Shown here: piece after piece, positions 1-64,000 of the stretch
Numbering within the stretch: the first letter of the stretch is position 1
Layout of the letters: each line of letters starts with the position of its first letter
NCBI GenBank assembly: GCA_022601195.1
Contig: JAHZIX010000048.1
Location: 62,001-126,000, forward strand
Direction of reading: 5' to 3'
Source of the DNA: Deltaproteobacteria bacterium
GTDB lineage: Bacteria > Acidobacteriota > Thermoanaerobaculia > Multivoradales > JAHZIX01
DNA length: 64,000 nt
Made by a program: the position numbers and the translations under genes
The notes under the pieces: generated by a model
The model's database searches: none
What the model was told of the DNA's origin: nothing
What the model saw: the letters and a program-made list of their open reading frames with translations, nothing else

Positions 1-1
1 C

Positions 2-1984
2 TTCGCCGAAACCGTAGTGCTAGGTATATCGGACTCGGGAGGTCCCAATCAGGCCATCACCTACCGCGCCGCCGCCGGTGCCAGCCCGGTCTTTTCCTCG
101 CTGGTCCCGGTAACGGGCTGGACCTCCTTCGATAGCAACATCCTGCAAGCTCCCCTACCCACCGGCCTGAGCCACGTCCGTTACCTCCAGGATGCCAGCG
201 AAGGATGGTTGCCTCGCTCAGCCACCCCCTCCTTCGTCGCCAACGAGGATGGTTCCTGCGTCGAGTGCACCTGGGACGATCCGGACTTTCAAGACAATAA
301 GTCCAATATTCGCTATCCCAACAGCTTTCCGGCACCGAACTGGAGTCGAGCAACGCAATACGACCTGCGGGAGTCGCAACACGCGTGGACCCTCGAGATA
401 TTGCCCATCGCTTCCGTAACGGCAGCCCAGAGGCGCATCTTCACCACCATACCGGCCCTCTACGAAATGAGAAGGGACACCATCGAGGACGATATCCCCA
501 ACAACAACTGGGTTCTCAACAGTCTCGAGGGTATCGATGAACCAGGCGAATGGGCCTGCCTCGATAACACCATCTACCTCTGGCCCAGGAGCGGAACCAG
601 CGACATCGCCGTACCCGCATTGACCGAATTGATCCGCATCGACGAAGGCACTCCCGATGGCAACGCTCCAATCTCAGCTGCCGTTCAGAATATTCACTTC
701 GAAGGCATTACGTTCACTGGCGGTGATTTCTATGCCATGAAAGAAGGAGATGTCACCACCCAACACGATTGGTCCGTGGTCGACCAGCCCACGGCCTTGC
801 TGCGCTTCCGGAATGCGGAGAACTGTTCTGTTCACAAATGCACCTTCACCAAGAGCGGTAGCACCGGAGTGCGTCTGGATCGTCATGCTCAGCAGATATC
901 CATCTCTCAAAACACTTTCAGCTTCCTTGGCAGAGAAGCCATCGTGCTCACTGGCCGCGGCCCCGGCCTGGGTGATGTCAACAAAAACAACATCATTTCT
1001 CACAATCACATCTCTTCCATCGGTCGTGAGAAATGGACAGCTCCCGCTATCATGATCGATCAAAGTTCGGGGAATAGCATTCTCTCCAACTACATTTTCG
1101 ACACCTACTTCACTGCTATCGCCCTGACCGCTCCCCGCCAACTCGCCATGTTGTCGGTTGGGGAGACCGGGGGCCCCACCGTTCCTACGGTTCGGGAATT
1201 TCACTACCAGGAAATTCCCAGCTCCGTGGTTGATTTCGTTCAGAGTTTTGAGGAGCTCAGCGAAGGGTCAAGAGAAGCCATGCAATTCGTTTACAACCGC
1301 GACAATCGCGTCGAAGGAAATGCGCTGATCGATGCCTGCGATGGGCTGGGCTTCCTCGTCAACGGCTACGTCTACATCTCCGGTGCCCAGCGACATGGAA
1401 CGAACTTCGTCGAACGGAATTTCCTACATGACTTGTCCGACAACCTACAGAATAATATGGCCTTCTACAGTGATAGCGACCAGGACAGCTGTGAATATGT
1501 CGGCAACATGATCCTCGGCTTGACCGTGGGAGACAGCCCTTCACCTTTCCCCCTCTACGTCACTTTCGCTCAATGGGCAGAGAGTGAGCCTCCCACGCCC
1601 AGCGGCCGCATTCTCCTGCGGGCCAATGCCACCGTCGACACGACTTTCGATGTCCACATCGTCGGCGCCAACACGCAGCAGGAGGGCAACCTGGTCAACG
1701 GCACCGGAGGGGAGGCTCAGTTCCTAGAGCTCTATCGCCAGAGCTATCTGGCCCTGTGCACCAGCTCCGGCACCCCCGGATCCCCTTGGCCAGGATCTTC
1801 GACCATGCAGGCTGCCCTCGCGTCCGAGATCCTGCGCCATGGAGGGTCTGTGCCTCCCTGTTTGGATCAAATTTTCGTCGATGGGTTCGAAACCGGCGGG
1901 GTCTCTCAATGGACCTCCAGCGCCCCCCTTTCCCTTCTAGGTCCCTGGAGATGGGAATCGGAGAAAATGGGCCCTGCTTTCTGA
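2..1984 (+). CDS. Exported right-handed beta-helix protein, 5' end outside window
   Basis: The frame is open from the first bases, so the true start lies upstream; about 660 residues are visible. The middle (roughly residues 220-500) has Asn/Ile-rich rungs such as NNIISHNHISSIG and NSILSNYIFDTYF, typical of pectate-lyase-like parallel beta-helices that bind or cleave polysaccharide. No catalytic residues can be assigned by eye. Near the C-terminus lies FVDGFETGGVSQW, a variant of the DGFESGDTSAW motif seen on other exported proteins in this window, here followed by about 25 extra residues instead of ending the protein. A signal peptide would be outside the window. Function beyond surface or secreted beta-helix protein is unknown. 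The next gene starts about 100 nt downstream. Confidence 0.75.
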   Translation, partial: FAETVVLGISDSGGPNQAITYRAAAGASPVFSSLVPVTGWTSFDSNILQAPLPTGLSHVRYLQDASEGWLPRSATPSFVANEDGSCVECTWDDPDFQDNKSNIRYPNSFPAPNWSRATQYDLRESQHAWTLEILPIASVTAAQRRIFTTIPALYEMRRDTIEDDIPNNNWVLNSLEGIDEPGEWACLDNTIYLWPRSGTSDIAVPALTELIRIDEGTPDGNAPISAAVQNIHFEGITFTGGDFYAMKEGDVTTQHDWSVVDQPTALLRFRNAENCSVHKCTFTKSGSTGVRLDRHAQQISISQNTFSFLGREAIVLTGRGPGLGDVNKNNIISHNHISSIGREKWTAPAIMIDQSSGNSILSNYIFDTYFTAIALTAPRQLAMLSVGETGGPTVPTVREFHYQEIPSSVVDFVQSFEELSEGSREAMQFVYNRDNRVEGNALIDACDGLGFLVNGYVYISGAQRHGTNFVERNFLHDLSDNLQNNMAFYSDSDQDSCEYVGNMILGLTVGDSPSPFPLYVTFAQWAESEPPTPSGRILLRANATVDTTFDVHIVGANTQQEGNLVNGTGGEAQFLELYRQSYLALCTSSGTPGSPWPGSSTMQAALASEILRHGGSVPPCLDQIFVDGFETGGVSQWTSSAPLSLLGPWRWESEKMGPAF

Positions 1985-2084
1985 GAAGGTAGGTCAGAAA
2001 GACACTCCAGTACCGACGGCAAAACGAGTAAGCTAATCCCTCACCTTCGACTCGGGTCCCACGTGATCGTTGGAAGGAATGAAG

Positions 2085-2588
2085 ATGGATATCGCCATGA
2101 CTCGGCGCCTGACCGCCGCTCAGCTACAAGTACAGCTAAGGCCCTACTTAAGCGGTTTGATCGTCGCTCCCAACTCGGAGTCTTGGACCCACCTGGACCC
2201 TCGACCGAGGGTTTCCTTTTTCCTCCACGAAGATCCGCCGGAATTTCCGAAGAGGTTCTTCACCGCATTCTCCGTCGCTGTCCAGCTCGCCGAGGGAATC
2301 CCGTTTCAGCACTGGCTCATCGAGCTGGCGAGGCTGCTCTCGGTCGAATTCGAGTGTGAAACGCTTTGTGACGGCACCAATTTCGGCCCGGACGATTCCC
2401 CCTATTGGTCGATCTTGTGGAACAAAGGGGAGGCCTTCCTGGCCGACGACAGCGAGACCGATCGCCCCGACCAGGAGGTCGGTCCCATCAGAATCATCGA
2501 GCCTCTCCCTCACCTCGACCTACAGGTTAGCCCGGGCGGACTCGACGATGCGGTTTTTTCAGAGAATCCGCCGGATGTGGACTCTTAG
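2085..2588 (+). CDS. Hypothetical cytoplasmic protein, 167 aa
   Basis: Start chosen at the ATG at 2085 because GGAAGGA at 2072-2078 is 6 nt upstream; an ATG at 2079 would touch that site. The protein is acidic, has no signal peptide or membrane segment, and I do not recognise a family. It contains a Trp/Phe-rich centre (FQHWLIELARLL, SPYWSILWNKGEAFL) and an acidic C-terminal tail. It converges with the next gene and the two stop codons overlap by 3 nt. Pairing of a small acidic protein with a beta-solenoid protein is reminiscent of immunity-protein loci, but no toxin is visible, so this is only a suggestion. Confidence 0.6.
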   Translation: MDIAMTRRLTAAQLQVQLRPYLSGLIVAPNSESWTHLDPRPRVSFFLHEDPPEFPKRFFTAFSVAVQLAEGIPFQHWLIELARLLSVEFECETLCDGTNFGPDDSPYWSILWNKGEAFLADDSETDRPDQEVGPIRIIEPLPHLDLQVSPGGLDDAVFSENPPDVDS

Positions 2589-3424
2589 GGCTTCCGAAAA
2601 ACGGCGAGGTCCTCTATCAAACGAGCCCAGATCCGCTCCACATCTGGCCAACTATCTGAGTCTTCCGGCTGGTCAAAAACCTCAGCGACGAGGATCTTCT
2701 GCCAATTAGATATCTCTTCCCCGTTGAGCTCCCGGGCTCGAGTCTCTCCGCGGACGAAGCCATCGTGATCGAGCAACAGGAAGGCCTTGGCCTCCAGGTC
2801 TCCTCCGATTCGCATCACTCCATCGTTATACTCGCCAATCACCCATCCGTCGGCCTTGAGATCTCCAAGAATGATGATAGATGCGCCACCTTTCTTGAGG
2901 TTATGGACCTTTAAGCTACCGCCGACGAAAAGGAGAGGTCCCCCTTCTAGCATGTCGTTGACGATATTTCCGTCAACGGAGAGGTCCCCCTGGCAATCGA
3001 TGGCGACGATGCGCTTCCCGCGCAGCCAATCGGCATCCCAATCGAGCTGGAGATTCCCTTTGATCTTCGTACCTGCCGGTAGCACCAAGACATTGGCGTC
3101 CGGATAGTCATCAAGCTGATAACCGATGTAATCGGAGAACATCGCTGGGTAGGAGAAGGTTTCCCGGTTGAGGGCTATCGCCGCGGCGACTCGCGACTCC
3201 ATGGGTCCCTTGGCGTCTTTGGCTTTGTGCAGGCTACCGAGGTCCAGTATCGAGTCCGCAGGCTCTTTCTGAGCTTGGCAGATTACCGGTAAGGTCACCC
3301 ACTGCAGGAGGAGGAAAAGGACCCTGAGGGATCTTGGAAGAATGCATCTACGGTACCTCAAATTCGCTTCTCCAATGCAAACAAAGCCCTGAAAGATTCG
3401 TTGTCTGGAAATTTGCCGACTCAC
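2585..3424 (-). CDS. Exported beta-solenoid-like protein of unknown function
   Basis: About 279 residues from the upstream GTG; a TTG at 3361 preceded by GGAGAAG is an equally likely start and puts the hydrophobic segment (SLRVLFLLLQWVTLPVICQA) right at the N-terminus as a signal peptide. From about residue 105 to 230 there are short repeated strands of the type GDLSVDGNI, GGSLKVHNL, LGDLKADG and GGDLEAKA, each starting with a Gly-Asp or Gly-Gly turn. This pattern predicts a small parallel beta-solenoid similar to polymer-forming (bactofilin-like) or polymorphic-toxin-associated repeats. No catalytic motif is visible. Its 3' end overlaps the convergent 167-aa gene. Confidence 0.65.
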   Translation of the reverse strand: MSRQISRQRIFQGFVCIGEANLRYRRCILPRSLRVLFLLLQWVTLPVICQAQKEPADSILDLGSLHKAKDAKGPMESRVAAAIALNRETFSYPAMFSDYIGYQLDDYPDANVLVLPAGTKIKGNLQLDWDADWLRGKRIVAIDCQGDLSVDGNIVNDMLEGGPLLFVGGSLKVHNLKKGGASIIILGDLKADGWVIGEYNDGVMRIGGDLEAKAFLLLDHDGFVRGETRARELNGEEISNWQKILVAEVFDQPEDSDSWPDVERIWARLIEDLAVFRKP

Positions 3425-3762
3425 CTAGAACACGCCAGGCGAAACCGGCTCGCTGCCTATTTGGACTTTCCTCCACTACTCCTCTGCAGGAACCCTTTCC
3501 TGCCCCGATACGGGGCGTCGATTCGCGGCGCTGTTACGGGGCGCCGGTACGCTGCACAGAATCCGTGGAGACTTTCGGAGCATACCAGCGCTCCATGAAG
3601 GGCTCTTCATCCCCTCCTCAGCCGATAGGAACAAAGCTCCCTCTAGCTCGACATCCGAAAATCCGGGTGACCTGCAGCTCTCCGAAACACTTCTACTGGA
3701 CTGGCTGAGAATTCCACTGCCAGCCTGGACCGACGACACCGGCTAGGGAGAACACCGAAGCC
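3425..3762. other. Intergenic region, no gene recognised
   Basis: This 338-nt stretch separates the beta-solenoid gene from the ArsR operon. Short open frames exist on both strands but none has a ribosome site or recognisable protein. It holds GC-rich partial repeats around 3510-3550 (several GGGGCG blocks) and otherwise nothing I can name. Confidence 0.5.
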
Positions 3763-3809
3763 TTGACAAATCACAGGAACAATCCAATAATTCGAAACAT
3801 GTCGAAACA
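3763..3809 (+). promoter_or_regulatory. Promoter and candidate ArsR operator
   Basis: TTGACA at 3763-3768 is a perfect -35 box, followed after exactly 17 nt by AATAAT at 3786-3791 as -10. This would place transcription start at about 3798, at the ATG at 3799, giving a leaderless or nearly leaderless message. Directly after the -10 the octamer TCGAAACA occurs twice, at 3792-3799 and 3802-3809, one helical turn apart. It lies across the start codon and is a plausible operator for the ArsR-type regulator encoded just there. Confidence 0.5.
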
Positions 3810-4116
3810 AGGAAATGACGACCACCTCGCGCTACAACTCAAAGCCCTCGGCAATCCGGTCCGATTGCGCATCTTCCGTCGGCTTCTAGATTGCTGCATC
3901 GCCTCTGGCGCCTGCAATGCCAAAGGGCAGTTCACCCAATGCGTCGGCGACTTGGGGAGTGCCTTCGAGCTCGCTCCGTCCACCGTCAGCCATCACCTGA
4001 AAGAGCTACGAATTGCTGGTTTGATCCGTTCGGAAAAGGTCGGTAAGAGCGTGATGTGCTGGGTACCGGAGGAGATCGGTGAGCGATTCCGGCCAGTGCT
4101 GGACCCAGAGCCTTGA
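3799..4116 (+). CDS. ArsR-family winged-helix repressor
   Basis: A 105-residue regulator. The N-terminal part (ALQLKALGNPVRLRIFRRLL) and the recognition region (APSTVSHHLKELRIAGLIRSEKVGK) match the ArsR/SmtB fold: A-x-P-S-T-V-S-H-H-L-x-x-L is the DNA-reading helix and the following basic turn is the wing. Four cysteines (CC, C and C in the segment LDCCIASGACNAKGQFTQC) sit between helix 2 and the HTH, so a metal or redox sensor role is plausible. I chose ATG 3799 because the upstream TTG at 3763 lies in a -35 box. It overlaps the next gene by TTGA, so both are probably co-translated. What it senses is not known. Confidence 0.8.
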   Translation: MSKQGNDDHLALQLKALGNPVRLRIFRRLLDCCIASGACNAKGQFTQCVGDLGSAFELAPSTVSHHLKELRIAGLIRSEKVGKSVMCWVPEEIGERFRPVLDPEP

Positions 4117-5393
4117 ATTGCAAGCGACTCCTCCAGACCTTCGCCCTACTTAGCTTTCTGGGAGTCGGCCTGGAGGTCGCCTTGGCGGCACCGGCGACAC
4201 CCCAGGTGCAGAACGGTGCGAACTTCTGGAGCGGTTTTCGTGGGCCCCAGGGGGATGGTTCGGTAGAACTACCGGATCTCTCCGGTTCCTCCGACCAGCT
4301 CGAGCTAAAGGAAGTTTGGCGCCATCCCCTGGGTCCGGGCTACTCAGCCATAGCGGTATCGGCAAGTGCGCTGGTCACTGCCTTTTCCGACGGCAAACGG
4401 GACTGGTTGGTGGCCCGCCGTCCCGAGACCGGAAGCCTCCTGTGGAAATTCGATCTGGGAGAGACCTACCAAGGCCACGATGGGTCTATGGACGGCCCTC
4501 TATCCACGCCCTTGGTCACACCGGATCTCACCTACTTCCTCACGCCTCGAGGCAAGGTTCACGGCCTGGAAACCGATACCGGCAAGCCGGTTTGGGAAAG
4601 AGCTCTGCCCGCAGCGTCAGCTCCGTTCTACGGCTTCACCGCCTCCCCCCTTCTCGCAGGGCCCCAGCTGATCATCGCCGGAGGCAAGGTAGGAACTTCT
4701 CTGTGGGCCCTCGAGCCCACCACCGGCAAAGTGATCTGGCAGGATGCCGAGGATACTTTGCACTACCAAACCCCCGCTTTCGACTCTACGAGCGGCGAGT
4801 TATTGGTGCTTGGAGATCAATTCTTGCGCAGCCTCGATCTGAGAACTGGCCAGACTCTCTGGCGTTTCCCTCACGGCCAGAGCTCTCCCGGCTACAGCCA
4901 ACCGCTGGCTTGGCAGCAACGCATCGTCGTCTCGTCCCTCGATGGCTTACTCGCGATCAAAAGCCAGGAGGTCACTGAAGGTCGGACGGCGGGCGGAACG
5001 CGGGGCCCGGTGAGCGAGACCTGGCGCAACGAGACCGTCGCCCGTTCCTACGCCCTCCCAGTGGCCCTAGATGATCACCTCTACACCTTTTCCGGCAGCG
5101 GTTTGGTCGCTCTGGACGTGGCTACCGGGAGCATTTCTTGGAAAAGTCGCGCCGCCCGCGGTCGCGGGCTGATTCGGGTTGGGTCTTGGCTCCTCTTTCT
5201 CAATCTGCTTGGGGAGTTGGTAGCCGCCGAGGCGAAGCCTGAAGCCTACCTAGAGGCCGCTCGGTGGCCTGTATTGAAAGTCGGTTCCTACGTTCCCCCC
5301 AGTTTTTCCGAGGGTCGTATATTCGTCCGCAACAACGACGAGATCGCCGCTTTCGAACTCACATCAAAACCACTCCAAGGAGAGTCTCCATGA
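4113..5393 (+). CDS. Exported PQQ-type beta-propeller protein
   Basis: Starts at TTG 4113 inside the TTGA overlap with the ArsR gene. A signal peptide is clear (LLQTFALLSFLGVGLEVALA). The rest consists of repeated propeller blades with the signature LWALEPTTGKVIWQ, LRSLDLRTGQTLWRF and LVALDVATGSISWKS, as in PQQ-binding-like and BamB-type WD40-like proteins. No PQQ-contact residues can be assigned and the length (426 aa) is below that of true quinoprotein dehydrogenases, so a binding or scaffolding propeller in the periplasm is more likely than an enzyme. It ends with an ATGA overlap with the next gene. Co-regulation by the ArsR protein is inferred from the overlaps. Confidence 0.8.
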   Translation: MNCKRLLQTFALLSFLGVGLEVALAAPATPQVQNGANFWSGFRGPQGDGSVELPDLSGSSDQLELKEVWRHPLGPGYSAIAVSASALVTAFSDGKRDWLVARRPETGSLLWKFDLGETYQGHDGSMDGPLSTPLVTPDLTYFLTPRGKVHGLETDTGKPVWERALPAASAPFYGFTASPLLAGPQLIIAGGKVGTSLWALEPTTGKVIWQDAEDTLHYQTPAFDSTSGELLVLGDQFLRSLDLRTGQTLWRFPHGQSSPGYSQPLAWQQRIVVSSLDGLLAIKSQEVTEGRTAGGTRGPVSETWRNETVARSYALPVALDDHLYTFSGSGLVALDVATGSISWKSRAARGRGLIRVGSWLLFLNLLGELVAAEAKPEAYLEAARWPVLKVGSYVPPSFSEGRIFVRNNDEIAAFELTSKPLQGESP

Positions 5394-5842
5394 TCCGTTC
5401 CCCACGCTCAGCCTTTTTCGTTCGCGGTCACTCTGCCCGCAATCACTACGTCCGTGCCCCCCTCGCCCTTGCAATCCTAGCCTTCGCTTGCCTTTCCAGC
5501 ACGTCGCTGGACGCCCATGAAAAGGGAGAAGAAAACAAACCGGAAGCAGCTCAAAGCGGCCTCTACGTCCACGTCGAAGGCATGCAGAGCGACGTCTGTG
5601 AGGTCTACTTGGAAGACACAGTGCTCTCCAAGGTCGCCTCCGTCGCCGACATCCGGGCCGATCATGAGAGCGGCTGGATTTGGATCGACGTCGAGGAGAG
5701 CGAAGAGATCGAAGAGAAAATTCGGAAGGTCGTCGAAGCAGAGTGTTCTTTCAAAGTCACCGATGTGCGCCGGCAGGCACCCCCCTCAGCCCCAGGCGAG
5801 ACCGTGCAGGATTCCCCCGGCGAAAAACACGCGGTCCCCTGA
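5390..5842 (+). CDS. Exported degenerate HMA-like (ferredoxin-fold) protein
   Basis: Start at ATG 5390, overlapping the previous stop as ATGA and preceded by AAGGAGAG; a longer in-frame reading from 5264 lies inside the propeller gene and is rejected. The 150-residue product has a hydrophobic export signal (residues about 24-41). Residues about 57-127 follow the heavy-metal-associated domain layout: a VHVEGM strand-turn, a helix, VASVADI (cf. GV in metallochaperones), then WIWIDVEES and a second helix. The canonical GMxCxxC is reduced to GMQSDVC, with only one Cys of the metal pair. A second Cys occurs at AECSF. It may bind metal differently or bind the propeller protein. The tail is Pro-rich and disordered. 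Confidence 0.65.
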   Translation: MIRSPRSAFFVRGHSARNHYVRAPLALAILAFACLSSTSLDAHEKGEENKPEAAQSGLYVHVEGMQSDVCEVYLEDTVLSKVASVADIRADHESGWIWIDVEESEEIEEKIRKVVEAECSFKVTDVRRQAPPSAPGETVQDSPGEKHAVP

Positions 5843-6079
5843 CTCCTCCCTTCCTCTTAGCCATCATCCGCAATCAGCAGCACGATTCCACCGAGGGGAA
5901 CACTTTCAACCTCATGGCCTAGAAAAAAACGTGAGTTGAGGAGACAGTCTCGAGCATCTCGGAAGAAATTTCGCCCCTGTTGACCAGATTTCTCATGGAA
6001 CTCCGCATTCAAAGGCAGAAGAGTCGCTTCGCGCATCGTAGCGCAAGAAAGATATTTTCTTTTCTGCAAGGAGATTCTC

Positions 6080-6802
6080 ATGACACTACTCGGCCTCGCT
6101 TTCCCTCTACTCGAAAAACGATCCCTTAGCCTTCTCACCTTGGTCGCGGTCTTCTTCATCCTCCCCGCGGCTCTGAACGCTCAAAGTCCACCGGACTGGC
6201 AGGTTAGTGGCAACAATATCTCATTCCTGCCAGGGTCCGTGGGAGTTGGCATAGACGACTTTCAACCGAATTCCAAGGGGCTACTGGTCAAGGATGGTCT
6301 CCAGATCTGGACAGAAAATGACTACCAATCGGGTGTTAACATTCTAGTCGGCTACAACTCGGACGATACCGGTGTTCACGGAAACGATTTTGGCTTCTGG
6401 CAAGCCTTCGACTGGGACAACCCCGGCCAACCCCTCCCCCTTGCGCTCAGCTCGGCAGTGATGATCGGCACGACGACCTTCGACTTCGATCACCAATTGG
6501 TCGTCGACGGCTCGATCAAGACTCGAGAAATCGTCGTCACGAACCTGAATTGGCCAGACTATGTCTTCGAAGGCGGCTACCACCTACCCTCTCTGAGTCG
6601 TCTGGAGAGCCTCATCCAAAGCGAAGGTCATCTCCCGGGCATTCCATCGGCTCGAGAAATCGCCGAGGAGGGAATCCAGGTCGGCCAGATGCAAGGAATG
6701 TTGTTGGAGAAAATCGAAGAGCTGTCTCTGTACCTCATCGACCTGGACAAACAGAACAAGAATCTGAGAGCCCGTCTCATCGCCTTGGAGGAATCGCAAT
6801 GA
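6080..6802 (+). CDS. Exported fibre-like protein with Bacteroidota-type C-terminal domain
   Basis: 240 residues, AAGGAG ribosome site, and a signal peptide ending in ALNAQ. After a beta-rich N-terminal half (DGLQIWTENDYQSGVNILVG) the C-terminal part WPDYVFEGGYHLPSLSRLE, GHLPGIPSAREI and MQGMLLEKIEELSLYLI matches a signature I know mainly from Bacteroidota tail-fibre-like and secreted proteins (PDYVF, GHLPGIPSA, LLEKIEELTLY). The end is a short coiled coil that probably trimerises. It overlaps the next gene by ATGA. Likely a surface or secreted oligomeric fibre; the ligand is unknown. Confidence 0.7.
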   Translation: MTLLGLAFPLLEKRSLSLLTLVAVFFILPAALNAQSPPDWQVSGNNISFLPGSVGVGIDDFQPNSKGLLVKDGLQIWTENDYQSGVNILVGYNSDDTGVHGNDFGFWQAFDWDNPGQPLPLALSSAVMIGTTTFDFDHQLVVDGSIKTREIVVTNLNWPDYVFEGGYHLPSLSRLESLIQSEGHLPGIPSAREIAEEGIQVGQMQGMLLEKIEELSLYLIDLDKQNKNLRARLIALEESQ

Positions 6803-9117
6803 GTCTTAGGGGAAATTCAATGACTCTGCTCGCTTCCTCAGTCACCCTCGGTCTCTGCTATTTGCTCGTAGGAACGTCTCCTCTTGGAGCCCAAGAGAGC
6901 ATGATCCAATCGGTCATGAACACCAAGGCACCACCCGATCCTCGCTACGACGAACAGGCGGAGAAAGTTGCCCTCATCGAAGGTTACTCGCATTTCTTCA
7001 CCGGGTCGGAGATCGGCAACTACACGATCTCTGGAGTTGGCGGTGCTTCGGGCCGCCGGGAAGTGCGCCGAACCTCAGAAGCCATGAGACAAGCAGAGGC
7101 CAATACCGGGCGACCCTTCCTTGGGTACTTTCATTTCCCTCGCCTGCCCGGCTTCTTCTATGACCAAGAGTTGAATGAGCAACCCGAACAGTACCGATCC
7201 CTAGCCCTACGGTCCGATGGCACAGCCTGGCCCAAGCGCCCCGTTCCCAGCTGTGAAAATGAATCGCTGATCGCCGTCACCGGAGATCACCTCGACATCA
7301 CCTACCAACCCGCTGTCAACGAACTGCTAGCTAATGTGGCACGAGTGTTCGACCAGGACTGTGAAGATCTACCGGGAGGACAAGAGGGCGACTGTATTGG
7401 ACCGATTCATGGCTATATCCTCCTCGATGAATACCAACTTCGAGGCAGGTACAGAGGCTCGCCACCCTGTGACCCCAAGAATCCCCAGCCCGGGGAACCC
7501 TGTACTTGTGACGTTACCGCCTTCGCAGATGTATTTCCCAATGGCGGAAGCACCAAAATTCGTTCCGAGGGGGCCACTACCGGGAGCACTCACATCGACC
7601 TCTATGTCGATGACGATCACTATTACAGCTTTTACCAGCCGCCCTTGCGAACCCTCTCGCTCTTCTCGAAGAGTGCTCTCGCAAGCTTTCGCAACTTTGG
7701 TGGATATGGCTCAGATGTTCTCCTGCCGGCGGACCGCCGTGAGTTCAATCATTGCGGAGGAACGGACAACTGCCTCCAACCTCTCCCGCCTCAAGCCGCC
7801 TTCCTGCCACCGGGAGATCCGAAGTGGGCCGTTTGGAGAGACTGGGTTTTCGACACCTGGACCCGCTTCGAGGAAAAGCTCATCCGACAGATGGTCTTGG
7901 CGCAACAAGGCAATCCGGACTTCCGCGGGGTGATCCACTTCACGACTCCGGCCTACTATGCGCTGCCGGAGAGCTCTCTGCAACCGATCACTTACAAGTA
8001 CATCGATTCTCAAGAAAACACTGTTACGGTGCCGAATTTTGATATGACCTCTCATCCTGAGTTCGAACGCCTCAATGCCGTGACGAGTGGAGTTGATATG
8101 GACCGAATTCTGAGCAGTCCTTGGTTCGCAGGAATGGTTCATGAAACAGCGGCCATCTCCGTCATTCCTCGCCAGAACGGCAAGTTTCTGTTCTACGAAG
8201 AAGCCGATGACTTCATTAGTAATAGTGAACGCTATCGATATTTCTTCAACGCCCAGGGAGCCCTAGCAAAGAGAGCAGCACAAGAACAGGGGAAAATATT
8301 CGGAGCGTTCACCAAATCTCGATGGATGCTGCCGGACCACGACAGTACCCGCCCAATCTCTCTCAGTCACGAATACTTCGGCAAACGATTCCTAAGATCC
8401 GTAGGCGTTTTGCAACCCACTCTGGTCTCGACCATTGGCCCCTTCTACATCAACGGCCACGGCCCAACCTTGCCCCAGCAATACCAAGGTGCACAGTTCC
8501 CGGTTCCCCCCTTCGAGGGTGTCTTGGAAGAACCCTGGTGCGAAAGAATGGATTGTGTAGACGCCACTGCCGGGGGAGACTACACCAACGGCTTTCCCTT
8601 TAGTTTTTCCGAGCATCCATGGATGCAGACCGTAGAATTCGGCGACTCGACGGTACTTCACGTCAAAGCTACCGGAGGATCCGGCAACTATGCCTACACC
8701 TGGTTGTTCAGCGAGACCAATGCTCCCGGGAGCTTCGGTCCATTGAATACCCAAACCGGCTTCTCCGGCATATTCACTCCACACTTGGAAATCCCGGTAG
8801 CAGGTAACGATCACGAGGGCTATTACCGGTGCCGAATTTTTGATCTGGACGGTACCAAACCCTCTCCCAGCCTCATCTCCCCGGTCGCCAAAGTCACGGT
8901 TCTGGACCAGGTGCGGTCGGTGACCGCCATGACCTTGACGGATACAGAAGTCCTCCAATCCCTGAGCCGCCTGGAGCTCGGCTCCTCCGTCGTCGTCCAG
9001 CCGGGGGCGGACAATATCTTTCGAGTCACTCGAAAGGACGGCGAGGGAGTGATTCTCAAACCGGGCTTCACTGCTCATCAGGGCAGTGAGGTGCGTATCT
9101 ACGCAGGGCCAATCTAG
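6799..9117 (+). CDS. Exported multidomain protein: hydrolase-like region, Ig-like domain, 3-coathanger-like end
   Basis: Start at ATG 6799 in an ATGA overlap with the fibre gene; the longer reading frame upstream is its shadow. Signal peptide: LASSVTLGLCYLLVG. Residues about 40-560 look like a (beta/alpha)8 glycoside-hydrolase-type region (GRPFLGYFHFPRLPGFFYD, GYILLDEYQL, WRDWVFDTWTRFEEKLIRQM), but I cannot assign a GH family or catalytic acids. Around residues 600-700 is an Ig/PKD-like domain (GGSGNYAYTWLFSE, GYYRCRI). The last 55 residues (VILKPGFTAHQGSEVRIYAG) match the 3-coathanger stack seen at the C-termini of Bacteroidota secreted proteins. The two genes probably act together on a polysaccharide; that is inference. 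Confidence 0.65.
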   Translation: MSLRGNSMTLLASSVTLGLCYLLVGTSPLGAQESMIQSVMNTKAPPDPRYDEQAEKVALIEGYSHFFTGSEIGNYTISGVGGASGRREVRRTSEAMRQAEANTGRPFLGYFHFPRLPGFFYDQELNEQPEQYRSLALRSDGTAWPKRPVPSCENESLIAVTGDHLDITYQPAVNELLANVARVFDQDCEDLPGGQEGDCIGPIHGYILLDEYQLRGRYRGSPPCDPKNPQPGEPCTCDVTAFADVFPNGGSTKIRSEGATTGSTHIDLYVDDDHYYSFYQPPLRTLSLFSKSALASFRNFGGYGSDVLLPADRREFNHCGGTDNCLQPLPPQAAFLPPGDPKWAVWRDWVFDTWTRFEEKLIRQMVLAQQGNPDFRGVIHFTTPAYYALPESSLQPITYKYIDSQENTVTVPNFDMTSHPEFERLNAVTSGVDMDRILSSPWFAGMVHETAAISVIPRQNGKFLFYEEADDFISNSERYRYFFNAQGALAKRAAQEQGKIFGAFTKSRWMLPDHDSTRPISLSHEYFGKRFLRSVGVLQPTLVSTIGPFYINGHGPTLPQQYQGAQFPVPPFEGVLEEPWCERMDCVDATAGGDYTNGFPFSFSEHPWMQTVEFGDSTVLHVKATGGSGNYAYTWLFSETNAPGSFGPLNTQTGFSGIFTPHLEIPVAGNDHEGYYRCRIFDLDGTKPSPSLISPVAKVTVLDQVRSVTAMTLTDTEVLQSLSRLELGSSVVVQPGADNIFRVTRKDGEGVILKPGFTAHQGSEVRIYAGPI

Positions 9118-9123
9118 CTCTGG

Positions 9124-9231
9124 CTTCTCACCGACCATCCCCTGGCACGGTGCCTCTACCTGCACCTGCGGTGTCCTTGCCTCCGAGTCCTTCCTCGTCG
9201 TACTGACAGGACGGCAACGTCGGTCTCGGAG
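9124..9231 (-). repeat. Structured 165-nt repeat, subfamily B, truncated, inverted
   Basis: Begins 6 nt after the stop of the preceding gene with CTTCTCACC (9124-9132). Read on the minus strand it aligns with the copy at 19595-19760 from CTCCGAGACCGACG to the terminal GGTGAGAAG; the other end (about 60 nt) is missing, and a subfamily A copy begins 15 nt further on. CTCCGAG/CTCGGAG inside it can pair. Confidence 0.65.
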
Positions 9232-9245
9232 CTCGGGCCTAGCCG

Positions 9246-9415
9246 TTCCTTCTCACCGAATTCGTCGCGAGGCACTGGAGATGCCGGGAGATCCAAGGAA
9301 GAAGGTGATTTCTGCGCCGCAGGCATAGTGACACTCTGTCGAGGAGCAGAATCGCCTTCTGACGCCGGAGATCCCGATAGATACGGGGCCGCAGCAGAAG
9401 ATTGGTGAGAAGGAA
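9246..9415 (+). repeat. Structured 165-nt repeat, subfamily A
   Basis: Bounded by a perfect 12-nt inverted repeat, TTCCTTCTCACC at 9246-9257 and GGTGAGAAGGAA at 9404-9415. Inside, AGAAGGTGATTTCTGC and GCAGAATCGCCTTCT form a second stem. The same element occurs at 29998-30161 (other strand, about 80 % identical by eye and the same length) and 46214-46380. Confidence 0.8.
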
Positions 9416-9429
9416 GGGCGTAGTCTCTG

Positions 9430-10230
9430 TCAGTGGGAAGGATCAAAAATGGTCTTATCGTAGTCACCGTTGACAACGATCTCGTCCAGCTGCCATTTGG
9501 TATAGGGCTCTCCCCCGACCGTGGTCTCCTGAAGGAAAGGGAGAGTCCACCCATGGATCGTCCGAAAATCGGAATATGCCCGTCTCACTTCCGAATCCCC
9601 AACCCCCTCTTGAATCTCAGAGGAAGGAAAACGAATCGCTAGAACTTGGCCAGTCTCTCTCTCAACCTCGAGAACTGAGGAAAAGTCGAACAACTGAATC
9701 TCTACCAGATCCACAGTCTTCCCTTCTACCACTGCCGATCCGGCAAGCTTTGTCATCACACCGGGGCTGTTTCGAAATCGTAACAAGGTCACTAGCTTGG
9801 TGCTAGCGTATCTGACCAAATCACGATGAAGATCCGGAGGGAGATCACCAATAGCTCCTGCGAATGACCTTTCTCCCGACAGTGTCCGGACGAAGCGCTC
9901 TCCTGAAGGTCGAACGAAAATCGAATGCAGCAAGAGATCCTTGGGAATATCCCCTTGGAAAACCATCAACATTTCCGTACTTGATGATTCATCCTCCTCT
10001 GCCTTCTCTTCAGAGTCCGTCTCGAGCCCCACGGACTCACCTCGATAAGAAAGACTTTCCAGTGAGTCGAACTTCTCTAACGGAGCGATAGCCTCAACTG
10101 CCCTCTGGAGAATCACTGTTGCGTCTTGATCGGTCAGCCGCGAGGACTTGGATTCCTCACTGCTAGCTGGCTGAGCGATGAGAAACACTGCGAATACTTG
10201 AATCAAGATGATTCCCAAAAAACGAATCAT
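9430..10230 (-). CDS. Exported LolA-like lipoprotein-sorting-type protein
   Basis: 266 residues with a clear N-terminal signal peptide (FLGIILIQVFAVFLIAQPASS) and GAGG-like AGAGGATTG ribosome site. The body is a run of amphipathic strands with DLVEIQLFDFSSVLEVERETGQVLAIRF and a closing LDEIVVNGDYDKTIFDP. This is the layout of LolA/LolB-fold proteins often annotated as outer-membrane lipoprotein-sorting proteins or found as tails of M16 peptidases. It is not LolA itself: no lolA neighbours are present. The substrate is probably a lipidated or hydrophobic molecule in the periplasm. The gene stands alone, downstream of a kinase gene on the same strand but separated by 366 nt. Confidence 0.6.
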   Translation of the reverse strand: MIRFLGIILIQVFAVFLIAQPASSEESKSSRLTDQDATVILQRAVEAIAPLEKFDSLESLSYRGESVGLETDSEEKAEEDESSSTEMLMVFQGDIPKDLLLHSIFVRPSGERFVRTLSGERSFAGAIGDLPPDLHRDLVRYASTKLVTLLRFRNSPGVMTKLAGSAVVEGKTVDLVEIQLFDFSSVLEVERETGQVLAIRFPSSEIQEGVGDSEVRRAYSDFRTIHGWTLPFLQETTVGGEPYTKWQLDEIVVNGDYDKTIFDPSH

Positions 10231-10596
10231 AACGTCAATCCTCTTTGATCTCGTTGGCGTAAGTAAACCGAGCTTAGATCATAAGCTCTGCTACGTTTCA
10301 ACCTCCATTACGGAAGCACCCAAGTCCTATTTGATACCCCTCTCCGTGCCCCACTCTTTCGAAGAAGGACTCAACCAGAGCGTTCAGAGCGCCAGCTCAA
10401 GCCGGCGACACGAAAGGGTCGGAGCGCTGAGAAGCCCTGACAGGATCCTGTAGACAACTTGTGGAGAAAATACCTCTTTGGCGAGAACCAGAAATTTGAC
10501 GCTAGATTTATCTACTCCCTCCCGCGGTTCCAGGTGGAAGAGGAGGGTGCCCATGGCCCAGATCAGGATTTACAAACTCGGCACCAGAGCTCGGTC
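10231..10596. other. Intergenic region between LolA-like gene and kinase
   Basis: 366 nt without a supported gene. It is the 5' region of the LolA-like gene and the 3' region of the kinase. Apart from the inverted repeat listed at 10270-10288, I see no terminator with a T-run and no repeat shared with other intergenic regions. Confidence 0.5.
10270..10288. promoter_or_regulatory. Perfect 7-nt inverted repeat, possible operator
   Basis: GAGCTTA (10270-10276), loop GATCA, TAAGCTC (10282-10288), about 40 nt upstream of the LolA-like gene on the minus strand. Position suits an operator or leader hairpin; no regulator can be named. Confidence 0.3.
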
Positions 10597-13083
10597 TCAG
10601 GCGTCCAACTCGAAACCCTCCAAGGCATCTCTCGTCTCCAGGCTAGGAGCGCCATCTTCGCCGAAAACCTCGAGGCGAATCTCTAGGGCTCGCGAGAATA
10701 GCTCGCGAGCCTGGTCGCTGTGCCCTTGTGCCTGAAGCACCTCACCTTGGTACTGTAGAATCTCGGCAACCACTAGGTGGTCGGCGCCGAAAGCCGGCTC
10801 AATGGCTTCCAGAGCTTTCGCAAGACCCTGATGCGCCTCTTCCAGTCGACCTTGGCGCAGCCTCACTAAGGCGATGTTGGCTTTGACGAGATGAGTGAGG
10901 AACTGCTCTTCGCCGTAGAGCTTCACATGATTGGCCAACGCTTCGCCTAGAAGAACCTCTGCCTCTTCGAGACGCCCTTGGCGTGCCAAGCTGGCCCCTA
11001 GGTTACGCTCTACGGTTCCCCGGATCGGATGGTCCGGCTCCAAAAGGCCGGTGGCAATCTTCAGCCCTTCGGTCAGGTACTCCTCCGCATCCTCCGGACG
11101 CCCCAACTCCACCAAGGTCTGCCCCACGTTGTTGAGGCCGATGAGGGTAGCGAAGTGCTCCGGGCCGTAGAGCTCCCGGGCGACACCGAGGCCGTGCAAC
11201 ATCACCTCGTGCGCACTATTCGGCTTTCCCTGGTCGGCGTAGAGCCCACCCAAGACGAAGTCCAGGGACATCTGACGCATGAGATCCGGCGTCGGTTGCT
11301 GCCTGGCGAGCGCCGAGGCCTGTACCAGAGCCTGTTCCGCCTGGTCCAACTTCATCTGATGGTTCAGGGCCATACCCAACTGCTGCAAGGCATAAATATG
11401 ATCCGCCTCCCCTTTGCGCTTGGAGCCCTCCCAAGTCGCCACCGCCGCCCGAAGAAGAGGCTCGGCCTCTGCAGAACGCTGCGCATCTTGGAGGACGCCA
11501 GCAAGGTCTACCTGGACCAGGGCGATCCTCTCTTTGCTGGCTGGGGCGTGCTGCAGCATCTTGTCGAGAGAGAGCCTGAGAAGATCTTCACCCTCCGCAA
11601 AGATTCCCAATGAAGTGTAGGCCGTGCCTATGGCTCTCAGCAGGCGCGCTTGCACCTCTGGCTGCTCACTCAGCTCAGTCTCGATTCGTTCCACCGAGAG
11701 ATCGAGAACCTGCCTCACTGTCATGTCCCGCCGCTCGACATCCTTCGGTGCCGCCGAAGCGAAAAGCGTTTCCAAGAAGCTGGCCACCTGGTTGGCTGTC
11801 GCAGCCTCGGTATTGGCGCGCTCGGTTTGCCTCTCCGCCCGTTGGGCCTCGAGGGTCCGAGCCACCAAGCCAACGGCCAACGCCAAGAAAACGAGAGTGA
11901 TGAGAGCCGCGGAGACTGCGTTGCGACGCAGCCACTTTCCGGTGCGATAGCTCCAACTATCCGGGAACGCAGACACAGGCTGGCCGGCCATGAGACGGCG
12001 AATGTCCGACGCTAGCTGTTCGGCAGAGGAATAACGCCGCTCCGGTTCCTTGCGTAATGCAGTGCCGATGATGGCATCCAGATCCCCTTCCAGGTGCCTT
12101 GCAGGAATGGAGAACGAGTTGGTGCCCCTTGCCGCTGCTCGTCGAGCCGCTACGCTCAGCCGGATGGGCTCGGTGTCGAGGATCGCCTGGGCTAGTTGCA
12201 TGGCCATGGCGTCGTCGACCTCTCCGTAGGGAGACTCTCCCGACAGCAGCTCGTAGAAGATGACACCCAAGTTGTAGATGTCGGTAGCCACCGTGATCGC
12301 TTTGCCGGAAATCTGCTCGGGAGCAGCGTAGCGCGGCGTCATCGGTAGCGTGCCACTGTGGGTCAGAGACGGGTTCGAGTTGGCATCGAGGATCTTGGCA
12401 ATGCCAAAATCGAGCAGCTTGGGATCGCCGTTCTCGGTGATCAGAATATTGGCTGGTTTGAGGTCGCGATGAACGACCAATCGACCGTGAGCGTGAGAGA
12501 CCGCATCGCAGATGCGTAAAGCCAGCTCCAGACGCTCCTCCAGATTGAGGTGCTTGCGCCGGCAGTAGGAGTCGATATTCTCCCCGGCAACATATTCCAT
12601 GACCAGATACGGAGAGCCATCTTCCGTCGTGCCGCCGTCGAGAAGGCGAGCGATAGCTGGGTGATCCAAATCGGCCAGGATCTGCCGTTCCGTGCGAAAG
12701 CGTTCAGCAGCATTCTCGGTTCCCAGATGCCGCGACATGACCTTGATGGCCACCTCTTGCTCGTAGGTGCCGTCGGCTCGAACCGCTTTGTAGACGACCC
12801 CCATCCCGCCTCGCCCCAACTCCTCCAAGATCCGGTAAGGACCGAGGATTTCCTGTAAGGGGGGTTGCCCCTCGACCAACGCGTCCGCTGCCACGGCAAC
12901 GGCTGGGCTGAGGATTCCACTGGCCCCGGGATCCGCTTCGAGGAGCCCTAGAACCTCCGAGCGAAGGGAAGCATCGTCTCGGCAAGAACGGTCCAAGTAG
13001 GCTTCCCGTTCCTCTCCGGCAAGCTCCACAGCGCGATCGAAGATCGTTCGAGCTAGCTGCCACCGCTCTGCTGCGCTGCTCAA
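10597..13083 (-). CDS. Membrane Ser/Thr protein kinase with TPR sensor region
   Basis: 828 residues. An N-terminal helical region (1-75) precedes a complete Hanks-type kinase domain at about 82-345: glycine loop GRGGMGVVYKA, ATP-anchoring Lys114 (VAIK), HRDLKPANI with catalytic Asp207 and Asn212, DFG Asp225, APEQ in the activation segment. A membrane helix follows (NAVSAALITLVFLALAVGLVA, about 395-415), then a long TPR array to the C-terminus that lies in the periplasm if the kinase is cytosolic. It starts at TTG 13083 in a TTGA overlap with the ECF sigma gene, so kinase and sigma factor are translated together. Phosphorylation control of the sigma factor is an inference from this coupling. 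Confidence 0.9.
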   Translation of the reverse strand: MSSAAERWQLARTIFDRAVELAGEEREAYLDRSCRDDASLRSEVLGLLEADPGASGILSPAVAVAADALVEGQPPLQEILGPYRILEELGRGGMGVVYKAVRADGTYEQEVAIKVMSRHLGTENAAERFRTERQILADLDHPAIARLLDGGTTEDGSPYLVMEYVAGENIDSYCRRKHLNLEERLELALRICDAVSHAHGRLVVHRDLKPANILITENGDPKLLDFGIAKILDANSNPSLTHSGTLPMTPRYAAPEQISGKAITVATDIYNLGVIFYELLSGESPYGEVDDAMAMQLAQAILDTEPIRLSVAARRAAARGTNSFSIPARHLEGDLDAIIGTALRKEPERRYSSAEQLASDIRRLMAGQPVSAFPDSWSYRTGKWLRRNAVSAALITLVFLALAVGLVARTLEAQRAERQTERANTEAATANQVASFLETLFASAAPKDVERRDMTVRQVLDLSVERIETELSEQPEVQARLLRAIGTAYTSLGIFAEGEDLLRLSLDKMLQHAPASKERIALVQVDLAGVLQDAQRSAEAEPLLRAAVATWEGSKRKGEADHIYALQQLGMALNHQMKLDQAEQALVQASALARQQPTPDLMRQMSLDFVLGGLYADQGKPNSAHEVMLHGLGVARELYGPEHFATLIGLNNVGQTLVELGRPEDAEEYLTEGLKIATGLLEPDHPIRGTVERNLGASLARQGRLEEAEVLLGEALANHVKLYGEEQFLTHLVKANIALVRLRQGRLEEAHQGLAKALEAIEPAFGADHLVVAEILQYQGEVLQAQGHSDQARELFSRALEIRLEVFGEDGAPSLETRDALEGFELDA

Positions 13084-13673
13084 GTGGTTGCTCCCTGGGG
13101 TCGCTCCCGCAGCTGGCGAACCAACCAGGCCTGTCCCGAACGCACCAGGCGATGGACCGCCGAACGGGAACGCTCTGTCACTTTGGAGATCTCCTCGAAA
13201 GTCAGACCGGCAAAGAAGTAGAGCTCGACCACTTTGGCCTGCCCCTCATCGAGGTTTTGGAGTGCGTCGAGAGCTTGGTCGATGGCCAGCACATCCACAA
13301 TTCCTGCCGTCGAGGAGCCAGACCCTCCCCCGTGCCAGTCTTCGAGGGTGATCTTCAGCGGGTCCTCACCTCTCTTTTGCCGCTTCCGGGCTCTCGCCTG
13401 ATCCACCAACACCCGCCGCATCGTCCTCGCCGCCAAGCTGTAGAAATGAGACCTGTCCCGCCAGGGCACATCCGCGGAAAGGAGCCGCAGGAACATCTCA
13501 TTGACCAACTCCGTCGGTTGCAGAGAGGGATGGCTGCCTTCCCCTCTCAGGCGAGCAACGGCAATCTTACGGAGCTCGCGATAGGCCAGATCCGTGACCT
13601 CCTCCAGGGCGTTCTGATCTCCCGCTCTCCAGGCGGCCAGGAGGCGGGTGAAGTCGGCTTCGTTGGGTGACAT
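13080..13673 (-). CDS. ECF-type RNA polymerase sigma factor (TIGR02999-like)
   Basis: Start at ATG 13673 (MSPNEADFTRLLAAWRAGD); a longer frame from 13733 adds 20 residues with no sigma homology. The 197-residue protein has sigma region 2 (ELVNEMFLRLL, FYSLAARTMRRVLVDQARAR) and region 4 (YFFAGLTFEEISKVTERSRS with a helix-turn-helix), and the long linker KRQKRGEDPLKITLEDW typical of the TIGR02999 sigma group of Acidobacteriota and Planctomycetota, which commonly neighbours Ser/Thr kinases. No anti-sigma gene is adjacent, so regulation by the downstream kinase is plausible. Confidence 0.88.
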   Translation of the reverse strand: MSPNEADFTRLLAAWRAGDQNALEEVTDLAYRELRKIAVARLRGEGSHPSLQPTELVNEMFLRLLSADVPWRDRSHFYSLAARTMRRVLVDQARARKRQKRGEDPLKITLEDWHGGGSGSSTAGIVDVLAIDQALDALQNLDEGQAKVVELYFFAGLTFEEISKVTERSRSAVHRLVRSGQAWLVRQLRERPQGATT

Positions 13674-13927
13674 TCCACCAACCAGTATATCGGCTTCATC
13701 GCCTTCGAGCGTAGCCCAGAGTCCACAGTACATCGGCCCCGTCGCCCAACAATCATCTCCCCAACGGCGTTCGCATCACTCCCTCTAAGAAAAATTTTTT
13801 CCTGGGACCTGGGAAGCCCTTACGGAATCGACGCTTGGTAGAGGCAGCACAGGTTTTTCCGAATCGAGCCCGCCTCACCTAGGCAATTCAAAGCTCGAGG
13901 ATGTTCATGCTCTAACCGTTCACACAA

Positions 13928-13952
13928 CTAGGAGTCCAACTCCTAGGGGAGA
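13928..13952 (+). promoter_or_regulatory. Perfect hairpin abutting the ribosome-binding site of the giant surface protein
   Basis: CTAGGAGT (13928-13935), loop CCA, ACTCCTAG (13939-13946) form an 8-bp stem with a 3-nt loop. The final G of the stem begins the purine run GGGGAGA used as ribosome site for the ATG at 13962. Formation of the hairpin would press directly on ribosome binding, so this may tune translation; it could also be a DNA operator. Confidence 0.45.
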
Positions 13953-13961
13953 TTGAAATCG

Positions 13962-16900
13962 ATGTCTGATCACAAGTCGAGTTGGAAGTTTCGCGGAGTC
14001 AGAGTTATCGGAATACTCACCCTGGTCCTAGAGGCAAGCTTGGCGGCGGCCTCACCCGTTCCCTTCTCGCAAACCAAATCGATCGATGGCAACTTCGATG
14101 GAGTCAGCGCTATGGGCTCGGCGGATATCGACGGAGATGGCGACCAGGATGTGATCGCTCTCGCCGTCAACATCTCTGATGTTGCCTGGTGGGAGAACAC
14201 CAGTGGAGACGGCTCCACCTGGACCAAGAGGCTCGTAGACAACTCCGTTGGAAATCCTCGATGGATCGTTGCTACCGACATAGACGGTGATGGGGACCTC
14301 GACATCTTAGGCAGTGGCTCCAACATCACCTGGTGGGAAAACACGGCGAGCGACGGGTCCGTCTGGATCGAGCACACTATCGAGCTCGGTTTCAACGCCA
14401 CGTTCGCAGCCTCGGTGTGGGCCACGGACCTCGACCGCGATGGGGACCTGGATGTGCTGAGCACCTCCCCTACTCCCGGAAGCTCCTTCGTCACCTGGTG
14501 GGAAAACACGGCGAGTGACGGCTCTGCCTGGACCCGGAGAGATATCGACTCGACGATCAACTCCCCAACCGGCATCCACGCGGGAGATGTAGACGGCGAC
14601 GGCGACACCGATGTCATCGGTGGCTCCTTTTCATCGGTTTTCGGCAACAACATCGTCTGGTGGGAAAACACGGCCGGCGATGCTTCTGCTTGGACGAGAA
14701 GACTTGTCGATGGCAACTTCAGAGGAATGCGAACCGTTCGGGGAGTGGATATCGATAGCGACGGCGATATCGACTTTGCCGCTACTGGGGAGACCGGAGA
14801 CCAGGTGTCCTGGTGGGAGAACACCGTTGGGAACGGTACCGCCTGGACTCGTCGCGACGTCTCGACGATCGACAACCCTTGGTCCATCGCCCTCGAGGAC
14901 ATCGATGCGGACGGTGATATCGACCTGATCGGAGCCTCATTCCTAGCCGACGAGATCACCTATTGGGAGAACACGGAGGGGGATGGAACTGCCTGGACCG
15001 AGTACACCATTGAAGGATCCTTCGATGGCGCCTCCGCGGTCGCCGTTACGGACCTTGACGGGGATGGTGACCTCGACGTACTGGCCTCAGCTTTCAACAC
15101 CGACGACCTCACTTGGTGGGAAAACGAGACCATCCATAGAAGCGCTGCTTTCCCTCTCGAAGTGAGCGCAGCCGTCAACTTCGGTGCCTCTACCGGGCAC
15201 GATGCCGCAGACATAGACGGAGACGGCGATCTCGACCTCCTCGGCACATCTGAAATCCGAAGCGACATCGCCTGGTTCGAGAATACGGCCGGAGATGGCT
15301 CCTCTTGGACCGAAGTCGTTGTCGATGGCTCTTTTCCCCAGGCTTCGTCGGTCCAGGGTGCTGACATCGATGGCGATGGGGATCTAGATGTCGTGGGGAG
15401 CGCTCAAAGTGGCGCCCTGGTCAGCTGGTGGGAGAACACGGCGGGAGATGGTTCCACTTGGACGGAAGTCACCATCGATGCGACGATCGGACTTCCAACG
15501 TCCGTAAATACGGCGGACGTAGACGGCGATGGTGATCTGGATGTCTTTGCGGTCTCCCAGAGTCAGAATCTCGTCTACTGGTGGGAAAACACCAACGGCG
15601 ATGGCTCATTTTGGGTCCAGCACACCGAAGACTTGGCAGTCCCAAATGCAAGGTCTGTCCGAGCCGACGACATCGATGGTGACGGAGACCAGGATTTCGT
15701 AGTCGCGAGCGCCTTTGGCAACGGCATCGGCTGGTTCGAGAACACGATGGGAGACGGATCCGCCTGGACCGAGCATCCCCTTCCTAACGTCCTAAACGGT
15801 CAATGGGCCAGTGCGACCCCGGTGGACATGGACCGAGATGGAGACATGGATATCCTCGGAGGAGAAAATTCCTCCTGGGGTCTAGCCTGGTGGGAGAACA
15901 CCGCCGGCAATGGAACCACTTGGACATTTCATCAAGTCGACCCCAGCGCACGGGTGGTGGAAAGTACGGCGGCGGACCTGGATGGCGATGGAGACTTCGA
16001 TGTTCTCGCAGCGGAATTCCAGACGGATGCTGTTAGCTGGTGGGAAAATGCCGGGGACTCGACGACCTGGACCAAGCATCTGGTTGGAGGCTCGTTCGAC
16101 TTCGCCTACTTCGTCTCGGCGGCGGACATGGACGGTGACGGCGCTCTCGATGTATTGGGATCAGCCCTCCTCGAAAACGACATTCGGTGGTGGAGAAATC
16201 GAGGTGGCCAATTCGCCTTGCCCACCACGGCGACCTCGCCGGGGCAGATTCAGGACGGTGCCACGGTAGCCGCCCTGGAAATCGAAGCGATTCACAGAGG
16301 CCGGTCCGGAGACCCAGACGCGGAGCTCACCTCCATCGAGCTACTGCTGGAAGACAGGATGGGTACCCCGTTGACAGACTCCCAGGTCGACGACCTGCTG
16401 ACCAGCCTTTCCCTCTATCTGGACGATGGCTCCGGCACCTTCGAACCCAGCGGCGACACAGAGATCGCTGCTTTCTCCAGCTTCAGCCTCAACGCGGGAG
16501 TCCTGACGATTGGCTTTGCCGGCGGAGACGCCAACGTTCAGATTCCTTTTGGAACCCCAAGCACCTACTTCGTAGTGGTCGAGCTCGAGGCGACAGCCTC
16601 CTCCCAATCTCCGGATGACATCGTCATCACCCACCTCACCGAATCCTCCAGCTCCGGGGAGGATGCAGACCATGACCTGCCCATTTCTTTGGAATTTGGC
16701 GAAAACCTCTCCTCAGCCATTCTCGACGCAAACGATCTACCCGTCGCGGTGGATGATGGTGTGCTCCTCTTGGAGGACTCAGCGGGCGCTGGCGGCAACG
16801 TTCTCGACGGTAGCTCCGGAGGCCAAGACACCGACGATGAATCGGACCCTCTAACCGCGGCCCTGGTGACCGGTCCGACCCACGGAATCTTGGTCACGGG

Positions 16901-19589
16901 CCTAGAGGCAGATGGTTCCTTCTCCTACCAGCCCAACCCCAACTTCAACGGCATCGACAGCTTTACCTACACCGCCAACGATGGCGTCGGGGATAGCAAC
17001 CTAGCCACGGTAGGCCTGACCGTTGCAGCCGTCAATGATGCCCCTAGCTTCACGATCACGGCCAGTCACACATCCGACGAAGACGCGAGTCCTCAGACGG
17101 TTCCGGGCTTTGCATCCGGCCTGAGCCCAGGTCCTGCCGATGAAGCCAGCCAATCCCTGAGCTTCAACATCGTCGGCAATACGGACCCAGGCCTCTTCGC
17201 CACGCCTCCAGCCGTCGCAGCGGACGGCACCCTCACCTACGCAGCTGCTCCGGAGGCTAGCGGCACGGCCACCATCACCCTGTGGCTCATGGACGATGGT
17301 GGAACGGCAAACGGCGGTATCGACACCAGCGCGAGCCAGAGCTTCGACATCGTCATTGTCGGCTTCAACGACGCTCCCAGCGGGGACAGTCAATCCCTCG
17401 AAACCGATGAGGACGCGCCTTTCGCACTCACCTTGACCGGCTCCGATGGGGACCCGGAAGTGGGACAGGCTCTGACCTTCGCCATCGACACCGGGCCAAG
17501 CTCGGGAACCCTCATTGGCTTCGATGCTGCTTTAGGGACGGCCACCTACGAGCCGAACCCGGACTTCAACGGCGCCGACTCCTTCACCTTCACCGTCACT
17601 GACGACGGCACCGCCGGCGCCCCAGGGCCGCTGACCAGCACCCCGGTCACCATCGCCATCGCCATCAACTCGATCAACGATGCGCCCAGCTTCGCGATCT
17701 CGGCCAGTCATGAGTCCGAGGAAGACGCGGGAGCGCAAACGGTTCCTGACTTTGCCACTGGCATCAGCGCTGGGGCCACCAATGAAAGTAGCCAGTCCCT
17801 GGCTTTCGCCATCCTGGGAAATACCTCCCCGAGTCTGTTCTCGGTCCCCCCCGCGGTCTCAGCGGACGGCACTCTCACCTATACGGCAGCTCCGGATGCC
17901 AGCGGTTCCGCCACCCTAATGGTCCAATTGATGGATGATGGCGGAACAGCCAACGGCGGCTCGGACACCAGCGCGACCCAATCCTTCGACATCGTCGTTG
18001 TGCCGATCAACGACACCCCATTGGCGGGTAGTCAGGGCACCTCGACGGATGAAGAGATGGCCATCGCCATCACCCTGACGGGAACCGACGGAGACCCGGA
18101 GGTAGCCCAGGTCCTGACCTTCGCCATCGACTCCAATCCTGGGTCCGGCACCTTGAGTGGCTTTGACTCGGCAACAGGAGCGGTGACCTACCAACCCCAC
18201 GCGGACTTCAACGGTGCCGACTCCTTCACCTTCACCGTCTCCGATGACGGGACTGCGGGCGATCCGGGGCCGCTGACCAGCGCTCCCGCCACCGTAACTA
18301 TCACCGTCGACGCCTCGAACGATGCGCCGAGCTTTGTTCTCGAAGCGAGCGTCACCGTCGACAAGAACCTCGGTCCCCAAAGCTTTCCGGATTTCGCCAC
18401 CCAGATCAGCGCTGGACCGGCAGACGAGGCGGACCAGAACTTGGTCTTTAGCGTTACGACCGACTCCAATCCAGATCTCTTCAGTGACGGGCCAGCCCTC
18501 GCAAGCGATGGCACTCTGACCTTTACGACAGTAGACGGGGAGTTCGGGGAAGCCACCATCACTGTCGAATTGATGGATGATGGCGGCACGGCAAACGGGG
18601 GTATCGACACCAGTGCACCCCAGGACTTCACTATTCGAGTCGACGACGTGACGTCGCCCACCGTAGTGCGGCTCGCCGATTCCTTCGGAGAAGACATCGA
18701 AGTCTGCACGGAGCTGGAAGACCGCGTCGCAGGGATCTTGGTCGGTTTTAGTGAAGCCATGGCCGACCCGGTTGGCCATGATGCCCCAGAGGACGTGACC
18801 AACCCTGCCAACTATCAGTTGGTGGCCAGCGGACCTGACAATGACTTTTCCACCCTGGCCTGCGACGCTCTATCCGGGGACGATCTCCTGGCAACCGTGG
18901 AAGGAGTCAGCTTCGACGCCAGGAACCTCGAGGCGACGGTGACCTTCCCCAACCTCCTCGACGATGGGATCTATCGCCTCTTCGTCTGCGACGACTTGGA
19001 AGATTCGTCCGGCAATCCGCTGGCTCAGGAAGTCGTTGCAACTTTCCGCCAGAGTGCTGAGCAGGCCTTCACCAATAGTCAGGTGGACTGCGACCTGGAT
19101 TCCTGGGCTGTGGTCAGCACCGTGCCCGAGGAGATCGAATACAGCACCGAAGATGTGGATGGCTCCTCGGTCTCAGGGTCGGTCCACATCACCAACTTGA
19201 GTGGGAATACATTCGCCCTCGGGCAATGTATCGGTTTTGGGTCCCTCATGAACGGCGTTAGCGCTCTGGTGCGCATCGACGGAGCCCCAGAAGTCACGGT
19301 GACCGTCACCACCGCTTGCGATCGCTTCGATCTAAAGGGCTGCTCAGGTACCAGCCTAGGAGTGGTCAGTAGCCAGACCGTATTCCAAGACACCGGTGGT
19401 CTCTGGCTACCCGCCAGCGCCGTGGTGGACGATGCAGGCGCAGAGTCGGCCCTCTGCAGCTTCGAGATTACTCTGGACACCGGGGAAGCCTTTGACGCCT
19501 ACCTCGATGCTTTCTCCCTCCCTCGCGCTCTGTTCAGTGATGGCTTCGAGTCCGGAGACACCTCTGCCTGGACTCTGACCTTCCCCTAG
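13962..19589 (+). CDS. Giant secreted FG-GAP / cadherin-like surface protein
   Basis: About 1875 residues; ATG 13962 fits the GGGGAGA site better than TTG 13953. Signal peptide: VIGILTLVLEASLAAAS. Residues about 45-770 hold 14 FG-GAP/VCBS-type repeats, each pairing a calcium loop (DIDGDGDLD) with a WWENT strand, predicting a beta-propeller. From about 925 to 1570 follow cadherin-like domains: one NDLPVAVDDG-type unit, then two alternating module types (NDAPSF..., and LTGSDGDPEV...) in the order A-B-A-B-A. A Big_5-like Ig domain (about 1570-1700) and a final domain precede the C-terminal ALFSDGFESGDTSAWTLTFP. Calcium-dependent adhesion at the cell surface is the likely role. No neighbouring secretion system is visible. 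Confidence 0.85.
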   Translation: MSDHKSSWKFRGVRVIGILTLVLEASLAAASPVPFSQTKSIDGNFDGVSAMGSADIDGDGDQDVIALAVNISDVAWWENTSGDGSTWTKRLVDNSVGNPRWIVATDIDGDGDLDILGSGSNITWWENTASDGSVWIEHTIELGFNATFAASVWATDLDRDGDLDVLSTSPTPGSSFVTWWENTASDGSAWTRRDIDSTINSPTGIHAGDVDGDGDTDVIGGSFSSVFGNNIVWWENTAGDASAWTRRLVDGNFRGMRTVRGVDIDSDGDIDFAATGETGDQVSWWENTVGNGTAWTRRDVSTIDNPWSIALEDIDADGDIDLIGASFLADEITYWENTEGDGTAWTEYTIEGSFDGASAVAVTDLDGDGDLDVLASAFNTDDLTWWENETIHRSAAFPLEVSAAVNFGASTGHDAADIDGDGDLDLLGTSEIRSDIAWFENTAGDGSSWTEVVVDGSFPQASSVQGADIDGDGDLDVVGSAQSGALVSWWENTAGDGSTWTEVTIDATIGLPTSVNTADVDGDGDLDVFAVSQSQNLVYWWENTNGDGSFWVQHTEDLAVPNARSVRADDIDGDGDQDFVVASAFGNGIGWFENTMGDGSAWTEHPLPNVLNGQWASATPVDMDRDGDMDILGGENSSWGLAWWENTAGNGTTWTFHQVDPSARVVESTAADLDGDGDFDVLAAEFQTDAVSWWENAGDSTTWTKHLVGGSFDFAYFVSAADMDGDGALDVLGSALLENDIRWWRNRGGQFALPTTATSPGQIQDGATVAALEIEAIHRGRSGDPDAELTSIELLLEDRMGTPLTDSQVDDLLTSLSLYLDDGSGTFEPSGDTEIAAFSSFSLNAGVLTIGFAGGDANVQIPFGTPSTYFVVVELEATASSQSPDDIVITHLTESSSSGEDADHDLPISLEFGENLSSAILDANDLPVAVDDGVLLLEDSAGAGGNVLDGSSGGQDTDDESDPLTAALVTGPTHGILVTGLEADGSFSYQPNPNFNGIDSFTYTANDGVGDSNLATVGLTVAAVNDAPSFTITASHTSDEDASPQTVPGFASGLSPGPADEASQSLSFNIVGNTDPGLFATPPAVAADGTLTYAAAPEASGTATITLWLMDDGGTANGGIDTSASQSFDIVIVGFNDAPSGDSQSLETDEDAPFALTLTGSDGDPEVGQALTFAIDTGPSSGTLIGFDAALGTATYEPNPDFNGADSFTFTVTDDGTAGAPGPLTSTPVTIAIAINSINDAPSFAISASHESEEDAGAQTVPDFATGISAGATNESSQSLAFAILGNTSPSLFSVPPAVSADGTLTYTAAPDASGSATLMVQLMDDGGTANGGSDTSATQSFDIVVVPINDTPLAGSQGTSTDEEMAIAITLTGTDGDPEVAQVLTFAIDSNPGSGTLSGFDSATGAVTYQPHADFNGADSFTFTVSDDGTAGDPGPLTSAPATVTITVDASNDAPSFVLEASVTVDKNLGPQSFPDFATQISAGPADEADQNLVFSVTTDSNPDLFSDGPALASDGTLTFTTVDGEFGEATITVELMDDGGTANGGIDTSAPQDFTIRVDDVTSPTVVRLADSFGEDIEVCTELEDRVAGILVGFSEAMADPVGHDAPEDVTNPANYQLVASGPDNDFSTLACDALSGDDLLATVEGVSFDARNLEATVTFPNLLDDGIYRLFVCDDLEDSSGNPLAQEVVATFRQSAEQAFTNSQVDCDLDSWAVVSTVPEEIEYSTEDVDGSSVSGSVHITNLSGNTFALGQCIGFGSLMNGVSALVRIDGAPEVTVTVTTACDRFDLKGCSGTSLGVVSSQTVFQDTGGLWLPASAVVDDAGAESALCSFEITLDTGEAFDAYLDAFSLPRALFSDGFESGDTSAWTLTFP
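17030..18650 (+). repeat. Tandem cadherin-like repeats inside the giant gene
   Basis: A unit of about 640 nt encoding modules A plus B recurs at about 17035, 17680 and 18316 (the last has only A). Shared words include LMDDGGTANGG and DFNGADSFTFTV in each copy. The DNA copies have diverged, so recent slippage is unlikely. Confidence 0.7.
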
Positions 19590-19594
19590 CCGTT

Positions 19595-19760
19595 ATTTCT
19601 CACCGGATGCGTTCCGAGATGAAGTAGCTGCCCGTGGATGCAAGGACTTCACTCCGAGACCGACGCAGTCGTACTGTCCGTACGACTAGGTCGGGATCGG
19701 GGTGAAAGACGCGGCTGATGCAGCCACACCCGGCTTGGCAGTAGGAGGTTGGTGAGAAAT
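19595..19760 (+). repeat. Structured 165-nt repeat, subfamily B, full length
   Basis: Starts 5 nt after the stop of the giant gene. Perfect 10-nt inverted ends ATTTCTCACC (19595-19604) and GGTGAGAAAT (19751-19760). The centre folds as GTCGTAC, loop TGTCC, GTACGAC, extended by CTTCACTCCGA against TCGGGGTGAAAG. Its last 25 nt match the ends of subfamily A copies (GCAGTAG.AGGTT.GTGAGAA). Confidence 0.75.
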
Positions 19761-19807
19761 GTGGGCTAGGTCAGGCGAGCCGGCTGGCAGCCTCCCGTAC
19801 CACGAGC

Positions 19808-22141
19808 TCAAGGGCTGGTAACAGCCTGTTTGGAGTCGCTCGACAACCCCAAGCTCCGCACCAGAAATGCAAGGATTTCGGCTTCGGTACGAGCCGTTTC
19901 TTGGGGAGTCGTGCCGTAGCTGTAGTGGCCTGCTTTCGGGATGAATTTGAGCAGTCCTGCCCGGTCGCATCCTTGGGCGGCTTGGAGAGCCGCAGTAAAC
20001 TTAAAGCCGTGCAATGGAGGGGTTGTGATGTCTTTGCCACCAACCACCGTGAGAGTTGATGGGTAACACTTTCCAGGCTCGAGATTGTGAACCGGGGAGT
20101 AGGCCTTCAACACCTCGAAATCCCCTTCATCGTCGACGGATCCATACCCTTCGGTCCACCCCTGGACGATGTTGAAGTGGTGATATCGCAACATATCCAG
20201 GAACGGAAAGTCGATCACCGAAGCGGCAAAGAGATCGGGACGCTTGACCGCCGCGGCCGCCGGCACGACTCCGCTGGCACTGCCACCGTTGGCCACCAAC
20301 CGTTCAGGAGAGGTATAGCCTTTCTGTACCAACCACTCGGCCGCTGCCACGTAGTCATCGATGGTGGTCAGCTTCTCGAGACGCGTGCCCGCTTCCTGCC
20401 ACTGTGCGCCATACTCGCCACCTCCCCTCAGCCCCGGCAAAGCATAGGTCCCGCCCATGTCCATCCAGGCAACTAGATGAGGTTGAAACCAAGGAAAGGC
20501 GACCCACCCACCATGGCCGTAGCCATACATCCACAGAGGGCGATTCTCTCGCAAGGGTGAATCTTTTCGATGGGCGAGAAACATCGGAATCCGCGTGCCG
20601 TCCTGTCCCGGGTAGAAGACTTGCTTGATCTCATAGTCCTCCGGGTCGTGGGCCAACTCGGACCGTTGCTGCACCTCACTCTTGCCGCTATCGATGTTGA
20701 CTCGAAACACCGTGCCCGGGTCGACAAGACTATTCAACCGATAGAACGACACCTTCGCTGTTGGGTCATCCATGAAGCCAGAAACGAGTCCGATGGCAGG
20801 GAGGTCCAGGGTGGATTCCAACTCTCCTTTCGCATTCCAAACTTCCACCACGGGCCTGGCGTGTACCGTCGACACGACGACGAGGCGATCTCCGATATGG
20901 CTCACGCTTCCCAAAGGTGCTTGCCGTTCCGGAATCACCTCTCGCCAGTGGGACCGTTGGGGCTTTCCAAGGTCGATGGCTACAACTCGGCCTCGGGGAG
21001 CCTCCCAAGTAGTTCGAAAGAGAAACTCTTCACCGCGACTGCCCTCAAAGACATAGGAGGCATCCGCCTGCTCAATGAGCGTTTGAAACGAAGCACCTGG
21101 AAGGGCTAGATTCCTGAAGACCACCTGATTGCGAGATCGAGCCCCATCGTTGAGCCCCACCACCAGGAAGCGGCCATCGTCGGAAAGCTTGGGCGTGAAC
21201 AGCATGGAAGGTCGATCCGGCCGCTCATAGATCAACTGATCACTCTCTTGGGATGTGTTGAGGCGGTGATAGTAGATCGCCGGCCTCGGGTTGACGGTTC
21301 CCGCCTCCAGGGACGCGTAGTCGCCGTATCGAAGATAAAAGAAACCCTGGCTATCGTGCGTCCAGATCGCACTGTTGCCAGCAATGCCTTCCAGCCGCTC
21401 GGGGAGTCTCTCTCCGGTCTTGACTCGAGCCACATCCAACCAACCCCAGCTGGATTGGCTCTGGCTAGCCCAAACGACATGATTTCCGTCGGGGCTCACC
21501 GCAAAGCCCCCCATGGAGTGGTCAGCTTCCGGGATCATCTCGGCGAAAGAAAGCACCTCCCTCTTCTTCCCTAGAAGCCCCTGCTGCACATAGAGCGAGC
21601 CATGCAAGTCACCTGCCGGAATGTGGGTCAAAAAGAATCGATCTCCTCGACGTACCGGAAGACCCCAGCGATCAACGTGCCGAATCTGCTGCAAGCGAGT
21701 TTCCAACTCTTCCAATTCCAGTACAGGTTCAACGAACCGTTGCAAAAGCTCTACTTGAGAGTGGATCCAAGACGCCGTCTCCGGAGAGTCTTCTTCCATC
21801 CAGCGATAGGGATCTGCCACCGCTACCCCATGGTACTCATCCACCTGTTTTCCCCGACGGGCCGAGGGATACTCAAGGGTTGTTTCCACTGCGGTGGAAG
21901 GTGGGTGACCGGAAGCTGACCCGGAACATCCAGTGAGGAGAGACCCTAGGCCCAAGGCTACGGCGACGGAGGACCGAAGGGTCCGGCAAGAGATCCGTCG
22001 CAGCCTCTTCCTCAAACCTTGAGCCTCCCCGAAGTGAGCCCCTTTCTCTTGAACCGCGATGCTCGGGGATTTTGGAATCGCCGGCTCTGGTAACAGAAGA
22101 TCTGCCTTTGAGGGATTCGTTGCAAAAAAATGTATCTTCAT
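19808..22141 (-). CDS. Prolyl oligopeptidase (S9A), probable lipoprotein
   Basis: Up to 777 residues. After a lipobox (GLGSLLTGC) come the N-terminal POP strand/helix (YHGVAVADPYRWMEEDSPET), a seven-bladed propeller and a C-terminal alpha/beta-hydrolase domain. Catalytic Ser is in NGGSASG (usual form GGSNGG), Asp in GGKDITTPPLHG, His in KAGHYSYG. The Arg that follows the Asp in classical POP (DDRV) is replaced by Thr, so specificity may differ. Two starts are possible: ATG 22141 with a perfect AAGGAGG, giving 54 residues before the signal; or TTG 22015 with GGGGAGG 7 nt upstream, giving a normal 30-residue lipoprotein signal. It likely cleaves proline-containing peptides in the periplasm or at the outer membrane. 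Confidence 0.85.
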   Translation of the reverse strand: MKIHFFATNPSKADLLLPEPAIPKSPSIAVQEKGAHFGEAQGLRKRLRRISCRTLRSSVAVALGLGSLLTGCSGSASGHPPSTAVETTLEYPSARRGKQVDEYHGVAVADPYRWMEEDSPETASWIHSQVELLQRFVEPVLELEELETRLQQIRHVDRWGLPVRRGDRFFLTHIPAGDLHGSLYVQQGLLGKKREVLSFAEMIPEADHSMGGFAVSPDGNHVVWASQSQSSWGWLDVARVKTGERLPERLEGIAGNSAIWTHDSQGFFYLRYGDYASLEAGTVNPRPAIYYHRLNTSQESDQLIYERPDRPSMLFTPKLSDDGRFLVVGLNDGARSRNQVVFRNLALPGASFQTLIEQADASYVFEGSRGEEFLFRTTWEAPRGRVVAIDLGKPQRSHWREVIPERQAPLGSVSHIGDRLVVVSTVHARPVVEVWNAKGELESTLDLPAIGLVSGFMDDPTAKVSFYRLNSLVDPGTVFRVNIDSGKSEVQQRSELAHDPEDYEIKQVFYPGQDGTRIPMFLAHRKDSPLRENRPLWMYGYGHGGWVAFPWFQPHLVAWMDMGGTYALPGLRGGGEYGAQWQEAGTRLEKLTTIDDYVAAAEWLVQKGYTSPERLVANGGSASGVVPAAAAVKRPDLFAASVIDFPFLDMLRYHHFNIVQGWTEGYGSVDDEGDFEVLKAYSPVHNLEPGKCYPSTLTVVGGKDITTPPLHGFKFTAALQAAQGCDRAGLLKFIPKAGHYSYGTTPQETARTEAEILAFLVRSLGLSSDSKQAVTSP

Positions 22142-22352
22142 TGAGAGGCCTCCTTCGAGATGGTTCCTAGGACTCGCACTGGCGGTCCGGGGCCCAACTT
22201 AGACTTGGGGGCCCACGGGGACCATGAAGCTTCCCTTATTCCTACCTGAATTCGAGATGACTTCGTAAACCCCCTCATAACAACAAGTTACAGCAGTATC
22301 TGAATCGGCCCCAAAAGGCGACTCAGGAGCTGGCAATGGTAAGATTTCCGCC

Positions 22353-22376
22353 ATGAAAGAGCAGGGTTCACTTTGA
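22353..22376 (+). promoter_or_regulatory. Short leader ORF overlapping a TTG start
   Basis: ATG at 22353 opens the seven-codon frame MKEQGSL whose TGA (22374-22376) overlaps the TTG start of the CadC-like gene as TTGA. This could couple initiation of the regulator to translation of the leader. A simple chance ATG is also possible. Confidence 0.3.
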
Positions 22377-24340
22377 CCTCCCCTCAGAGATCGGCACCTC
22401 GGGCCTGGCGATTTGCCGTCTTCGATGTGGACTTGACGAGCGGCGAGTTGAGAAAGAGAGGCGTCAAGGTACATCTCCCGGACAAGCCCTTCCAGCTCCT
22501 CTCGGTTCTTCTCGAGCGAGCCGGGGAGGTCGTTCCCCGAGATCAGCTTCGGGACCGTCTATGGCCTGCAACCACCTTCGTCGACTTCGACAACAATCTC
22601 AATGCTGCCGTCCGCAAGCTTCGCCAAAGCTTGGGAGACTCCGCCGACAGTCCCCGTTTCGTGGAAACCCTTCCCCGACGGGGTTACCGCTTCATCGCTC
22701 CAGTGGAAGCGATCAGTGGGGCCCCAACGACCGAACCGACACCAGACAAGAGGGGCGGGCGTAAGAAGATCCTTCTAGCTGCCTCCCTGTCAGCCCTCGT
22801 CTTGGCGGGTGCTGCCGCAGGATGGCAACTGGCCGGAACGAGAGGCGGATCCGCCGCCCATGGGGATCGACTCTCCTCTGGGTTGACGGCACCCCCTGCC
22901 AACGGTCGACGGGCCATGCTCGCCGTGCTCCCCTTGGTCAACCTGGACGCAGACCCGGATCGGGACTTCTTCTGCGATGGTCTTACCGAAGAGATGATCG
23001 CTCAGCTGGGCCGATTGGATCCGGAACGACTCGGAGTCATCGCCCGGACCTCCTCTCATCTCTACAAAGGCACCACAAAGAACATCGGAGACATCGGAGA
23101 CGAGCTCGCGGTGGACTACCTCATTGAGGGCAGTGTTCGGTCCTTCAAGGACAATACCCGAATTACCGTAAAGCTGATCCAAGTAGCTGACCAAAGTCAC
23201 CTCTGGAGCGAGACCTTCGACACTCAGCTGCAAGACCTATTGGCTGTTCAAGGGGAAGTCGCGGTTCAGATCGCCAGTATTCTCACCCTCGAGCTACTCC
23301 CGGACCAACCTTTAGCCCGCGCCCGGTCTTCAACGAGCATCGAAGAAGCCTATGAGCAGTTCCTTCGTGGGCGTCACGAGTGGAATCGCTTTACGGAGGA
23401 AGGTACTCGGCGCTCCATCCTTCACTTCAAAAAGGCTTTGGAGCTAGACGAGACCTTTGCCGGCGCCTGGGCTGGTTTGGCGAATTCGTACAACCTCCAG
23501 TCGTTCTCGGCGAACCACCGCCCCACCGATGTCTTTCCATTGGCCCGCGAGGCAGCCCTGCGGGCTCTCGATCTCGACCCACAGCTCGCCGAAGCCCATG
23601 CTGCTGTCGCTTTTGTCCGCCTCTATTTCGACTATGACCCGGAGGCTGCCGACCTGGAGTTTCGCAGGACCCTCGAGCTCGCCCCCAATTACGCCATGGC
23701 CTATCATTGGAGAGCTGGTGCTCTTTCAGTCCTCGGCCGCCACGAAGAAGCCATCGCCGCCATGCGTCGTGCCGTAGAGCTCGATCCCCTTTCCATGAGC
23801 GTCCTCTCGGATTCCGGCTGGTACTACCTCTTCGCGGGCCGCTATGAGGAGGCTCTCCAAGAGTGCCGCCTCACACTGGAGGTGATGGACTACGGGTGGG
23901 CACAAGCCTGTCTCTTTCAAGCCTATTTGGTGACTGGAAGATATCAAGAAGCCTTTGGCCGGCTCCCCTCCCTGATAGCTTCCAACAATAAGACTGACGA
24001 CCCTTCGTGGCAGCAAGTTCTCACCCTAGCGGACCCTGAAGTCGCCCTCCGGGCCGCCCAAAGTCTGTGGCTGGAAGAAAGATTGGCCCAACCCGGTTGG
24101 AGCCAACGCTACCCCGTCGATCAAGCCTTCCTGGAAGCCGCCACCGGAGATCTGGACTCAGCGTTTATATCCCTTGAAAGGGCCTTCACCCTGCGAGACG
24201 CCTGGCTGGTCTTTGTCCATGCTGACCCCCGATTCAACCCACTGCGAAACGACCCCAGATTCGGCGATTTTGTAGAGCGGCTCGACCTGCCCAAATGGCC
24301 GCCGGGAAAGCCTTCTTCCTTTCCCAGCGGCCCAAGCTGA
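22373..24340 (+). CDS. CadC-like winged-helix regulator with TolB-like and TPR regions
   Basis: 655 residues. Residues about 8-112 form an OmpR/PhoB-type winged helix (FDVDLTSGELRKRG, LWPATTFVDFDNNLNAAVRKL, RFVETLPRRGYRFIAPV), which here stands without a receiver domain. One membrane helix follows (ILLAASLSALVLAGAAAGW, about 128-146). The outer part begins with a TolB-N/adenylate-cyclase-associated module (LAVLPLVNLDADPDRDFFCDGLTEEM) and ends in TPRs. This is the ToxR/CadC plan common in Acidobacteriota: a membrane-bound DNA-binding sensor. The target is unknown; the divergent peptidase gene is one candidate. No better start than TTG 22373 exists in frame before the winged helix. Confidence 0.85.
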   Translation: MTSPQRSAPRAWRFAVFDVDLTSGELRKRGVKVHLPDKPFQLLSVLLERAGEVVPRDQLRDRLWPATTFVDFDNNLNAAVRKLRQSLGDSADSPRFVETLPRRGYRFIAPVEAISGAPTTEPTPDKRGGRKKILLAASLSALVLAGAAAGWQLAGTRGGSAAHGDRLSSGLTAPPANGRRAMLAVLPLVNLDADPDRDFFCDGLTEEMIAQLGRLDPERLGVIARTSSHLYKGTTKNIGDIGDELAVDYLIEGSVRSFKDNTRITVKLIQVADQSHLWSETFDTQLQDLLAVQGEVAVQIASILTLELLPDQPLARARSSTSIEEAYEQFLRGRHEWNRFTEEGTRRSILHFKKALELDETFAGAWAGLANSYNLQSFSANHRPTDVFPLAREAALRALDLDPQLAEAHAAVAFVRLYFDYDPEAADLEFRRTLELAPNYAMAYHWRAGALSVLGRHEEAIAAMRRAVELDPLSMSVLSDSGWYYLFAGRYEEALQECRLTLEVMDYGWAQACLFQAYLVTGRYQEAFGRLPSLIASNNKTDDPSWQQVLTLADPEVALRAAQSLWLEERLAQPGWSQRYPVDQAFLEAATGDLDSAFISLERAFTLRDAWLVFVHADPRFNPLRNDPRFGDFVERLDLPKWPPGKPSSFPSGPS

Positions 24341-24353
24341 GGCGACTCGCAGG

Positions 24354-27300
24354 CTAGTTCGGCGCTCTCACCTTGTTCGAACTGCTTGAGATGTCATCGA
24401 TGACGAACTCTGCCCCCTCACCTCCTCCGATAAGATTGGTTTCAAAGTCGTTGTTAGGGTTCTGGGATCCTCCACTTCCATTGACAGCCCCAGCGCTGCT
24501 CCCAGAGGAAGAACCCCAATTGTTGTTGAGGGGAGATATGACTTGCATGATGGTTCCTGTAGGGCAGGTAGGATCGTTGGGGTTACTGAGATCGGGCCAA
24601 GTGGGGGCATCCCCAAAGGCGTTGGTACAAAATAGCTTCAACCCCATGTAATTGGGAGTAGTCGAGCCCGCGGCATAAACCTGAATGGTCTTCGGGTGAA
24701 CCCCCCGTTTGGTGCCATCGAAGGGATTGTCGCGATGATACTTCCGCGCCTCGGACAGCGCCAAGGAATCGCCACCGGCAGCGGCGATCTCTTGCTCCCA
24801 ATCTGATCGTAGAGTGCTATTCAGCGAGGAACAGAACCCGGGATACTGACCGTTCGTATCGTAAGAAGGATCGATGGCAAGAATCGAGTAGTTCCAGGCG
24901 TCCGAGCCCCGTACGCAGAGGTCCACCGACGACACCATGGCACCGGTGCCTTCACAGCCATCGTGCCGGCCGGAAGAAGAGCTCATGCAATCCTGGTTCG
25001 TTTGGCAATCATCACTGGATACCCCGTTGGTGTCGCCTCCATCACAGGAGTAGCCGAGGTAAGTGTCGTGAGTATCGTTATCAAATCGGCTGAGCCAATT
25101 CGGGTCGATGTATCTAGTGGCATTAAGAGTTACGTAGTACGGGCTGTAGATTGCGGTCCCTGATCCATTTGGGGCGGCTATGCTGCTGTCCGGTTTCCAG
25201 AGCTCGGCGAGGAACTGAGGTTCGCCGGCATGAGCACCAGCGCTGTAGAAAGATCCGTGCCGGTCTGCATAGCAGCCAAATTCTCGTTTGCCATCTTGAA
25301 AAGGTCCGGTGACGGCTCCCGGCGGTATGTGTTGATCGTCACCGGTGCCAGTCTGGTCCGGTGAGTGTACCGGGTCAACTGCCTCGTATCCCGCCCAGAA
25401 CCACTCGATGCCCGGGGAACACGGTGATGGCCCGGAATCAGACCCTTCATTGAATACCTTGTTCGGGTACCCCCAAGTGACCAGCTCCTTTACCTGAACG
25501 TGAGTGATTGGGTTGTCATCACAGACGATATTGAGAAAGTACTCGTGCAGGTTATTTCCCAGAGCGTCGCTGCTATGGCTACCCTGGTGAATCTTGGATA
25601 GCCAGTTGCAGTTGATACCGATCTCATTGATCACGGCTCCCGCCCCGTAGGGGTTTCCGTCGACCAGGGTGAAATTGTTCTCTACCACCGACTTATGGCC
25701 CATGTGGTCCTCATCACGCCCATTCATATTGCCAAGCTTGGAATGAACGTATCCGAAGGGCACACCGATGGAAGCAGGGTCGTCGAGATCATAGAGAGGA
25801 CTCATCGTCGGATCCTCACCATGGTCATGCATAAAGTAGCACTCCTGCGAACCCCCTTCATCATGAATCGGCGGATGCCAGGTCGGATAGTACGATTCAT
25901 AGTCACCGTCACCATCGTAGTCTTCACTGCCTGCGGGCTGGCCGTTCTCGTCCGCAAGGACCCAATAGCTGTTGTGAATCTCCTTGGAACACATATTTTC
26001 CAGCGACCAATCATGAGTGCCATCTGCATAGTATTGGTCATAATAGGAATTGATGGCGTGCCACTGATGTCCGGTAGTTACTGGCGCAACAGCTTCTCCA
26101 AAGGAGTCGATGATATAGATGGTAGCGAGATGCTCATCCAAACCGCCGCTACAAGGAGATGTGCTGACCGAGATGCTGTGCGGTGTGCTTTGGTTTCCAA
26201 AGGCATCCAGGGCAATAATCGTCACGGTATTGTTAGAATCCGGAACCAAGTCATTCAAGGTTACCGGGCTCGAAGCTACCGGAGCTGGAGGATTCGTGCC
26301 AGACCAGATGAGGTAGCTGCTTGCCGTACCACTCGGTCCATTGGCGTCGTAGTCGACCGAGGCAGACCAGGAAAAGCTGGCGGTTGCGCAGCCGCTCACG
26401 GTCGCCGCCAGATCATCCACCGGGTCAGGCGGAACGGTATCCATGGGGCCTTGAACGGAGCAGAAGGTCAGCTCGGTGATCTTCGTGTTGTTCGAGCTCG
26501 TGGTCATGGATATCGAAGACACGTTGGAAACCGACCAGGCATGCTCATGCCAGCCCAAAGGCCAGAGGTCGGTGCTAAATGTGGTTGTCGAACCGCTAGC
26601 GGTCAGAGTGATGCTTCCGTCGCCATAGTGATCGTGCCACCGAACGCCGGAGAGGTTCGAGCCGCTGGGTAGATCGAAGAGAACGGGTACCGGTGCTCCG
26701 TCGGACTCCCAGTAATAAAACCAATCCGTTGCGGAGTCACCGTCAACGAGAATGGAAGGTGAAGGCGCCTGCCAACCCTGGGGAGGTGTTCCCGTTGGGT
26801 CCCAGTCGGCTGTGACGCCCGAGATCGTCGTACAGGTTCCGCCGGTAGGGCAGGTTGGTGTTGTTTCGCTCTCCGTGGCGGGTGCACTCTGATTCCCCGC
26901 TGCATCCACTGCAACAAGGCTGATGTTGTAGAGCGTATTCGGCGTTGCTGGAAGCTGGTAGCTCAAGCCGAAGACCTCGATCTCTGGTTGCCCGTTCCAG
27001 GAAAGTAGATATTTGGCAGCGTTGCCCGAGGGGGCATTCGAGTTGTCGAAATCCTGAGAGGCCGACCAAGAGATGTCTAGGGAGGTGCAAGCCGCCGTGA
27101 TATTGATGTTCTGTACGACTTCTGGTGGAGTGGTGTCGACGGTCGTAGGGTTGCCACAGAATGACAGCTCGGAGACTTTCGTGTTGTTCGAGCTCGTGGT
27201 CAGACTGACGCTAGTCACGCTTGGCGGGGACCACGCTTCCTCATGCCAGTCCAGGGGCCACAGATCCGTACTAAAGGTGAGGGTCTGGCCATTGGCATCG

Positions 27301-27623
27301 AGAGTCACGTCGCCGTCGCCGTAATGATCGTGCCATCTCACTCCAGTAATGGCGTACCCGGAGGGGATGGTGAAGATTACTTCGATGGGTGGACCGCTAT
27401 TCTCCCAGTAGTAGTACCAGTTTTCCACTGTGCCTCCGTCCGTTAGTAGGGCCGGATCGGCTCCCTGCCACGGGGGTGGTGGAGTCGCGCTTGGATCCCA
27501 GTTAGCGACGACATTCGGGATGACGCTGCAGCCGCTTGGCTGGGCGAAGGTCGGATTGGCGGGGTCTAAGAGAACACCTAGACAGATCGCCGCGAAAAGA
27601 GACAAAAAAGGGTGTTTCGACAT
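24354..27623 (-). CDS. Large secreted protein with duplicated discoidin-like and Fn3 domains
   Basis: 1089 residues, AGGAGAG site, signal peptide ending in TFAQ. Two homologous blocks (about 35-160 and 270-395) share WYYYWE/WFYYWE, GVRWHDHYGDG and STDLWPL.WHE.AW and look like jelly-roll carbohydrate-binding (discoidin-like) domains. Each is followed by a fibronectin-III-like domain (SWSAS.D......YL). Residues about 500-1000 are a Cys-, His- and Tyr-rich region of unknown fold (EGCEGTG, HDHGED, GYSCDGGDTNG), possibly catalytic with metal. The last 60 residues are Ser/Gly/Asn-rich. No DGFESG tag. The gene converges with the CadC-like gene, 13 nt apart. Confidence 0.65.
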   Translation of the reverse strand: MSKHPFLSLFAAICLGVLLDPANPTFAQPSGCSVIPNVVANWDPSATPPPPWQGADPALLTDGGTVENWYYYWENSGPPIEVIFTIPSGYAITGVRWHDHYGDGDVTLDANGQTLTFSTDLWPLDWHEEAWSPPSVTSVSLTTSSNNTKVSELSFCGNPTTVDTTPPEVVQNINITAACTSLDISWSASQDFDNSNAPSGNAAKYLLSWNGQPEIEVFGLSYQLPATPNTLYNISLVAVDAAGNQSAPATESETTPTCPTGGTCTTISGVTADWDPTGTPPQGWQAPSPSILVDGDSATDWFYYWESDGAPVPVLFDLPSGSNLSGVRWHDHYGDGSITLTASGSTTTFSTDLWPLGWHEHAWSVSNVSSISMTTSSNNTKITELTFCSVQGPMDTVPPDPVDDLAATVSGCATASFSWSASVDYDANGPSGTASSYLIWSGTNPPAPVASSPVTLNDLVPDSNNTVTIIALDAFGNQSTPHSISVSTSPCSGGLDEHLATIYIIDSFGEAVAPVTTGHQWHAINSYYDQYYADGTHDWSLENMCSKEIHNSYWVLADENGQPAGSEDYDGDGDYESYYPTWHPPIHDEGGSQECYFMHDHGEDPTMSPLYDLDDPASIGVPFGYVHSKLGNMNGRDEDHMGHKSVVENNFTLVDGNPYGAGAVINEIGINCNWLSKIHQGSHSSDALGNNLHEYFLNIVCDDNPITHVQVKELVTWGYPNKVFNEGSDSGPSPCSPGIEWFWAGYEAVDPVHSPDQTGTGDDQHIPPGAVTGPFQDGKREFGCYADRHGSFYSAGAHAGEPQFLAELWKPDSSIAAPNGSGTAIYSPYYVTLNATRYIDPNWLSRFDNDTHDTYLGYSCDGGDTNGVSSDDCQTNQDCMSSSSGRHDGCEGTGAMVSSVDLCVRGSDAWNYSILAIDPSYDTNGQYPGFCSSLNSTLRSDWEQEIAAAGGDSLALSEARKYHRDNPFDGTKRGVHPKTIQVYAAGSTTPNYMGLKLFCTNAFGDAPTWPDLSNPNDPTCPTGTIMQVISPLNNNWGSSSGSSAGAVNGSGGSQNPNNDFETNLIGGGEGAEFVIDDISSSSNKVRAPN

Positions 27624-28541
27624 AGTTCTTCTCTCCTGAACGTTGGACCATGGTCGGATCTATAGCAACGAAGTTTCTGTGGCCGGGTCTTCGTTCCTGA
27701 ACGTTTGTTCTGAGGTTTCTCAGCAGCAGAAAGGGACTTTTAATCCGAGGGGCGGATCAGAATCCGCCAAGAGCTCTCAAGTAGAGAAGGTAGAGGAAGT
27801 GCTACTCAGTTCCCTGTTCAGTAAGGTGTTTTCACCTTCAAATAGTGGCTCCTAGGTTGTTATCTTTTTATAAATCCTCCCTTAAAGATCTCCGGAGACA
27901 TTCGACCTCTGTCCTGAGTACGAGGAACTCTTTTGGGGCTTCCTTCGCGAGTCGCTCTCTCCCCAGGTCTTCCTGTTGCTTTTCTCTGCTCAAGAGCGTT
28001 CTGCGCCTGCGCCAGGACTCAAAGGCCACCAACGTCAAAGACCGCAAGGGCGGCGCCTCCCAAGTGAGAAGGAAACTCGAGTCCGAGGCATGGTTGTTTT
28101 CCTGAAGCCAGTACGGTCCGCCAAAATCTCTACGTTGAGTTGGGAGGATTCGTGGATAGGCGACGGTCGGGGCGAAGTTTGTTTGCATCGAAGGTCCTCA
28201 AAATTGACTTCACCCCCTATAAGCGCAAGAGGAGGGAAAACTCCCTCATTTTTCTTGCAATTTCCAAATTCCTTTGCAGTCAAAAGACGAGTAGCCTCGA
28301 TTGACGATAGGTACTACTTCTAATGGGATCGACTTACTGACCAGAGTGAGAATAGGGTTCGTATCCGGGTTGAAGACCCTTCTACCCTCGGAGGCGAGGC
28401 GTGCAGAGGGCTCCGCAGGCCTAGCCCTACAAAAAGGAGGCTGAAGAACCGCCCCCTAGACGGATAGTTGCCGGGCGCACTTCGTCGCGGATGTCCAAGT
28501 CCGATCCGGTTCTACGCCACAGGGAAGTAGGAGGATTCCTC
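27624..28541. other. Long intergenic region, function unknown
   Basis: About 920 nt between divergent genes. Short frames on both strands lack ribosome sites and recognisable products. It contains a hairpin at 27751-27768 and the leader of the CSLREA pseudogene (AGGAGG before 28542). It probably holds remains of lost genes, since the genes just downstream are decayed. Confidence 0.45.
27751..27768. promoter_or_regulatory. Perfect 7-bp hairpin in the intergenic region
   Basis: GGCGGAT (27751-27757), loop CAGA, ATCCGCC (27762-27768). About 130 nt upstream of the minus-strand gene that starts at 27623. It is not followed by a T-run, so operator or leader element rather than terminator. Confidence 0.3.
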
Positions 28542-29516
28542 ATGACCCTGACAAACGACTTCACAGCCCGCGCTCTCGTCCTCGCTCTCGCCCGGACTTT
28601 CGCCCTCAACCTTCCCGCTGGCCCGGCCAGGGCCGCGACGATCACCGTTGAGACGGAGCAGGACTTGGATGCCTTCGATGAGGCCTGCTCCTTGCGAGAA
28701 GCGCTCATCGCCGCCAACGACGATCGTGCCTACCGGGATTGCCCAGCCGGTTCCGGCGCCGATCGAATTGTTTTCGAGCTTAGTTTCCCAGCGACCATTC
28801 TGCTCACCGACAACCTACCGGTGATCACTGGACACCTGAGGATCACCGGGCCCGGAATGGAAATGCTCACCCTCGATGGAGCGACCGCCTATCGCCCGAT
28901 CGACCTGGACACGACAGCGGAGGATGGGTGGCTGTTGGTAGAAGATCTCGCCCTCGCCCATGGACGGTCTCCAGTTGGAGGTTCTGGTGGTGGCTGCCGG
29001 TGAGACGGCCCTATTCCGCCTAGTTCATTTCTTGGAGAACCATTCCGAGAATAGTGGTGGTGGCCTGGTCCTCGAAGGTGGCGGCTCTGGAGGCGGATTC
29101 AAAGTCACCTTGGTCGATTGCTTGTTGGAGGGCAACGTTGCCGAAGGACCGGCGGGCGGTGGTGGAATCAACAACGGCGGAGCTGGGGGATTCCCCTCCG
29201 TCCTGCGTTCTGCTTTGGTCGACAACCAGGCGGCTCACCAGAATGGCCTGGGAGGAGGGATTCGCACTTCCCGCGCCGTCGTCATCGACTCCTCCACTGT
29301 GAGCGGCAACCAAGCCAATAGCACAGGTGGTGGAATCCACATTTCTAGCTCGGCCTGCCCAGGATCAACCTGACCACCGTCCCGAACCAACCCGGTAGCG
29401 ACTCCTGTGACATCGGTGCGGTCGAGCTGCTAGCCCAGCCAGGTACAGACCCGATGATCTTCGGCGATGGATTCGAGAGTGGGAACACATTGATGTGGAG
29501 CGTTGAGGTGGAATAG
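28542..29516 (+). pseudogene. Broken CSLREA beta-helix surface protein
   Basis: Starts at ATG 28542 after AGGAGG with an export signal (ALVLALARTFALNLPAGPARA) and the CSLREA motif itself (EACSLREALIAANDD). The frame is lost near 28990 (stop 29001-29003), continues one base on as LENHSENSGGGLVL...GGGIHISSSA to about 29360, then shifts back to the first frame for RINLTTV, SCDIGAVELL and the tag [14 protein letters not shown], ending at 29516. The protein is much shorter than usual for the family, so an internal deletion is likely as well. Two frame changes in good sequence indicate a decayed gene; assembly errors or phase variation are alternatives. Confidence 0.75.
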
Positions 29517-29945
29517 GAGTGACTGGATCGACAGTCGCCACTGTCCGATCTTCACCGCCGTGGTCTGACCCTGGGACAGACGGACGTGCTGCCGCCCCAT
29601 CTTCTGAAGCCCTTTCCCCAAGATCGAACCGAGGAACCGCTTCGCCGTGCCGTGGTAGAGCATCGCCGGCGGTTCGTCGGGCTCGAGTCCAAGGGAAATG
29701 GCAACCGAGTGGCCTTGATTCGCGCGAATCCGCTCTCCTTCGATCGCGAAGCGCTGTTTGTCGTTGGATCTCACCACCTCTTCTAACTCGTCTCTCGTTA
29801 CCGAACGCCCATGGGCAGCCAGGGCCTCGAGGAGTGCCGACACGGAATCCCAACCGCTGAAATCCAGGGAGAGCCCGACGGCCTCTGGCTTATGCCGAAG
29901 GACCAGGCTCAGAAACTTGCTGGTCTTGACGATTTTCTTTCTCAT
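29430..29945 (-). pseudogene. kptA: Truncated RNA 2'-phosphotransferase (KptA/Tpt1)
   Basis: Start at ATG 29945 ([20 protein letters not shown]). Family signature is clear through residue about 138: [61 protein letters not shown]. After that the homologous C-terminus (about 45 residues, usually with NGVWL...VPP) is absent; the frame instead reads antisense through the 3' end of the CSLREA pseudogene. KptA removes the 2'-phosphate from RNA using NAD; loss of the C-terminal lobe should abolish or weaken this. No strong ribosome site is seen. Confidence 0.8.
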
Positions 29946-29997
29946 AGGGGCTCTTGCCTCAGAACCACCAATCACAGGCATCCGGTCTTAGCCCGTC

Positions 29998-30161
29998 CTT
30001 CTCACTAACCTTCTACTGCGTCTCCGTATGTACCTGAATCTTCGGCGTCAGAAGGTGATTCTGTTTCTCGACAGAGTGCGACTCTGCCTGCGGCTCAGAA
30101 TTCACCTTCTTCCTTGGATCTCCAGGCATCTAAGGCGCCTCGCTACGAAGTCGGTGAGAAG
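29998..30161 (-). repeat. Structured 165-nt repeat, subfamily A, minus orientation
   Basis: 164 nt, bounded by CTTCTCACT (29998-30006) and GGTGAGAAG (30153-30161). It begins 6 nt after the stop of the HAD-like gene on the same strand. Its internal stem pairs AGAAGGTGA with TCACCTTCT, where the 9246 copy has TCGCCTTCT. Confidence 0.8.
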
Positions 30162-30167
30162 AAAGGG

Positions 30168-30821
30168 TTAGTTCGGTACCGTCAACGGCCACTCGGTGGT
30201 ATCCCCGGACTCGAAGTCATCTTCGAATACGGGACAGGAGGCTCTCACGATCGTCACCACCTGGCCTAGATCATCGGTGGGAATGGTGAAATCCGCCAAG
30301 GGGCTGGGGGCTGCGTCAGAAAGGTGAATCCCCACCATGCCGACGGAGCGGGCGCCGGTGGTGGGATTGTCCTCGCTATTGGCGATTTCACTCAAGGTTT
30401 CGCCCACGAAGGCTGAGGAGGTGATCGCTGGCTGCGGCGCTGGGAGGGAGGCGTGAGCAAAGGTGTAGATGGCCGGATCCGGCTTCGGTGCGGGAGCTTG
30501 GGATGACAGGATCACCGTGTCGAATTCATCGAGAAACTCCGGCTCGGCGAGCAGCGCCTCCAGATCCTCGATGGTCCACCCCCCGGGCACGTTCGTGATG
30601 ACTCCTAATGCAACTCCCAATGCCTGAAGATCTGCCACGGTTTGGGCCGCTCCCGTCCGCAAGACAAAGATCCCGTTGCCTGGGTCTTCCACGAGAGTGT
30701 TGCCGAGATCGAAAAAGACGGCTTCGATGCAGGGCGTTCCTGCTGAAACTGGAGGAGTAGCAAAAGCGAAGAGACAGATTGCGGCGACCGTCCAAACAAG
30801 ACCGTGACGTTTGCCAAACAT
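30168..30821 (-). CDS. Exported HAD-like protein with C-terminal DDFESGDT tag
   Basis: 217 residues with signal peptide (VWTVAAICLFAFATPPVSA). HAD motif I is FFDLGNTL (nucleophile Asp kept, second Asp replaced by Asn), motif II is VITNVP, motif III Lys is in PKPDPAIY, and motif IV reads FVGETLSEI where an Asp is normal. Similar GNT-type HAD proteins exist, so phosphatase activity is possible but uncertain. HAD enzymes are normally cytosolic; the signal peptide plus the C-terminal VFEDDFESGDTTEWPLTV indicates a secreted or surface form. The gene stands alone, with a structured repeat right after its stop. Confidence 0.8.
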   Translation of the reverse strand: MFGKRHGLVWTVAAICLFAFATPPVSAGTPCIEAVFFDLGNTLVEDPGNGIFVLRTGAAQTVADLQALGVALGVITNVPGGWTIEDLEALLAEPEFLDEFDTVILSSQAPAPKPDPAIYTFAHASLPAPQPAITSSAFVGETLSEIANSEDNPTTGARSVGMVGIHLSDAAPSPLADFTIPTDDLGQVVTIVRASCPVFEDDFESGDTTEWPLTVPN

Positions 30822-30903
30822 GAGATTCCCCTCTGAAAGTAATGGGCCAGAATCGATCGGAATATCGATTTACCCCTACGGCGCCACCGCCGATGGTGTT
30901 TTG

Positions 30904-31464
30904 TTACGAGGATCGACCTTGTAGGCAGGACCGGCTCGTAGAAAGAAAAGTTTCAGCCGAGATTCGCCCCAGGGACAGATTTTCCGTCAGACGAATCAGC
31001 TGTTGCACTGTCGTATTTTGGGACTTCAAGGAGCCCAGGTAATCATAAAATTCAGATATATCCGGGGGGATATCGCTCTCGAGACGGGAAAGTAACTCCA
31101 TGCGCTGTTTTTTGGAAAGGGAACGTGCCCCACCAAAGAAGGGATCGATGTAATCGTCCAGACGTTGCCAGGCCCGAAAGCGCCTCCGGCGGGTCCAAAG
31201 AGCGAGGAGAAAGAAAACGATCATCGTCGAGGACACTTCGGTCCACTCCAGAGACTTACCGGTCCACCGGGAAAGGAGAAAAAGAACGAAAAATACTGCG
31301 CCTGCAGCCCCCAATCCTTCTTTGGAAGCCTCGCCCAAATGCCACCACCAGGGCTTCTCCTCTTCCGCCTCAAGAGGCTCTTCCTCAATCTCTAGCTCTG
31401 AGGCTGAACCAGAAGCGGCGACCTGCCCAGCCGAAGCCACAGAAGAACCCATCCAACGCTTCAT
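30904..31464 (-). CDS. Hypothetical two-helix membrane protein, 186 aa
   Basis: Start at ATG 31464 with CTGGAGA 8-9 nt upstream; the frame upstream of it has no ribosome site. An acidic N-terminal part (ELEIEEEPLEAEEEKPWWW) is followed by two membrane helices (GAAGAVFFVLFLLSRW and STMIVFFLLALW), a basic stretch RRRRFRAW, and a soluble helical C-terminus. No family recognised. The layout suggests both termini in the cytosol. Confidence 0.6.
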   Translation of the reverse strand: MKRWMGSSVASAGQVAASGSASELEIEEEPLEAEEEKPWWWHLGEASKEGLGAAGAVFFVLFLLSRWTGKSLEWTEVSSTMIVFFLLALWTRRRRFRAWQRLDDYIDPFFGGARSLSKKQRMELLSRLESDIPPDISEFYDYLGSLKSQNTTVQQLIRLTENLSLGRISAETFLSTSRSCLQGRSS

Positions 31465-31603
31465 CCAAAAGTCTCCAGTTGGTCTACTGGCATCGGCAAA
31501 GAGAGCCCAACCCAACGTCGGCTCCCGCACCGTTTTGGATCTATTCTAGCAGGTGGTGGGTCAGGCCCCTGGGGCAGGAGCCGATCGATGGAGAGAAATG
31601 ACC

Positions 31604-33496
31604 CTATTCCCCGCCCGCTGCAGCGTTGGTGCGGCGCCGATCTGCAATACCCACCACTCGACCCTCGGCGGTACGCCGGAGAGCACAGAAACCACCGAAG
31701 GCTTCCGTAGACGTATTGTGAGTGACCGTCCAGCCGAGAGCCGCCAGGTCTCCGGCGAGGCCATCGGGAGGACTTTCCAACTCGAACTCTCTCGCCGGAG
31801 AGCCGTCCAGGGGACGCCGAAGGTGGACTCGGGGAGCCTGAATCGCGTCTTCCAGTGGGTGGCCAAACACGAGACTTTCGAGCAGTACTTGTAAAGTCGC
31901 CGTGGGGATTCTCTGGCCCCCGGGAAGGCCCAAGGCCCAGAGCTCACCCGGGCGATCAGGAGTCGTCACCAAGGTCGGAGCGATGGTGGTACGGGGTCGT
32001 TTTCGCGGGCCCGCCAGGTTGACGGAAGTCCTATCGCGATAGGAAAAATTGTGCAGTGTATTGTTGAACACGACCCCGGTCCCGGCAGCCACCACACCGG
32101 CGCCAAAGTGGTGAGACAGGGACTGCGTCACGCTGACGATATTGCCATCGCGATCCGCAACCACAAAGTGAGTGGTGGAGCCGTCCGGATCAACAGCCTT
32201 CGATACGGGAGCATAGGTCGCCGGGAACGCGAAGGATCTTCGAGCGAGTCCCTCACTGGAGCCAGGAAGACGGCTCACAGCTGAGCTCGCGAATGAATCC
32301 AGAGCGGCAGGTTGCCGCCCAAAGTCAGCGCCCTTGGCCGCGGTGACCGATCGTTGTAGAAAATCCTCTACCCAGAAACGGGCCTCGCTCCGATCCGCGA
32401 CGTGACTCTGAATCAACGGGTAAAGATCTTCCAATGCCCGACCGAGAAGATCTAGGTTTGGCGGTTCCAGGATCGACGACCCTTGCCACGGCGCTCCTTG
32501 AAGAGCGGCCAAAGTCAGCAGCACCGTTGCGCCTCCGGAGGTCGGTGGCGCCGAACTGTAGACACGATGACCTTCAAAGTCCACCGCCAAGGGAGTACCC
32601 CTTGAGGCCCTGTATTGGGCCAAATCCTCCAGGTCGAGATAGCCACCATGTTGTGCGCTAGCTCGAGCGATCGCCTCGGCCACCCAACCCTCATAAAAGC
32701 CTCGGGCACCTTTGAGAGCGATCTCCCGAAGAGTCTTTCCGAGATCCGGATTGGGCAGGCGTTGGGAGATCTCGGGCAAGGTTCCACCGGGAAGGTAGAT
32801 CTCCTTTGCTTCCGGTGAAACGGAGATGCGTTCGATGCGACGTTCGAAGAAAACCCGCGTCAAGGGAAGAACTTCAGCTCCCCGATCCGCCAACTCTGCA
32901 GCGGGAGTCACGAGCTGCGCCCAGGGTAGACGCCCCCATTCCTGATGGAGAGCCCAGAGCCCCGCCAGAAGCCCCGGAGTAGCCACCGCTTTCCACCCCT
33001 CTAGATGGTCTTTCCCGTCGGCCTCTGCTAACTCGCTGCGAGTGAAGCGGTGACTGGATTCATCCAAGGCCTCAATGGCAGCCACTTCGCCAGTAGCGGC
33101 CTCCAGGTGAAGGAGGGCCAGCTTGCCACCAAGGCCAGATCCGTAGGGCTCGGCCACTCCGAGAGCCAACGACACCGCTACGGCGGCATCCGCCGCAGAG
33201 CCCCCGGAAGCCAAAATGTCGTTGCCTATCGCCGCTGCCTCCGGATGCCCTGCCACCACCATGTGGCGCCCCGCTGCCATGATCGGAGCCTGAGGCTTGG
33301 CGATCTCCCCTCTCAGAGATTCCCCTCTCGGAGACTCCCCGCGGGCGGTGTTTCCACCAACGGACGGGGGAGCCACTCCCCCATGATTGGGAGAGTCGCC
33401 GGAGGAACCGGTGCGGCAGCCCTGCGCTGCCGCGCCCAGTAGACCGACGGCAAGGACGAGACCAGCGAGCCTCCCCATGGAAGACGGTGCGGTCAC
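31604..33496 (-). CDS. ggt: Gamma-glutamyltransferase, probable lipoprotein
   Basis: 630 residues. An N-terminal hydrophobic segment ending in AAAQGC suggests lipid attachment. The large-subunit part has MVVAGHPEAAAIGNDIL, GGSAADAAVA and EPYGSGLGG; the autoprocessing and catalytic Thr lies in DGSTTHFVVAD at about residue 441; the small subunit has SVTQSLSHHFGAGV and the C-terminal GGxxIP..TLQ (LPGGQRIPTATLQ). The enzyme cleaves or transfers gamma-glutamyl groups from glutathione and similar peptides outside the cytoplasm. It starts at GTG 33496, 10 nt after the TonB receptor, so both form one operon. Confidence 0.92.
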   Translation of the reverse strand: MTAPSSMGRLAGLVLAVGLLGAAAQGCRTGSSGDSPNHGGVAPPSVGGNTARGESPRGESLRGEIAKPQAPIMAAGRHMVVAGHPEAAAIGNDILASGGSAADAAVAVSLALGVAEPYGSGLGGKLALLHLEAATGEVAAIEALDESSHRFTRSELAEADGKDHLEGWKAVATPGLLAGLWALHQEWGRLPWAQLVTPAAELADRGAEVLPLTRVFFERRIERISVSPEAKEIYLPGGTLPEISQRLPNPDLGKTLREIALKGARGFYEGWVAEAIARASAQHGGYLDLEDLAQYRASRGTPLAVDFEGHRVYSSAPPTSGGATVLLTLAALQGAPWQGSSILEPPNLDLLGRALEDLYPLIQSHVADRSEARFWVEDFLQRSVTAAKGADFGRQPAALDSFASSAVSRLPGSSEGLARRSFAFPATYAPVSKAVDPDGSTTHFVVADRDGNIVSVTQSLSHHFGAGVVAAGTGVVFNNTLHNFSYRDRTSVNLAGPRKRPRTTIAPTLVTTPDRPGELWALGLPGGQRIPTATLQVLLESLVFGHPLEDAIQAPRVHLRRPLDGSPAREFELESPPDGLAGDLAALGWTVTHNTSTEAFGGFCALRRTAEGRVVGIADRRRTNAAAGGE

Positions 33497-33506
33497 TTGC
33501 AGGACC

Positions 33507-36500
33507 TCAGAATCCCTTGCGCAGGGTTAGATAGAAAGAACGACCTCGCGGGCTGTGGTACTGGTTGAAGAAGCCCCGAATTTCGTCCGCCAGGGGCGGC
33601 TCCTCGTCGAGCACGTTGCGCACTGAAAGTCTCAGGGATAAGCCTTTTGCCGCTCCCCGGTCGAGGGCATAGGAGAGGTAGGTGTTGAAGGTCAGCCACT
33701 CGTCGACGATGAAAATACCACCGTCCGCCGCAGGGGCACTGGTGTCGTCAAAGTCGCTGATCACCTTCCCCAACAACCCGGCCCCGAGCTGCTTTCTCGA
33801 CCAACTGATGCTCGCATTGCCCCGGAATCTCGGATTGCCGTTGAGCCGCAGCCGAGAAAGGGCTGGGGAATCACTGTCCCGCTGCTCGTCAAAGGAGTCG
33901 TAGTAGGTCAACTCAGACTTGAAGCGAAACAATCCCGCGGCAGTGTCCTTGGTGCGGTAGCTCAAACCAACGTCCCAACCCGTGACTTCTCGGGAAGACA
34001 AGTTGATAAAGGTGTCGCGAACCAGCTGGATCTCACCAGCCGCTTCGAAATTGGTCCCATTGGCAGCATTGAAGGCGCCGAAGGCCGCCACGTCTGCGGC
34101 GGTCGGTGCTCCTCGAACCACCGCCGAGTTGAAGCCCTGCCCCGTGGACCGCAAAAGGAAATCCAGATCGAGCTGATCCTGGTGCCCGAAGGTGGCGATG
34201 CGATCGGTCTGATCAATCTGCCAGTAGTCGAGACTGATGAAGAATCGAGAGGCAGGGGGAGCGATGACGATTCCTGCGGTCATCGTCTCCGACTCCTCCG
34301 GCGTCAAGTTGGGATTACCACCCCGCACGATCTGCCGAGAGACATCTCCCAGGTCCGCCGAAGTGGCGGTGACTTCCGCGCGGTAGGGATCTTGTACCCC
34401 CTCTGTGCGGCGAACGATCTCGCCGGTAAACAACTGAGCCAGGTTGGGAGCCCGAAAGCCCTCGGTATAGGACGCCCGAGCTAGCACGGAACGCACCGGA
34501 TACCAGGAAAGAGAAACCTTTGGTTTGGTGGTGTCACCGAAGTCACTGAAGTGTTCGTAGCGGGCCGCGAGGGTGATGTTGAGGTGATAGGCGCCAGGCT
34601 TGCCATCCAACAGGGGGAGGGAAATCTCCGCAAAACCGGAAGCGATATCCCGGTCACCGTCACTATTTGAGGTTTGACTCTGAGCGATCACGTCGTCGGC
34701 GTTGGAGAGAGCGTCGCGACGATCCTCGAAGTCCTCGGTGCGAAATTCGAGGCCGGTAGCCAGGTAGATCGGTCCAGCAGGAGCCTGGGCCAAGATTCCG
34801 GTGAGCTTGCCGTCCAGAATACCCAGGGTGGTGGAGCCGTCGCGGCGGGTCGAAATGCGAGCGGTATCCAGCACCTCCTGGGAGTTGCGGCCAAAGACAT
34901 TCCAGGCATCCGGAGTGCTGCGGGCGAGGGCCTCCCGGAGCCGACTCTCACTCAGCATATTGCGGCCAAAGTCCGTCGACTCAGCGGTTCCCCAGGTCAA
35001 GGCGGACTCCCAAGTCCAGGCGTCCGCGAAGAATCCTCGGAATCCTCCGAGGAGACGGTAAGCCGTGGACTCGACGTCGGCGAACCGTTCTCCCAATTCA
35101 ACGGGGCGGTAGTTGCGGATCAGAACGTCCGCAGCAGCCACATCGGGATTCGCTGTTCCCGGGCCGAAAAAGCGTGTGCCGAAGGGATTGTGGTAGTTCT
35201 CCCGAGGCACGAAGATATTGTTGTTGGAGCTTCCAGAGATCGCCACCGCAGCGCTAGCGGTGGTCGAGTCCGCCCGGTAGAACATGGCGTCGCCAAAGAA
35301 CGACAGATTGTCCCGGACCTGGTGGTCGACTTTGCCGTAGAGATTGAACCGGCGGGTGTCCGGTACCAAGAATCGGTCGGCAGCAAAATTGAAGCGCAAG
35401 GAGCGCGGCAAGCCACCGTACACCAGACCGCCATCGTTACCGATGTAGAAATCGTCGTCCGGCCCGCCATTGACTCTTCGGGAAGAAAACGACCCGTCAG
35501 CATTGGCTGTTCCCGTCCGGTAACGACCGTTGGGGGTGTTGACGGAACTGTTGTCCCACCGGGTGCTGGTGCTGCCGGAGCGTTCCCGCAGGTCCGTGGA
35601 GTTGGCAAAGTCCTTGTCGCGGCCCCGAAGGCCATCCCGGTCGAGACCGTCGCCGTAGAGAAAGAACCGAGTTTGTCCACTCTTCGGGTTGAGCCCGGCT
35701 GCGAGAGAGAGGGACCCTTCCCGCAGAGACCCTTGGTCGGTGCCTCCGAAACGCCCCGTCAGATCGAATCGCCCGTCGACTTGATTGCGCACGATGGCGT
35801 TGATGACCCCAGCCGCCGCATCGGTTCCATAGACCGCCGAAGCACCGTCCCTAAGCACCTCGACTCTCTTCAAGGCTCCGGTGGGGATGGTGTTCACATT
35901 CACGGTCAGGCGTGGCACAGCCCCAGAGGAGATGGGATGAGGCGGCAGTCTTCGGCCATTGAGGAGCACCAAAGTGCTCCCGGAGCCAAGGCCTCGGAGG
36001 TTCACAGAAGAGGCATCGCCACGGGCGTCATTCGGTCCCGTCGAACCTTCCTGGTTTTCGAGAGCTTGAGCCTGGGGAAGAGTTTCCAGCAATTCGGTGG
36101 TAGTCGCCGGTTCCCGCAACAAAATGTCTTCGGTTTCCAGCTTCGAAACCGGTAGGGCCGTCTCTTCGTCGATGACGGGAATGTTGGAACCGGTCACGGT
36201 AATCGACTCCCCGAAGTCGGCGGCGGCGGCTTCCGTCTCCTGCCCTTCTTCGTCCTGACCCTCGGGTCCTTGGTCCTGGCCAGCCGCAGCTGTCGGCTCT
36301 TGGGCGTCTGCATTGGTACCAGCAGCAAACCCGGAAGACGATCGCTCCGATCGGGTTAGGACGACGTCGCGGCGCCCATGGAACTCATAGGCCAGATCCT
36401 GATCTGGAATCAATTCTTCGAGGGCTTGCCACGCCGAATGGCGACCGGAAATACCTCGCGTCCACAGACCTTCCGTCAACTCAGCGGAATACAGCAACTG

Positions 36501-36716
36501 CAAACGAGACTGGCCGGCAAACTCCCGCAGGGCGGAATCTAAGCGTTGCTCCGCGATGTCGAACTGATGGACCCGGCGGGCGGCGGCGTTGAGCTCCGCT
36601 GGGCGATTTTCGGATCCAGCAGTAGCGGGAGAATGAACCGTGACGAGGGCCAAGGTCGCCAAGACCAAAGTCAGATATTGGCCCCGAACTCGTCGACAAG
36701 GCTTTGTTTTCAGCAT
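33507..36716 (-). CDS. TonB-dependent receptor with STN signalling domain
   Basis: 1069 residues from ATG 36716 (GGAGGAGAG upstream); a longer frame from 36884 is not supported. Signal peptide (YLTLVLATLALVTVHSPATAG), then an STN domain (about 45-120: FDIAEQRLDSALREFAGQSRLQLLYSAEL split in two parts), a Glu/Gln-rich linker, a plug domain (ITVTGSNIP ... VNLRGLGSGSTLVLLNGRR ... VEVLRDGASAVYGTDAAAGV) and a 22-strand barrel ending in the aromatic residue of LTLRKGF. It imports a ligand through the outer membrane using TonB energy and signals through STN to the FecR protein upstream. The ligand is unknown; the co-transcribed gamma-glutamyltransferase points to a peptide. Confidence 0.93.
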   Translation of the reverse strand: MLKTKPCRRVRGQYLTLVLATLALVTVHSPATAGSENRPAELNAAARRVHQFDIAEQRLDSALREFAGQSRLQLLYSAELTEGLWTRGISGRHSAWQALEELIPDQDLAYEFHGRRDVVLTRSERSSSGFAAGTNADAQEPTAAAGQDQGPEGQDEEGQETEAAAADFGESITVTGSNIPVIDEETALPVSKLETEDILLREPATTTELLETLPQAQALENQEGSTGPNDARGDASSVNLRGLGSGSTLVLLNGRRLPPHPISSGAVPRLTVNVNTIPTGALKRVEVLRDGASAVYGTDAAAGVINAIVRNQVDGRFDLTGRFGGTDQGSLREGSLSLAAGLNPKSGQTRFFLYGDGLDRDGLRGRDKDFANSTDLRERSGSTSTRWDNSSVNTPNGRYRTGTANADGSFSSRRVNGGPDDDFYIGNDGGLVYGGLPRSLRFNFAADRFLVPDTRRFNLYGKVDHQVRDNLSFFGDAMFYRADSTTASAAVAISGSSNNNIFVPRENYHNPFGTRFFGPGTANPDVAAADVLIRNYRPVELGERFADVESTAYRLLGGFRGFFADAWTWESALTWGTAESTDFGRNMLSESRLREALARSTPDAWNVFGRNSQEVLDTARISTRRDGSTTLGILDGKLTGILAQAPAGPIYLATGLEFRTEDFEDRRDALSNADDVIAQSQTSNSDGDRDIASGFAEISLPLLDGKPGAYHLNITLAARYEHFSDFGDTTKPKVSLSWYPVRSVLARASYTEGFRAPNLAQLFTGEIVRRTEGVQDPYRAEVTATSADLGDVSRQIVRGGNPNLTPEESETMTAGIVIAPPASRFFISLDYWQIDQTDRIATFGHQDQLDLDFLLRSTGQGFNSAVVRGAPTAADVAAFGAFNAANGTNFEAAGEIQLVRDTFINLSSREVTGWDVGLSYRTKDTAAGLFRFKSELTYYDSFDEQRDSDSPALSRLRLNGNPRFRGNASISWSRKQLGAGLLGKVISDFDDTSAPAADGGIFIVDEWLTFNTYLSYALDRGAAKGLSLRLSVRNVLDEEPPLADEIRGFFNQYHSPRGRSFYLTLRKGF

Positions 36717-36940
36717 AGATCTCTCCTCCTGTGGAGCGGCGGCCCGACTCCAATTCCAGCGGATCGGCCTCCAACTGACCGTCACGCCTGCCAAAGATGC
36801 GGCTGCTATCCAAGACAACGTGCTAGTCAGGAAAAGCCGACAGGAAAAGATAAAATAAAGGCTGAAAGGAGGCCTAAGGGGCAAAGATCCGCCTGGCGGA
36901 GGAGCCCCATTTGAGGAAAAAACGCCTCACCAAGAAGCCC

Positions 36941-37975
36941 CTAGTCGCTAGGAGAGCCCCGTTCCCCGGGAAGGCCCCGTTCCCCGGGCAGGCCCTGGTC
37001 TCCGGGAAGGCTCTGGTCTCCGGGAAGTAGAGTGTGGAGTCCGTCCCGAGACTGCACTCGGACCTGTAGAGATTTCTCGAGAGCGAATCCTAGCGCGGCG
37101 GAATCCTGCAGGCCTTCAATCAGATAGCTGCCGCTGACCAGGCGATCCGCCAAGGTGGAATCACCGAGAACCCAGGAAGAGGCAGAGTAGAGATTGATCT
37201 CCTGGAGGGCCTCCAGCAGCGGGGTGCTATCGAACTCGACCCGACCTTGGGTCCAGGCACCTAAGCGCGCCAAGAAAGCTCCAGCATCTTCCGGCCGAGC
37301 CAGCCGCTGACCGCAGACCAAGGCTTCACCATCGACCAGCTCTAGATCTTCGACGGTTACCTTTCCCTCGACCACACCGACACTGAGGCAATCATCGCGA
37401 ACACTGACTGTAAACACCGTGCCCCAAACAACCACTTCCCGGCCCAGAGCCTCCACCACAAAGCGACGGCGCCCCTCGCTTTCCACCTCGAACAATGCCT
37501 CTCCCTGCTGCAGTTTTACGCGGCGAACCGGCGCGGCATCGTTTCCCTTATCCCAGTGGAGACGCGATCCGCTGTTGAGCACGACCCTGGAGCCATCTTC
37601 CAGCTCGGCCTCTACCAGATCACCCACGGCAGCTTCCCAGGCGGCTTGAGGAGGTGGTGCCAACCGGTTAGGGAGAAAACGAGGAACGAAGAAGATCAGC
37701 GCGAAACAGCAAAGAGCTGCCAGCCCCAAGGCCGGCGCCAAGCGCCACCGTCGGCTCGCCCCCGCGGGTCGACTCTGCTCCGCGAGGGTCTGTAGCACCA
37801 GCGAATCGGTTCCGAGCTCGCCGAGGGCTTGCCAAGCCGACTGCAGGCGCTCGAAACTCCCTCGGTTTTCCGGAATCGAGAGCCACTCTTCAAAAGCCTG
37901 AACCTCCTCGGAGGAAAGCTGCGACCGCTGTAGCCGCGCCAGCCAGGCCCCGGCGCTGTTTGGTACAACGGTCAT
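36941..37975 (-). CDS. FecR-family anti-sigma regulator
   Basis: 344 residues. N-terminal cytosolic part with AFEEWLSIPENRGSFERLQSAW typical of FecR, one membrane helix (LAPALGLAALCCFALIFFV, about 78-96), then the periplasmic FecR domain (GDLVEAELEDGSRVVLNSGS, VKLQQGEALFEVE, VVVWGTVFTV) and a C-terminal STN-like domain. It keeps the sigma factor in check and relays the receptor signal. It overlaps the sigma gene by ATGA. The C-terminus carries an unusual collagen-like run of LPGxx(G/S) hexapeptides. Confidence 0.9.
   Translation of the reverse strand: MTVVPNSAGAWLARLQRSQLSSEEVQAFEEWLSIPENRGSFERLQSAWQALGELGTDSLVLQTLAEQSRPAGASRRWRLAPALGLAALCCFALIFFVPRFLPNRLAPPPQAAWEAAVGDLVEAELEDGSRVVLNSGSRLHWDKGNDAAPVRRVKLQQGEALFEVESEGRRRFVVEALGREVVVWGTVFTVSVRDDCLSVGVVEGKVTVEDLELVDGEALVCGQRLARPEDAGAFLARLGAWTQGRVEFDSTPLLEALQEINLYSASSWVLGDSTLADRLVSGSYLIEGLQDSAALGFALEKSLQVRVQSRDGLHTLLPGDQSLPGDQGLPGERGLPGERGSPSD
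36956..37027 (-). repeat. 18-nt minisatellite encoding LPGDQ/LPGER hexapeptides
   Basis: Four near-identical 18-nt units at the 3' end of the FecR gene encode LPGDQS, LPGDQG, LPGERG, LPGERG. In-frame repeats of this kind can gain or lose units by slippage. Confidence 0.75.
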
Positions 37976-38526
37976 CCTGTCGACTCCGCAGCCCCATCGT
38001 GGGCGAATCGAAGCCTCTCCTCGAGAAGCTCCAGGAATCTTTGCAAATGACGCTCAACGGTTCGCTCGCTCACCCCCAGTTGCTTGGCGATTTCCTTGAG
38101 CCGAAGCCCATGAAACCGCCGCAAAACAACCACTGCCCGTTGGATCGAGGTCAGGTCTTCGAGGGTCCGTCGGACCACACCGAGATCCTGTTTCGCCAAC
38201 AAAACCTGCTCGGGGCTTTGAGGCCCGAGAATGTGAGCGAGATCCCGTTGCACTGACAGGACATCATCCAACCGGTGTCGCAACAACGTGCGCCGACAGC
38301 GATCGATGAGAAGATTTTGGGCGATCTTGAAAAGAAAGGATCTCTCCCGGCCAGCGCCATCGACCAGTCGCCCTCGTCGGCAGACCCGTAGGTAGGTCTC
38401 CTGGGCCAAGTCCTGAGCCTCATCCTCTGAGGCACCTTTGGAGCGCAGGAACCGCAGCAGGGATTCTCCGTGCTCAGTGTAGAGCTGACGCAAGTAAATG
38501 CTCGGCAGAGATGGGTCGTCAATCAT
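37972..38526 (-). CDS. ECF sigma factor, FecI-like
   Basis: 184 residues. Region 2: LYTEHGESLLRFLRSKGASEDEAQDLAQETYLRV in short parts with the conserved DLAQETYLRV; FLFKIAQNLLIDRCRR; region 4: LTSIQRAVVVLRRFHGLRLKEIAKQLGVSERTVERHL (shown in part: LRLKEIAKQLGVSERTVE) with helix-turn-helix. It directs transcription of the TonB receptor operon when the FecR protein is signalled. Translationally coupled to fecR-like gene by a 4-nt overlap. Confidence 0.9.
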   Translation of the reverse strand: MIDDPSLPSIYLRQLYTEHGESLLRFLRSKGASEDEAQDLAQETYLRVCRRGRLVDGAGRERSFLFKIAQNLLIDRCRRTLLRHRLDDVLSVQRDLAHILGPQSPEQVLLAKQDLGVVRRTLEDLTSIQRAVVVLRRFHGLRLKEIAKQLGVSERTVERHLQRFLELLEERLRFAHDGAAESTG

Positions 38527-38681
38527 CGGGAACTGACTGTATCAGCCCGCTCTTTGGAGCTCGCCCAGCCACTCCACAGCATCTTCCAGACCCTCTCGAA
38601 TCCACGGATTCCGGTCTGCTCAACCTGTCCTACCTTCCCTCTCTTGCTACCCTAGGGAATCAGTCTAAAAAGGAGTCACTC

Positions 38682-39626
38682 ATGAGAGCCATCGACAATA
38701 TTCTCCAAGCCATTGGCAGCACCGATCTGATCGAGCTACATCGGGTCGTACCGGAAGGTTCCGCACGGATCCTTTTGAAAATGGAAGGGCAGAACCCTAC
38801 CGGGAGCATGAAGGACCGCATGGCCCTGGCGATGGTGGAAGCCGCTGAGAAGGACGGTCGGCTGAAGCCAAAGGGTACCGTCGTCGAGTACACCGGAGGC
38901 AGCACGGGGGTTTCCCTCTCCTTGGTCTGCGCGGTCAAGGGTTATCCCCTGGAGATCGTCACCTCCGACGCCTTCAGCCAGGAAAAGCGGGATCATATGG
39001 AGAGCCTCGGTGCGCGTTTGACCCTCATTCAGAGTGACTCGGGGGGTATGACCGGACAGTTGACTCGGGACATGATCGCTGCAGCCGACAAAATCGCGGC
39101 CCGCCCGGGTTCCTTCTGGACGGATCAGCTCAACAACATCGCTCCACTGGCCTGCTACTCCACCATGGCAGACGAGATCTGGGAGCAAACCGGCGGCGAA
39201 ATCAGTGCCTTCGTGCAGAGTGTTGGCACGGGAGGCTCCCTGCGCGGCGTTGGAAGCCGACTCCGCAACCTCGGCTCTAAAACTCGAGTCATCTGCGTCG
39301 AGCCCACCGAGTCGGCCGTCCTTTCGGGAAAATCTCCGGGTTCTCACAAGATCGAGGGCGTCGGCGCCGGCTTCGTCGTGCCTTTGTGGAGCGAGGATGT
39401 CGCTGATGAAATCATCAGGGTCTCCACCGAGGAGGCCATGGCCATGGCGCGAAGACTGGCTCGCCAGGAAGGCCTGTTCGCCGGCACCTCCACCGGCGCC
39501 AACGTCGTCGCTTCTTTGGCCCTAGCGGCGAGGCTAGGCCCAGAGGCAACCATCGTCTCCGTCATGTGCGACAGCGGCCTCAAATACCTCAGCACTCCTC
39601 TTTACAAACAAACCGACCCGGCGTAA
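38682..39626 (+). CDS. PLP-dependent cysteine synthase family enzyme
   Basis: 314 residues; start ATG 38682 after AAAGGAG. The PLP lysine is Lys44 in NPTGSMKDR. Substrate loop TGGSTGVSLS, phosphate-binding SVGTGGSLRGVG, and the C-terminal Ser in MCDSGLKYLS follow the CysK/CysM/CBS type II fold. It likely makes cysteine from an activated serine and sulfide; a cystathionine beta-synthase activity cannot be excluded. It has no CBS regulatory domains. It is divergent from the FecI-type sigma gene with 155 nt between, so the two may share control. Confidence 0.88.
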   Translation: MRAIDNILQAIGSTDLIELHRVVPEGSARILLKMEGQNPTGSMKDRMALAMVEAAEKDGRLKPKGTVVEYTGGSTGVSLSLVCAVKGYPLEIVTSDAFSQEKRDHMESLGARLTLIQSDSGGMTGQLTRDMIAAADKIAARPGSFWTDQLNNIAPLACYSTMADEIWEQTGGEISAFVQSVGTGGSLRGVGSRLRNLGSKTRVICVEPTESAVLSGKSPGSHKIEGVGAGFVVPLWSEDVADEIIRVSTEEAMAMARRLARQEGLFAGTSTGANVVASLALAARLGPEATIVSVMCDSGLKYLSTPLYKQTDPA

Positions 39627-39712
39627 AAACCTGACTCTTCTCCTTCTAGCCTCATCCCACCAAAATCAGCACGAAGGCAGAGGTCCACGAGGGCTACCTG
39701 TGGGCACAGCCT

Positions 39713-42700
39713 CTAAGGACACAATGGCCCCGGTTCGAGGGTCAGCTGCTGCCAACCACCGTCCCCAGAAGTGCTGTCTGCGTTGACCACCCGCACCCAA
39801 TGTTGATTCCAAATAGTGGGTTGCCAGGTTCCTGGCGGCTGCGCTTCCGGGTCGCCAGCAAAGTTGAACTCCAAGGCTGTCAGCTGGTCCAACACACCCG
39901 GGGGACCAACGGTGGGAATTCCCGCCATCAACCGGTAGTAAATCAACGGCTCTAGTTCCGCTGCGGTCTCCCAAATGCGATCCCCTTCTGGATCCAGGCT
40001 CTCGGTGGGGTGAATCGGCAGCTGCATCTCCAGAGTCGGCACCTGACCGCTGTCATCGACGGCCAGAGTCGTGATGGGAGCCCCGAGACCAGCGTCATCT
40101 TGCACGAAAAGGTGCAACTTGGCGCCGTGCCGAATGTTCTTGCCAGAGACCCGAAAACGCCTCGGTGCTTCGTGGCGTAGCTGGCAGAGGCCGAACCCTC
40201 CCGGAGCGTCCGTAAGGAGAGCATTCTGATAAAGACGCACCGTGTGATTCAAGCTGTTCCCGAAGGTCGGGTCCAGGTTGGGCCCAGGTAGCGCGTCGGC
40301 CCAGAATTTGGAAAAGAGAGGGACGTCCCCATAAGCGGTGTTGGGCACCATGGGCTCTAGTTGCAGATCCGTTGGAGCGGGTCCCGTCGGCGCTGTGGCG
40401 ATACCGGAGGGAGCCGCTATGCGAACCTCGCTGCCCAAAGGGGTCGAAAGCAGAAACAATCTGTCCTGGCCTGAGGTGACTAAAGCCAACAGCGCCCCAC
40501 GGGTGAAGGTTGCGCCGCCGGGCTCTTCCCGGTAGGAGCTCACCGGGCCGCTCAAATCCAGCCAAAAGCCGCGCTCCACTCCCCCCAGATTCGCCCGCAC
40601 TGCAACCGAAGCGTTGGCCAGACCCGCCTGGTCCTCTGCATCTTGAAAGGCCTGAGCCGTTTCGGCACTACCGAAGTTGACGGAGGTGACAGTCCAGGTG
40701 CGCCCCACCTGGGGACCGGTCCCGGTGTCCAGCTCGTGGAGAAATTGATTGACGGCCTGAATGTTGTCGCAATAGGTCATGGGTGCGTTGAGGCAGATAT
40801 CCGGAAAAAAGGTTGTGTTCGAAGAGTTGATAGTGGCGGTGCCATTGAAATCCTGAAGAGCTTGTTTGGCCCCGTTGGTAAGTCCACTGTGAGCGAATCC
40901 TTCATAGCCGGTAATGGGCGAGTCGTCCGGGTTGTCGAAGCCATCGCGATCCAGGCGAGCCTCTTTCTGAAACAAAAAACGCAAAGCTGCCGGCTCACCA
41001 GGCTGCTGGTCACCGTTCTCAAGGAGCGGATTCGGGTCTTCCACGGGATGGGGATTAGGCAATCCCAGGGTCTCCAGGAGCACATTGTTACTACCCTCTG
41101 GCAAACTGTGACAACTGTTACAAGAAGTTCCGCTGTTCCCTTCGACGATGTGGAACATCTTCAAACCCTTCAGAGCTCCGCTGCCGTCGATATTCTGCGT
41201 CCGGTCGTTGTCGTTGGGATCACCGAGGTGGCCGCTGAGGACCCTCGAAAAAGGCTGTTTCGGATTGGGCGGATAGTGAATGGAATTGATGAATTCTTCG
41301 AAAGCGGCGATCTCCGGGCCTGGTAACTCCGAGCCGCCGAAGAGAGAAACGAAAGCGCCGTTGAAAGATTGAAAGGTCTCCCGGTCCTCTCGCCAATGGT
41401 AAGGGCCGTTGGTGTACAACTGTTGGATGTTCGGTTCCACCTCCCAATTCAGCAAACCCTGGAGGGACTGGGTCACCATGAATCCTTTCTCGCCGGGAAA
41501 ATCGGTCGGAAAGCTCGAGCTGGAAGGAAGCAGATGCGGGGGAATCGGCACGATCAGGCCATCGCTGAGATCCCACGCCAAGCCATCGGTGCGACCGTCC
41601 GGGTGGCAGCTGGCGCAGGCCGCAAAACCATTGGCCGACAGTTTGGCGCTGTAAAGAAACTCCCTTCCCGCCGCGATATGGATCGGGGTCGGATCATGAT
41701 TCAAGGAGAAGCCACCTACGACCGTCTCTCCCAGGGGATCGAGGATACTCACCGAATTTTCCAAGCGATTTACCACGTAGAGTCGATCTCCCGGATCCGT
41801 TCCGTCCGCCGGGTTGGCTGGTTTTAGGATCAGGCCGCGCGCTCCTATGAAGGTGCCGACAGGGCTGTTCACAGCCGGCAAGTTGATCTTGCGCCGCTTC
41901 CATTTGATAGGTGCCTGGCCGACCTTCGGCTCGATCACCCCAACTCGATCGCTGCCATAGGCGGTGAAAAAGGCCTTGGTCACCGTCCCGCCTTCGTCTT
42001 TCAGCAATTCGATGTCCGTCAGCTGCACCAGGGCATTCTGCTTGGTGACTGCCTTGGTGGTTGGGACGGTAACGGCCGCATTCCCCAAGCTATCGAGAGA
42101 GTCTCGCGAACCGGTAGGAAACGGCAACGGCGTGCCCGGCCCCTGAAAGACCTTTTGGAAGACCTCGTTAACGTCTCGAGCAAGGATCGTCGGGTTGGCA
42201 GAACAGGGGTTCTGCACCCAATAGAACATATTTTCCACAAAGCCTGTTGGCGCTCCCTTCAGAGTGGCCTCGCCGAAAAGGTTCCCGTTGCGAGCCTCTG
42301 CCCCCACCACAAAGAGGTTCTGATCGTCGGCGAACTCCATATTCCAATTGGTGGAGCCGAGACCACCAAGGGCCTGGGTGGTGCCGGCGCCGATCAGAGG
42401 TTCCGAGTAGAGGTCGAAATCGTAGCGAACGGTATTGCCCCCCATGAGACCGAGGATGAACAACTTGTCGCAAGCCACCGCCAAAGTCCGGGGAGCCTTG
42501 AGGGCAATGTCGTCTGGATTGCCATCGAAGTCGTGATCGATGGACTGGGGCACCACAGCATCCAGTCGCTCCGAGTTGGGAGCAGCTGGCTGAAGAGTGA
42601 GAGCGTCGTATTCACCATAGGCATCGAGAGTCATGTGGGTTACAAAAAGGGTGGGCACTGGGGCTCCCCCACCGATGTCCACTTCCGCAAAGGCGATATC

Positions 42701-43138
42701 CACCGGCTCATCCGTCACTTGACGGGTGGCAAGCACTCGGACTTGAAGTGAGGCCGGGCCGGAAGGAGCCGAGATGGAAACAGCAGAGATGGAATCACCG
42801 AGGAAATTTGCCACGAAGAAACGAGACAGAGAAGGCACATAGCGGACCGACACGGGCTCCAGGCCCACCGGTACCCGGGCCAGAAATCGCGCGTCTGCGG
42901 GCAGCAGACTCTCATCCGAGTCCCAGATTTCGACGGAACTGTCCGCCGTATTGCACACCAGAATGTAGAAGTGCCCGTCGACCAGAGCTACCTCGATGGG
43001 ATGAGCCTGCGGGCTTTCGACATTGAAATAGTCACCCCGGCCTTGCGCCGGAGTAACCGAAGGAATCAACAGGCCGATTGCGGCAGCTAGCGTGACCAAC
43101 CAAAACGAGACAGATCCGCGTACTTCTCTGCGCATCAT
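39713..43138 (-). CDS. Exported beta-propeller di-haem cytochrome c protein
   Basis: 1141 residues with signal peptide (FWLVTLAAAIGLLIPSVTPAQG) and GGAGAGGAC site. Residues about 35-500 form a YVTN/YncE-like propeller (LYVVNRLENSVSILDPLGE). Two c-type haem sites follow: CASCH at about residue 508 and CNSCH at about 675, separated by a region resembling the di-haem peroxidase/MauG group (FMVTQSLQGLL, SFNGAFVSLFGG). The last 300 residues are beta-rich with no known domain. It probably transfers electrons in the periplasm or at the cell surface; peroxidase or a related oxidation is a guess. The gene stands alone. Confidence 0.8.
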   Translation of the reverse strand: MMRREVRGSVSFWLVTLAAAIGLLIPSVTPAQGRGDYFNVESPQAHPIEVALVDGHFYILVCNTADSSVEIWDSDESLLPADARFLARVPVGLEPVSVRYVPSLSRFFVANFLGDSISAVSISAPSGPASLQVRVLATRQVTDEPVDIAFAEVDIGGGAPVPTLFVTHMTLDAYGEYDALTLQPAAPNSERLDAVVPQSIDHDFDGNPDDIALKAPRTLAVACDKLFILGLMGGNTVRYDFDLYSEPLIGAGTTQALGGLGSTNWNMEFADDQNLFVVGAEARNGNLFGEATLKGAPTGFVENMFYWVQNPCSANPTILARDVNEVFQKVFQGPGTPLPFPTGSRDSLDSLGNAAVTVPTTKAVTKQNALVQLTDIELLKDEGGTVTKAFFTAYGSDRVGVIEPKVGQAPIKWKRRKINLPAVNSPVGTFIGARGLILKPANPADGTDPGDRLYVVNRLENSVSILDPLGETVVGGFSLNHDPTPIHIAAGREFLYSAKLSANGFAACASCHPDGRTDGLAWDLSDGLIVPIPPHLLPSSSSFPTDFPGEKGFMVTQSLQGLLNWEVEPNIQQLYTNGPYHWREDRETFQSFNGAFVSLFGGSELPGPEIAAFEEFINSIHYPPNPKQPFSRVLSGHLGDPNDNDRTQNIDGSGALKGLKMFHIVEGNSGTSCNSCHSLPEGSNNVLLETLGLPNPHPVEDPNPLLENGDQQPGEPAALRFLFQKEARLDRDGFDNPDDSPITGYEGFAHSGLTNGAKQALQDFNGTATINSSNTTFFPDICLNAPMTYCDNIQAVNQFLHELDTGTGPQVGRTWTVTSVNFGSAETAQAFQDAEDQAGLANASVAVRANLGGVERGFWLDLSGPVSSYREEPGGATFTRGALLALVTSGQDRLFLLSTPLGSEVRIAAPSGIATAPTGPAPTDLQLEPMVPNTAYGDVPLFSKFWADALPGPNLDPTFGNSLNHTVRLYQNALLTDAPGGFGLCQLRHEAPRRFRVSGKNIRHGAKLHLFVQDDAGLGAPITTLAVDDSGQVPTLEMQLPIHPTESLDPEGDRIWETAAELEPLIYYRLMAGIPTVGPPGVLDQLTALEFNFAGDPEAQPPGTWQPTIWNQHWVRVVNADSTSGDGGWQQLTLEPGPLCP

Positions 43139-43445
43139 TTGTCCTCTCCACGAAAAATCAACTCATAGGAAAAAGGTATTCCACCTACCCAAGGTGTGTG
43201 CAGAGAGGCCATCCCGTGACTGGAGAACGAAAACACCCAAAGAGACAGAGGGGGGGGTAGGCCGAAGAGATACCGATTCGCTGGCGGCGGGCCGGTCAGA
43301 AGTCGTCTTCACAAGGCGTGGTTCCAGCCTCAAACCTCAGTGCCCGCTGTCCGAACTGAGCGGCTCAGAGAAGCCCTGACGCCCCTTTGGTCTCAGGTTG
43401 TATTCCAAAACCGCCGTGCGCCGAAACCGCTCGGAGATGAGCCCA
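43139..43445. other. Intergenic region upstream of the cytochrome gene
   Basis: 307 nt, 5' of the cytochrome gene and 3' of the DUF5694-like gene. It contains an eight-G run near 43250 and a short inverted repeat in GAACTGAGCGGCTCAG (about 43355). No gene and no terminator with a T-run are visible. Confidence 0.4.
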
Positions 43446-44324
43446 TCACTTGGAGATAGCAGACTCCAAGTAGGGAACCGGCTCTACCAACTCGAAGCCC
43501 GGGGCTTCCAAAGTCAGTTGTCGTAAATAATAGGAATGACCCGCTCCATAGAGCACTAGGATGCGATCCCCCGGCTCGGCGATGCGCCCAAGGTTCACAA
43601 AGATCCGCAAATTTCGCCCGTACCACCCTTCCACCAAGTCCGCCCCAGGGTATTCCTCTCCCTCGCCAATGGGTGCAAAGTATTCGATATAGCTTTGATG
43701 AGTCCGAAGAGCGAACTCAGGTGTATTGAAGACTGAGAAGCACTCCCGGATCGAGTTCTCTTTCAGCAGATCGCCCATTTCCTTCAAGAAAGCTTCCGCT
43801 ACCTTTCGGGAGTCATCGAGGCGCTGCCTTTGACCGTGCTCCTGAGCCCAGGCAGAAAGCGCACCGTAGGGAAAGGGACCGGGGGCATCAATGCCATAGA
43901 GCCTCGGATGCCCCAGCTTCTTGGCCAGGCGAAAACCGACCTGAACGACCTCGTTCCGATTCGGCTCCATCTCGCCTTGTAAGTAGTCCTGGTACCGGTC
44001 GAGGAATCCGCTGTGCTTGCGATCTTTGGCGCCATCGTCTCCAGACGAAGAGAAAGGCACCTCCACGGCGATTTTGGTGGGCTGAAAACGGGCCAGGCGG
44101 GTTACTAGTTCCTCGAGCTCGTTCTGGCGCTTGGGAGTCAGCACATCGTCTGCTTCCAAGTTGTGGACATCCCTCCCCGGATTGTCCATGTGATAGCTCC
44201 CCAGCACCATCACTTGTACCGCCTTCTCAGCTGCTGAGGTAGCTCCTGCACTGGCCAGGGCCACCAAGAGTGCCACCCCGATCTGTAAGGATGCCCGTTC
44301 AACGCGAGTTCTATCTGTGGTCAT
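43446..44324 (-). CDS. Exported DUF5694-like protein
   Basis: 292 residues from ATG 44324 (GGAGGTGA site). Signal peptide: LQIGVALLVALASAGATSAA. Diagnostic segments are VMVLGSYHMDNPGRDVHN, DVLTPKRQNELEELV, FQPTKIAVEV and the C-terminal VLYGAGHSYYLRQ. These match the DUF5694 family, distantly like TraB/ChaN proteins in which His, Glu and a GxGH motif may bind metal. The biochemical role of this family is not known to me. Confidence 0.8.
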   Translation of the reverse strand: MTTDRTRVERASLQIGVALLVALASAGATSAAEKAVQVMVLGSYHMDNPGRDVHNLEADDVLTPKRQNELEELVTRLARFQPTKIAVEVPFSSSGDDGAKDRKHSGFLDRYQDYLQGEMEPNRNEVVQVGFRLAKKLGHPRLYGIDAPGPFPYGALSAWAQEHGQRQRLDDSRKVAEAFLKEMGDLLKENSIRECFSVFNTPEFALRTHQSYIEYFAPIGEGEEYPGADLVEGWYGRNLRIFVNLGRIAEPGDRILVLYGAGHSYYLRQLTLEAPGFELVEPVPYLESAISK

Positions 44325-44339
44325 GCTGTCACCTCCAAG

Positions 44340-44399
44340 TGAGTTGACCAGCACTACGGCACCCTCGAGAACCGGGTTTCACAACAACGAAAGTTCTCT
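44340..44399. repeat. 55-nt dispersed repeat, copy 1
   Basis: About 75 % identical by eye to 45998-46057 in the same orientation (both contain CAGCACTACGG and CTCGA.AACCG). It lies in the upstream region of the DUF5694-like gene. Origin unknown. Confidence 0.5.
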
Positions 44400-44490
44400 T
44401 CCCGCGGGACCTTCCACGACAGTGTATTGGGCGGCCGCTATTGGAAGACGACCGCCCACAGTGCCTCTTCAGCACGAAGGTCGAACGTCA

Positions 44491-45372
44491 TCAACACCTA
44501 ACAAGGAGCAGATAGCGCCTCGTAACGGTGATGCACACCCTGAAGATCTGAACGATCTTCACGCGGATGCAGATGGAGATGAAGAGCAATAGGATGTCGA
44601 TGGAGATCCTTAGACCCGGGAAGAAGCGGAAGCGCACGACCAAGATGAACAGGAAAAAGCGCAAGTAGAGCTGGAAGACTTGTATCTGGATGATCGTGAG
44701 GCAGACCGTATAGCGCTTGAAAACCTCGATAATCTTGAAGATCTGCCCCCAGGGAAAGACGAAAATCACCCCCACGATGCGAGCCTTGAGGCTGACCAGG
44801 AAATCAACCATCACCAGGATTGTCTGGGTGAAACTCGTGACCTCACCGAAGGCGAAGGGACCAGCGGCCTCGTCGATATGATCAGCGTTCCCAATAATCT
44901 GATGACGAAAGTCCGACAGGGTTGCCTGGGCGCTCTCGGCATCTCCACTAGCCGCATAGCTCCCGACTTTCGCGAGAGAGTGGGTCAACTGATCCTTGAC
45001 CTCCGGATCGAGAAACTTAAGGCTACCGATAATGCCACTGAGACCCTCAGTAAAATCTGAAGCGGTGATCTTGATGTCCTCGCCTTCAGTGAACTTCGGG
45101 ACGTCCGGTGGGTCTCCATCCTCGAAGCGATCCAAGTCGTACTTCAAATCCAGTTCTTCGTCACCGTCGCCATTTGCACTCCGCAACTCGCCAAACAGAG
45201 AGCCGGGGGAGAACAGCTTGGAAGCTCCACCAGCTGCCAAAGCAGCGGCGCCGGTGCGAAGCAGATTACGCCGGGATGTGGCCTTGGGTTTCCTAGGCAA
45301 ATCCGAGCTCGGCGTCTCATTCTCGGCTAGAGAATCCAGTGTTTCGGCAGGATCCCGGTCCTTTTCCTTCAT
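44491..45372 (-). CDS. Tat-exported protein with long hydrophobic basic C-terminus
   Basis: 293 residues; perfect AAGGAGGT 8 nt before ATG 45372. A twin-arginine signal is clear (TSRRNLLRTGAAALAAGGASK). Residues about 70-190 are acidic and helical. The last 100 residues are extraordinary: alternating bulky hydrophobic and Arg/Lys residues (FFLFILVVRFRFFPGLRI, RVKIVQIFRVCITVTRRY), almost no acidic residues, 4 Cys. Codons in this part keep C-ending third positions (ATC, TTC, CTC, CGC), so it is read as genuine coding sequence. No family recognised. Possibly membrane-inserting strands or helices after export. Confidence 0.6.
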   Translation of the reverse strand: MKEKDRDPAETLDSLAENETPSSDLPRKPKATSRRNLLRTGAAALAAGGASKLFSPGSLFGELRSANGDGDEELDLKYDLDRFEDGDPPDVPKFTEGEDIKITASDFTEGLSGIIGSLKFLDPEVKDQLTHSLAKVGSYAASGDAESAQATLSDFRHQIIGNADHIDEAAGPFAFGEVTSFTQTILVMVDFLVSLKARIVGVIFVFPWGQIFKIIEVFKRYTVCLTIIQIQVFQLYLRFFLFILVVRFRFFPGLRISIDILLLFISICIRVKIVQIFRVCITVTRRYLLLVRC

Positions 45373-45459
45373 GAGAAATACCTCCTTACGGCAACGACCA
45401 TAGACCTTCTACGATCGAAAACAATATAAAACAGTAGTTAGAATATTTTCATATTCACA

Positions 45460-45488
45460 ATAATGCACTACATAACTAGCAGAGTCAA
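45460..45488 (-). promoter_or_regulatory. Sigma-70-type promoter of the Tat protein gene
   Basis: On the minus strand TTGACT (45483-45488), 17 nt, CATTAT (45460-45465). The surrounding 100 nt are clearly AT-rich compared with the rest of the window. Predicted start near 45453 gives an 80-nt leader. Confidence 0.55.
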
Positions 45489-45674
45489 CTATTGAGGACC
45501 GTTACTGGATGGGTTGTGGGAGGAAGAATCGCCAGATTTACCACTGGACTCCTAGGCTGATCAGAGTCGCCCTCCCTGCCAGTGATCTATGACGCGACTG
45601 GGCTAAGCGCGCTGTCGTGAAAAAAATGAGCGCTTCGAGAAGAGACGAACACTCCACCCAAAGAGGAGATTCAT

Positions 45675-45950
45675 TTGCGGGCACGGGCCCCGAGGTCATG
45701 TTTCTCGCTGATGTTGTTGGGCATTGCCCCCCTGGCCCAGAGCCCGGCAGTGTTCAGCGCCCAGAACGGCATCGGCCGCGATACGGAAGGAAGCGTCACC
45801 TTGGCCGTTGCCAACAATTGAAGCCTCGTCGTCCCCGCCAACCTTGGCTACTTCTTCGACGGCAGCAACGGTATCGCCGCCAACCGCAATCACCTCCAGA
45901 ACAACTACGGAAATCCTGCCACCAAGAATATGAATCCAAATCGAGCCTCT
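45675..45950 (+). pseudogene. Decayed copy of the two downstream paralogues
   Basis: Starts at TTG 45675 after AGAGGAGAT, like the live copy at 46434. It encodes PLAQSPAVFSAQNGIGRD, corresponding to AQSPAVLSAQNGIGR of the live gene, runs into a TGA after VANN, then continues in frame with LGYFFDGSNGIAANRN, which matches the middle of the paralogues (YFSDGGAAIASNRN; FFVDGGSGIAINDN). About 150 codons between these parts are missing, as is everything after, so it is a remnant with an internal deletion. Confidence 0.75.
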
Positions 45951-45997
45951 CTTCTGCGAGTGAGAGTCCAAGCTGTCAACAATCCGATACGTCCTCA

Positions 45998-46057
45998 TGA
46001 GTTGGTCAGCACTACGGAGCTCTCGACAACCGAGTTCCACGGCAAGGAGACCCAGCC
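45998..46057. repeat. 55-nt dispersed repeat, copy 2
   Basis: Matches 44340-44399 in the same orientation. Situated just after the decayed paralogue. Confidence 0.5.
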
Positions 46058-46213
46058 TTTCCCACCAGGGAGAACGCGAGATATCAGCAGTGTTCGACGG
46101 GCAGGCAGATCCCTACACCCCAGCCAGACGAGCAACCTGCTGACAACCCTTCATTCGGGCCAGTGAGTCGAAACGCGAAGAGTTCTCGCTAGACTGGATG
46201 AAGCTAGCTCGAA

Positions 46214-46380
46214 CTTCTCACCGAATTCGTCGCGAGACACCGAAGATGCCTGGAGGTCCAAGGAAGAGGGCGTTTTCTGCGACTTGAGGCAAGTGACACT
46301 CTGCCCTGAAGCAGATTCGCCTTCTGACGCCGAAGATCTAGGCAAATCCGGTGTCGCAGCAGAAGGTTGGGCTAGAGAAA
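46214..46380 (+). repeat. Structured 165-nt repeat, subfamily A
   Basis: Begins CTTCTCACC (46214-46222) and follows the 9246 copy throughout (CGAATTCGTCGCGAG, CGCCTTCTGACGCCG, CGCAGCAGAAG); the right end is worn (GGGCTAGAGAAAG). Its internal stem has GGCG against CGCC. It lies upstream of the gene starting at 46434, with a possible promoter role. Confidence 0.75.
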
Positions 46381-46433
46381 GTGACCAAGCACTTCGAGAA
46401 AATGGCGGGCTCCCCGTCAAGGAGGAGATTGAA

Positions 46434-47741
46434 TTGCGGATACGTATCCTTAGCTCTTTAGTGTCATTTTTGTTGTGGGGCATCACCCTTCACGCCCAAA
46501 GTCCAGCGGTGCTCAGTGCCCAGAACGGTATTGGACGGATAGGACCTACTCCGGCCGCAACGCTTCTCATGCCCTATTTCGAGGTCAACCTGAATATTCC
46601 CGGAACTACCGAGATGACCTTTACCAACGCCGAAGCGGCACCGGTTCTCGCCCACATCGTGTTCTGGACCAACTTGGGTTTCCCTAGTCTGGATTTCGAT
46701 ATCTTCCTAAGTGGCTTCGACACCCTGACCTTGGACATCGATGCCTTCTTTCGTACCGGCCTCATTCCCACCATGGGACCGTCGGTGAGCAACCAAGGCC
46801 CATTTTCGGAACCGAACCAAGACTTCCCGGGCTGCTCTTTTCCCCTTCCGAGTCAGCTTCCGGCTTCCCTGCTCGCCTACGTCCAGGCGGCGCATATCGG
46901 CCAGGAACTACCTCCCGGTTTTGGCGAATCAGGCTTGTGTGTTGCCAGGGAATCAGTCTCGCTTGCTCAGGGGTACATCACCTTGGACGTCGTGAACGAA
47001 TGCAGTCTCTCCTTCCCCGGCAACCCACAGTACTTCTCCGATGGCGGCGCTGCCATTGCCTCGAACCGAAATAGCCTTTGGGGCAGCTACCGGACCCCCG
47101 TTGGGGGATTCGACTTGAGATTCGAGGAACCTCTCGTGCACATAGAAGCCCGGGACTCTGTACAGAATGGATTCTGGGACCCCGGTGACTTTACTTTCTA
47201 CGGCAACCTAGAGGGCGGCTCCGCCGCTGACAATCGGGAACCCTTGGCGACCTCTTGGGGAGTTCACTATGAAATGGAAAACGGTGTCACGAGGCTGGTC
47301 TACTGGCGGGACAGCGGCGTCCGCGGCCAGGGCTTCACCTGTGGCAGCCTGCCAGCTCCCTACCCCCTCTCTATGGCTCGCATGATCGCTTTCGACGAAG
47401 AGGAGAACACCATCGAGCTTCCAGACTTCGGCAATACCCTTCGATGGAACACCGGCTTCGAGTTTGTCCCGAACATTGGGCCACTCTTCGAAGAGGGTTG
47501 GCTCTTCCTTGACTTCTCAGATCTCGACACTGGTCCTCTGGCCCCGGTGGGGCAGGCATTTGTCACGACCCAAGAGTTCGCCCCAACCGCAGCCACAAGC
47601 TTGGCCGCCCTCCCCTTCGATAGCGCCTTAGCCCCACGGCCCATCGGAACCCGTCTTGACCCAGTGTTTGCGGACGACTTCGAGAGCGGAGATACCTCTG
47701 CCTGGACTCTGACTTTTCCCCTGGGAGGCTTTCGGAAATGA
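46434..47741 (+). CDS. Exported protein of an unnamed paralogous family, tagged
   Basis: 435 residues. Start at TTG 46434, 5 nt after AAGGAGGAGA; an in-frame ATG at 46284 lies inside the structured repeat and is rejected. Signal peptide: ILSSLVSFLLWGITLHAQ. Conserved with the next gene: GIGRIGPTPAATLLMPYFEV, LAHIVFWTNLGFPSLDFDI, GPSVSNQGPFSEPNQDFPGC, CSFPLPSQLP, DNREPLATSW, YWRDSG and FDEEENTIELPDF. Four cysteines probably form disulfides. It ends with VFADDFESGDTSAWTLTFP plus 6 residues. Beta-rich, no catalytic motif seen; function unknown. ATGA overlap with the next gene. Confidence 0.75.
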   Translation: MRIRILSSLVSFLLWGITLHAQSPAVLSAQNGIGRIGPTPAATLLMPYFEVNLNIPGTTEMTFTNAEAAPVLAHIVFWTNLGFPSLDFDIFLSGFDTLTLDIDAFFRTGLIPTMGPSVSNQGPFSEPNQDFPGCSFPLPSQLPASLLAYVQAAHIGQELPPGFGESGLCVARESVSLAQGYITLDVVNECSLSFPGNPQYFSDGGAAIASNRNSLWGSYRTPVGGFDLRFEEPLVHIEARDSVQNGFWDPGDFTFYGNLEGGSAADNREPLATSWGVHYEMENGVTRLVYWRDSGVRGQGFTCGSLPAPYPLSMARMIAFDEEENTIELPDFGNTLRWNTGFEFVPNIGPLFEEGWLFLDFSDLDTGPLAPVGQAFVTTQEFAPTAATSLAALPFDSALAPRPIGTRLDPVFADDFESGDTSAWTLTFPLGGFRK

Positions 47742-49084
47742 CAACTTTGAGAACAGCCCTTCGCCAACGACGAACCCTGCCCCTGGCCTTCTATCTTCTG
47801 GCTGTGGGAGCTCTCTTTACAGACCTAGCAGTTTCCAAGGCACTGGCCCAGAGCCCTGCCCAACTCAACGCTGCTCACGGCATTGGAGCCCTGGACATAC
47901 GCCCCTCGGCCACTCTGTTACTGCCCTATTGGGAGGTGGAGCTGGATGGTGATGAGTCCCTTTTGGTTCGGGTCCGCAACACAAGCTCCGAATCGACCCT
48001 AGCTCATGTCTCCCTGTGGACCGACATGGCCAGACCTACTCTGAATTTCCATATTTATCTAACTGGTTTTGACACGGTGCTCCTGGATCTGGCCCAGCTT
48101 TTTAACCAAGGGCTGCTGCCCACCACCGGGCCCAGCGTGACCGATCCCGGCCCATACTCCCTGCCTAACCAAGAATTTCCGGGGTGCAGTTTTCCTTTGC
48201 CGTCCATCCTGCCAGAAGCTCTCCGTGGATATATTCGTGCCCTTCACACCGGGCAAGCCGCCCCAGCGGGATTCCCAAACACGGGCCTTTGCGGGGCAAG
48301 CCTGCCAGGGGACGGCCGAGCGAGAGGATTTCTGCTCATCAATGTAGTCGACGCATGCTCGTCGGGATTCCCAGATCAGCTCGGATTCTTTGTCGATGGC
48401 GGGTCGGGGATCGCTATCAATGACAACCGCTTATGGGGTGAATACCTGTGGCAAGACAGTGCTAATTCGCTGGGCCTCTCGGACCCACTGGTCGCCATCG
48501 AGGCGAGATCCTCTGTAGCAGGAGGTTTCTGGGATGCCCAAGACCACACCTTCTACGCCCGCTACTTGAACCAATCGGCCATCGACAACCGAGAACCTCT
48601 AGCGACCACCTGGGCCCTCGGCTATACCCGCGGTGATGCCGAGGGGGAAGGACCTACAGAGCTTCTCTGCTGGCGAGATTCGGGCCTCGACGACTCCTTC
48701 TTCTTTCCCTGTAGCCAGGATCCGGACCAGGATGCCGTCTCACCCTACCGGCTCGCCCAGTCGCGGCTGGTGGTCTTTGACCAGGAGGAAAACCTCGTGG
48801 AGCTTCCCGGCGAGCCCTTTTCCCCACCCAACGACCCAGACTTCTTCGCCATCTGCCCTTTCGCCACCAACCGGGTGAACCTGAGCGATGTGCCGATGCT
48901 CTTTCCCGAAGGCTGGATGTACCTCGATCTCAACACCAGCTCCGGTGCCCTTTCGGACCCCATCAAGCAGTCCCACGTCACGGTGGTCAACACCAGATCC
49001 GGCTCGACCCATGGTGCCCACGTCGCCACTCCTCTGGACAATGCCCTAGCTCCCGTGGAGGATCCCTTTCCCGAACAGAATTGA
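47738..49084 (+). CDS. Exported paralogue of the preceding gene, untagged
   Basis: 448 residues, ATG 47738 overlapping the previous stop. Signal peptide: LAFYLLAVGALFTDLAVSKALAQ shown in part (LLAVGALFTDLAVSKALA). Same family blocks as its neighbour: HGIGALDIRPSATLLLPYWE, LAHVSLWTDMARPTLNFHIY, GLLPTTGPSVTDPGPYSLPN, FPGCSFPLPS, DNREPLATTWALGY, CWRDSG, FDQEENLVELP. The main difference is the C-terminus: it stops at EDPFPEQN without the DGFESG-type tag. The pair may form a heteromer with one anchored partner; that is inference. Confidence 0.75.
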   Translation: MTTLRTALRQRRTLPLAFYLLAVGALFTDLAVSKALAQSPAQLNAAHGIGALDIRPSATLLLPYWEVELDGDESLLVRVRNTSSESTLAHVSLWTDMARPTLNFHIYLTGFDTVLLDLAQLFNQGLLPTTGPSVTDPGPYSLPNQEFPGCSFPLPSILPEALRGYIRALHTGQAAPAGFPNTGLCGASLPGDGRARGFLLINVVDACSSGFPDQLGFFVDGGSGIAINDNRLWGEYLWQDSANSLGLSDPLVAIEARSSVAGGFWDAQDHTFYARYLNQSAIDNREPLATTWALGYTRGDAEGEGPTELLCWRDSGLDDSFFFPCSQDPDQDAVSPYRLAQSRLVVFDQEENLVELPGEPFSPPNDPDFFAICPFATNRVNLSDVPMLFPEGWMYLDLNTSSGALSDPIKQSHVTVVNTRSGSTHGAHVATPLDNALAPVEDPFPEQN

Positions 49085-49168
49085 CCTGGCGCCGTCCCAT
49101 TCCTTTCGAGGTGTATCCGAGCTGTGTTCAGTCCCCGTCTCCGGCGACTAGGGAACGGCCAGAGAACT

Positions 49169-49186
49169 GGGATTTCCTCAAATCCC
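49169..49186 (+). terminator. Hairpin downstream of the paralogue operon
   Basis: GGGATTT (49169-49175), loop CCTC, AAATCCC (49180-49186), 85 nt after the stop. A T-run is missing, so termination is only a possibility. Confidence 0.3.
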
Positions 49187-49319
49187 CTAGATCCGATGAT
49201 CTGTTCCGGAGCTCCTTGTCGCTATTAAAGAGTAGGAGGGTTCAGAACGCTGGGACCGCTCCGGGCGTCCTAGATCTTCTATTGACGCAGCTTTGGGGAA
49301 TCCCAGAAAGGATGGCAGC

Positions 49320-49544
49320 ATGCTCCCTTACGCGAATCGAAGTGGCAGTTCCGGTGTAGTTGGATACCAGCTGGAGAACGACGCCATCCAGGTCGAATTC
49401 CGCGATGGCACGGTGAATCTCTACAACCGATCTCGCACTCGGCCGGACCACGTCGACTACATGAAACAACTCGCTGCCTTCGGCCACGGACTCAACCGCT
49501 ACATCAACCGATCGGTCAACGAAAACGGCGGAGCACACCCCTAA
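49320..49544 (+). CDS. Small KTSC-like domain protein
   Basis: 74 residues from ATG 49320 (AAAGGATG upstream). Body: SGSSGVVGYQLENDAIQVEF, then DGTVNLYNRSRT and HGLNRYINRSV. This follows the KTSC domain layout (a Ser-rich start, two strands ending in F.DG..Y.Y, then a helix with a G..LN..I motif), known from small cytosolic proteins and as a domain fused to lysyl-tRNA synthetase-like proteins. No signal peptide. Role unknown. Confidence 0.6.
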   Translation: MLPYANRSGSSGVVGYQLENDAIQVEFRDGTVNLYNRSRTRPDHVDYMKQLAAFGHGLNRYINRSVNENGGAHP

Positions 49545-49721
49545 CCCCAGGTCCCTTCCGACTCCCTCCTGGAACCGGCTTTTTTCGGTACAACAACTTC
49601 AATTCCACGCCCTGCGTGGGAAGCGTGCGTTAGATCGTCGAAGCGCAGGAGTAGGGCGCACAAGCCCTGCCTCCATTACTAGGGGACCTGCACTCGGAGA
49701 GATGACGTGCGATCCCCACGC

Positions 49722-52421
49722 CTACCCTTTGGGGTCGTCTTGGTCGCCATAGATCTCCTGCCACCATTCCGGCTGCCCCTTGAGCTTCCATTCGAACCAA
49801 GCCAGGATGGTCTGGACCCAGATCTCTTGGTGCTCAGCCCCCACAATGCGGTGATTCTCACCCTCGAAGGTGACGAATTCGACGTCACGTTCGAGGATCT
49901 CCAGGGCGGTGTACATCTGCTGGCTTTCACCGATGGGCACATTGGTGTCGGCGTCACCGTGGAGTAGCAGCAGAGGGGTGTTGATCTTGTCGGCGCTAAA
50001 GAGGGGGCTCTGCTCCAGGTAGAGCTCGCGGTTGTTCCAGGGATAGCTGCCTGCACTGGCTACGGAGCTGTAGCTGTAGCCCCACCAACCTTCTCCCCAA
50101 TAGCTGCTCAAAGAGCTGATGCCGGCATGGGAAATGGCAGCGGAGAAGAGGTCCGTCTGGGTGAGCAGGTACATGGTCATGAAGCCGCCGTAGGAGGCTC
50201 CCAAGCAGCCGACCCGATCCGAGTCCAGGTGAGGCCGTGAGTCCAGCAGCTCTTGGGTCCCCTGGATGATTTCCTGAGCTGTGGTGCGCCCCCAGTTGTT
50301 GAGGTGGCGAGCCGAATACTCCTGCCCCCAACCGGTGGCTCCGCTGGGTTGGGGAACGTACACTGCATAGCCGAGGGAGGCCCAGAGATGCCAGGGCCAG
50401 CGGCTCCCCCAAGAACGACTCGTGGGAACGGTGCCGCCGTAGTAGTAGACGATCAGAGGAATCTTCTCGCCCTCCGCCAGGCTACCCGCCTCGAACCCTG
50501 GGGGATAGTAGATGCGTCCAGGAACGGTTCCCCCAGCAGCTTCGAAACTCCAATCCTCGACTCTCCCTAGGACATAGGAAGAGTCCGCTTCTTCCTCGCT
50601 GGAAGGCAAGAGCTTCTTGACTTCCCCGGCATCGCCCCCCCTTCCGGAAGACGCTGGCTCGGAAAACACTGGCTCGGAAAACACTGCCCGGGAAACGACG
50701 GCAAGAGGCTCGGTGATGGATCCCCCAAAAGCAGCGAGGAGATCGCCCTGGCGAGAAACGCTCACTCCGTTGACCACTTCCATCCCCGTCTCCAGGGCCG
50801 TAAAAGTGCCGTCGGTCAGGTCATAGCGATAGGGCACGACACGGCTACCTTGCTGAGCTCGCAGAATGAGTCGATCCCGTCCTGCCCACGCTACCTGCTC
50901 CACTGCCGGGTCGAAATCGACCGTGATGGGACGAGTCTCCCCGGATTGCCGGTGCAGCAGATAGAGCTGGCCGTCGTAGTTGTTAGCCGTGGCTCCTTCC
51001 CCAAGAGCATTACCGAGAACGCCAAAGGCCGAAGGGCCGGCCTGAATGAGGATCTCCTCTCCACCGGGCTGATAGGTGGCAGCGCCGAACCAGGTGACGG
51101 AGCTGATGTGACGAGGCTCGAGGCTGGCCAACTCCATTTCGTAGAGGTCGGATCGGCTGAAGGGTTGCTGCCGAAGATCGTAGGGAGTGGTAGAAAACAG
51201 CACTCTGGAGCCGTCCCGGGAAATATCCTCGAGAGCGATAGAATCCCCTCCGGCGGTCAGGCGGCGCCTGCTGCCAGAGTCCAAGCTCAACTGGTAGAGG
51301 TGGGCGTGATCTCGGTAGCCGCTCACCCGGTCTCGCAAGCCCCGGAAGCGTTTGACCCCTCTCTCGTCAGCCTCGCTTTCCTGCTGAGCCACGTAGATGA
51401 GGGATTTGCCGTCAGGCAGCCAGTAGAGCTCCTGGAATCCCTCGATCTTCGTAGCCACGCGGCGCAACTGACCACTGACCAACTCGCCGAAAAACAGATC
51501 CGAATGGCTCTCCTCGGTGGTGGCATAGATGAACCCATCACCGGAAGGAGCCCAAGTGAAGCCTGTCTCTCCACCTCTTAAGGTCCGCACTGAACGACCA
51601 CTGGCAACCTCGAAGATCTCGATCCAAGATTCCGTCTTGGCCGGAGGCGCCTTGGCATGGTGCCAACGCACCGCCAACCAAGTACCATCCGCTGACAGGT
51701 CGACCCCGGACACTCGTTTGCGAGTCAGAAAATCTCCCATACGCACGGGGCGCGCCGGGTCCGTGGAGAAGGAGAGAGCCGCCCCGAGATCCTTGGCCAG
51801 CTCTGCTGCGGTCTGATCATTCGCCACCAATCGAGCCCGGACGGCGGGGGAGGTCTCCCCTTCCTCCGAGGGCATCATCACGGCCTTCAAAAGCAGCAAG
51901 TGTTTGCCAGGAATGAGAGTGACCTCTCCCGTGGCAAGCCTCTCTCCCTCCGCCTCCACTTCGACCTCTTCCCCATCGAGGAAAACCTTGAGATGGTCGA
52001 AAGGAGTCACCTCGAGTTGGGCGCTGATGAAGCGCGTCGCTGAAATATAGGTGGCGAAGTAGAAGACCGCCGGCTTCTCTCCTGGGGCGACCGCAAAGAA
52101 CTCTCCTGCCTCGCGCTTCCAACGCCTCGCCGGCAAGCCAGCGACCTCCACCTCGGCTCGGTCCTGAGGCCAGAGATCCTGCCCAGGAACGAGAGGGGAA
52201 TCCAGGAAGTCTTCGGCCTCGAACCCCCCTGAGGCTGCGTCATGAAATGCCGGCAGGGCTACCTCAATGGGCTGTAGCGTCAACCAAGCTGCGGTCTCCA
52301 TACCAGGAGCCACCGCAACTTTAGGGGGCTTTTTTTTGGCCATAGCAGGGGACGACAGCAGTAACAGGCCGACCAGCAGGCCGCTGAAAGCCCAGGGGCG
52401 GCGGATTGTCTTTTCAACCAT
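49722..52421 (-). CDS. Exported S9-family prolyl oligopeptidase-type peptidase
   Basis: 899 residues with signal peptide (FSGLLVGLLLLSSPAMA). An N-terminal beta domain (40-215) precedes a seven-bladed propeller (WIEIFEVASGRSVRTLRGGE and similar) and an alpha/beta-hydrolase domain. Catalytic Ser about residue 742 in GASYGG, Asp in HGDADTNVP, His in GENHRI, all in the canonical forms of S9 dipeptidyl- or acylaminoacyl-peptidases. It hydrolyses short peptides in the periplasm. It starts 3 nt after the M14 gene, with GGAAGGGAG inside the end of that gene: one operon. A Ser/Glu-rich repeat (FSEPVFSEPASS) sits in the linker. Confidence 0.92.
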   Translation of the reverse strand: MVEKTIRRPWAFSGLLVGLLLLSSPAMAKKKPPKVAVAPGMETAAWLTLQPIEVALPAFHDAASGGFEAEDFLDSPLVPGQDLWPQDRAEVEVAGLPARRWKREAGEFFAVAPGEKPAVFYFATYISATRFISAQLEVTPFDHLKVFLDGEEVEVEAEGERLATGEVTLIPGKHLLLLKAVMMPSEEGETSPAVRARLVANDQTAAELAKDLGAALSFSTDPARPVRMGDFLTRKRVSGVDLSADGTWLAVRWHHAKAPPAKTESWIEIFEVASGRSVRTLRGGETGFTWAPSGDGFIYATTEESHSDLFFGELVSGQLRRVATKIEGFQELYWLPDGKSLIYVAQQESEADERGVKRFRGLRDRVSGYRDHAHLYQLSLDSGSRRRLTAGGDSIALEDISRDGSRVLFSTTPYDLRQQPFSRSDLYEMELASLEPRHISSVTWFGAATYQPGGEEILIQAGPSAFGVLGNALGEGATANNYDGQLYLLHRQSGETRPITVDFDPAVEQVAWAGRDRLILRAQQGSRVVPYRYDLTDGTFTALETGMEVVNGVSVSRQGDLLAAFGGSITEPLAVVSRAVFSEPVFSEPASSGRGGDAGEVKKLLPSSEEEADSSYVLGRVEDWSFEAAGGTVPGRIYYPPGFEAGSLAEGEKIPLIVYYYGGTVPTSRSWGSRWPWHLWASLGYAVYVPQPSGATGWGQEYSARHLNNWGRTTAQEIIQGTQELLDSRPHLDSDRVGCLGASYGGFMTMYLLTQTDLFSAAISHAGISSLSSYWGEGWWGYSYSSVASAGSYPWNNRELYLEQSPLFSADKINTPLLLLHGDADTNVPIGESQQMYTALEILERDVEFVTFEGENHRIVGAEHQEIWVQTILAWFEWKLKGQPEWWQEIYGDQDDPKG

Positions 52422-52424
52422 GGA

Positions 52425-54314
52425 TTATCTCCCTTCCCCGGCAGGAGCCACTTCCCGGCCTACGGGGTAGACCTTCCACCTAGCATCGGCGAAGGGGGTT
52501 TGTTCATAGAACCAGCGCAACCGAGCATTGGCGCTACCGGCAAATTCTGCATCGTTGGCAAGCTTGTCGCGAAACCGTTGGGCCAGCTCCGGGTCTTCGG
52601 CGATCATGCGCTCCGCCAGGGGTTCTGCCACATAGGCCTCGAAGTATTCCGTTCGCTGCAAGACCTCCAAAAAGAATCCCCATTGGAAAAAAGAATCAGG
52701 AGAAGCCGGCTCGAGGAGCAGCACCGCTAGGTCCCCCAAGGCTTGGTCAGTAGGGATCCGAACCGAACCGGCGGGATAGGTTTGCCGGGATCGGAACGGC
52801 TCCGGATTCGCCTTGACCCGGGCATGGCCCTCGAAAGCCCTGGGTTCGATCTCGGCATCATTTAATCGGTACAGCTCTACTTCGACCTCTCTCCCCTGGG
52901 AGATTTGCTCCATGGCAATGCCATGATCCTTCAACCGTTCGATGACCTCAGACCAGACAGGGCTCAGCCAATAGGCTGCTGGGCGACGAACCGTGAGGTC
53001 CGGCTCGGTGGTGTCGATCCACGGAATCTCCATCTCCATGGGCTGAGAGGTCCACTCCTGTCTCAGCCCTCCGGAGATGGGCGACAAAGTGAGCTTAGAC
53101 TCGTAGCCCCGAAAAAGCAGCGTCGGTGGCGTTTCGCCGAGGGCTGCATAGTCCGCCATCTTGAAGGTGAGGGGCATCGGATCCCGCCTGGTCTCGCGAT
53201 CCCGTTGACTGGCGCGACGCAACTCGGCTCCGTGCTTTGCCAGAGTCGCCAGACTGGACTCCAGAAGGATGTAAGTGCCCAAGACTCTCTGGTCGTAGGG
53301 CTTCAAAGAGTGATTTTCCACCAATACAGTGGGCAAATGGCGAAGATCGCCATAGGAATTGGAAAACCGCGGACCAGCGGTCCAACCAAAGTTGCCCTTC
53401 GAAGGGTCCTTGGAATCGATTAGGAAAATCAGCGGCCCAGGGATATGACCGGCGGTGGCCAGGTCTCTCTCCAGAGCCGGGGAAAGTCGCTCGTCCAGCC
53501 ACGCTGCTCCCTGGGGAGAGTGGGCATGACGCCCGCTATAGCCAAAGGTGATGTCGTATTGATAGTCCGCTCCATCGGTGACGTGAAGGTCCAGGTAGAG
53601 GTCCGGCTTCCACCGGTTGATGGCAGCGACCAGAGCACGTACTTCCGGAGTATCCAATTTGGAGAAGTCTCGGTTGAGATTTTGATTGCGTGCATTGGTG
53701 CGCCAGCCCATTTCCCGAGGGCCACGCTGATTGATGCGGCCATAGGCCGAGAAGCGCTCGTGGCCATCGACGTTGAGAATCGGCACGAAAAGAAAATGAG
53801 CTCCCTCGAGAAGATGGCGGCGGCTGCCGCCGACGGTGAGGTCTCGCAAAAGCATGAGGCCAGCGTCCTTGCCGTCGATCTCCCCGGAGTGAATGCCGCC
53901 ATGAGCGAGCAAGATGGGCTTCCCGGAGGCTGCCAAGGCTTCCGGGGTCGAGCTGCCGTCAGAGGCTGCCACGACCATCCACACATCTCGTCCCTCATGG
54001 CTCTTGCCGAGGGAGTGCAAGGAGAGCTGGGGAGAGGTGGCGACGAGCTTTTTCAACCAGGCGATGGACTCGTCGTAGCGAGGCGTCTCTATCAGGCCCG
54101 AACGTTCCGCTGGAGTGATCCACGGATCTTCCGGAGAGGCCATCAGCTCTCGGCTGACTCCATTCCAGGGACGTTCAGGAGGGAGTAGCTCACTGGAGGG
54201 GGAATCTGCCCGAGCGACGGAGCCGCTTAGGAGCATCGCTATCCCTATGAAAACCAGGCTGACCGCCTGCCCCAATCGTTCCCAACGAGGGTGTTGTCCT
54301 ACCGTTCTCGCCAT
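52425..54314 (-). CDS. Exported M14-type zinc carboxypeptidase
   Basis: 629 residues from ATG 54314 (AAAAGGAGCC upstream); signal peptide AVSLVFIGIAMLLSGSVARA. Zinc ligands: His about 140 and Glu about 143 in GGIHSGEIDG, third His about 241 in LYLDLHVTDG. Substrate-side motif WRTNARNQNLNRDFSKLDTP in part (NQNLNRDF) and a candidate catalytic Glu in VLVENHSL. Removes C-terminal residues from peptides or peptidoglycan stems in the periplasm. The C-terminal 200 residues are an unassigned beta domain. First gene of a two-gene operon with the S9 peptidase. Confidence 0.9.
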   Translation of the reverse strand: MARTVGQHPRWERLGQAVSLVFIGIAMLLSGSVARADSPSSELLPPERPWNGVSRELMASPEDPWITPAERSGLIETPRYDESIAWLKKLVATSPQLSLHSLGKSHEGRDVWMVVAASDGSSTPEALAASGKPILLAHGGIHSGEIDGKDAGLMLLRDLTVGGSRRHLLEGAHFLFVPILNVDGHERFSAYGRINQRGPREMGWRTNARNQNLNRDFSKLDTPEVRALVAAINRWKPDLYLDLHVTDGADYQYDITFGYSGRHAHSPQGAAWLDERLSPALERDLATAGHIPGPLIFLIDSKDPSKGNFGWTAGPRFSNSYGDLRHLPTVLVENHSLKPYDQRVLGTYILLESSLATLAKHGAELRRASQRDRETRRDPMPLTFKMADYAALGETPPTLLFRGYESKLTLSPISGGLRQEWTSQPMEMEIPWIDTTEPDLTVRRPAAYWLSPVWSEVIERLKDHGIAMEQISQGREVEVELYRLNDAEIEPRAFEGHARVKANPEPFRSRQTYPAGSVRIPTDQALGDLAVLLLEPASPDSFFQWGFFLEVLQRTEYFEAYVAEPLAERMIAEDPELAQRFRDKLANDAEFAGSANARLRWFYEQTPFADARWKVYPVGREVAPAGEGR

Positions 54315-54606
54315 GGTGGCTCCTTTTCGGCCCATCTATGTGAGCCAACTATTCGACCTAGGTTTTCGACCCGGGCTCTCGACCGAGATTGAAGGCGGAA
54401 GTTTACTCTGCCCCAGGTTTCAAACGTAGAACTGGCCTCGAAGTTTGGCCTCCCCTGGGAGCGGTATCCGCCCGCGGAGGCCCCTAATCGGTCACTCCTG
54501 ACAGTTTTATGACAATTGAGAATGCAAGCCTGACAGACCGAATGGATCCGCGTCGGTATACTCCACGAGCCTTTCGGCAAACGCTGATTACCTGGAGAGA
54601 ACCATC

Positions 54607-55662
54607 GTGCAAGCAGCCATCACGCCACCCGAAACCTCCTCACCTCAAGCTCCCGACGGTCGGGCCTGGAACCAAATTCTCTCCCCTTACAAAGGTGCAG
54701 ATACCCGCCGGAGCGTGATTCAAGTGCTCAATTCGGCCGTCCCTTTCTTCGTCACCTGGTGGCTGATGCTCCGCAGCTTGGAAGTCTCCTACGCCTTGAC
54801 GCTGCTGTTGGCATTCCCCGCCATGGGCTTCATGACGCGGCTCTTCATCATCCAACACGACTGCGGCCATGGATCTTTCTTCCGCTCGTCGCGGGTAAGC
54901 CAAGTGGTCGGCTTTCTCATCGGCATCATCACTCTCACTCCCTACGGCTACTGGCGACGGACCCACGCCATTCACCATGCCACCGCTGGCGATTTGGATG
55001 GACGAGAATTCGGCGACGTTGCCACCATCACCGTAAGGGAGTACCTGAGCCGCGGCTGGTGGGGTCGGTTTCGCTATCGCCTCTATCGCAATCCCTTCGT
55101 TCTCTTCGGAGTCGGTGCGGCCTTCCAATTCGTCGTCAAGCACCGTCTTCCCTGGGATACACCCTTCGCCTGGAAGAAAGAATGGGCCAGCGTGCTGTGG
55201 ACCAATCTCGCCATAGCCGGAGTGATCACCCTCATGGTACAAACGATCGGCTGGCGCTCCTTCCTCCTGGTCCAAGCTCCCATCACTCTTCTCGCCGCTT
55301 CCTGGGGCGTCTGGCTGTTTTACATGCAGCACCAGTTTGAAGACACCTACTGGCAGCCCAACGATTCCTGGGACTATCACGATGCTGCCCTCCACGGCAG
55401 CTCTCACTACGCCCTGCCCAAGGTGCTCCAATGGTTCACCGGCAATATCGGCCTGCACCACGTTCACCACCTCTCCAGCCGCATCCCCAACTACAAGCTC
55501 CAACAATGTCACGACGAAAACCCAGAGCTGCAGAAGGCCACCAGCCTGACTTTGAAGGAAAGCCTGGGCTGCATGAAGCTGAAGTTGTGGGACGAGGCTT
55601 CCGGCAAGTTGATCAGCTGGAAAGAGCTGCGGCAGATCCAGAAGAGGCTGGTCGCCGTCTAG
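54607..55662 (+). CDS. Fatty acid desaturase, membrane di-iron
   Basis: 351 residues; GTG start at 54607 after GGAGAGAACC. Three histidine boxes: HDCGH (about 86), HAIHH (about 123) and HHVHH (about 284), the set that binds two iron ions in acyl-lipid/acyl-CoA desaturases. Four or more membrane helices (VPFFVTWWLMLRSL, ALTLLLAFPAMGF, VVGFLIGIITLTPYGYW, WTNLAIAGVITLMVQTIGW). It introduces a cis double bond into membrane fatty acids with electrons from a ferredoxin-type donor; regiospecificity cannot be told. It is convergent with nothing close and precedes the methyltransferase gene by 103 nt. Confidence 0.92.
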   Translation: MQAAITPPETSSPQAPDGRAWNQILSPYKGADTRRSVIQVLNSAVPFFVTWWLMLRSLEVSYALTLLLAFPAMGFMTRLFIIQHDCGHGSFFRSSRVSQVVGFLIGIITLTPYGYWRRTHAIHHATAGDLDGREFGDVATITVREYLSRGWWGRFRYRLYRNPFVLFGVGAAFQFVVKHRLPWDTPFAWKKEWASVLWTNLAIAGVITLMVQTIGWRSFLLVQAPITLLAASWGVWLFYMQHQFEDTYWQPNDSWDYHDAALHGSSHYALPKVLQWFTGNIGLHHVHHLSSRIPNYKLQQCHDENPELQKATSLTLKESLGCMKLKLWDEASGKLISWKELRQIQKRLVAV

Positions 55663-55765
55663 CGCTCTTTTCTCTCCCGGCAGAGAAGCGGCTTCTCCCA
55701 ACGACGATCGATCGCGGCGGCAGCGGCGGCCGAGGGCTCACAGAATCGGGATACACTCTCTCGCT

Positions 55766-56911
55766 ATGACCCTCGAGCTCATCGCCACCTGTGGCATCGG
55801 ATTGGAAGAAATCCTCCAGCGGGAGCTGCAGGACCTTGGTTTCGAGAAGATTCGCAAGCTGAGAGGTGCGGTGGAGTTCCGGGGCCTTTGGCCGGATGTC
55901 TGGCGCGCCAACTGGTGGTTGCGCACCGCCAACCGGGTGCTGGTACGGCTGGCGACCTGGAATGGTCACAACGCGGAAGCTCTGGAATCTGGAGCCCGAA
56001 ACCTGGTGCGGCGGCGGCAGCACCAATGGGCAGGGATCGACTCGGGCAAGCTCTTTCAGCCCAATCTGAGCTTCGTGCTGCGGGCCACCAGCAGCGCCTC
56101 GGATTTGACAGACACCCGCTGGGTCGCCCTGAAAGTAAAAGACGGCCTGGTGGATGGGCAGCGGAATCGCTTTGGCCGCCGCTCCAACATCGACCGAGAC
56201 AACCCGGACCTTCCTCTCCGGGTCTGGCTACACAGGAACCAAGCAACTCTCCTTTTGGATACCTCCGGCGACCCACTGGATCGGCGAGGGTACCGGCTCC
56301 GTACTGTCGCCGCACCGGTTCGGGAGCAAATCGCCGCCGCGGCAATCCTCGCCTCCAAATGGGATGGCCGAGGGCCGGTGGTGGACCCCATGTGCGGCTC
56401 CGGGACCTTGCTGGCGGAAGCTGCCTTCATCGCCCTGGGTCGAGCCCCGGGGAACCAGCGGGCCCAATGGGCCTTTCAACGCCTGCCCGGCTTCGACCCC
56501 AGCGCCTTCGCAACCCTACGCCAAGAAGAACACCCAGCCCCCGGTCCGGACGTGAAGCTCTACGGCATAGACCGGGTTCCCTCGGCCATTTCCGCTGCGG
56601 AGGACAACTTGGATCGAGCCGGCTTGAGAGATATCAGCCAGCTCCAAGTGGGAGACGGATACCAGTTCTCTCCCCCGGAACAAGCCGGCCTCTTGGTGGT
56701 CAACCCTGCTTATGGAGAGCGCCTCAGCGAGGCCGATCAGCAGTGGAAGCGGTTGGGAGATCTCATGAAGCAGCGCTACAAGGGGTGGCGGGCGGTCGTT
56801 CTAGCCGGAGGAGAATCCAAAGGCAAGAGCATCGGCCTCAAACCGACCCTCCGAGTGCCGTTTCGCAACGGCCCCTTGGATGCTCGGATTCTCATCTTCG
56901 ACTTGTACTGA
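55766..56911 (+). CDS. rlmL: THUMP-domain RNA N2-guanine methyltransferase, RlmL-like
   Basis: 381 residues. N-terminal ferredoxin-like part (LIATCGIGLEEILQRELQDL) and THUMP domain to about 165, then a class I SAM-binding Rossmann domain: VVDPMCGSGTLLAEAAF (SAM loop), YGIDRVPSAISAAEDNLDRA, and the catalytic NPPY-type motif read here as NPAYGERL. The family methylates N2 of G2445 in 23S rRNA (RlmL N-part) or a related guanine. Ala for the second Pro in NPPY is unusual but tolerated in some members. It lacks the RlmK domain that is fused in E. coli. Confidence 0.88.
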   Translation: MTLELIATCGIGLEEILQRELQDLGFEKIRKLRGAVEFRGLWPDVWRANWWLRTANRVLVRLATWNGHNAEALESGARNLVRRRQHQWAGIDSGKLFQPNLSFVLRATSSASDLTDTRWVALKVKDGLVDGQRNRFGRRSNIDRDNPDLPLRVWLHRNQATLLLDTSGDPLDRRGYRLRTVAAPVREQIAAAAILASKWDGRGPVVDPMCGSGTLLAEAAFIALGRAPGNQRAQWAFQRLPGFDPSAFATLRQEEHPAPGPDVKLYGIDRVPSAISAAEDNLDRAGLRDISQLQVGDGYQFSPPEQAGLLVVNPAYGERLSEADQQWKRLGDLMKQRYKGWRAVVLAGGESKGKSIGLKPTLRVPFRNGPLDARILIFDLY

Positions 56912-57008
56912 GGTCGCTCTGACTCCGACCCAATCTCCAGTGGTTACTTTCACCACCCGCTTTTGGCAGCTCCTCTTCGAGACTGCCGGATGCTAGGATT
57001 TGGAAGTC

Positions 57009-58487
57009 ATGCGCCTGTTTGCAACCATCGATAAATATGAGGTTCGGGAGACCCTCGAAGAAGGACAGCTCCTCAAGAGCTACAAATGCTTCGATCGAAA
57101 CCGGCAGCGCTTCGTGCATTTGGATGTCCTGGCTTGTCCCAACGAGGATCGTCGCCGCGGCTTCTTGAGAGATGCGCACATCGCCAGCCGGCTGCACCAC
57201 GACAACTTGGCGCGAGTTCTGGATTTTGGGGTAGTCGAAGAAGAAGCCTACCTGGTCCGTGAGTACCTCAGCGGCGTCGACCTCAGAGCTAGAGTCTCCA
57301 CTGGAGAACCTCTTCCTCTTCGCGCCAAGCTCAGCCTCCTGAAGCAGCTGGCCGAAGCCTTGGAGTACGCCCACGCCAACGGGTCGCCCCATCGCCACCT
57401 GCGCCCAGAGCGCATCCTGGTGCTGCCCGGCAATCGCATCAAGATCACCGGCTTGGCTCAACCTTCCTTGGCCACCGAGGACCGGCAGCTACTCCTCGAA
57501 GCTCGGGGCAACGTCCTCTCCCTGGCTTACCGTTCTCCGGAACAATTGGAAGGGCGGGACGTGGATGCCCGCACCGACCTTTTTTCTTTTGCGGTGATCG
57601 CCTACGAGCTACTGGCAGGGACCCGGCCGTTTTCCGGAAACCGGTTTTCTCAGCTCCTGGTAGAGATCACCGAGTCTGATCCGGTGCCTCTTCATTTAGT
57701 GTGGAGGGGAAGCTCCCCGGGCTTCGCGGACCTCATTTCTCAGTGCCTGGAGAAAGATCCGAAGAAACGCTGCAACGACTTCGCCCCGCTGGTCCGAGAG
57801 CTTTCCCTGCTCATGGGAGAAGGGGACCCCTCCCAAACGAAGCAGCCCGCAGAACCCCATCCCCATAGCTCGGATCCCTCGAAGGAACGCCCCAAAAAGA
57901 CGACCAAATCAGTTCAGGAGGCGAAATCTGAAGCGCCAGGGCTACCAGCGAAAACATCCCCGGGACTTAAACAGAGTTGGACCCGTGCCTTTCAGAAGGT
58001 CTCCCAGCGAGGGGGAACGCTCATCGATGCCATGCCTCGGGAGCTTCTCTTAGGCAGCCTCGGCATCCTCCTCATCGGCACTTTTGGCCTTCTTCTATGG
58101 TGGGCTCTGCCCTTTCCGGGCCACTCCAACTCACCCAGCCCAGCTCATGGCGAGGCGACGAACCCGGCGGTGCCCCCTCCGGTGGCACCATCGACGACTC
58201 CTGCTGAAACTCTGGGAGAGCTTCTTTTGGAGGGAGCTCCTTGGGGGGAGCTCCGGCAGATCGTCGATTCTCGAGGCAGAACCCTGGAAAACCCGGCAGA
58301 CGCCGCCACCCCCCTGCTCCTTCCCCTACCTCCCGGTGAATATCGTATCCAGCTGGTAGGACCGAAGGGCCTCCAGGAGCGCAGTTGCCAAACATTGGTA
58401 GAGGCTGGCAAGCGAAGCCTTTGCCGGGCCGAGTTCGACCCCATGGACAGCCTCGACTATTTCCAGGAAGCCGGGTGGTGGCAATGA
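57009..58487 (+). CDS. Membrane pseudokinase
   Basis: 492 residues from ATG 57009. The kinase fold is kept (LLKQLAEALEYAHANG, YRSPEQLEGRDVDARTDLFS, GTRPFSG, CLEKDPKKR), but key residues are gone: the glycine loop reads EEGQLLKSYK, the VAIK lysine is replaced in VHLDVL, HRDLKPxN reads HRHLRPERI (Asp to His, Asn to Arg), and DFG reads TGL. ATP hydrolysis is therefore very unlikely; a scaffold or binding role is expected. A Pro/Lys-rich linker, one membrane helix (LLLGSLGILLIGTFGLLLWW, about 345-365) and an outer PEGA-like domain (ITLLPLPPGEYRIQLVGPKG in part: LPPGEYRIQLVG) follow. ATGA overlap with the next gene. Confidence 0.85.
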   Translation: MRLFATIDKYEVRETLEEGQLLKSYKCFDRNRQRFVHLDVLACPNEDRRRGFLRDAHIASRLHHDNLARVLDFGVVEEEAYLVREYLSGVDLRARVSTGEPLPLRAKLSLLKQLAEALEYAHANGSPHRHLRPERILVLPGNRIKITGLAQPSLATEDRQLLLEARGNVLSLAYRSPEQLEGRDVDARTDLFSFAVIAYELLAGTRPFSGNRFSQLLVEITESDPVPLHLVWRGSSPGFADLISQCLEKDPKKRCNDFAPLVRELSLLMGEGDPSQTKQPAEPHPHSSDPSKERPKKTTKSVQEAKSEAPGLPAKTSPGLKQSWTRAFQKVSQRGGTLIDAMPRELLLGSLGILLIGTFGLLLWWALPFPGHSNSPSPAHGEATNPAVPPPVAPSTTPAETLGELLLEGAPWGELRQIVDSRGRTLENPADAATPLLLPLPPGEYRIQLVGPKGLQERSCQTLVEAGKRSLCRAEFDPMDSLDYFQEAGWWQ

Positions 58488-59854
58488 CCCAAGGCACCCC
58501 GGGGCGAGCCCTCCGTACCACCAGAGCCACCAACGCCGCTCTCCTGTTGGTTGCCCTGGTGGTCTCCACGGTGGCGCCCTCCGCCTACGGAGATTTCTTA
58601 GACAGCTATAAGCGAGGCCTAGAGAAAATGGAAGGCCAGGAATGGTCCCAAGCAGCTCAATGGATGCGCAAGGCCATCGAAGATCGATCCGAGGAAAGCC
58701 CCCGCCTTCCGGCTCGGTTCTATTTTCAACCCTACATTCCCCACTATCACCTGGGAATCGCCTACTACCAACTGAACGACTGCCGCAAGGCCATCGGCTC
58801 CTGGGTCGAGTCAGAGCGCCAAGGGGTGATCGTCAAGCGAGATGAATTCGCCGTCATAGCCCAGCGGAGACGGATCTGCGACCGCCGCATGAAACTCCAT
58901 GGTCAAGCCCTTGGGGCAGCTGAACAGCAGCTGAACCAGGCCACGGCGGCCTTTCGGGAGCTCGCAGCCCTCACCAATGCTCCCGACCTGGCAGCTCTGT
59001 GGAGTAGCGGCGACCCTTCGGTGGCGGAACGACAGCGAATGGCGGAGCGGCTGCTCAGTGAGTCCGGCCAGCGTATCGACACAGCGCGACAGCGAGCCGA
59101 AGCGGTAGATAGATTGGAATCCGGTGGGCGCCAAGCAGACGCTGCCCGCACGGTGTTCGAGACGATTCTCCAAGAGGTCGAGGCTTTCCGAGTCAGCCGT
59201 ACCAAGCGCCTCCGAAGCGAAGGTCAAAAGCTCCAGAAAACCATCACTGCCGCGAAGCGCCTCCTGGCCCAGGGTTTGGGACCTGCCTCGTCGTCGCCCC
59301 TGGCTCGTCGCCGCCAGGGCGAGCTGCGAGGCAGGCTAGAGAAGGCTCAGGAAGCCCAAGGAGCCAGCTCTGACCTCACGGAAGATCAACTCAAGAAGCT
59401 CGAATCTCAGCTATCCCGAACTGTCAACGGTTTACGCCAAGCCAAAGCTACCCCTCCCACCCCACTGCTGGAAGCTGCCGACGCTTGGTTCCAGGCCGAT
59501 GCAAACCGAGTCATCGAAATCTTGACCGACGCCCAGCTGCGGGGCCGCAAGACCAAGGCTCACGCCCATCTTCTCCTGGCAGCGGCACATTTCTCGTTGT
59601 CTAGGACCGGCGAGATCATCACCGTCCAAGAAGGCGAACCGGAAGAGGACGAAGTTCGAGACGACGACCCAAATACCGATGGCGATCACCTTCCCTTGGA
59701 CCACCTCACGGCCGCCCGCAACCACGTAGCGGCGTGTCAGGAAGCAGACTCCCGCCTGGAACCCATCCAGGCGGCCTTCTCCCCGGCCTTCCGGACGTTC
59801 TTCGCCGAAGCTACGCAAGGGGAAGATCCAGCAGCAAACGATCCCGCTGAATAG
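58484..59854 (+). CDS. Exported TPR and coiled-coil protein
   Basis: 456 residues, start ATG 58484 in an ATGA overlap with the pseudokinase. Signal peptide: ALLLVALVVSTVAPSAYG. Residues about 30-110 form TPR-like helices (YKRGLEKMEGQEWSQAAQWM, YHLGIAYYQLNDCRKAIG). About 140-330 is a long charged coiled coil rich in Arg, Glu and Gln (AERQRMAERLLSESGQRIDT). The last part has another helical repeat and an acidic segment (GEPEEDEVRDDD). No enzyme motif. Together with the pseudokinase's outer PEGA-like domain it could form a periplasmic complex; that is inference from coupling. Confidence 0.8.
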   Translation: MTQGTPGRALRTTRATNAALLLVALVVSTVAPSAYGDFLDSYKRGLEKMEGQEWSQAAQWMRKAIEDRSEESPRLPARFYFQPYIPHYHLGIAYYQLNDCRKAIGSWVESERQGVIVKRDEFAVIAQRRRICDRRMKLHGQALGAAEQQLNQATAAFRELAALTNAPDLAALWSSGDPSVAERQRMAERLLSESGQRIDTARQRAEAVDRLESGGRQADAARTVFETILQEVEAFRVSRTKRLRSEGQKLQKTITAAKRLLAQGLGPASSSPLARRRQGELRGRLEKAQEAQGASSDLTEDQLKKLESQLSRTVNGLRQAKATPPTPLLEAADAWFQADANRVIEILTDAQLRGRKTKAHAHLLLAAAHFSLSRTGEIITVQEGEPEEDEVRDDDPNTDGDHLPLDHLTAARNHVAACQEADSRLEPIQAAFSPAFRTFFAEATQGEDPAANDPAE

Positions 59855-59921
59855 CTCTCGGCCCTCCTCCCAGAAGCGACTTGGGCAGGGGACTTGCCTG
59901 GCCGTCCAGGTGGTCGAGAGC

Positions 59922-61100
59922 TCATTGATCGAGAGCGCGAACCGGTTCCTCAACAAGTAACTCTGAGAATTTGCACTGGGCCAACTTGCACACCGTTCCA
60001 AGGGTCATTTGCAAAGCGTTGAAGCCGAGAAGGAAATCCGCTTCTGAATAGTTGGAGAAAAGATCCGTCGGTTGGTGATAGTGGGGATTCGAGCCCCTGC
60101 CGATCTCGCTGAGTCGCCGGTTCTCCCGGACGCTGACCGCCGCCGTGTAGGAATCGAACGAACGGGAGTCCGTGCAACACATATCCGGACCGATTTCAGC
60201 AGGGTAGTCCGTAGAATAAGAGGCGTTTCCAGAGAGTAAGAAGCGAGCCAACGCCAGAGATTCCTCACTGAAAACCTCCTCTGAGTCGTATTCGATATCC
60301 AGATCAGCATTCAGACTTTGGTGCTCCCCGGGGGGCAAGCCGTGATCATAGAGAATCATGTCGTGCTGAATGACCCCTAGCCAGCGAGGCTCCGGGTAGA
60401 GGCCCGAACCAGGAGGGTCTTCGATTCCCTGGAGCTTCCGGCGGTCTTCGACATAATGACGACTGCCGAAACAAGAAGCCTCCTCAAAATTCCAGAAGAG
60501 GAAGCGAATCGAAGTCTCTGTTTGGATTCGGTCGGAGGCTAGGGCTCGAGCCGCTTCGAGCACCAAGGCCGAACCCGAAGCGTCGTCGTCGGCGGCTCCG
60601 CCACCGCCCCGACCGTCGAAGTGTGCCGAGACGATATACATCCGGTCCGGAAACCTGGTGCCCACTTTCGTGACGTATATATTGTCCTTGAGAACCCCCG
60701 GTTCTCCGGTGGGGGCATGGCGCTCGACCGCATACCCCATGCTCTCCAGCTGCTCCTCTATCCACAGCCCTGCCAGGAGATTCTTGCGGGTGTTCCTCCT
60801 ACGGTCGCCAAAACCGGCCAAGGCTTCAATGTCGTTCTTGAACTGCTGAAACTGAAGATTCTGGACCACCTCCAAAGTCGTGAATTCCACCGGATCCGGT
60901 ACCGTGGTGGCTTCACCGCTCCTTCCGAGGGAGACTTCAGGCTCCCATTCGCTGTAGCCCTGTCCTGAATCCATCCCTTTTGTTTCCGAGCTGTTCGTGG
61001 AGGCAACGAGGGACGAAAAGAGCAGGACCAGGAGTAGAGAGCTCATCACGCTCCCACTCCTAGCCCCCAAACAAGGCTGCTCACTGCAACTCTTGGCCAT
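59922..61100 (-). CDS. Exported M28-type zinc aminopeptidase
   Basis: 392 residues from ATG 61100 (GGAAGGAAG upstream); a longer frame from 61205 is less likely. Signal peptide: MSSLLLVLLFSSLVAS region. Zinc and catalytic residues of family M28 are visible: SAHFDG (His, catalytic Asp), GGAADDDASGSA (bridging Asp), NFEEAS (Glu pair), then SRSFDSYTAAVSV (Asp/Ser region) and HYHQPTD (last His). Cleaves N-terminal residues from peptides outside the cytoplasm. The residue set is complete, so activity is expected. The gene lies convergent to the TPR protein gene. Confidence 0.9.
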   Translation of the reverse strand: MAKSCSEQPCLGARSGSVMSSLLLVLLFSSLVASTNSSETKGMDSGQGYSEWEPEVSLGRSGEATTVPDPVEFTTLEVVQNLQFQQFKNDIEALAGFGDRRRNTRKNLLAGLWIEEQLESMGYAVERHAPTGEPGVLKDNIYVTKVGTRFPDRMYIVSAHFDGRGGGGAADDDASGSALVLEAARALASDRIQTETSIRFLFWNFEEASCFGSRHYVEDRRKLQGIEDPPGSGLYPEPRWLGVIQHDMILYDHGLPPGEHQSLNADLDIEYDSEEVFSEESLALARFLLSGNASYSTDYPAEIGPDMCCTDSRSFDSYTAAVSVRENRRLSEIGRGSNPHYHQPTDLFSNYSEADFLLGFNALQMTLGTVCKLAQCKFSELLVEEPVRALDQ

Positions 61101-61347
61101 GATCGCTTCCTTCCTTTTCCAGAGCTCCGCCAGCGCTGGAAGAGCTCTCTCGAGCACCCGAAACTCTTCCGAGACCCGGCCTCCCCGGCTCGGCTCAAAT
61201 CTCACTTCAGCATCCTTGCTCTAGCAGCTCTTAGAAACAACGAGGAAAAGCGACAAACACTGGAAGGTTTACGCCACGGGCCATCGACGGCCATCTGGCT
61301 TTGGAAGAAAACGACTCTTGGAGCGCCTCTAAGAAGGCGCTAGGGGA

Positions 61348-64000
61348 CTAGCGGTAACGGCGCGCCTTTTGAGGCTTCCCCCAGGCCTCATAGAGGCCGA
61401 CCAAACGCTCTCTGCTCTTCGCGAGGTTGGTATCGTCTTGGCCGAAGGACTGGCTCATCTCGTCATAACTTTCCAAAAGAAGCGTTTCGGCTTCTGGAAA
61501 TCGATCTTGATGGACCAGGGACTCCGCTAGGAGACCTCGAGCGTGAAGCACCGGGCCCGCAACCGAACCCATCTCATTGGCTTCGAAGATCACCAACACT
61601 GTCCTCAACTCCTGCTCTGCCTCGACGCTCTTGCCTTGGGCCAGTAGAGAAGAGGCCAGATTCTTTCGCATCACCCCGAAGCTCTGATGCTGAGGCGCAA
61701 GAGACTCCTCGAGAGCTTCCAAGGCTTGACGGAACCTCGGTTCGGCAGCTTCCGGCTCCCCCAACTCCTCGAGTACCACAGCCAAGTTATGGCTGACCGT
61801 AGCGACAGTGGGGTGGGCATTTCCCAAGAGACCTACAAAGATCTCCAGGCTGGTCTCATAGCCTTCCCGAGCAGCCCCCATATCCCCCTTCATTTTGTGC
61901 ACCAAAGCCAAGTTGCTGATCACCGTGGCGACCTGCACATGATCTTGTCCAAAGGTTCGTTGGTAGATGCGAAGCGCTTCCCGAAGGTGCTCCTCGGCTC
62001 CTTCCAGATCCCCTTGGGTTCGCAGAACGATGGAGAGATTGTTGCGCGCCGCGCCGATCTTGACGAAATCGCCGCCGAGCAACCCAGTCCACATTCCCAA
62101 GGCCTCTTCCAAGAGTTCCTTGGCACCGGGAAGGTCTCCCTGTTGGAGCCGGATCTGCCCCAGTAGATTGAGACTATCGGCAACGTTTGGGTGCCTTTCT
62201 CCTAGGGCGCGCCGACGGCTTTCAACGGCCTGGCGAACCAGCTTTTCCGCCTCTTCCAGCTGCCCTTGGCCATAGTAGGAAGCCGCCAGGTTGTGCCGTA
62301 CCGTCGCTAGCTCCGGATGATCGGCTTCGTACACCTCCCCGTGGATGGCCAACGCTTTCGTGAAGTTATCGCGAGCGTCCTCGAAACGACCTTGCTCGTC
62401 GTAGAGCAGGCCGAGGTCGTTGTAGAGATCTGCCACTCTCGGATGCCGCTCGCCATAGAAGCTCCGGTAGAGATCGAGAGCCATGCCATAGGCCTCGGCA
62501 GCCGCTGTGTGATCTCCTTGCTCCCGTAGCAGTCCTCCTAACTCGTTCTGGTTGACTGCCGCCAAGGGATGGTCGTCGCCAAGAACTTTCCGGGTCAGGT
62601 CGAGGCTCTGCTGGCGGAGCTGGTGGGCCCGATCGTAGACCCCTTGCAGCTGGAATGCCCTGGACAGCCCGGATAGAGCGCGGACTCCCGCCTCTCCCTC
62701 CACCGCCCCGACTTGGCCGAGCATCTCCCAACCTTCTTCGAAGTGGCCTTGCGCCTCGGCATAATCTCCCAAGGCCAGGGCCTGGTCCCCCAGATCCAAT
62801 AGGCTGTCCGCCACCTCTCGATGAGCACCGCCATGAGCCTGCCGACGTAGCTCCAAAGCCTCTCGCACCAGCGGCGCCGCTTCATCGAATAGGCCTAGTT
62901 TGCGATAGACCCGCCCCATGGTTGCCAGGAGACGCGCTCTCAGAGCCGGTTGATCCGCCAGCCGATAGCGAATATCTGCTGAACCTCGATCGAGCAACTC
63001 ACGGACGGTGATGCGCTCTCCTCGAGTGCGATCCGGAGCTGAGATCTCGAAAAGCCCCTCCAGAAACCGAGTGACTTCCTGGCCGTGGGAACGTTCTCGT
63101 AGCACCTCGACCTGCTGCACCACCAAAGCCGCCGTGAAGGCCGCGAAGGTGATGAGTACCGCCGCCGCCGCGCCCACCGGCCAGCGATGGCGCAAGATGA
63201 ACTTCCAGGTGCGATAGCCGAGGGTTTGCTCCCGGGCCATCACCGGCTGGCCCTGAAGATGCCGATCGACGTCTAAGGAAAGTTCCTCCGCGGACAGATA
63301 GCGATGCCGGGGGTCTTTGCGCAATGCTTTTGCGACAATATTGTCCAAATCCCCCTGCAAGGCCTTCTCTAGCCGGACCAGCTCGATTCCTCTCCCGAGC
63401 CCCCGGGCAGCGGCTATTTTGCGGCCTTCCTCCGTCTCCCCTCCTTTTCGCAGCTTCTGGAAGGCGGCGGAAGGAAGCTCCGGATCCTCGAAGCAGACCG
63501 CTTCGACAAATTGCTGAGGAGATCTTTCGGAGAGCTGAAAAGGACGCCTCCCGGAAAGCAGCAGGTACAGGAGATTTCCCAGGGCATAGACGTCACAAGC
63601 GGTCGTGATGACCTTGCCCCTCATCTGCTCGGGGCTGGCGAACTCCGGCGTCATGGGAGCCATGGCAGTACCGGTCACCGGCCCCAGGGCAGCGCCGTCG
63701 TAGGCTCCGAGGAGTTTGGCGATGCCAAAGTCCAAGAGCTTCAGCTGCCCCTCGTCGGTGACCAGAATATTGCCCGGCTTCAAGTCGCGATGGACCACCA
63801 GATTCTGATGCGCAAAGTGGACAGCACGGCAGACCTGACCAAAGAGCTTCAGGCGCTGCTGAACCGTTAATTTCTCTCGATCGCAGAACTCGTCGATGGG
63901 CACCCCCTCGACGAACTCAAGGACCAGGTAAGGCTGACCATCCCCAGTGGTTCCGCCGTCCAGAAGACGGGCGATGGAGGGATGTTCCAAGTCCGCGAGG
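61348..64000 (-). CDS. Ser/Thr protein kinase with TPR region, 5' end outside window
   Basis: At least 884 residues; the frame stays open to the window edge and the first visible residues ([16 protein letters not shown]) are in the middle of the kinase N-lobe. Catalytic loop [15 protein letters not shown] and ASPEQ are intact, so this is an active-type kinase. After a membrane helix ([22 protein letters not shown]) follow about 12 TPR units ([20 protein letters not shown] type, [20 protein letters not shown] type). Same design as the kinase at 10597-13083, with a longer TPR array. In that case the sigma gene lies just upstream; here the corresponding gene would be beyond the window. Confidence 0.9.

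Follow-up and report, generated by a model that had tools for sequence, protein, structure and literature searches.

A putative twin-arginine signal protein with an extreme hydrophobic and basic C-terminal extension

The window, by which we mean the whole stretch of 64,000 nucleotides analysed here, carries on its minus strand an open reading frame (ORF) of 293 amino acids that is preceded by a strong Shine-Dalgarno site (Table 1). Promoter-like matches are weak, and three were found in the region on both strands together, compared with 0.8 +/- 1.0 in shuffled sequences. The 96-nt stretch at 44400-44495 has a folding energy of -43.3 kcal/mol (z -3.28), better than all 200 shuffles. The hairpin at 44428-44458 has no U run and is absent from the list of the terminator scan, and we regard it as a possible transcription end predicted from the sequence. 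Beyond the hairpin, the strand of the ORF carries a DUF5694 gene (43446-44354), and on the other flank a divergent gene (46284-47741) belongs to an unnamed multi-copy family. The ORF looks like a single-gene unit between the hairpin and the divergent gene.

Table 1. Positions in the window of the ORF, its parts and the signals that flank it.
Feature	Position	Strand	Basis
ORF, 293 aa, ATG to TGA	44491..45372	(-)	ORF list and translation
Putative Shine-Dalgarno site AAGGAGGT, 7 nt upstream of the ATG	45380..45387	(-)	Read from the sequence
Sigma-70-like promoter match TTGACT-17-CATTAT	45460..45488	(-)	Pattern match, weak
Putative twin-arginine-type signal, residues 32-56 (TSRRNLLRTGAAALAAGGASKLFSP)	45205..45279	(-)	Motif by eye and profile scores
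Acidic linker, residues 66-101	45070..45177	(-)	Sequence; single-sequence model
FIMAH-like helical domain (predicted), residues about 104-193	44794..45063	(-)	Weak PF22888 match and AF2 model
Hydrophobic-basic tail, residues 191-293	44494..44802	(-)	Composition, codon choice, base periodicity
G+C-rich hairpin, starting 32 nt 3' of the ORF stop	44428..44458	(-)	Inverted repeat I9

Two adjacent genes at 46284-49084 belong to the unnamed family, which is also present on contigs C2 and C8 of the same genome (G000). The family gave nine matches in this genome, counting the self-match and two short ones, and it was matched in 17 of the 21 genomes searched, with several copies side by side. No Pfam model was found for either gene, nor an NCBIfam model for the first. 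Just upstream of the ORF, a remnant of the family at 45621-45779 shows 58% identity to residues 33-85 and contains one TGA. Moreover, 120 nt at 45659-45778 share 70% identity with 46418-46537, which suggests a decayed tandem copy. The first 29 codons of the ORF at 46284-47741 (46284-46370) recur elsewhere in the genome with 79% identity, at G000:C18:260999-261085; the true start of that ORF may therefore be located further downstream, with 46284-46370 representing a putative repeated upstream element. Farther upstream of the 293-aa ORF, genes for an S9 peptidase and an M14 carboxypeptidase adjoin each other at 49722-54335. The two genes are likewise neighbours in G002 and G003 (L195 and L196), which belong to the same taxonomic family; in both, the contig ends before the place of the ORF. 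The M14 gene is absent from a genome of the same genus at E 1e-20. In the stretches around members of the unnamed gene family in G001, G002 and G003, the other neighbours were absent except for one weak sigma-factor match.

The protein begins with a charged leader (residues 1-31), followed by a twin-arginine-type signal with the motif S-R-R-N-L-L at residues 33-38. This signal fits the minimal Tat motif R-R-x-phi-phi, as given in an excerpt of PMC10924467. The genome encodes one TatC match, which scores 227.4 bits (cut-off 25.1). The preliminary description had assigned the protein to Tat export; the motif and the presence of TatC speak for that assignment, but both Tat profiles score below their curated cut-offs (PF10518, 11.4 bits against 22.7; TIGR01409, 13.8 bits against 16.7).

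Residues 60-190 contain 28 Asp/Glu and 9 Lys/Arg. The acidic linker was modelled without helix or strand (pLDDT below 50, single-sequence model), and a single-sequence AF2 model of residues 103-201 alone predicts four helices (mean pLDDT 72.8, pTM 0.56). These data are consistent with the acidic helical domain that had initially been proposed to follow the signal. The domain, predicted to be a helical bundle of about 80-90 residues, resembles FIMAH (PF22888); the match is weak, covers profile positions 19-68 and scores 18.2 bits with the whole protein, 20.2 bits with residues 58-190 and 20.6 bits in the genome search, all below the gathering cut-off of 24.8. When the domain model was compared with known folds, 60 chains were matched at Z >=8, many of them unrelated, with talin and designed bundles among them. 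Third in this list was the C-terminal helical part of the GH92 mannosidase 7nsn (residues 1321-1411; Z 10.0, rmsd 2.2, 87 aligned residues), whose likeness to our domain is a common helical arrangement only; we would guess that this part of 7nsn is itself a FIMAH domain. Fold searches with the full model and with the domain model gave no match at E 0.001. Because the fold matches are numerous and generic, "helical bundle" is all that can be said of the domain. A literature search for the FIMAH domain found nothing related.

FIMAH is found above the cut-off in 9 of 145 genomes of the class. In clear members, 3-17 residues separate the match from the stop in all eight readable cases (L006, L007, L008, L108, L109, L110, L112 and L113; the count leaves aside L111, which is above the cut-off, and L114 and L126, which are below it). 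In the ORF, by comparison, 123 residues follow the match, some 100 of which lie past the domain, and no recognised domain stands in front. Matches below the cut-off are followed by 7-61 residues (L115, L117, L118, L122, L123, L125, L128) or by 156-256 residues (L116, L119, L120, L121, L127), and thus the C-terminal rule applies to clear FIMAH members only. Since above-cut-off FIMAH domains are C-terminal in the relatives and 123 more residues are present here, the tail appears to be an extension added to the domain. The position of clear FIMAH domains at the extreme C-terminus in this class may, in its own right, hint at a function in sorting or attachment.

The tail was originally described as hydrophobic and basic and almost free of Asp/Glu, and our counts bear this out: its 103 residues include 60 Phe/Ile/Leu/Val, 15 Lys/Arg, 2 Asp/Glu and 4 Ala/Gly, with a net charge of +13. 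For comparison, 4544 windows of the same length (103 residues) were drawn from the putative genes that lie in 1.25 Mb of this genome, with the ORF excluded. None had four or fewer Ala/Gly, the maximum of Phe/Ile/Leu/Val was 53, and of the four windows with at least 50 such residues none had at least 12 Lys/Arg; the tail is more extreme than all 4544. We also surveyed 14,267 open frames of at least 80 residues in 2.45 Mb (2.05 Mb of the same genome and 0.4 Mb of a relative). Eleven passed a loose composition filter, among which the tail ranked first with a score of 57 versus 44 for the runner-up; the other ten contain 7-8 Ala/Gly per 80 residues, and the tail contains 1. On a stricter list, the top two are followed by 11 frames that look like membrane proteins and have 11-27 Ala/Gly, so that the tail, with 4 in 103, is unlike the membrane proteins of this genome. 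Likewise, among 17 ORFs with an RR-like signal, the last 100 residues include 57 Phe/Ile/Leu/Val in this ORF and 32 in the next. The examined parts of the genome contain nothing of similar composition. No tandem repeats were found, and internal duplication was not above codon shuffles (P 0.43) or above chance at the protein level (P 0.61). Elsewhere, L067:2844-3083 (+) holds a long hydrophobic-basic frame similar to the tail, which is stop-free on the antisense side and spanned by an acidic putative gene; this frame is probably a shadow ORF and a trap for gene callers.

By its codon usage, the tail resembles coding sequence read in frame. C occupies 54 of its 103 third positions and G another 31, as the earlier remark on C-rich third positions implied. 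Its GC3 of 0.83 is higher than in 20 long ORFs of the window (0.63-0.70), a difference that points the other way. The absence of stops has a P of 0.03 by base shuffling. Mutual information between base and codon phase is 0.226 bits, whereas 1000 shuffles gave 0.054 at most; the value exceeds those of all 4544 gene windows and of all 42 intergenic windows, which were selected as having no ORF of 100 aa (maximum 0.056). Given its amino acids, codon choice in the tail is at the 95th percentile of the gene windows (97th against genes of the window alone), falling to the 77th without Phe and Ile and to the 69th without Phe, Ile, Leu and Val. Coding log-odds are positive in windows within the ORF in its frame and become negative once past the stop. 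Of the six frames across the tail, that of the ORF is the single stop-free one and has the best codon choice; the other five contain 1-13 stops, and the two other minus frames, with 3 stops and 1 stop, show poor codon choice. The sense-minus-antisense codon difference of the tail exceeds that of 615 of 615 gene windows, a blunt test in which sense lies above antisense in just 67% of those windows and in which residues 61-190 of the ORF itself score higher in antisense (0.149) than in sense (0.080). Codon choice, base periodicity and a coding signal that ends at the ORF stop together agree with the initial view that the tail is not random read-through. Moreover, the only stop-free frame, codons at the 95th percentile and periodicity above that of intergenic DNA make a frameshift or newly exposed untranslated DNA unlikely; a second frame continuing at the break, which would mark the tail as an artefact, was looked for and is absent.

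Homologue searches were carried out at several depths, in sets of 147, 148 and 396 genomes that overlap one another. Among 147 relatives (own genome included), the whole protein had no convincing homologue. It matched two of the 147 genomes at E <=0.01, one of them its own; the other match (28% identity), which falls on the tail, was rejected, as it contains two internal stops. Of 148 genomes of the class, the whole protein matched ten at E <=0.1, the best non-self match at 0.0043 and the rest at 0.04-0.09, none of them convincing. Residues 58-190 matched three of 396 genomes of the phylum at E <=0.01, namely its own and two with 27-34% identity and an internal stop; the ORFs listed for one of these two (L032) showed no such architecture. 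Pattern scans, which reach close relatives only, confirmed none of 52 stretches for the whole protein and none of 192 for residues 103-201 in a species-genome collection, and none of three for the whole protein in viral contigs. No homologue of the whole protein was found among phages, plasmids and solved structures, and the tail alone had no match in Pfam, PHROGs or solved structures. At the DNA level, the matches listed for 44480-45000 in 21 genomes included only short ones beyond self (best E 0.014), and Rfam returned two matches, both sub-threshold. With no homologue found, there is no sign of selection keeping the tail, which we count against the reading preferred below.

The physical properties of the tail are mixed. 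The Kyte-Doolittle mean over 19 residues reaches 2.27 at residues 256-274. However, on the biological insertion scale, insertion is unfavourable for every segment of 16, 19 or 21 residues, with +3.5 (flat) or +1.0 (end-weighted) kcal/mol for the best 19-mer. The longest stretches without Lys, Arg, Asp or Glu have 14 and 17 residues, which together with the unfavourable insertion makes ordinary transmembrane helices doubtful despite the Kyte-Doolittle value. A single-sequence AF2 model of the tail predicts helices with pLDDT of 34-68. The net charge of +13 combined with the hydrophobic stretches would favour an association with the surface of acidic lipids.

Our preferred reading, quite possible though short of probable, is that the ORF encodes an exported protein whose tail keeps it at the membrane; that the ORF is a lineage-specific orphan gene is part of this same tentative judgement. 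The twin-arginine-type signal would send the protein out of the cytoplasm, placing the acidic linker and the FIMAH-like bundle on the outer face of the cytoplasmic membrane. The cationic hydrophobic extension of 100 residues would then hold the protein there: its basic side chains would sit at the acidic phospholipid head groups, and the hydrophobic runs between them, at most 17 residues long, would either enter the bilayer or associate as paired strands. The codon signature, the extension past a C-terminal domain, the extreme composition, the Kyte-Doolittle maximum, the net charge, the presence of TatC and the precedent of Tat substrates with C-terminal anchors (PMC10924467) argue for this reading, whereas the bluntness of the codon test, the insertion scale, the scarcity of Ala/Gly, the Tat scores below cut-off and the low pLDDT of the tail argue against it.

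Codons for acidic residues on the plus strand (GAT, GAA, GAC and GAG) become ATC, TTC, GTC and CTC on the minus strand. Complementary codons are known to invert hydropathy, a rule stated in an excerpt of PMC2206014, and an origin of the tail from an acidic stretch read backwards is therefore possible. On this account, which we consider unlikely but of some weight, the strand opposite an acidic coding stretch came, by inversion or insertion, to be read as the tail, which would be young and perhaps functionless. The aligned plus-strand reading indeed contains 20 Asp, 17 Glu and 11 Ala in 103 residues. In four of four mixture models, its amino-acid make-up is more ordinary than that of the tail by about 7-26 log units, and a model of antisense readings fits the tail better than one of real proteins. 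The runner-up in the 2.45 Mb survey is also stop-free on its antisense side, as expected of a gene shadow. Against such an origin, the plus-strand reading lacks a start and is broken by two TAG stops. Its codon choice ranks at the 0.3 percentile, and its third-position GC is 0.44, compared with a mean of 0.67 in 65 acidic windows that overlap one another and include at least one from this ORF. Furthermore, the single windows closest to the tail in composition are real sense sequences (0.092 versus 0.124 for antisense), the first 190 residues of the ORF have no inverted copy (local alignment P 0.23), the coding signal ends at the ORF stop, and none of the DNA matches listed is a longer copy at another place in the genome. 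The plus-strand reading itself matched 4 of 144 genomes at E <=0.01, its own included; the others (0.0019-0.0075) were ascribed to acidic composition. It had no match among plasmids or in Pfam.

An alternative that we regard as improbable is that the tail forms a beta-rich self-assembling module, amyloid- or barrel-like, by which the protein would polymerise extracellularly or within the outer membrane. The alternation of hydrophobic and basic residues noted in the preliminary description exceeds chance over the whole tail (56 switches versus 46.2 expected, P 0.02), and the moment exceeds shuffles at 160 degrees (P 0.03) and at 160-170 degrees (P 0.03-0.04) but not at 100 degrees (P 0.77). The effect is mild, however: P is 0.09 at 180 degrees and the signal is lost in parts of the tail (P 0.11-0.74). 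The AF2 model has low-confidence helices, and no solved chain matches the sequence. Still more doubtful is a toxin-like or antimicrobial role in which the exported domain would deliver a membrane-active tail; the cationic and hydrophobic composition is the sole point in its favour. PADLOC and PHROGs gave no match, no immunity partner was recognised among the scanned neighbours, and the gene stands alone between the hairpin and the divergent gene. Finally, that the tail results from a frameshift in the sequencing or from a stop recently lost near residue 190, though in keeping with above-cut-off FIMAH domains that end the protein in the relatives read, is very improbable given that the tail uses the sole stop-free frame with the best codon choice of six and has base-phase information beyond that of every intergenic window.

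It is conceivable, although we would not expect it, that a Tat-type substrate in one lineage gained a membrane-binding or self-assembling domain of 100 residues that represents a new class of C-terminal anchor. Such an anchor would be built from Ile, Phe, Leu, Val and Arg almost without Ala or Gly, and Tat would carry it across together with a folded domain. If the protein is exported with its tail, it would test how much hydrophobic sequence Tat tolerates and whether anchors beyond one helix get inserted. The ORF also offers a compact case of a domain that gained a long, codon-adapted extension of untraceable source, and possibly of the reuse of an antisense acidic stretch as a hydrophobic protein.

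The preliminary description held that a tail of this kind is unexpected in a Tat substrate. This was overstated, as Tat substrates with a hydrophobic C-terminal anchor, usually a single helix, are described in the excerpt of PMC10924467. Therefore, the architecture of the ORF, if it is Tat-exported, would be a variant rather than a contradiction. HyaA, HybO and HybA combine an N-terminal RR signal with a hydrophobic C-terminus in one chain, as the ORF appears to do, and the iron-sulfur subunit of formate dehydrogenase and the newer examples of PMC10924467 are further Tat-dependent C-tail-anchored proteins. The ORF differs from them in that it has no recognised co-factor domain and that its tail is almost without Ala or Gly. 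Moreover, where the known proteins carry a single C-terminal helix, the ORF carries about 100 residues with a Lys or Arg every 1-18 positions.
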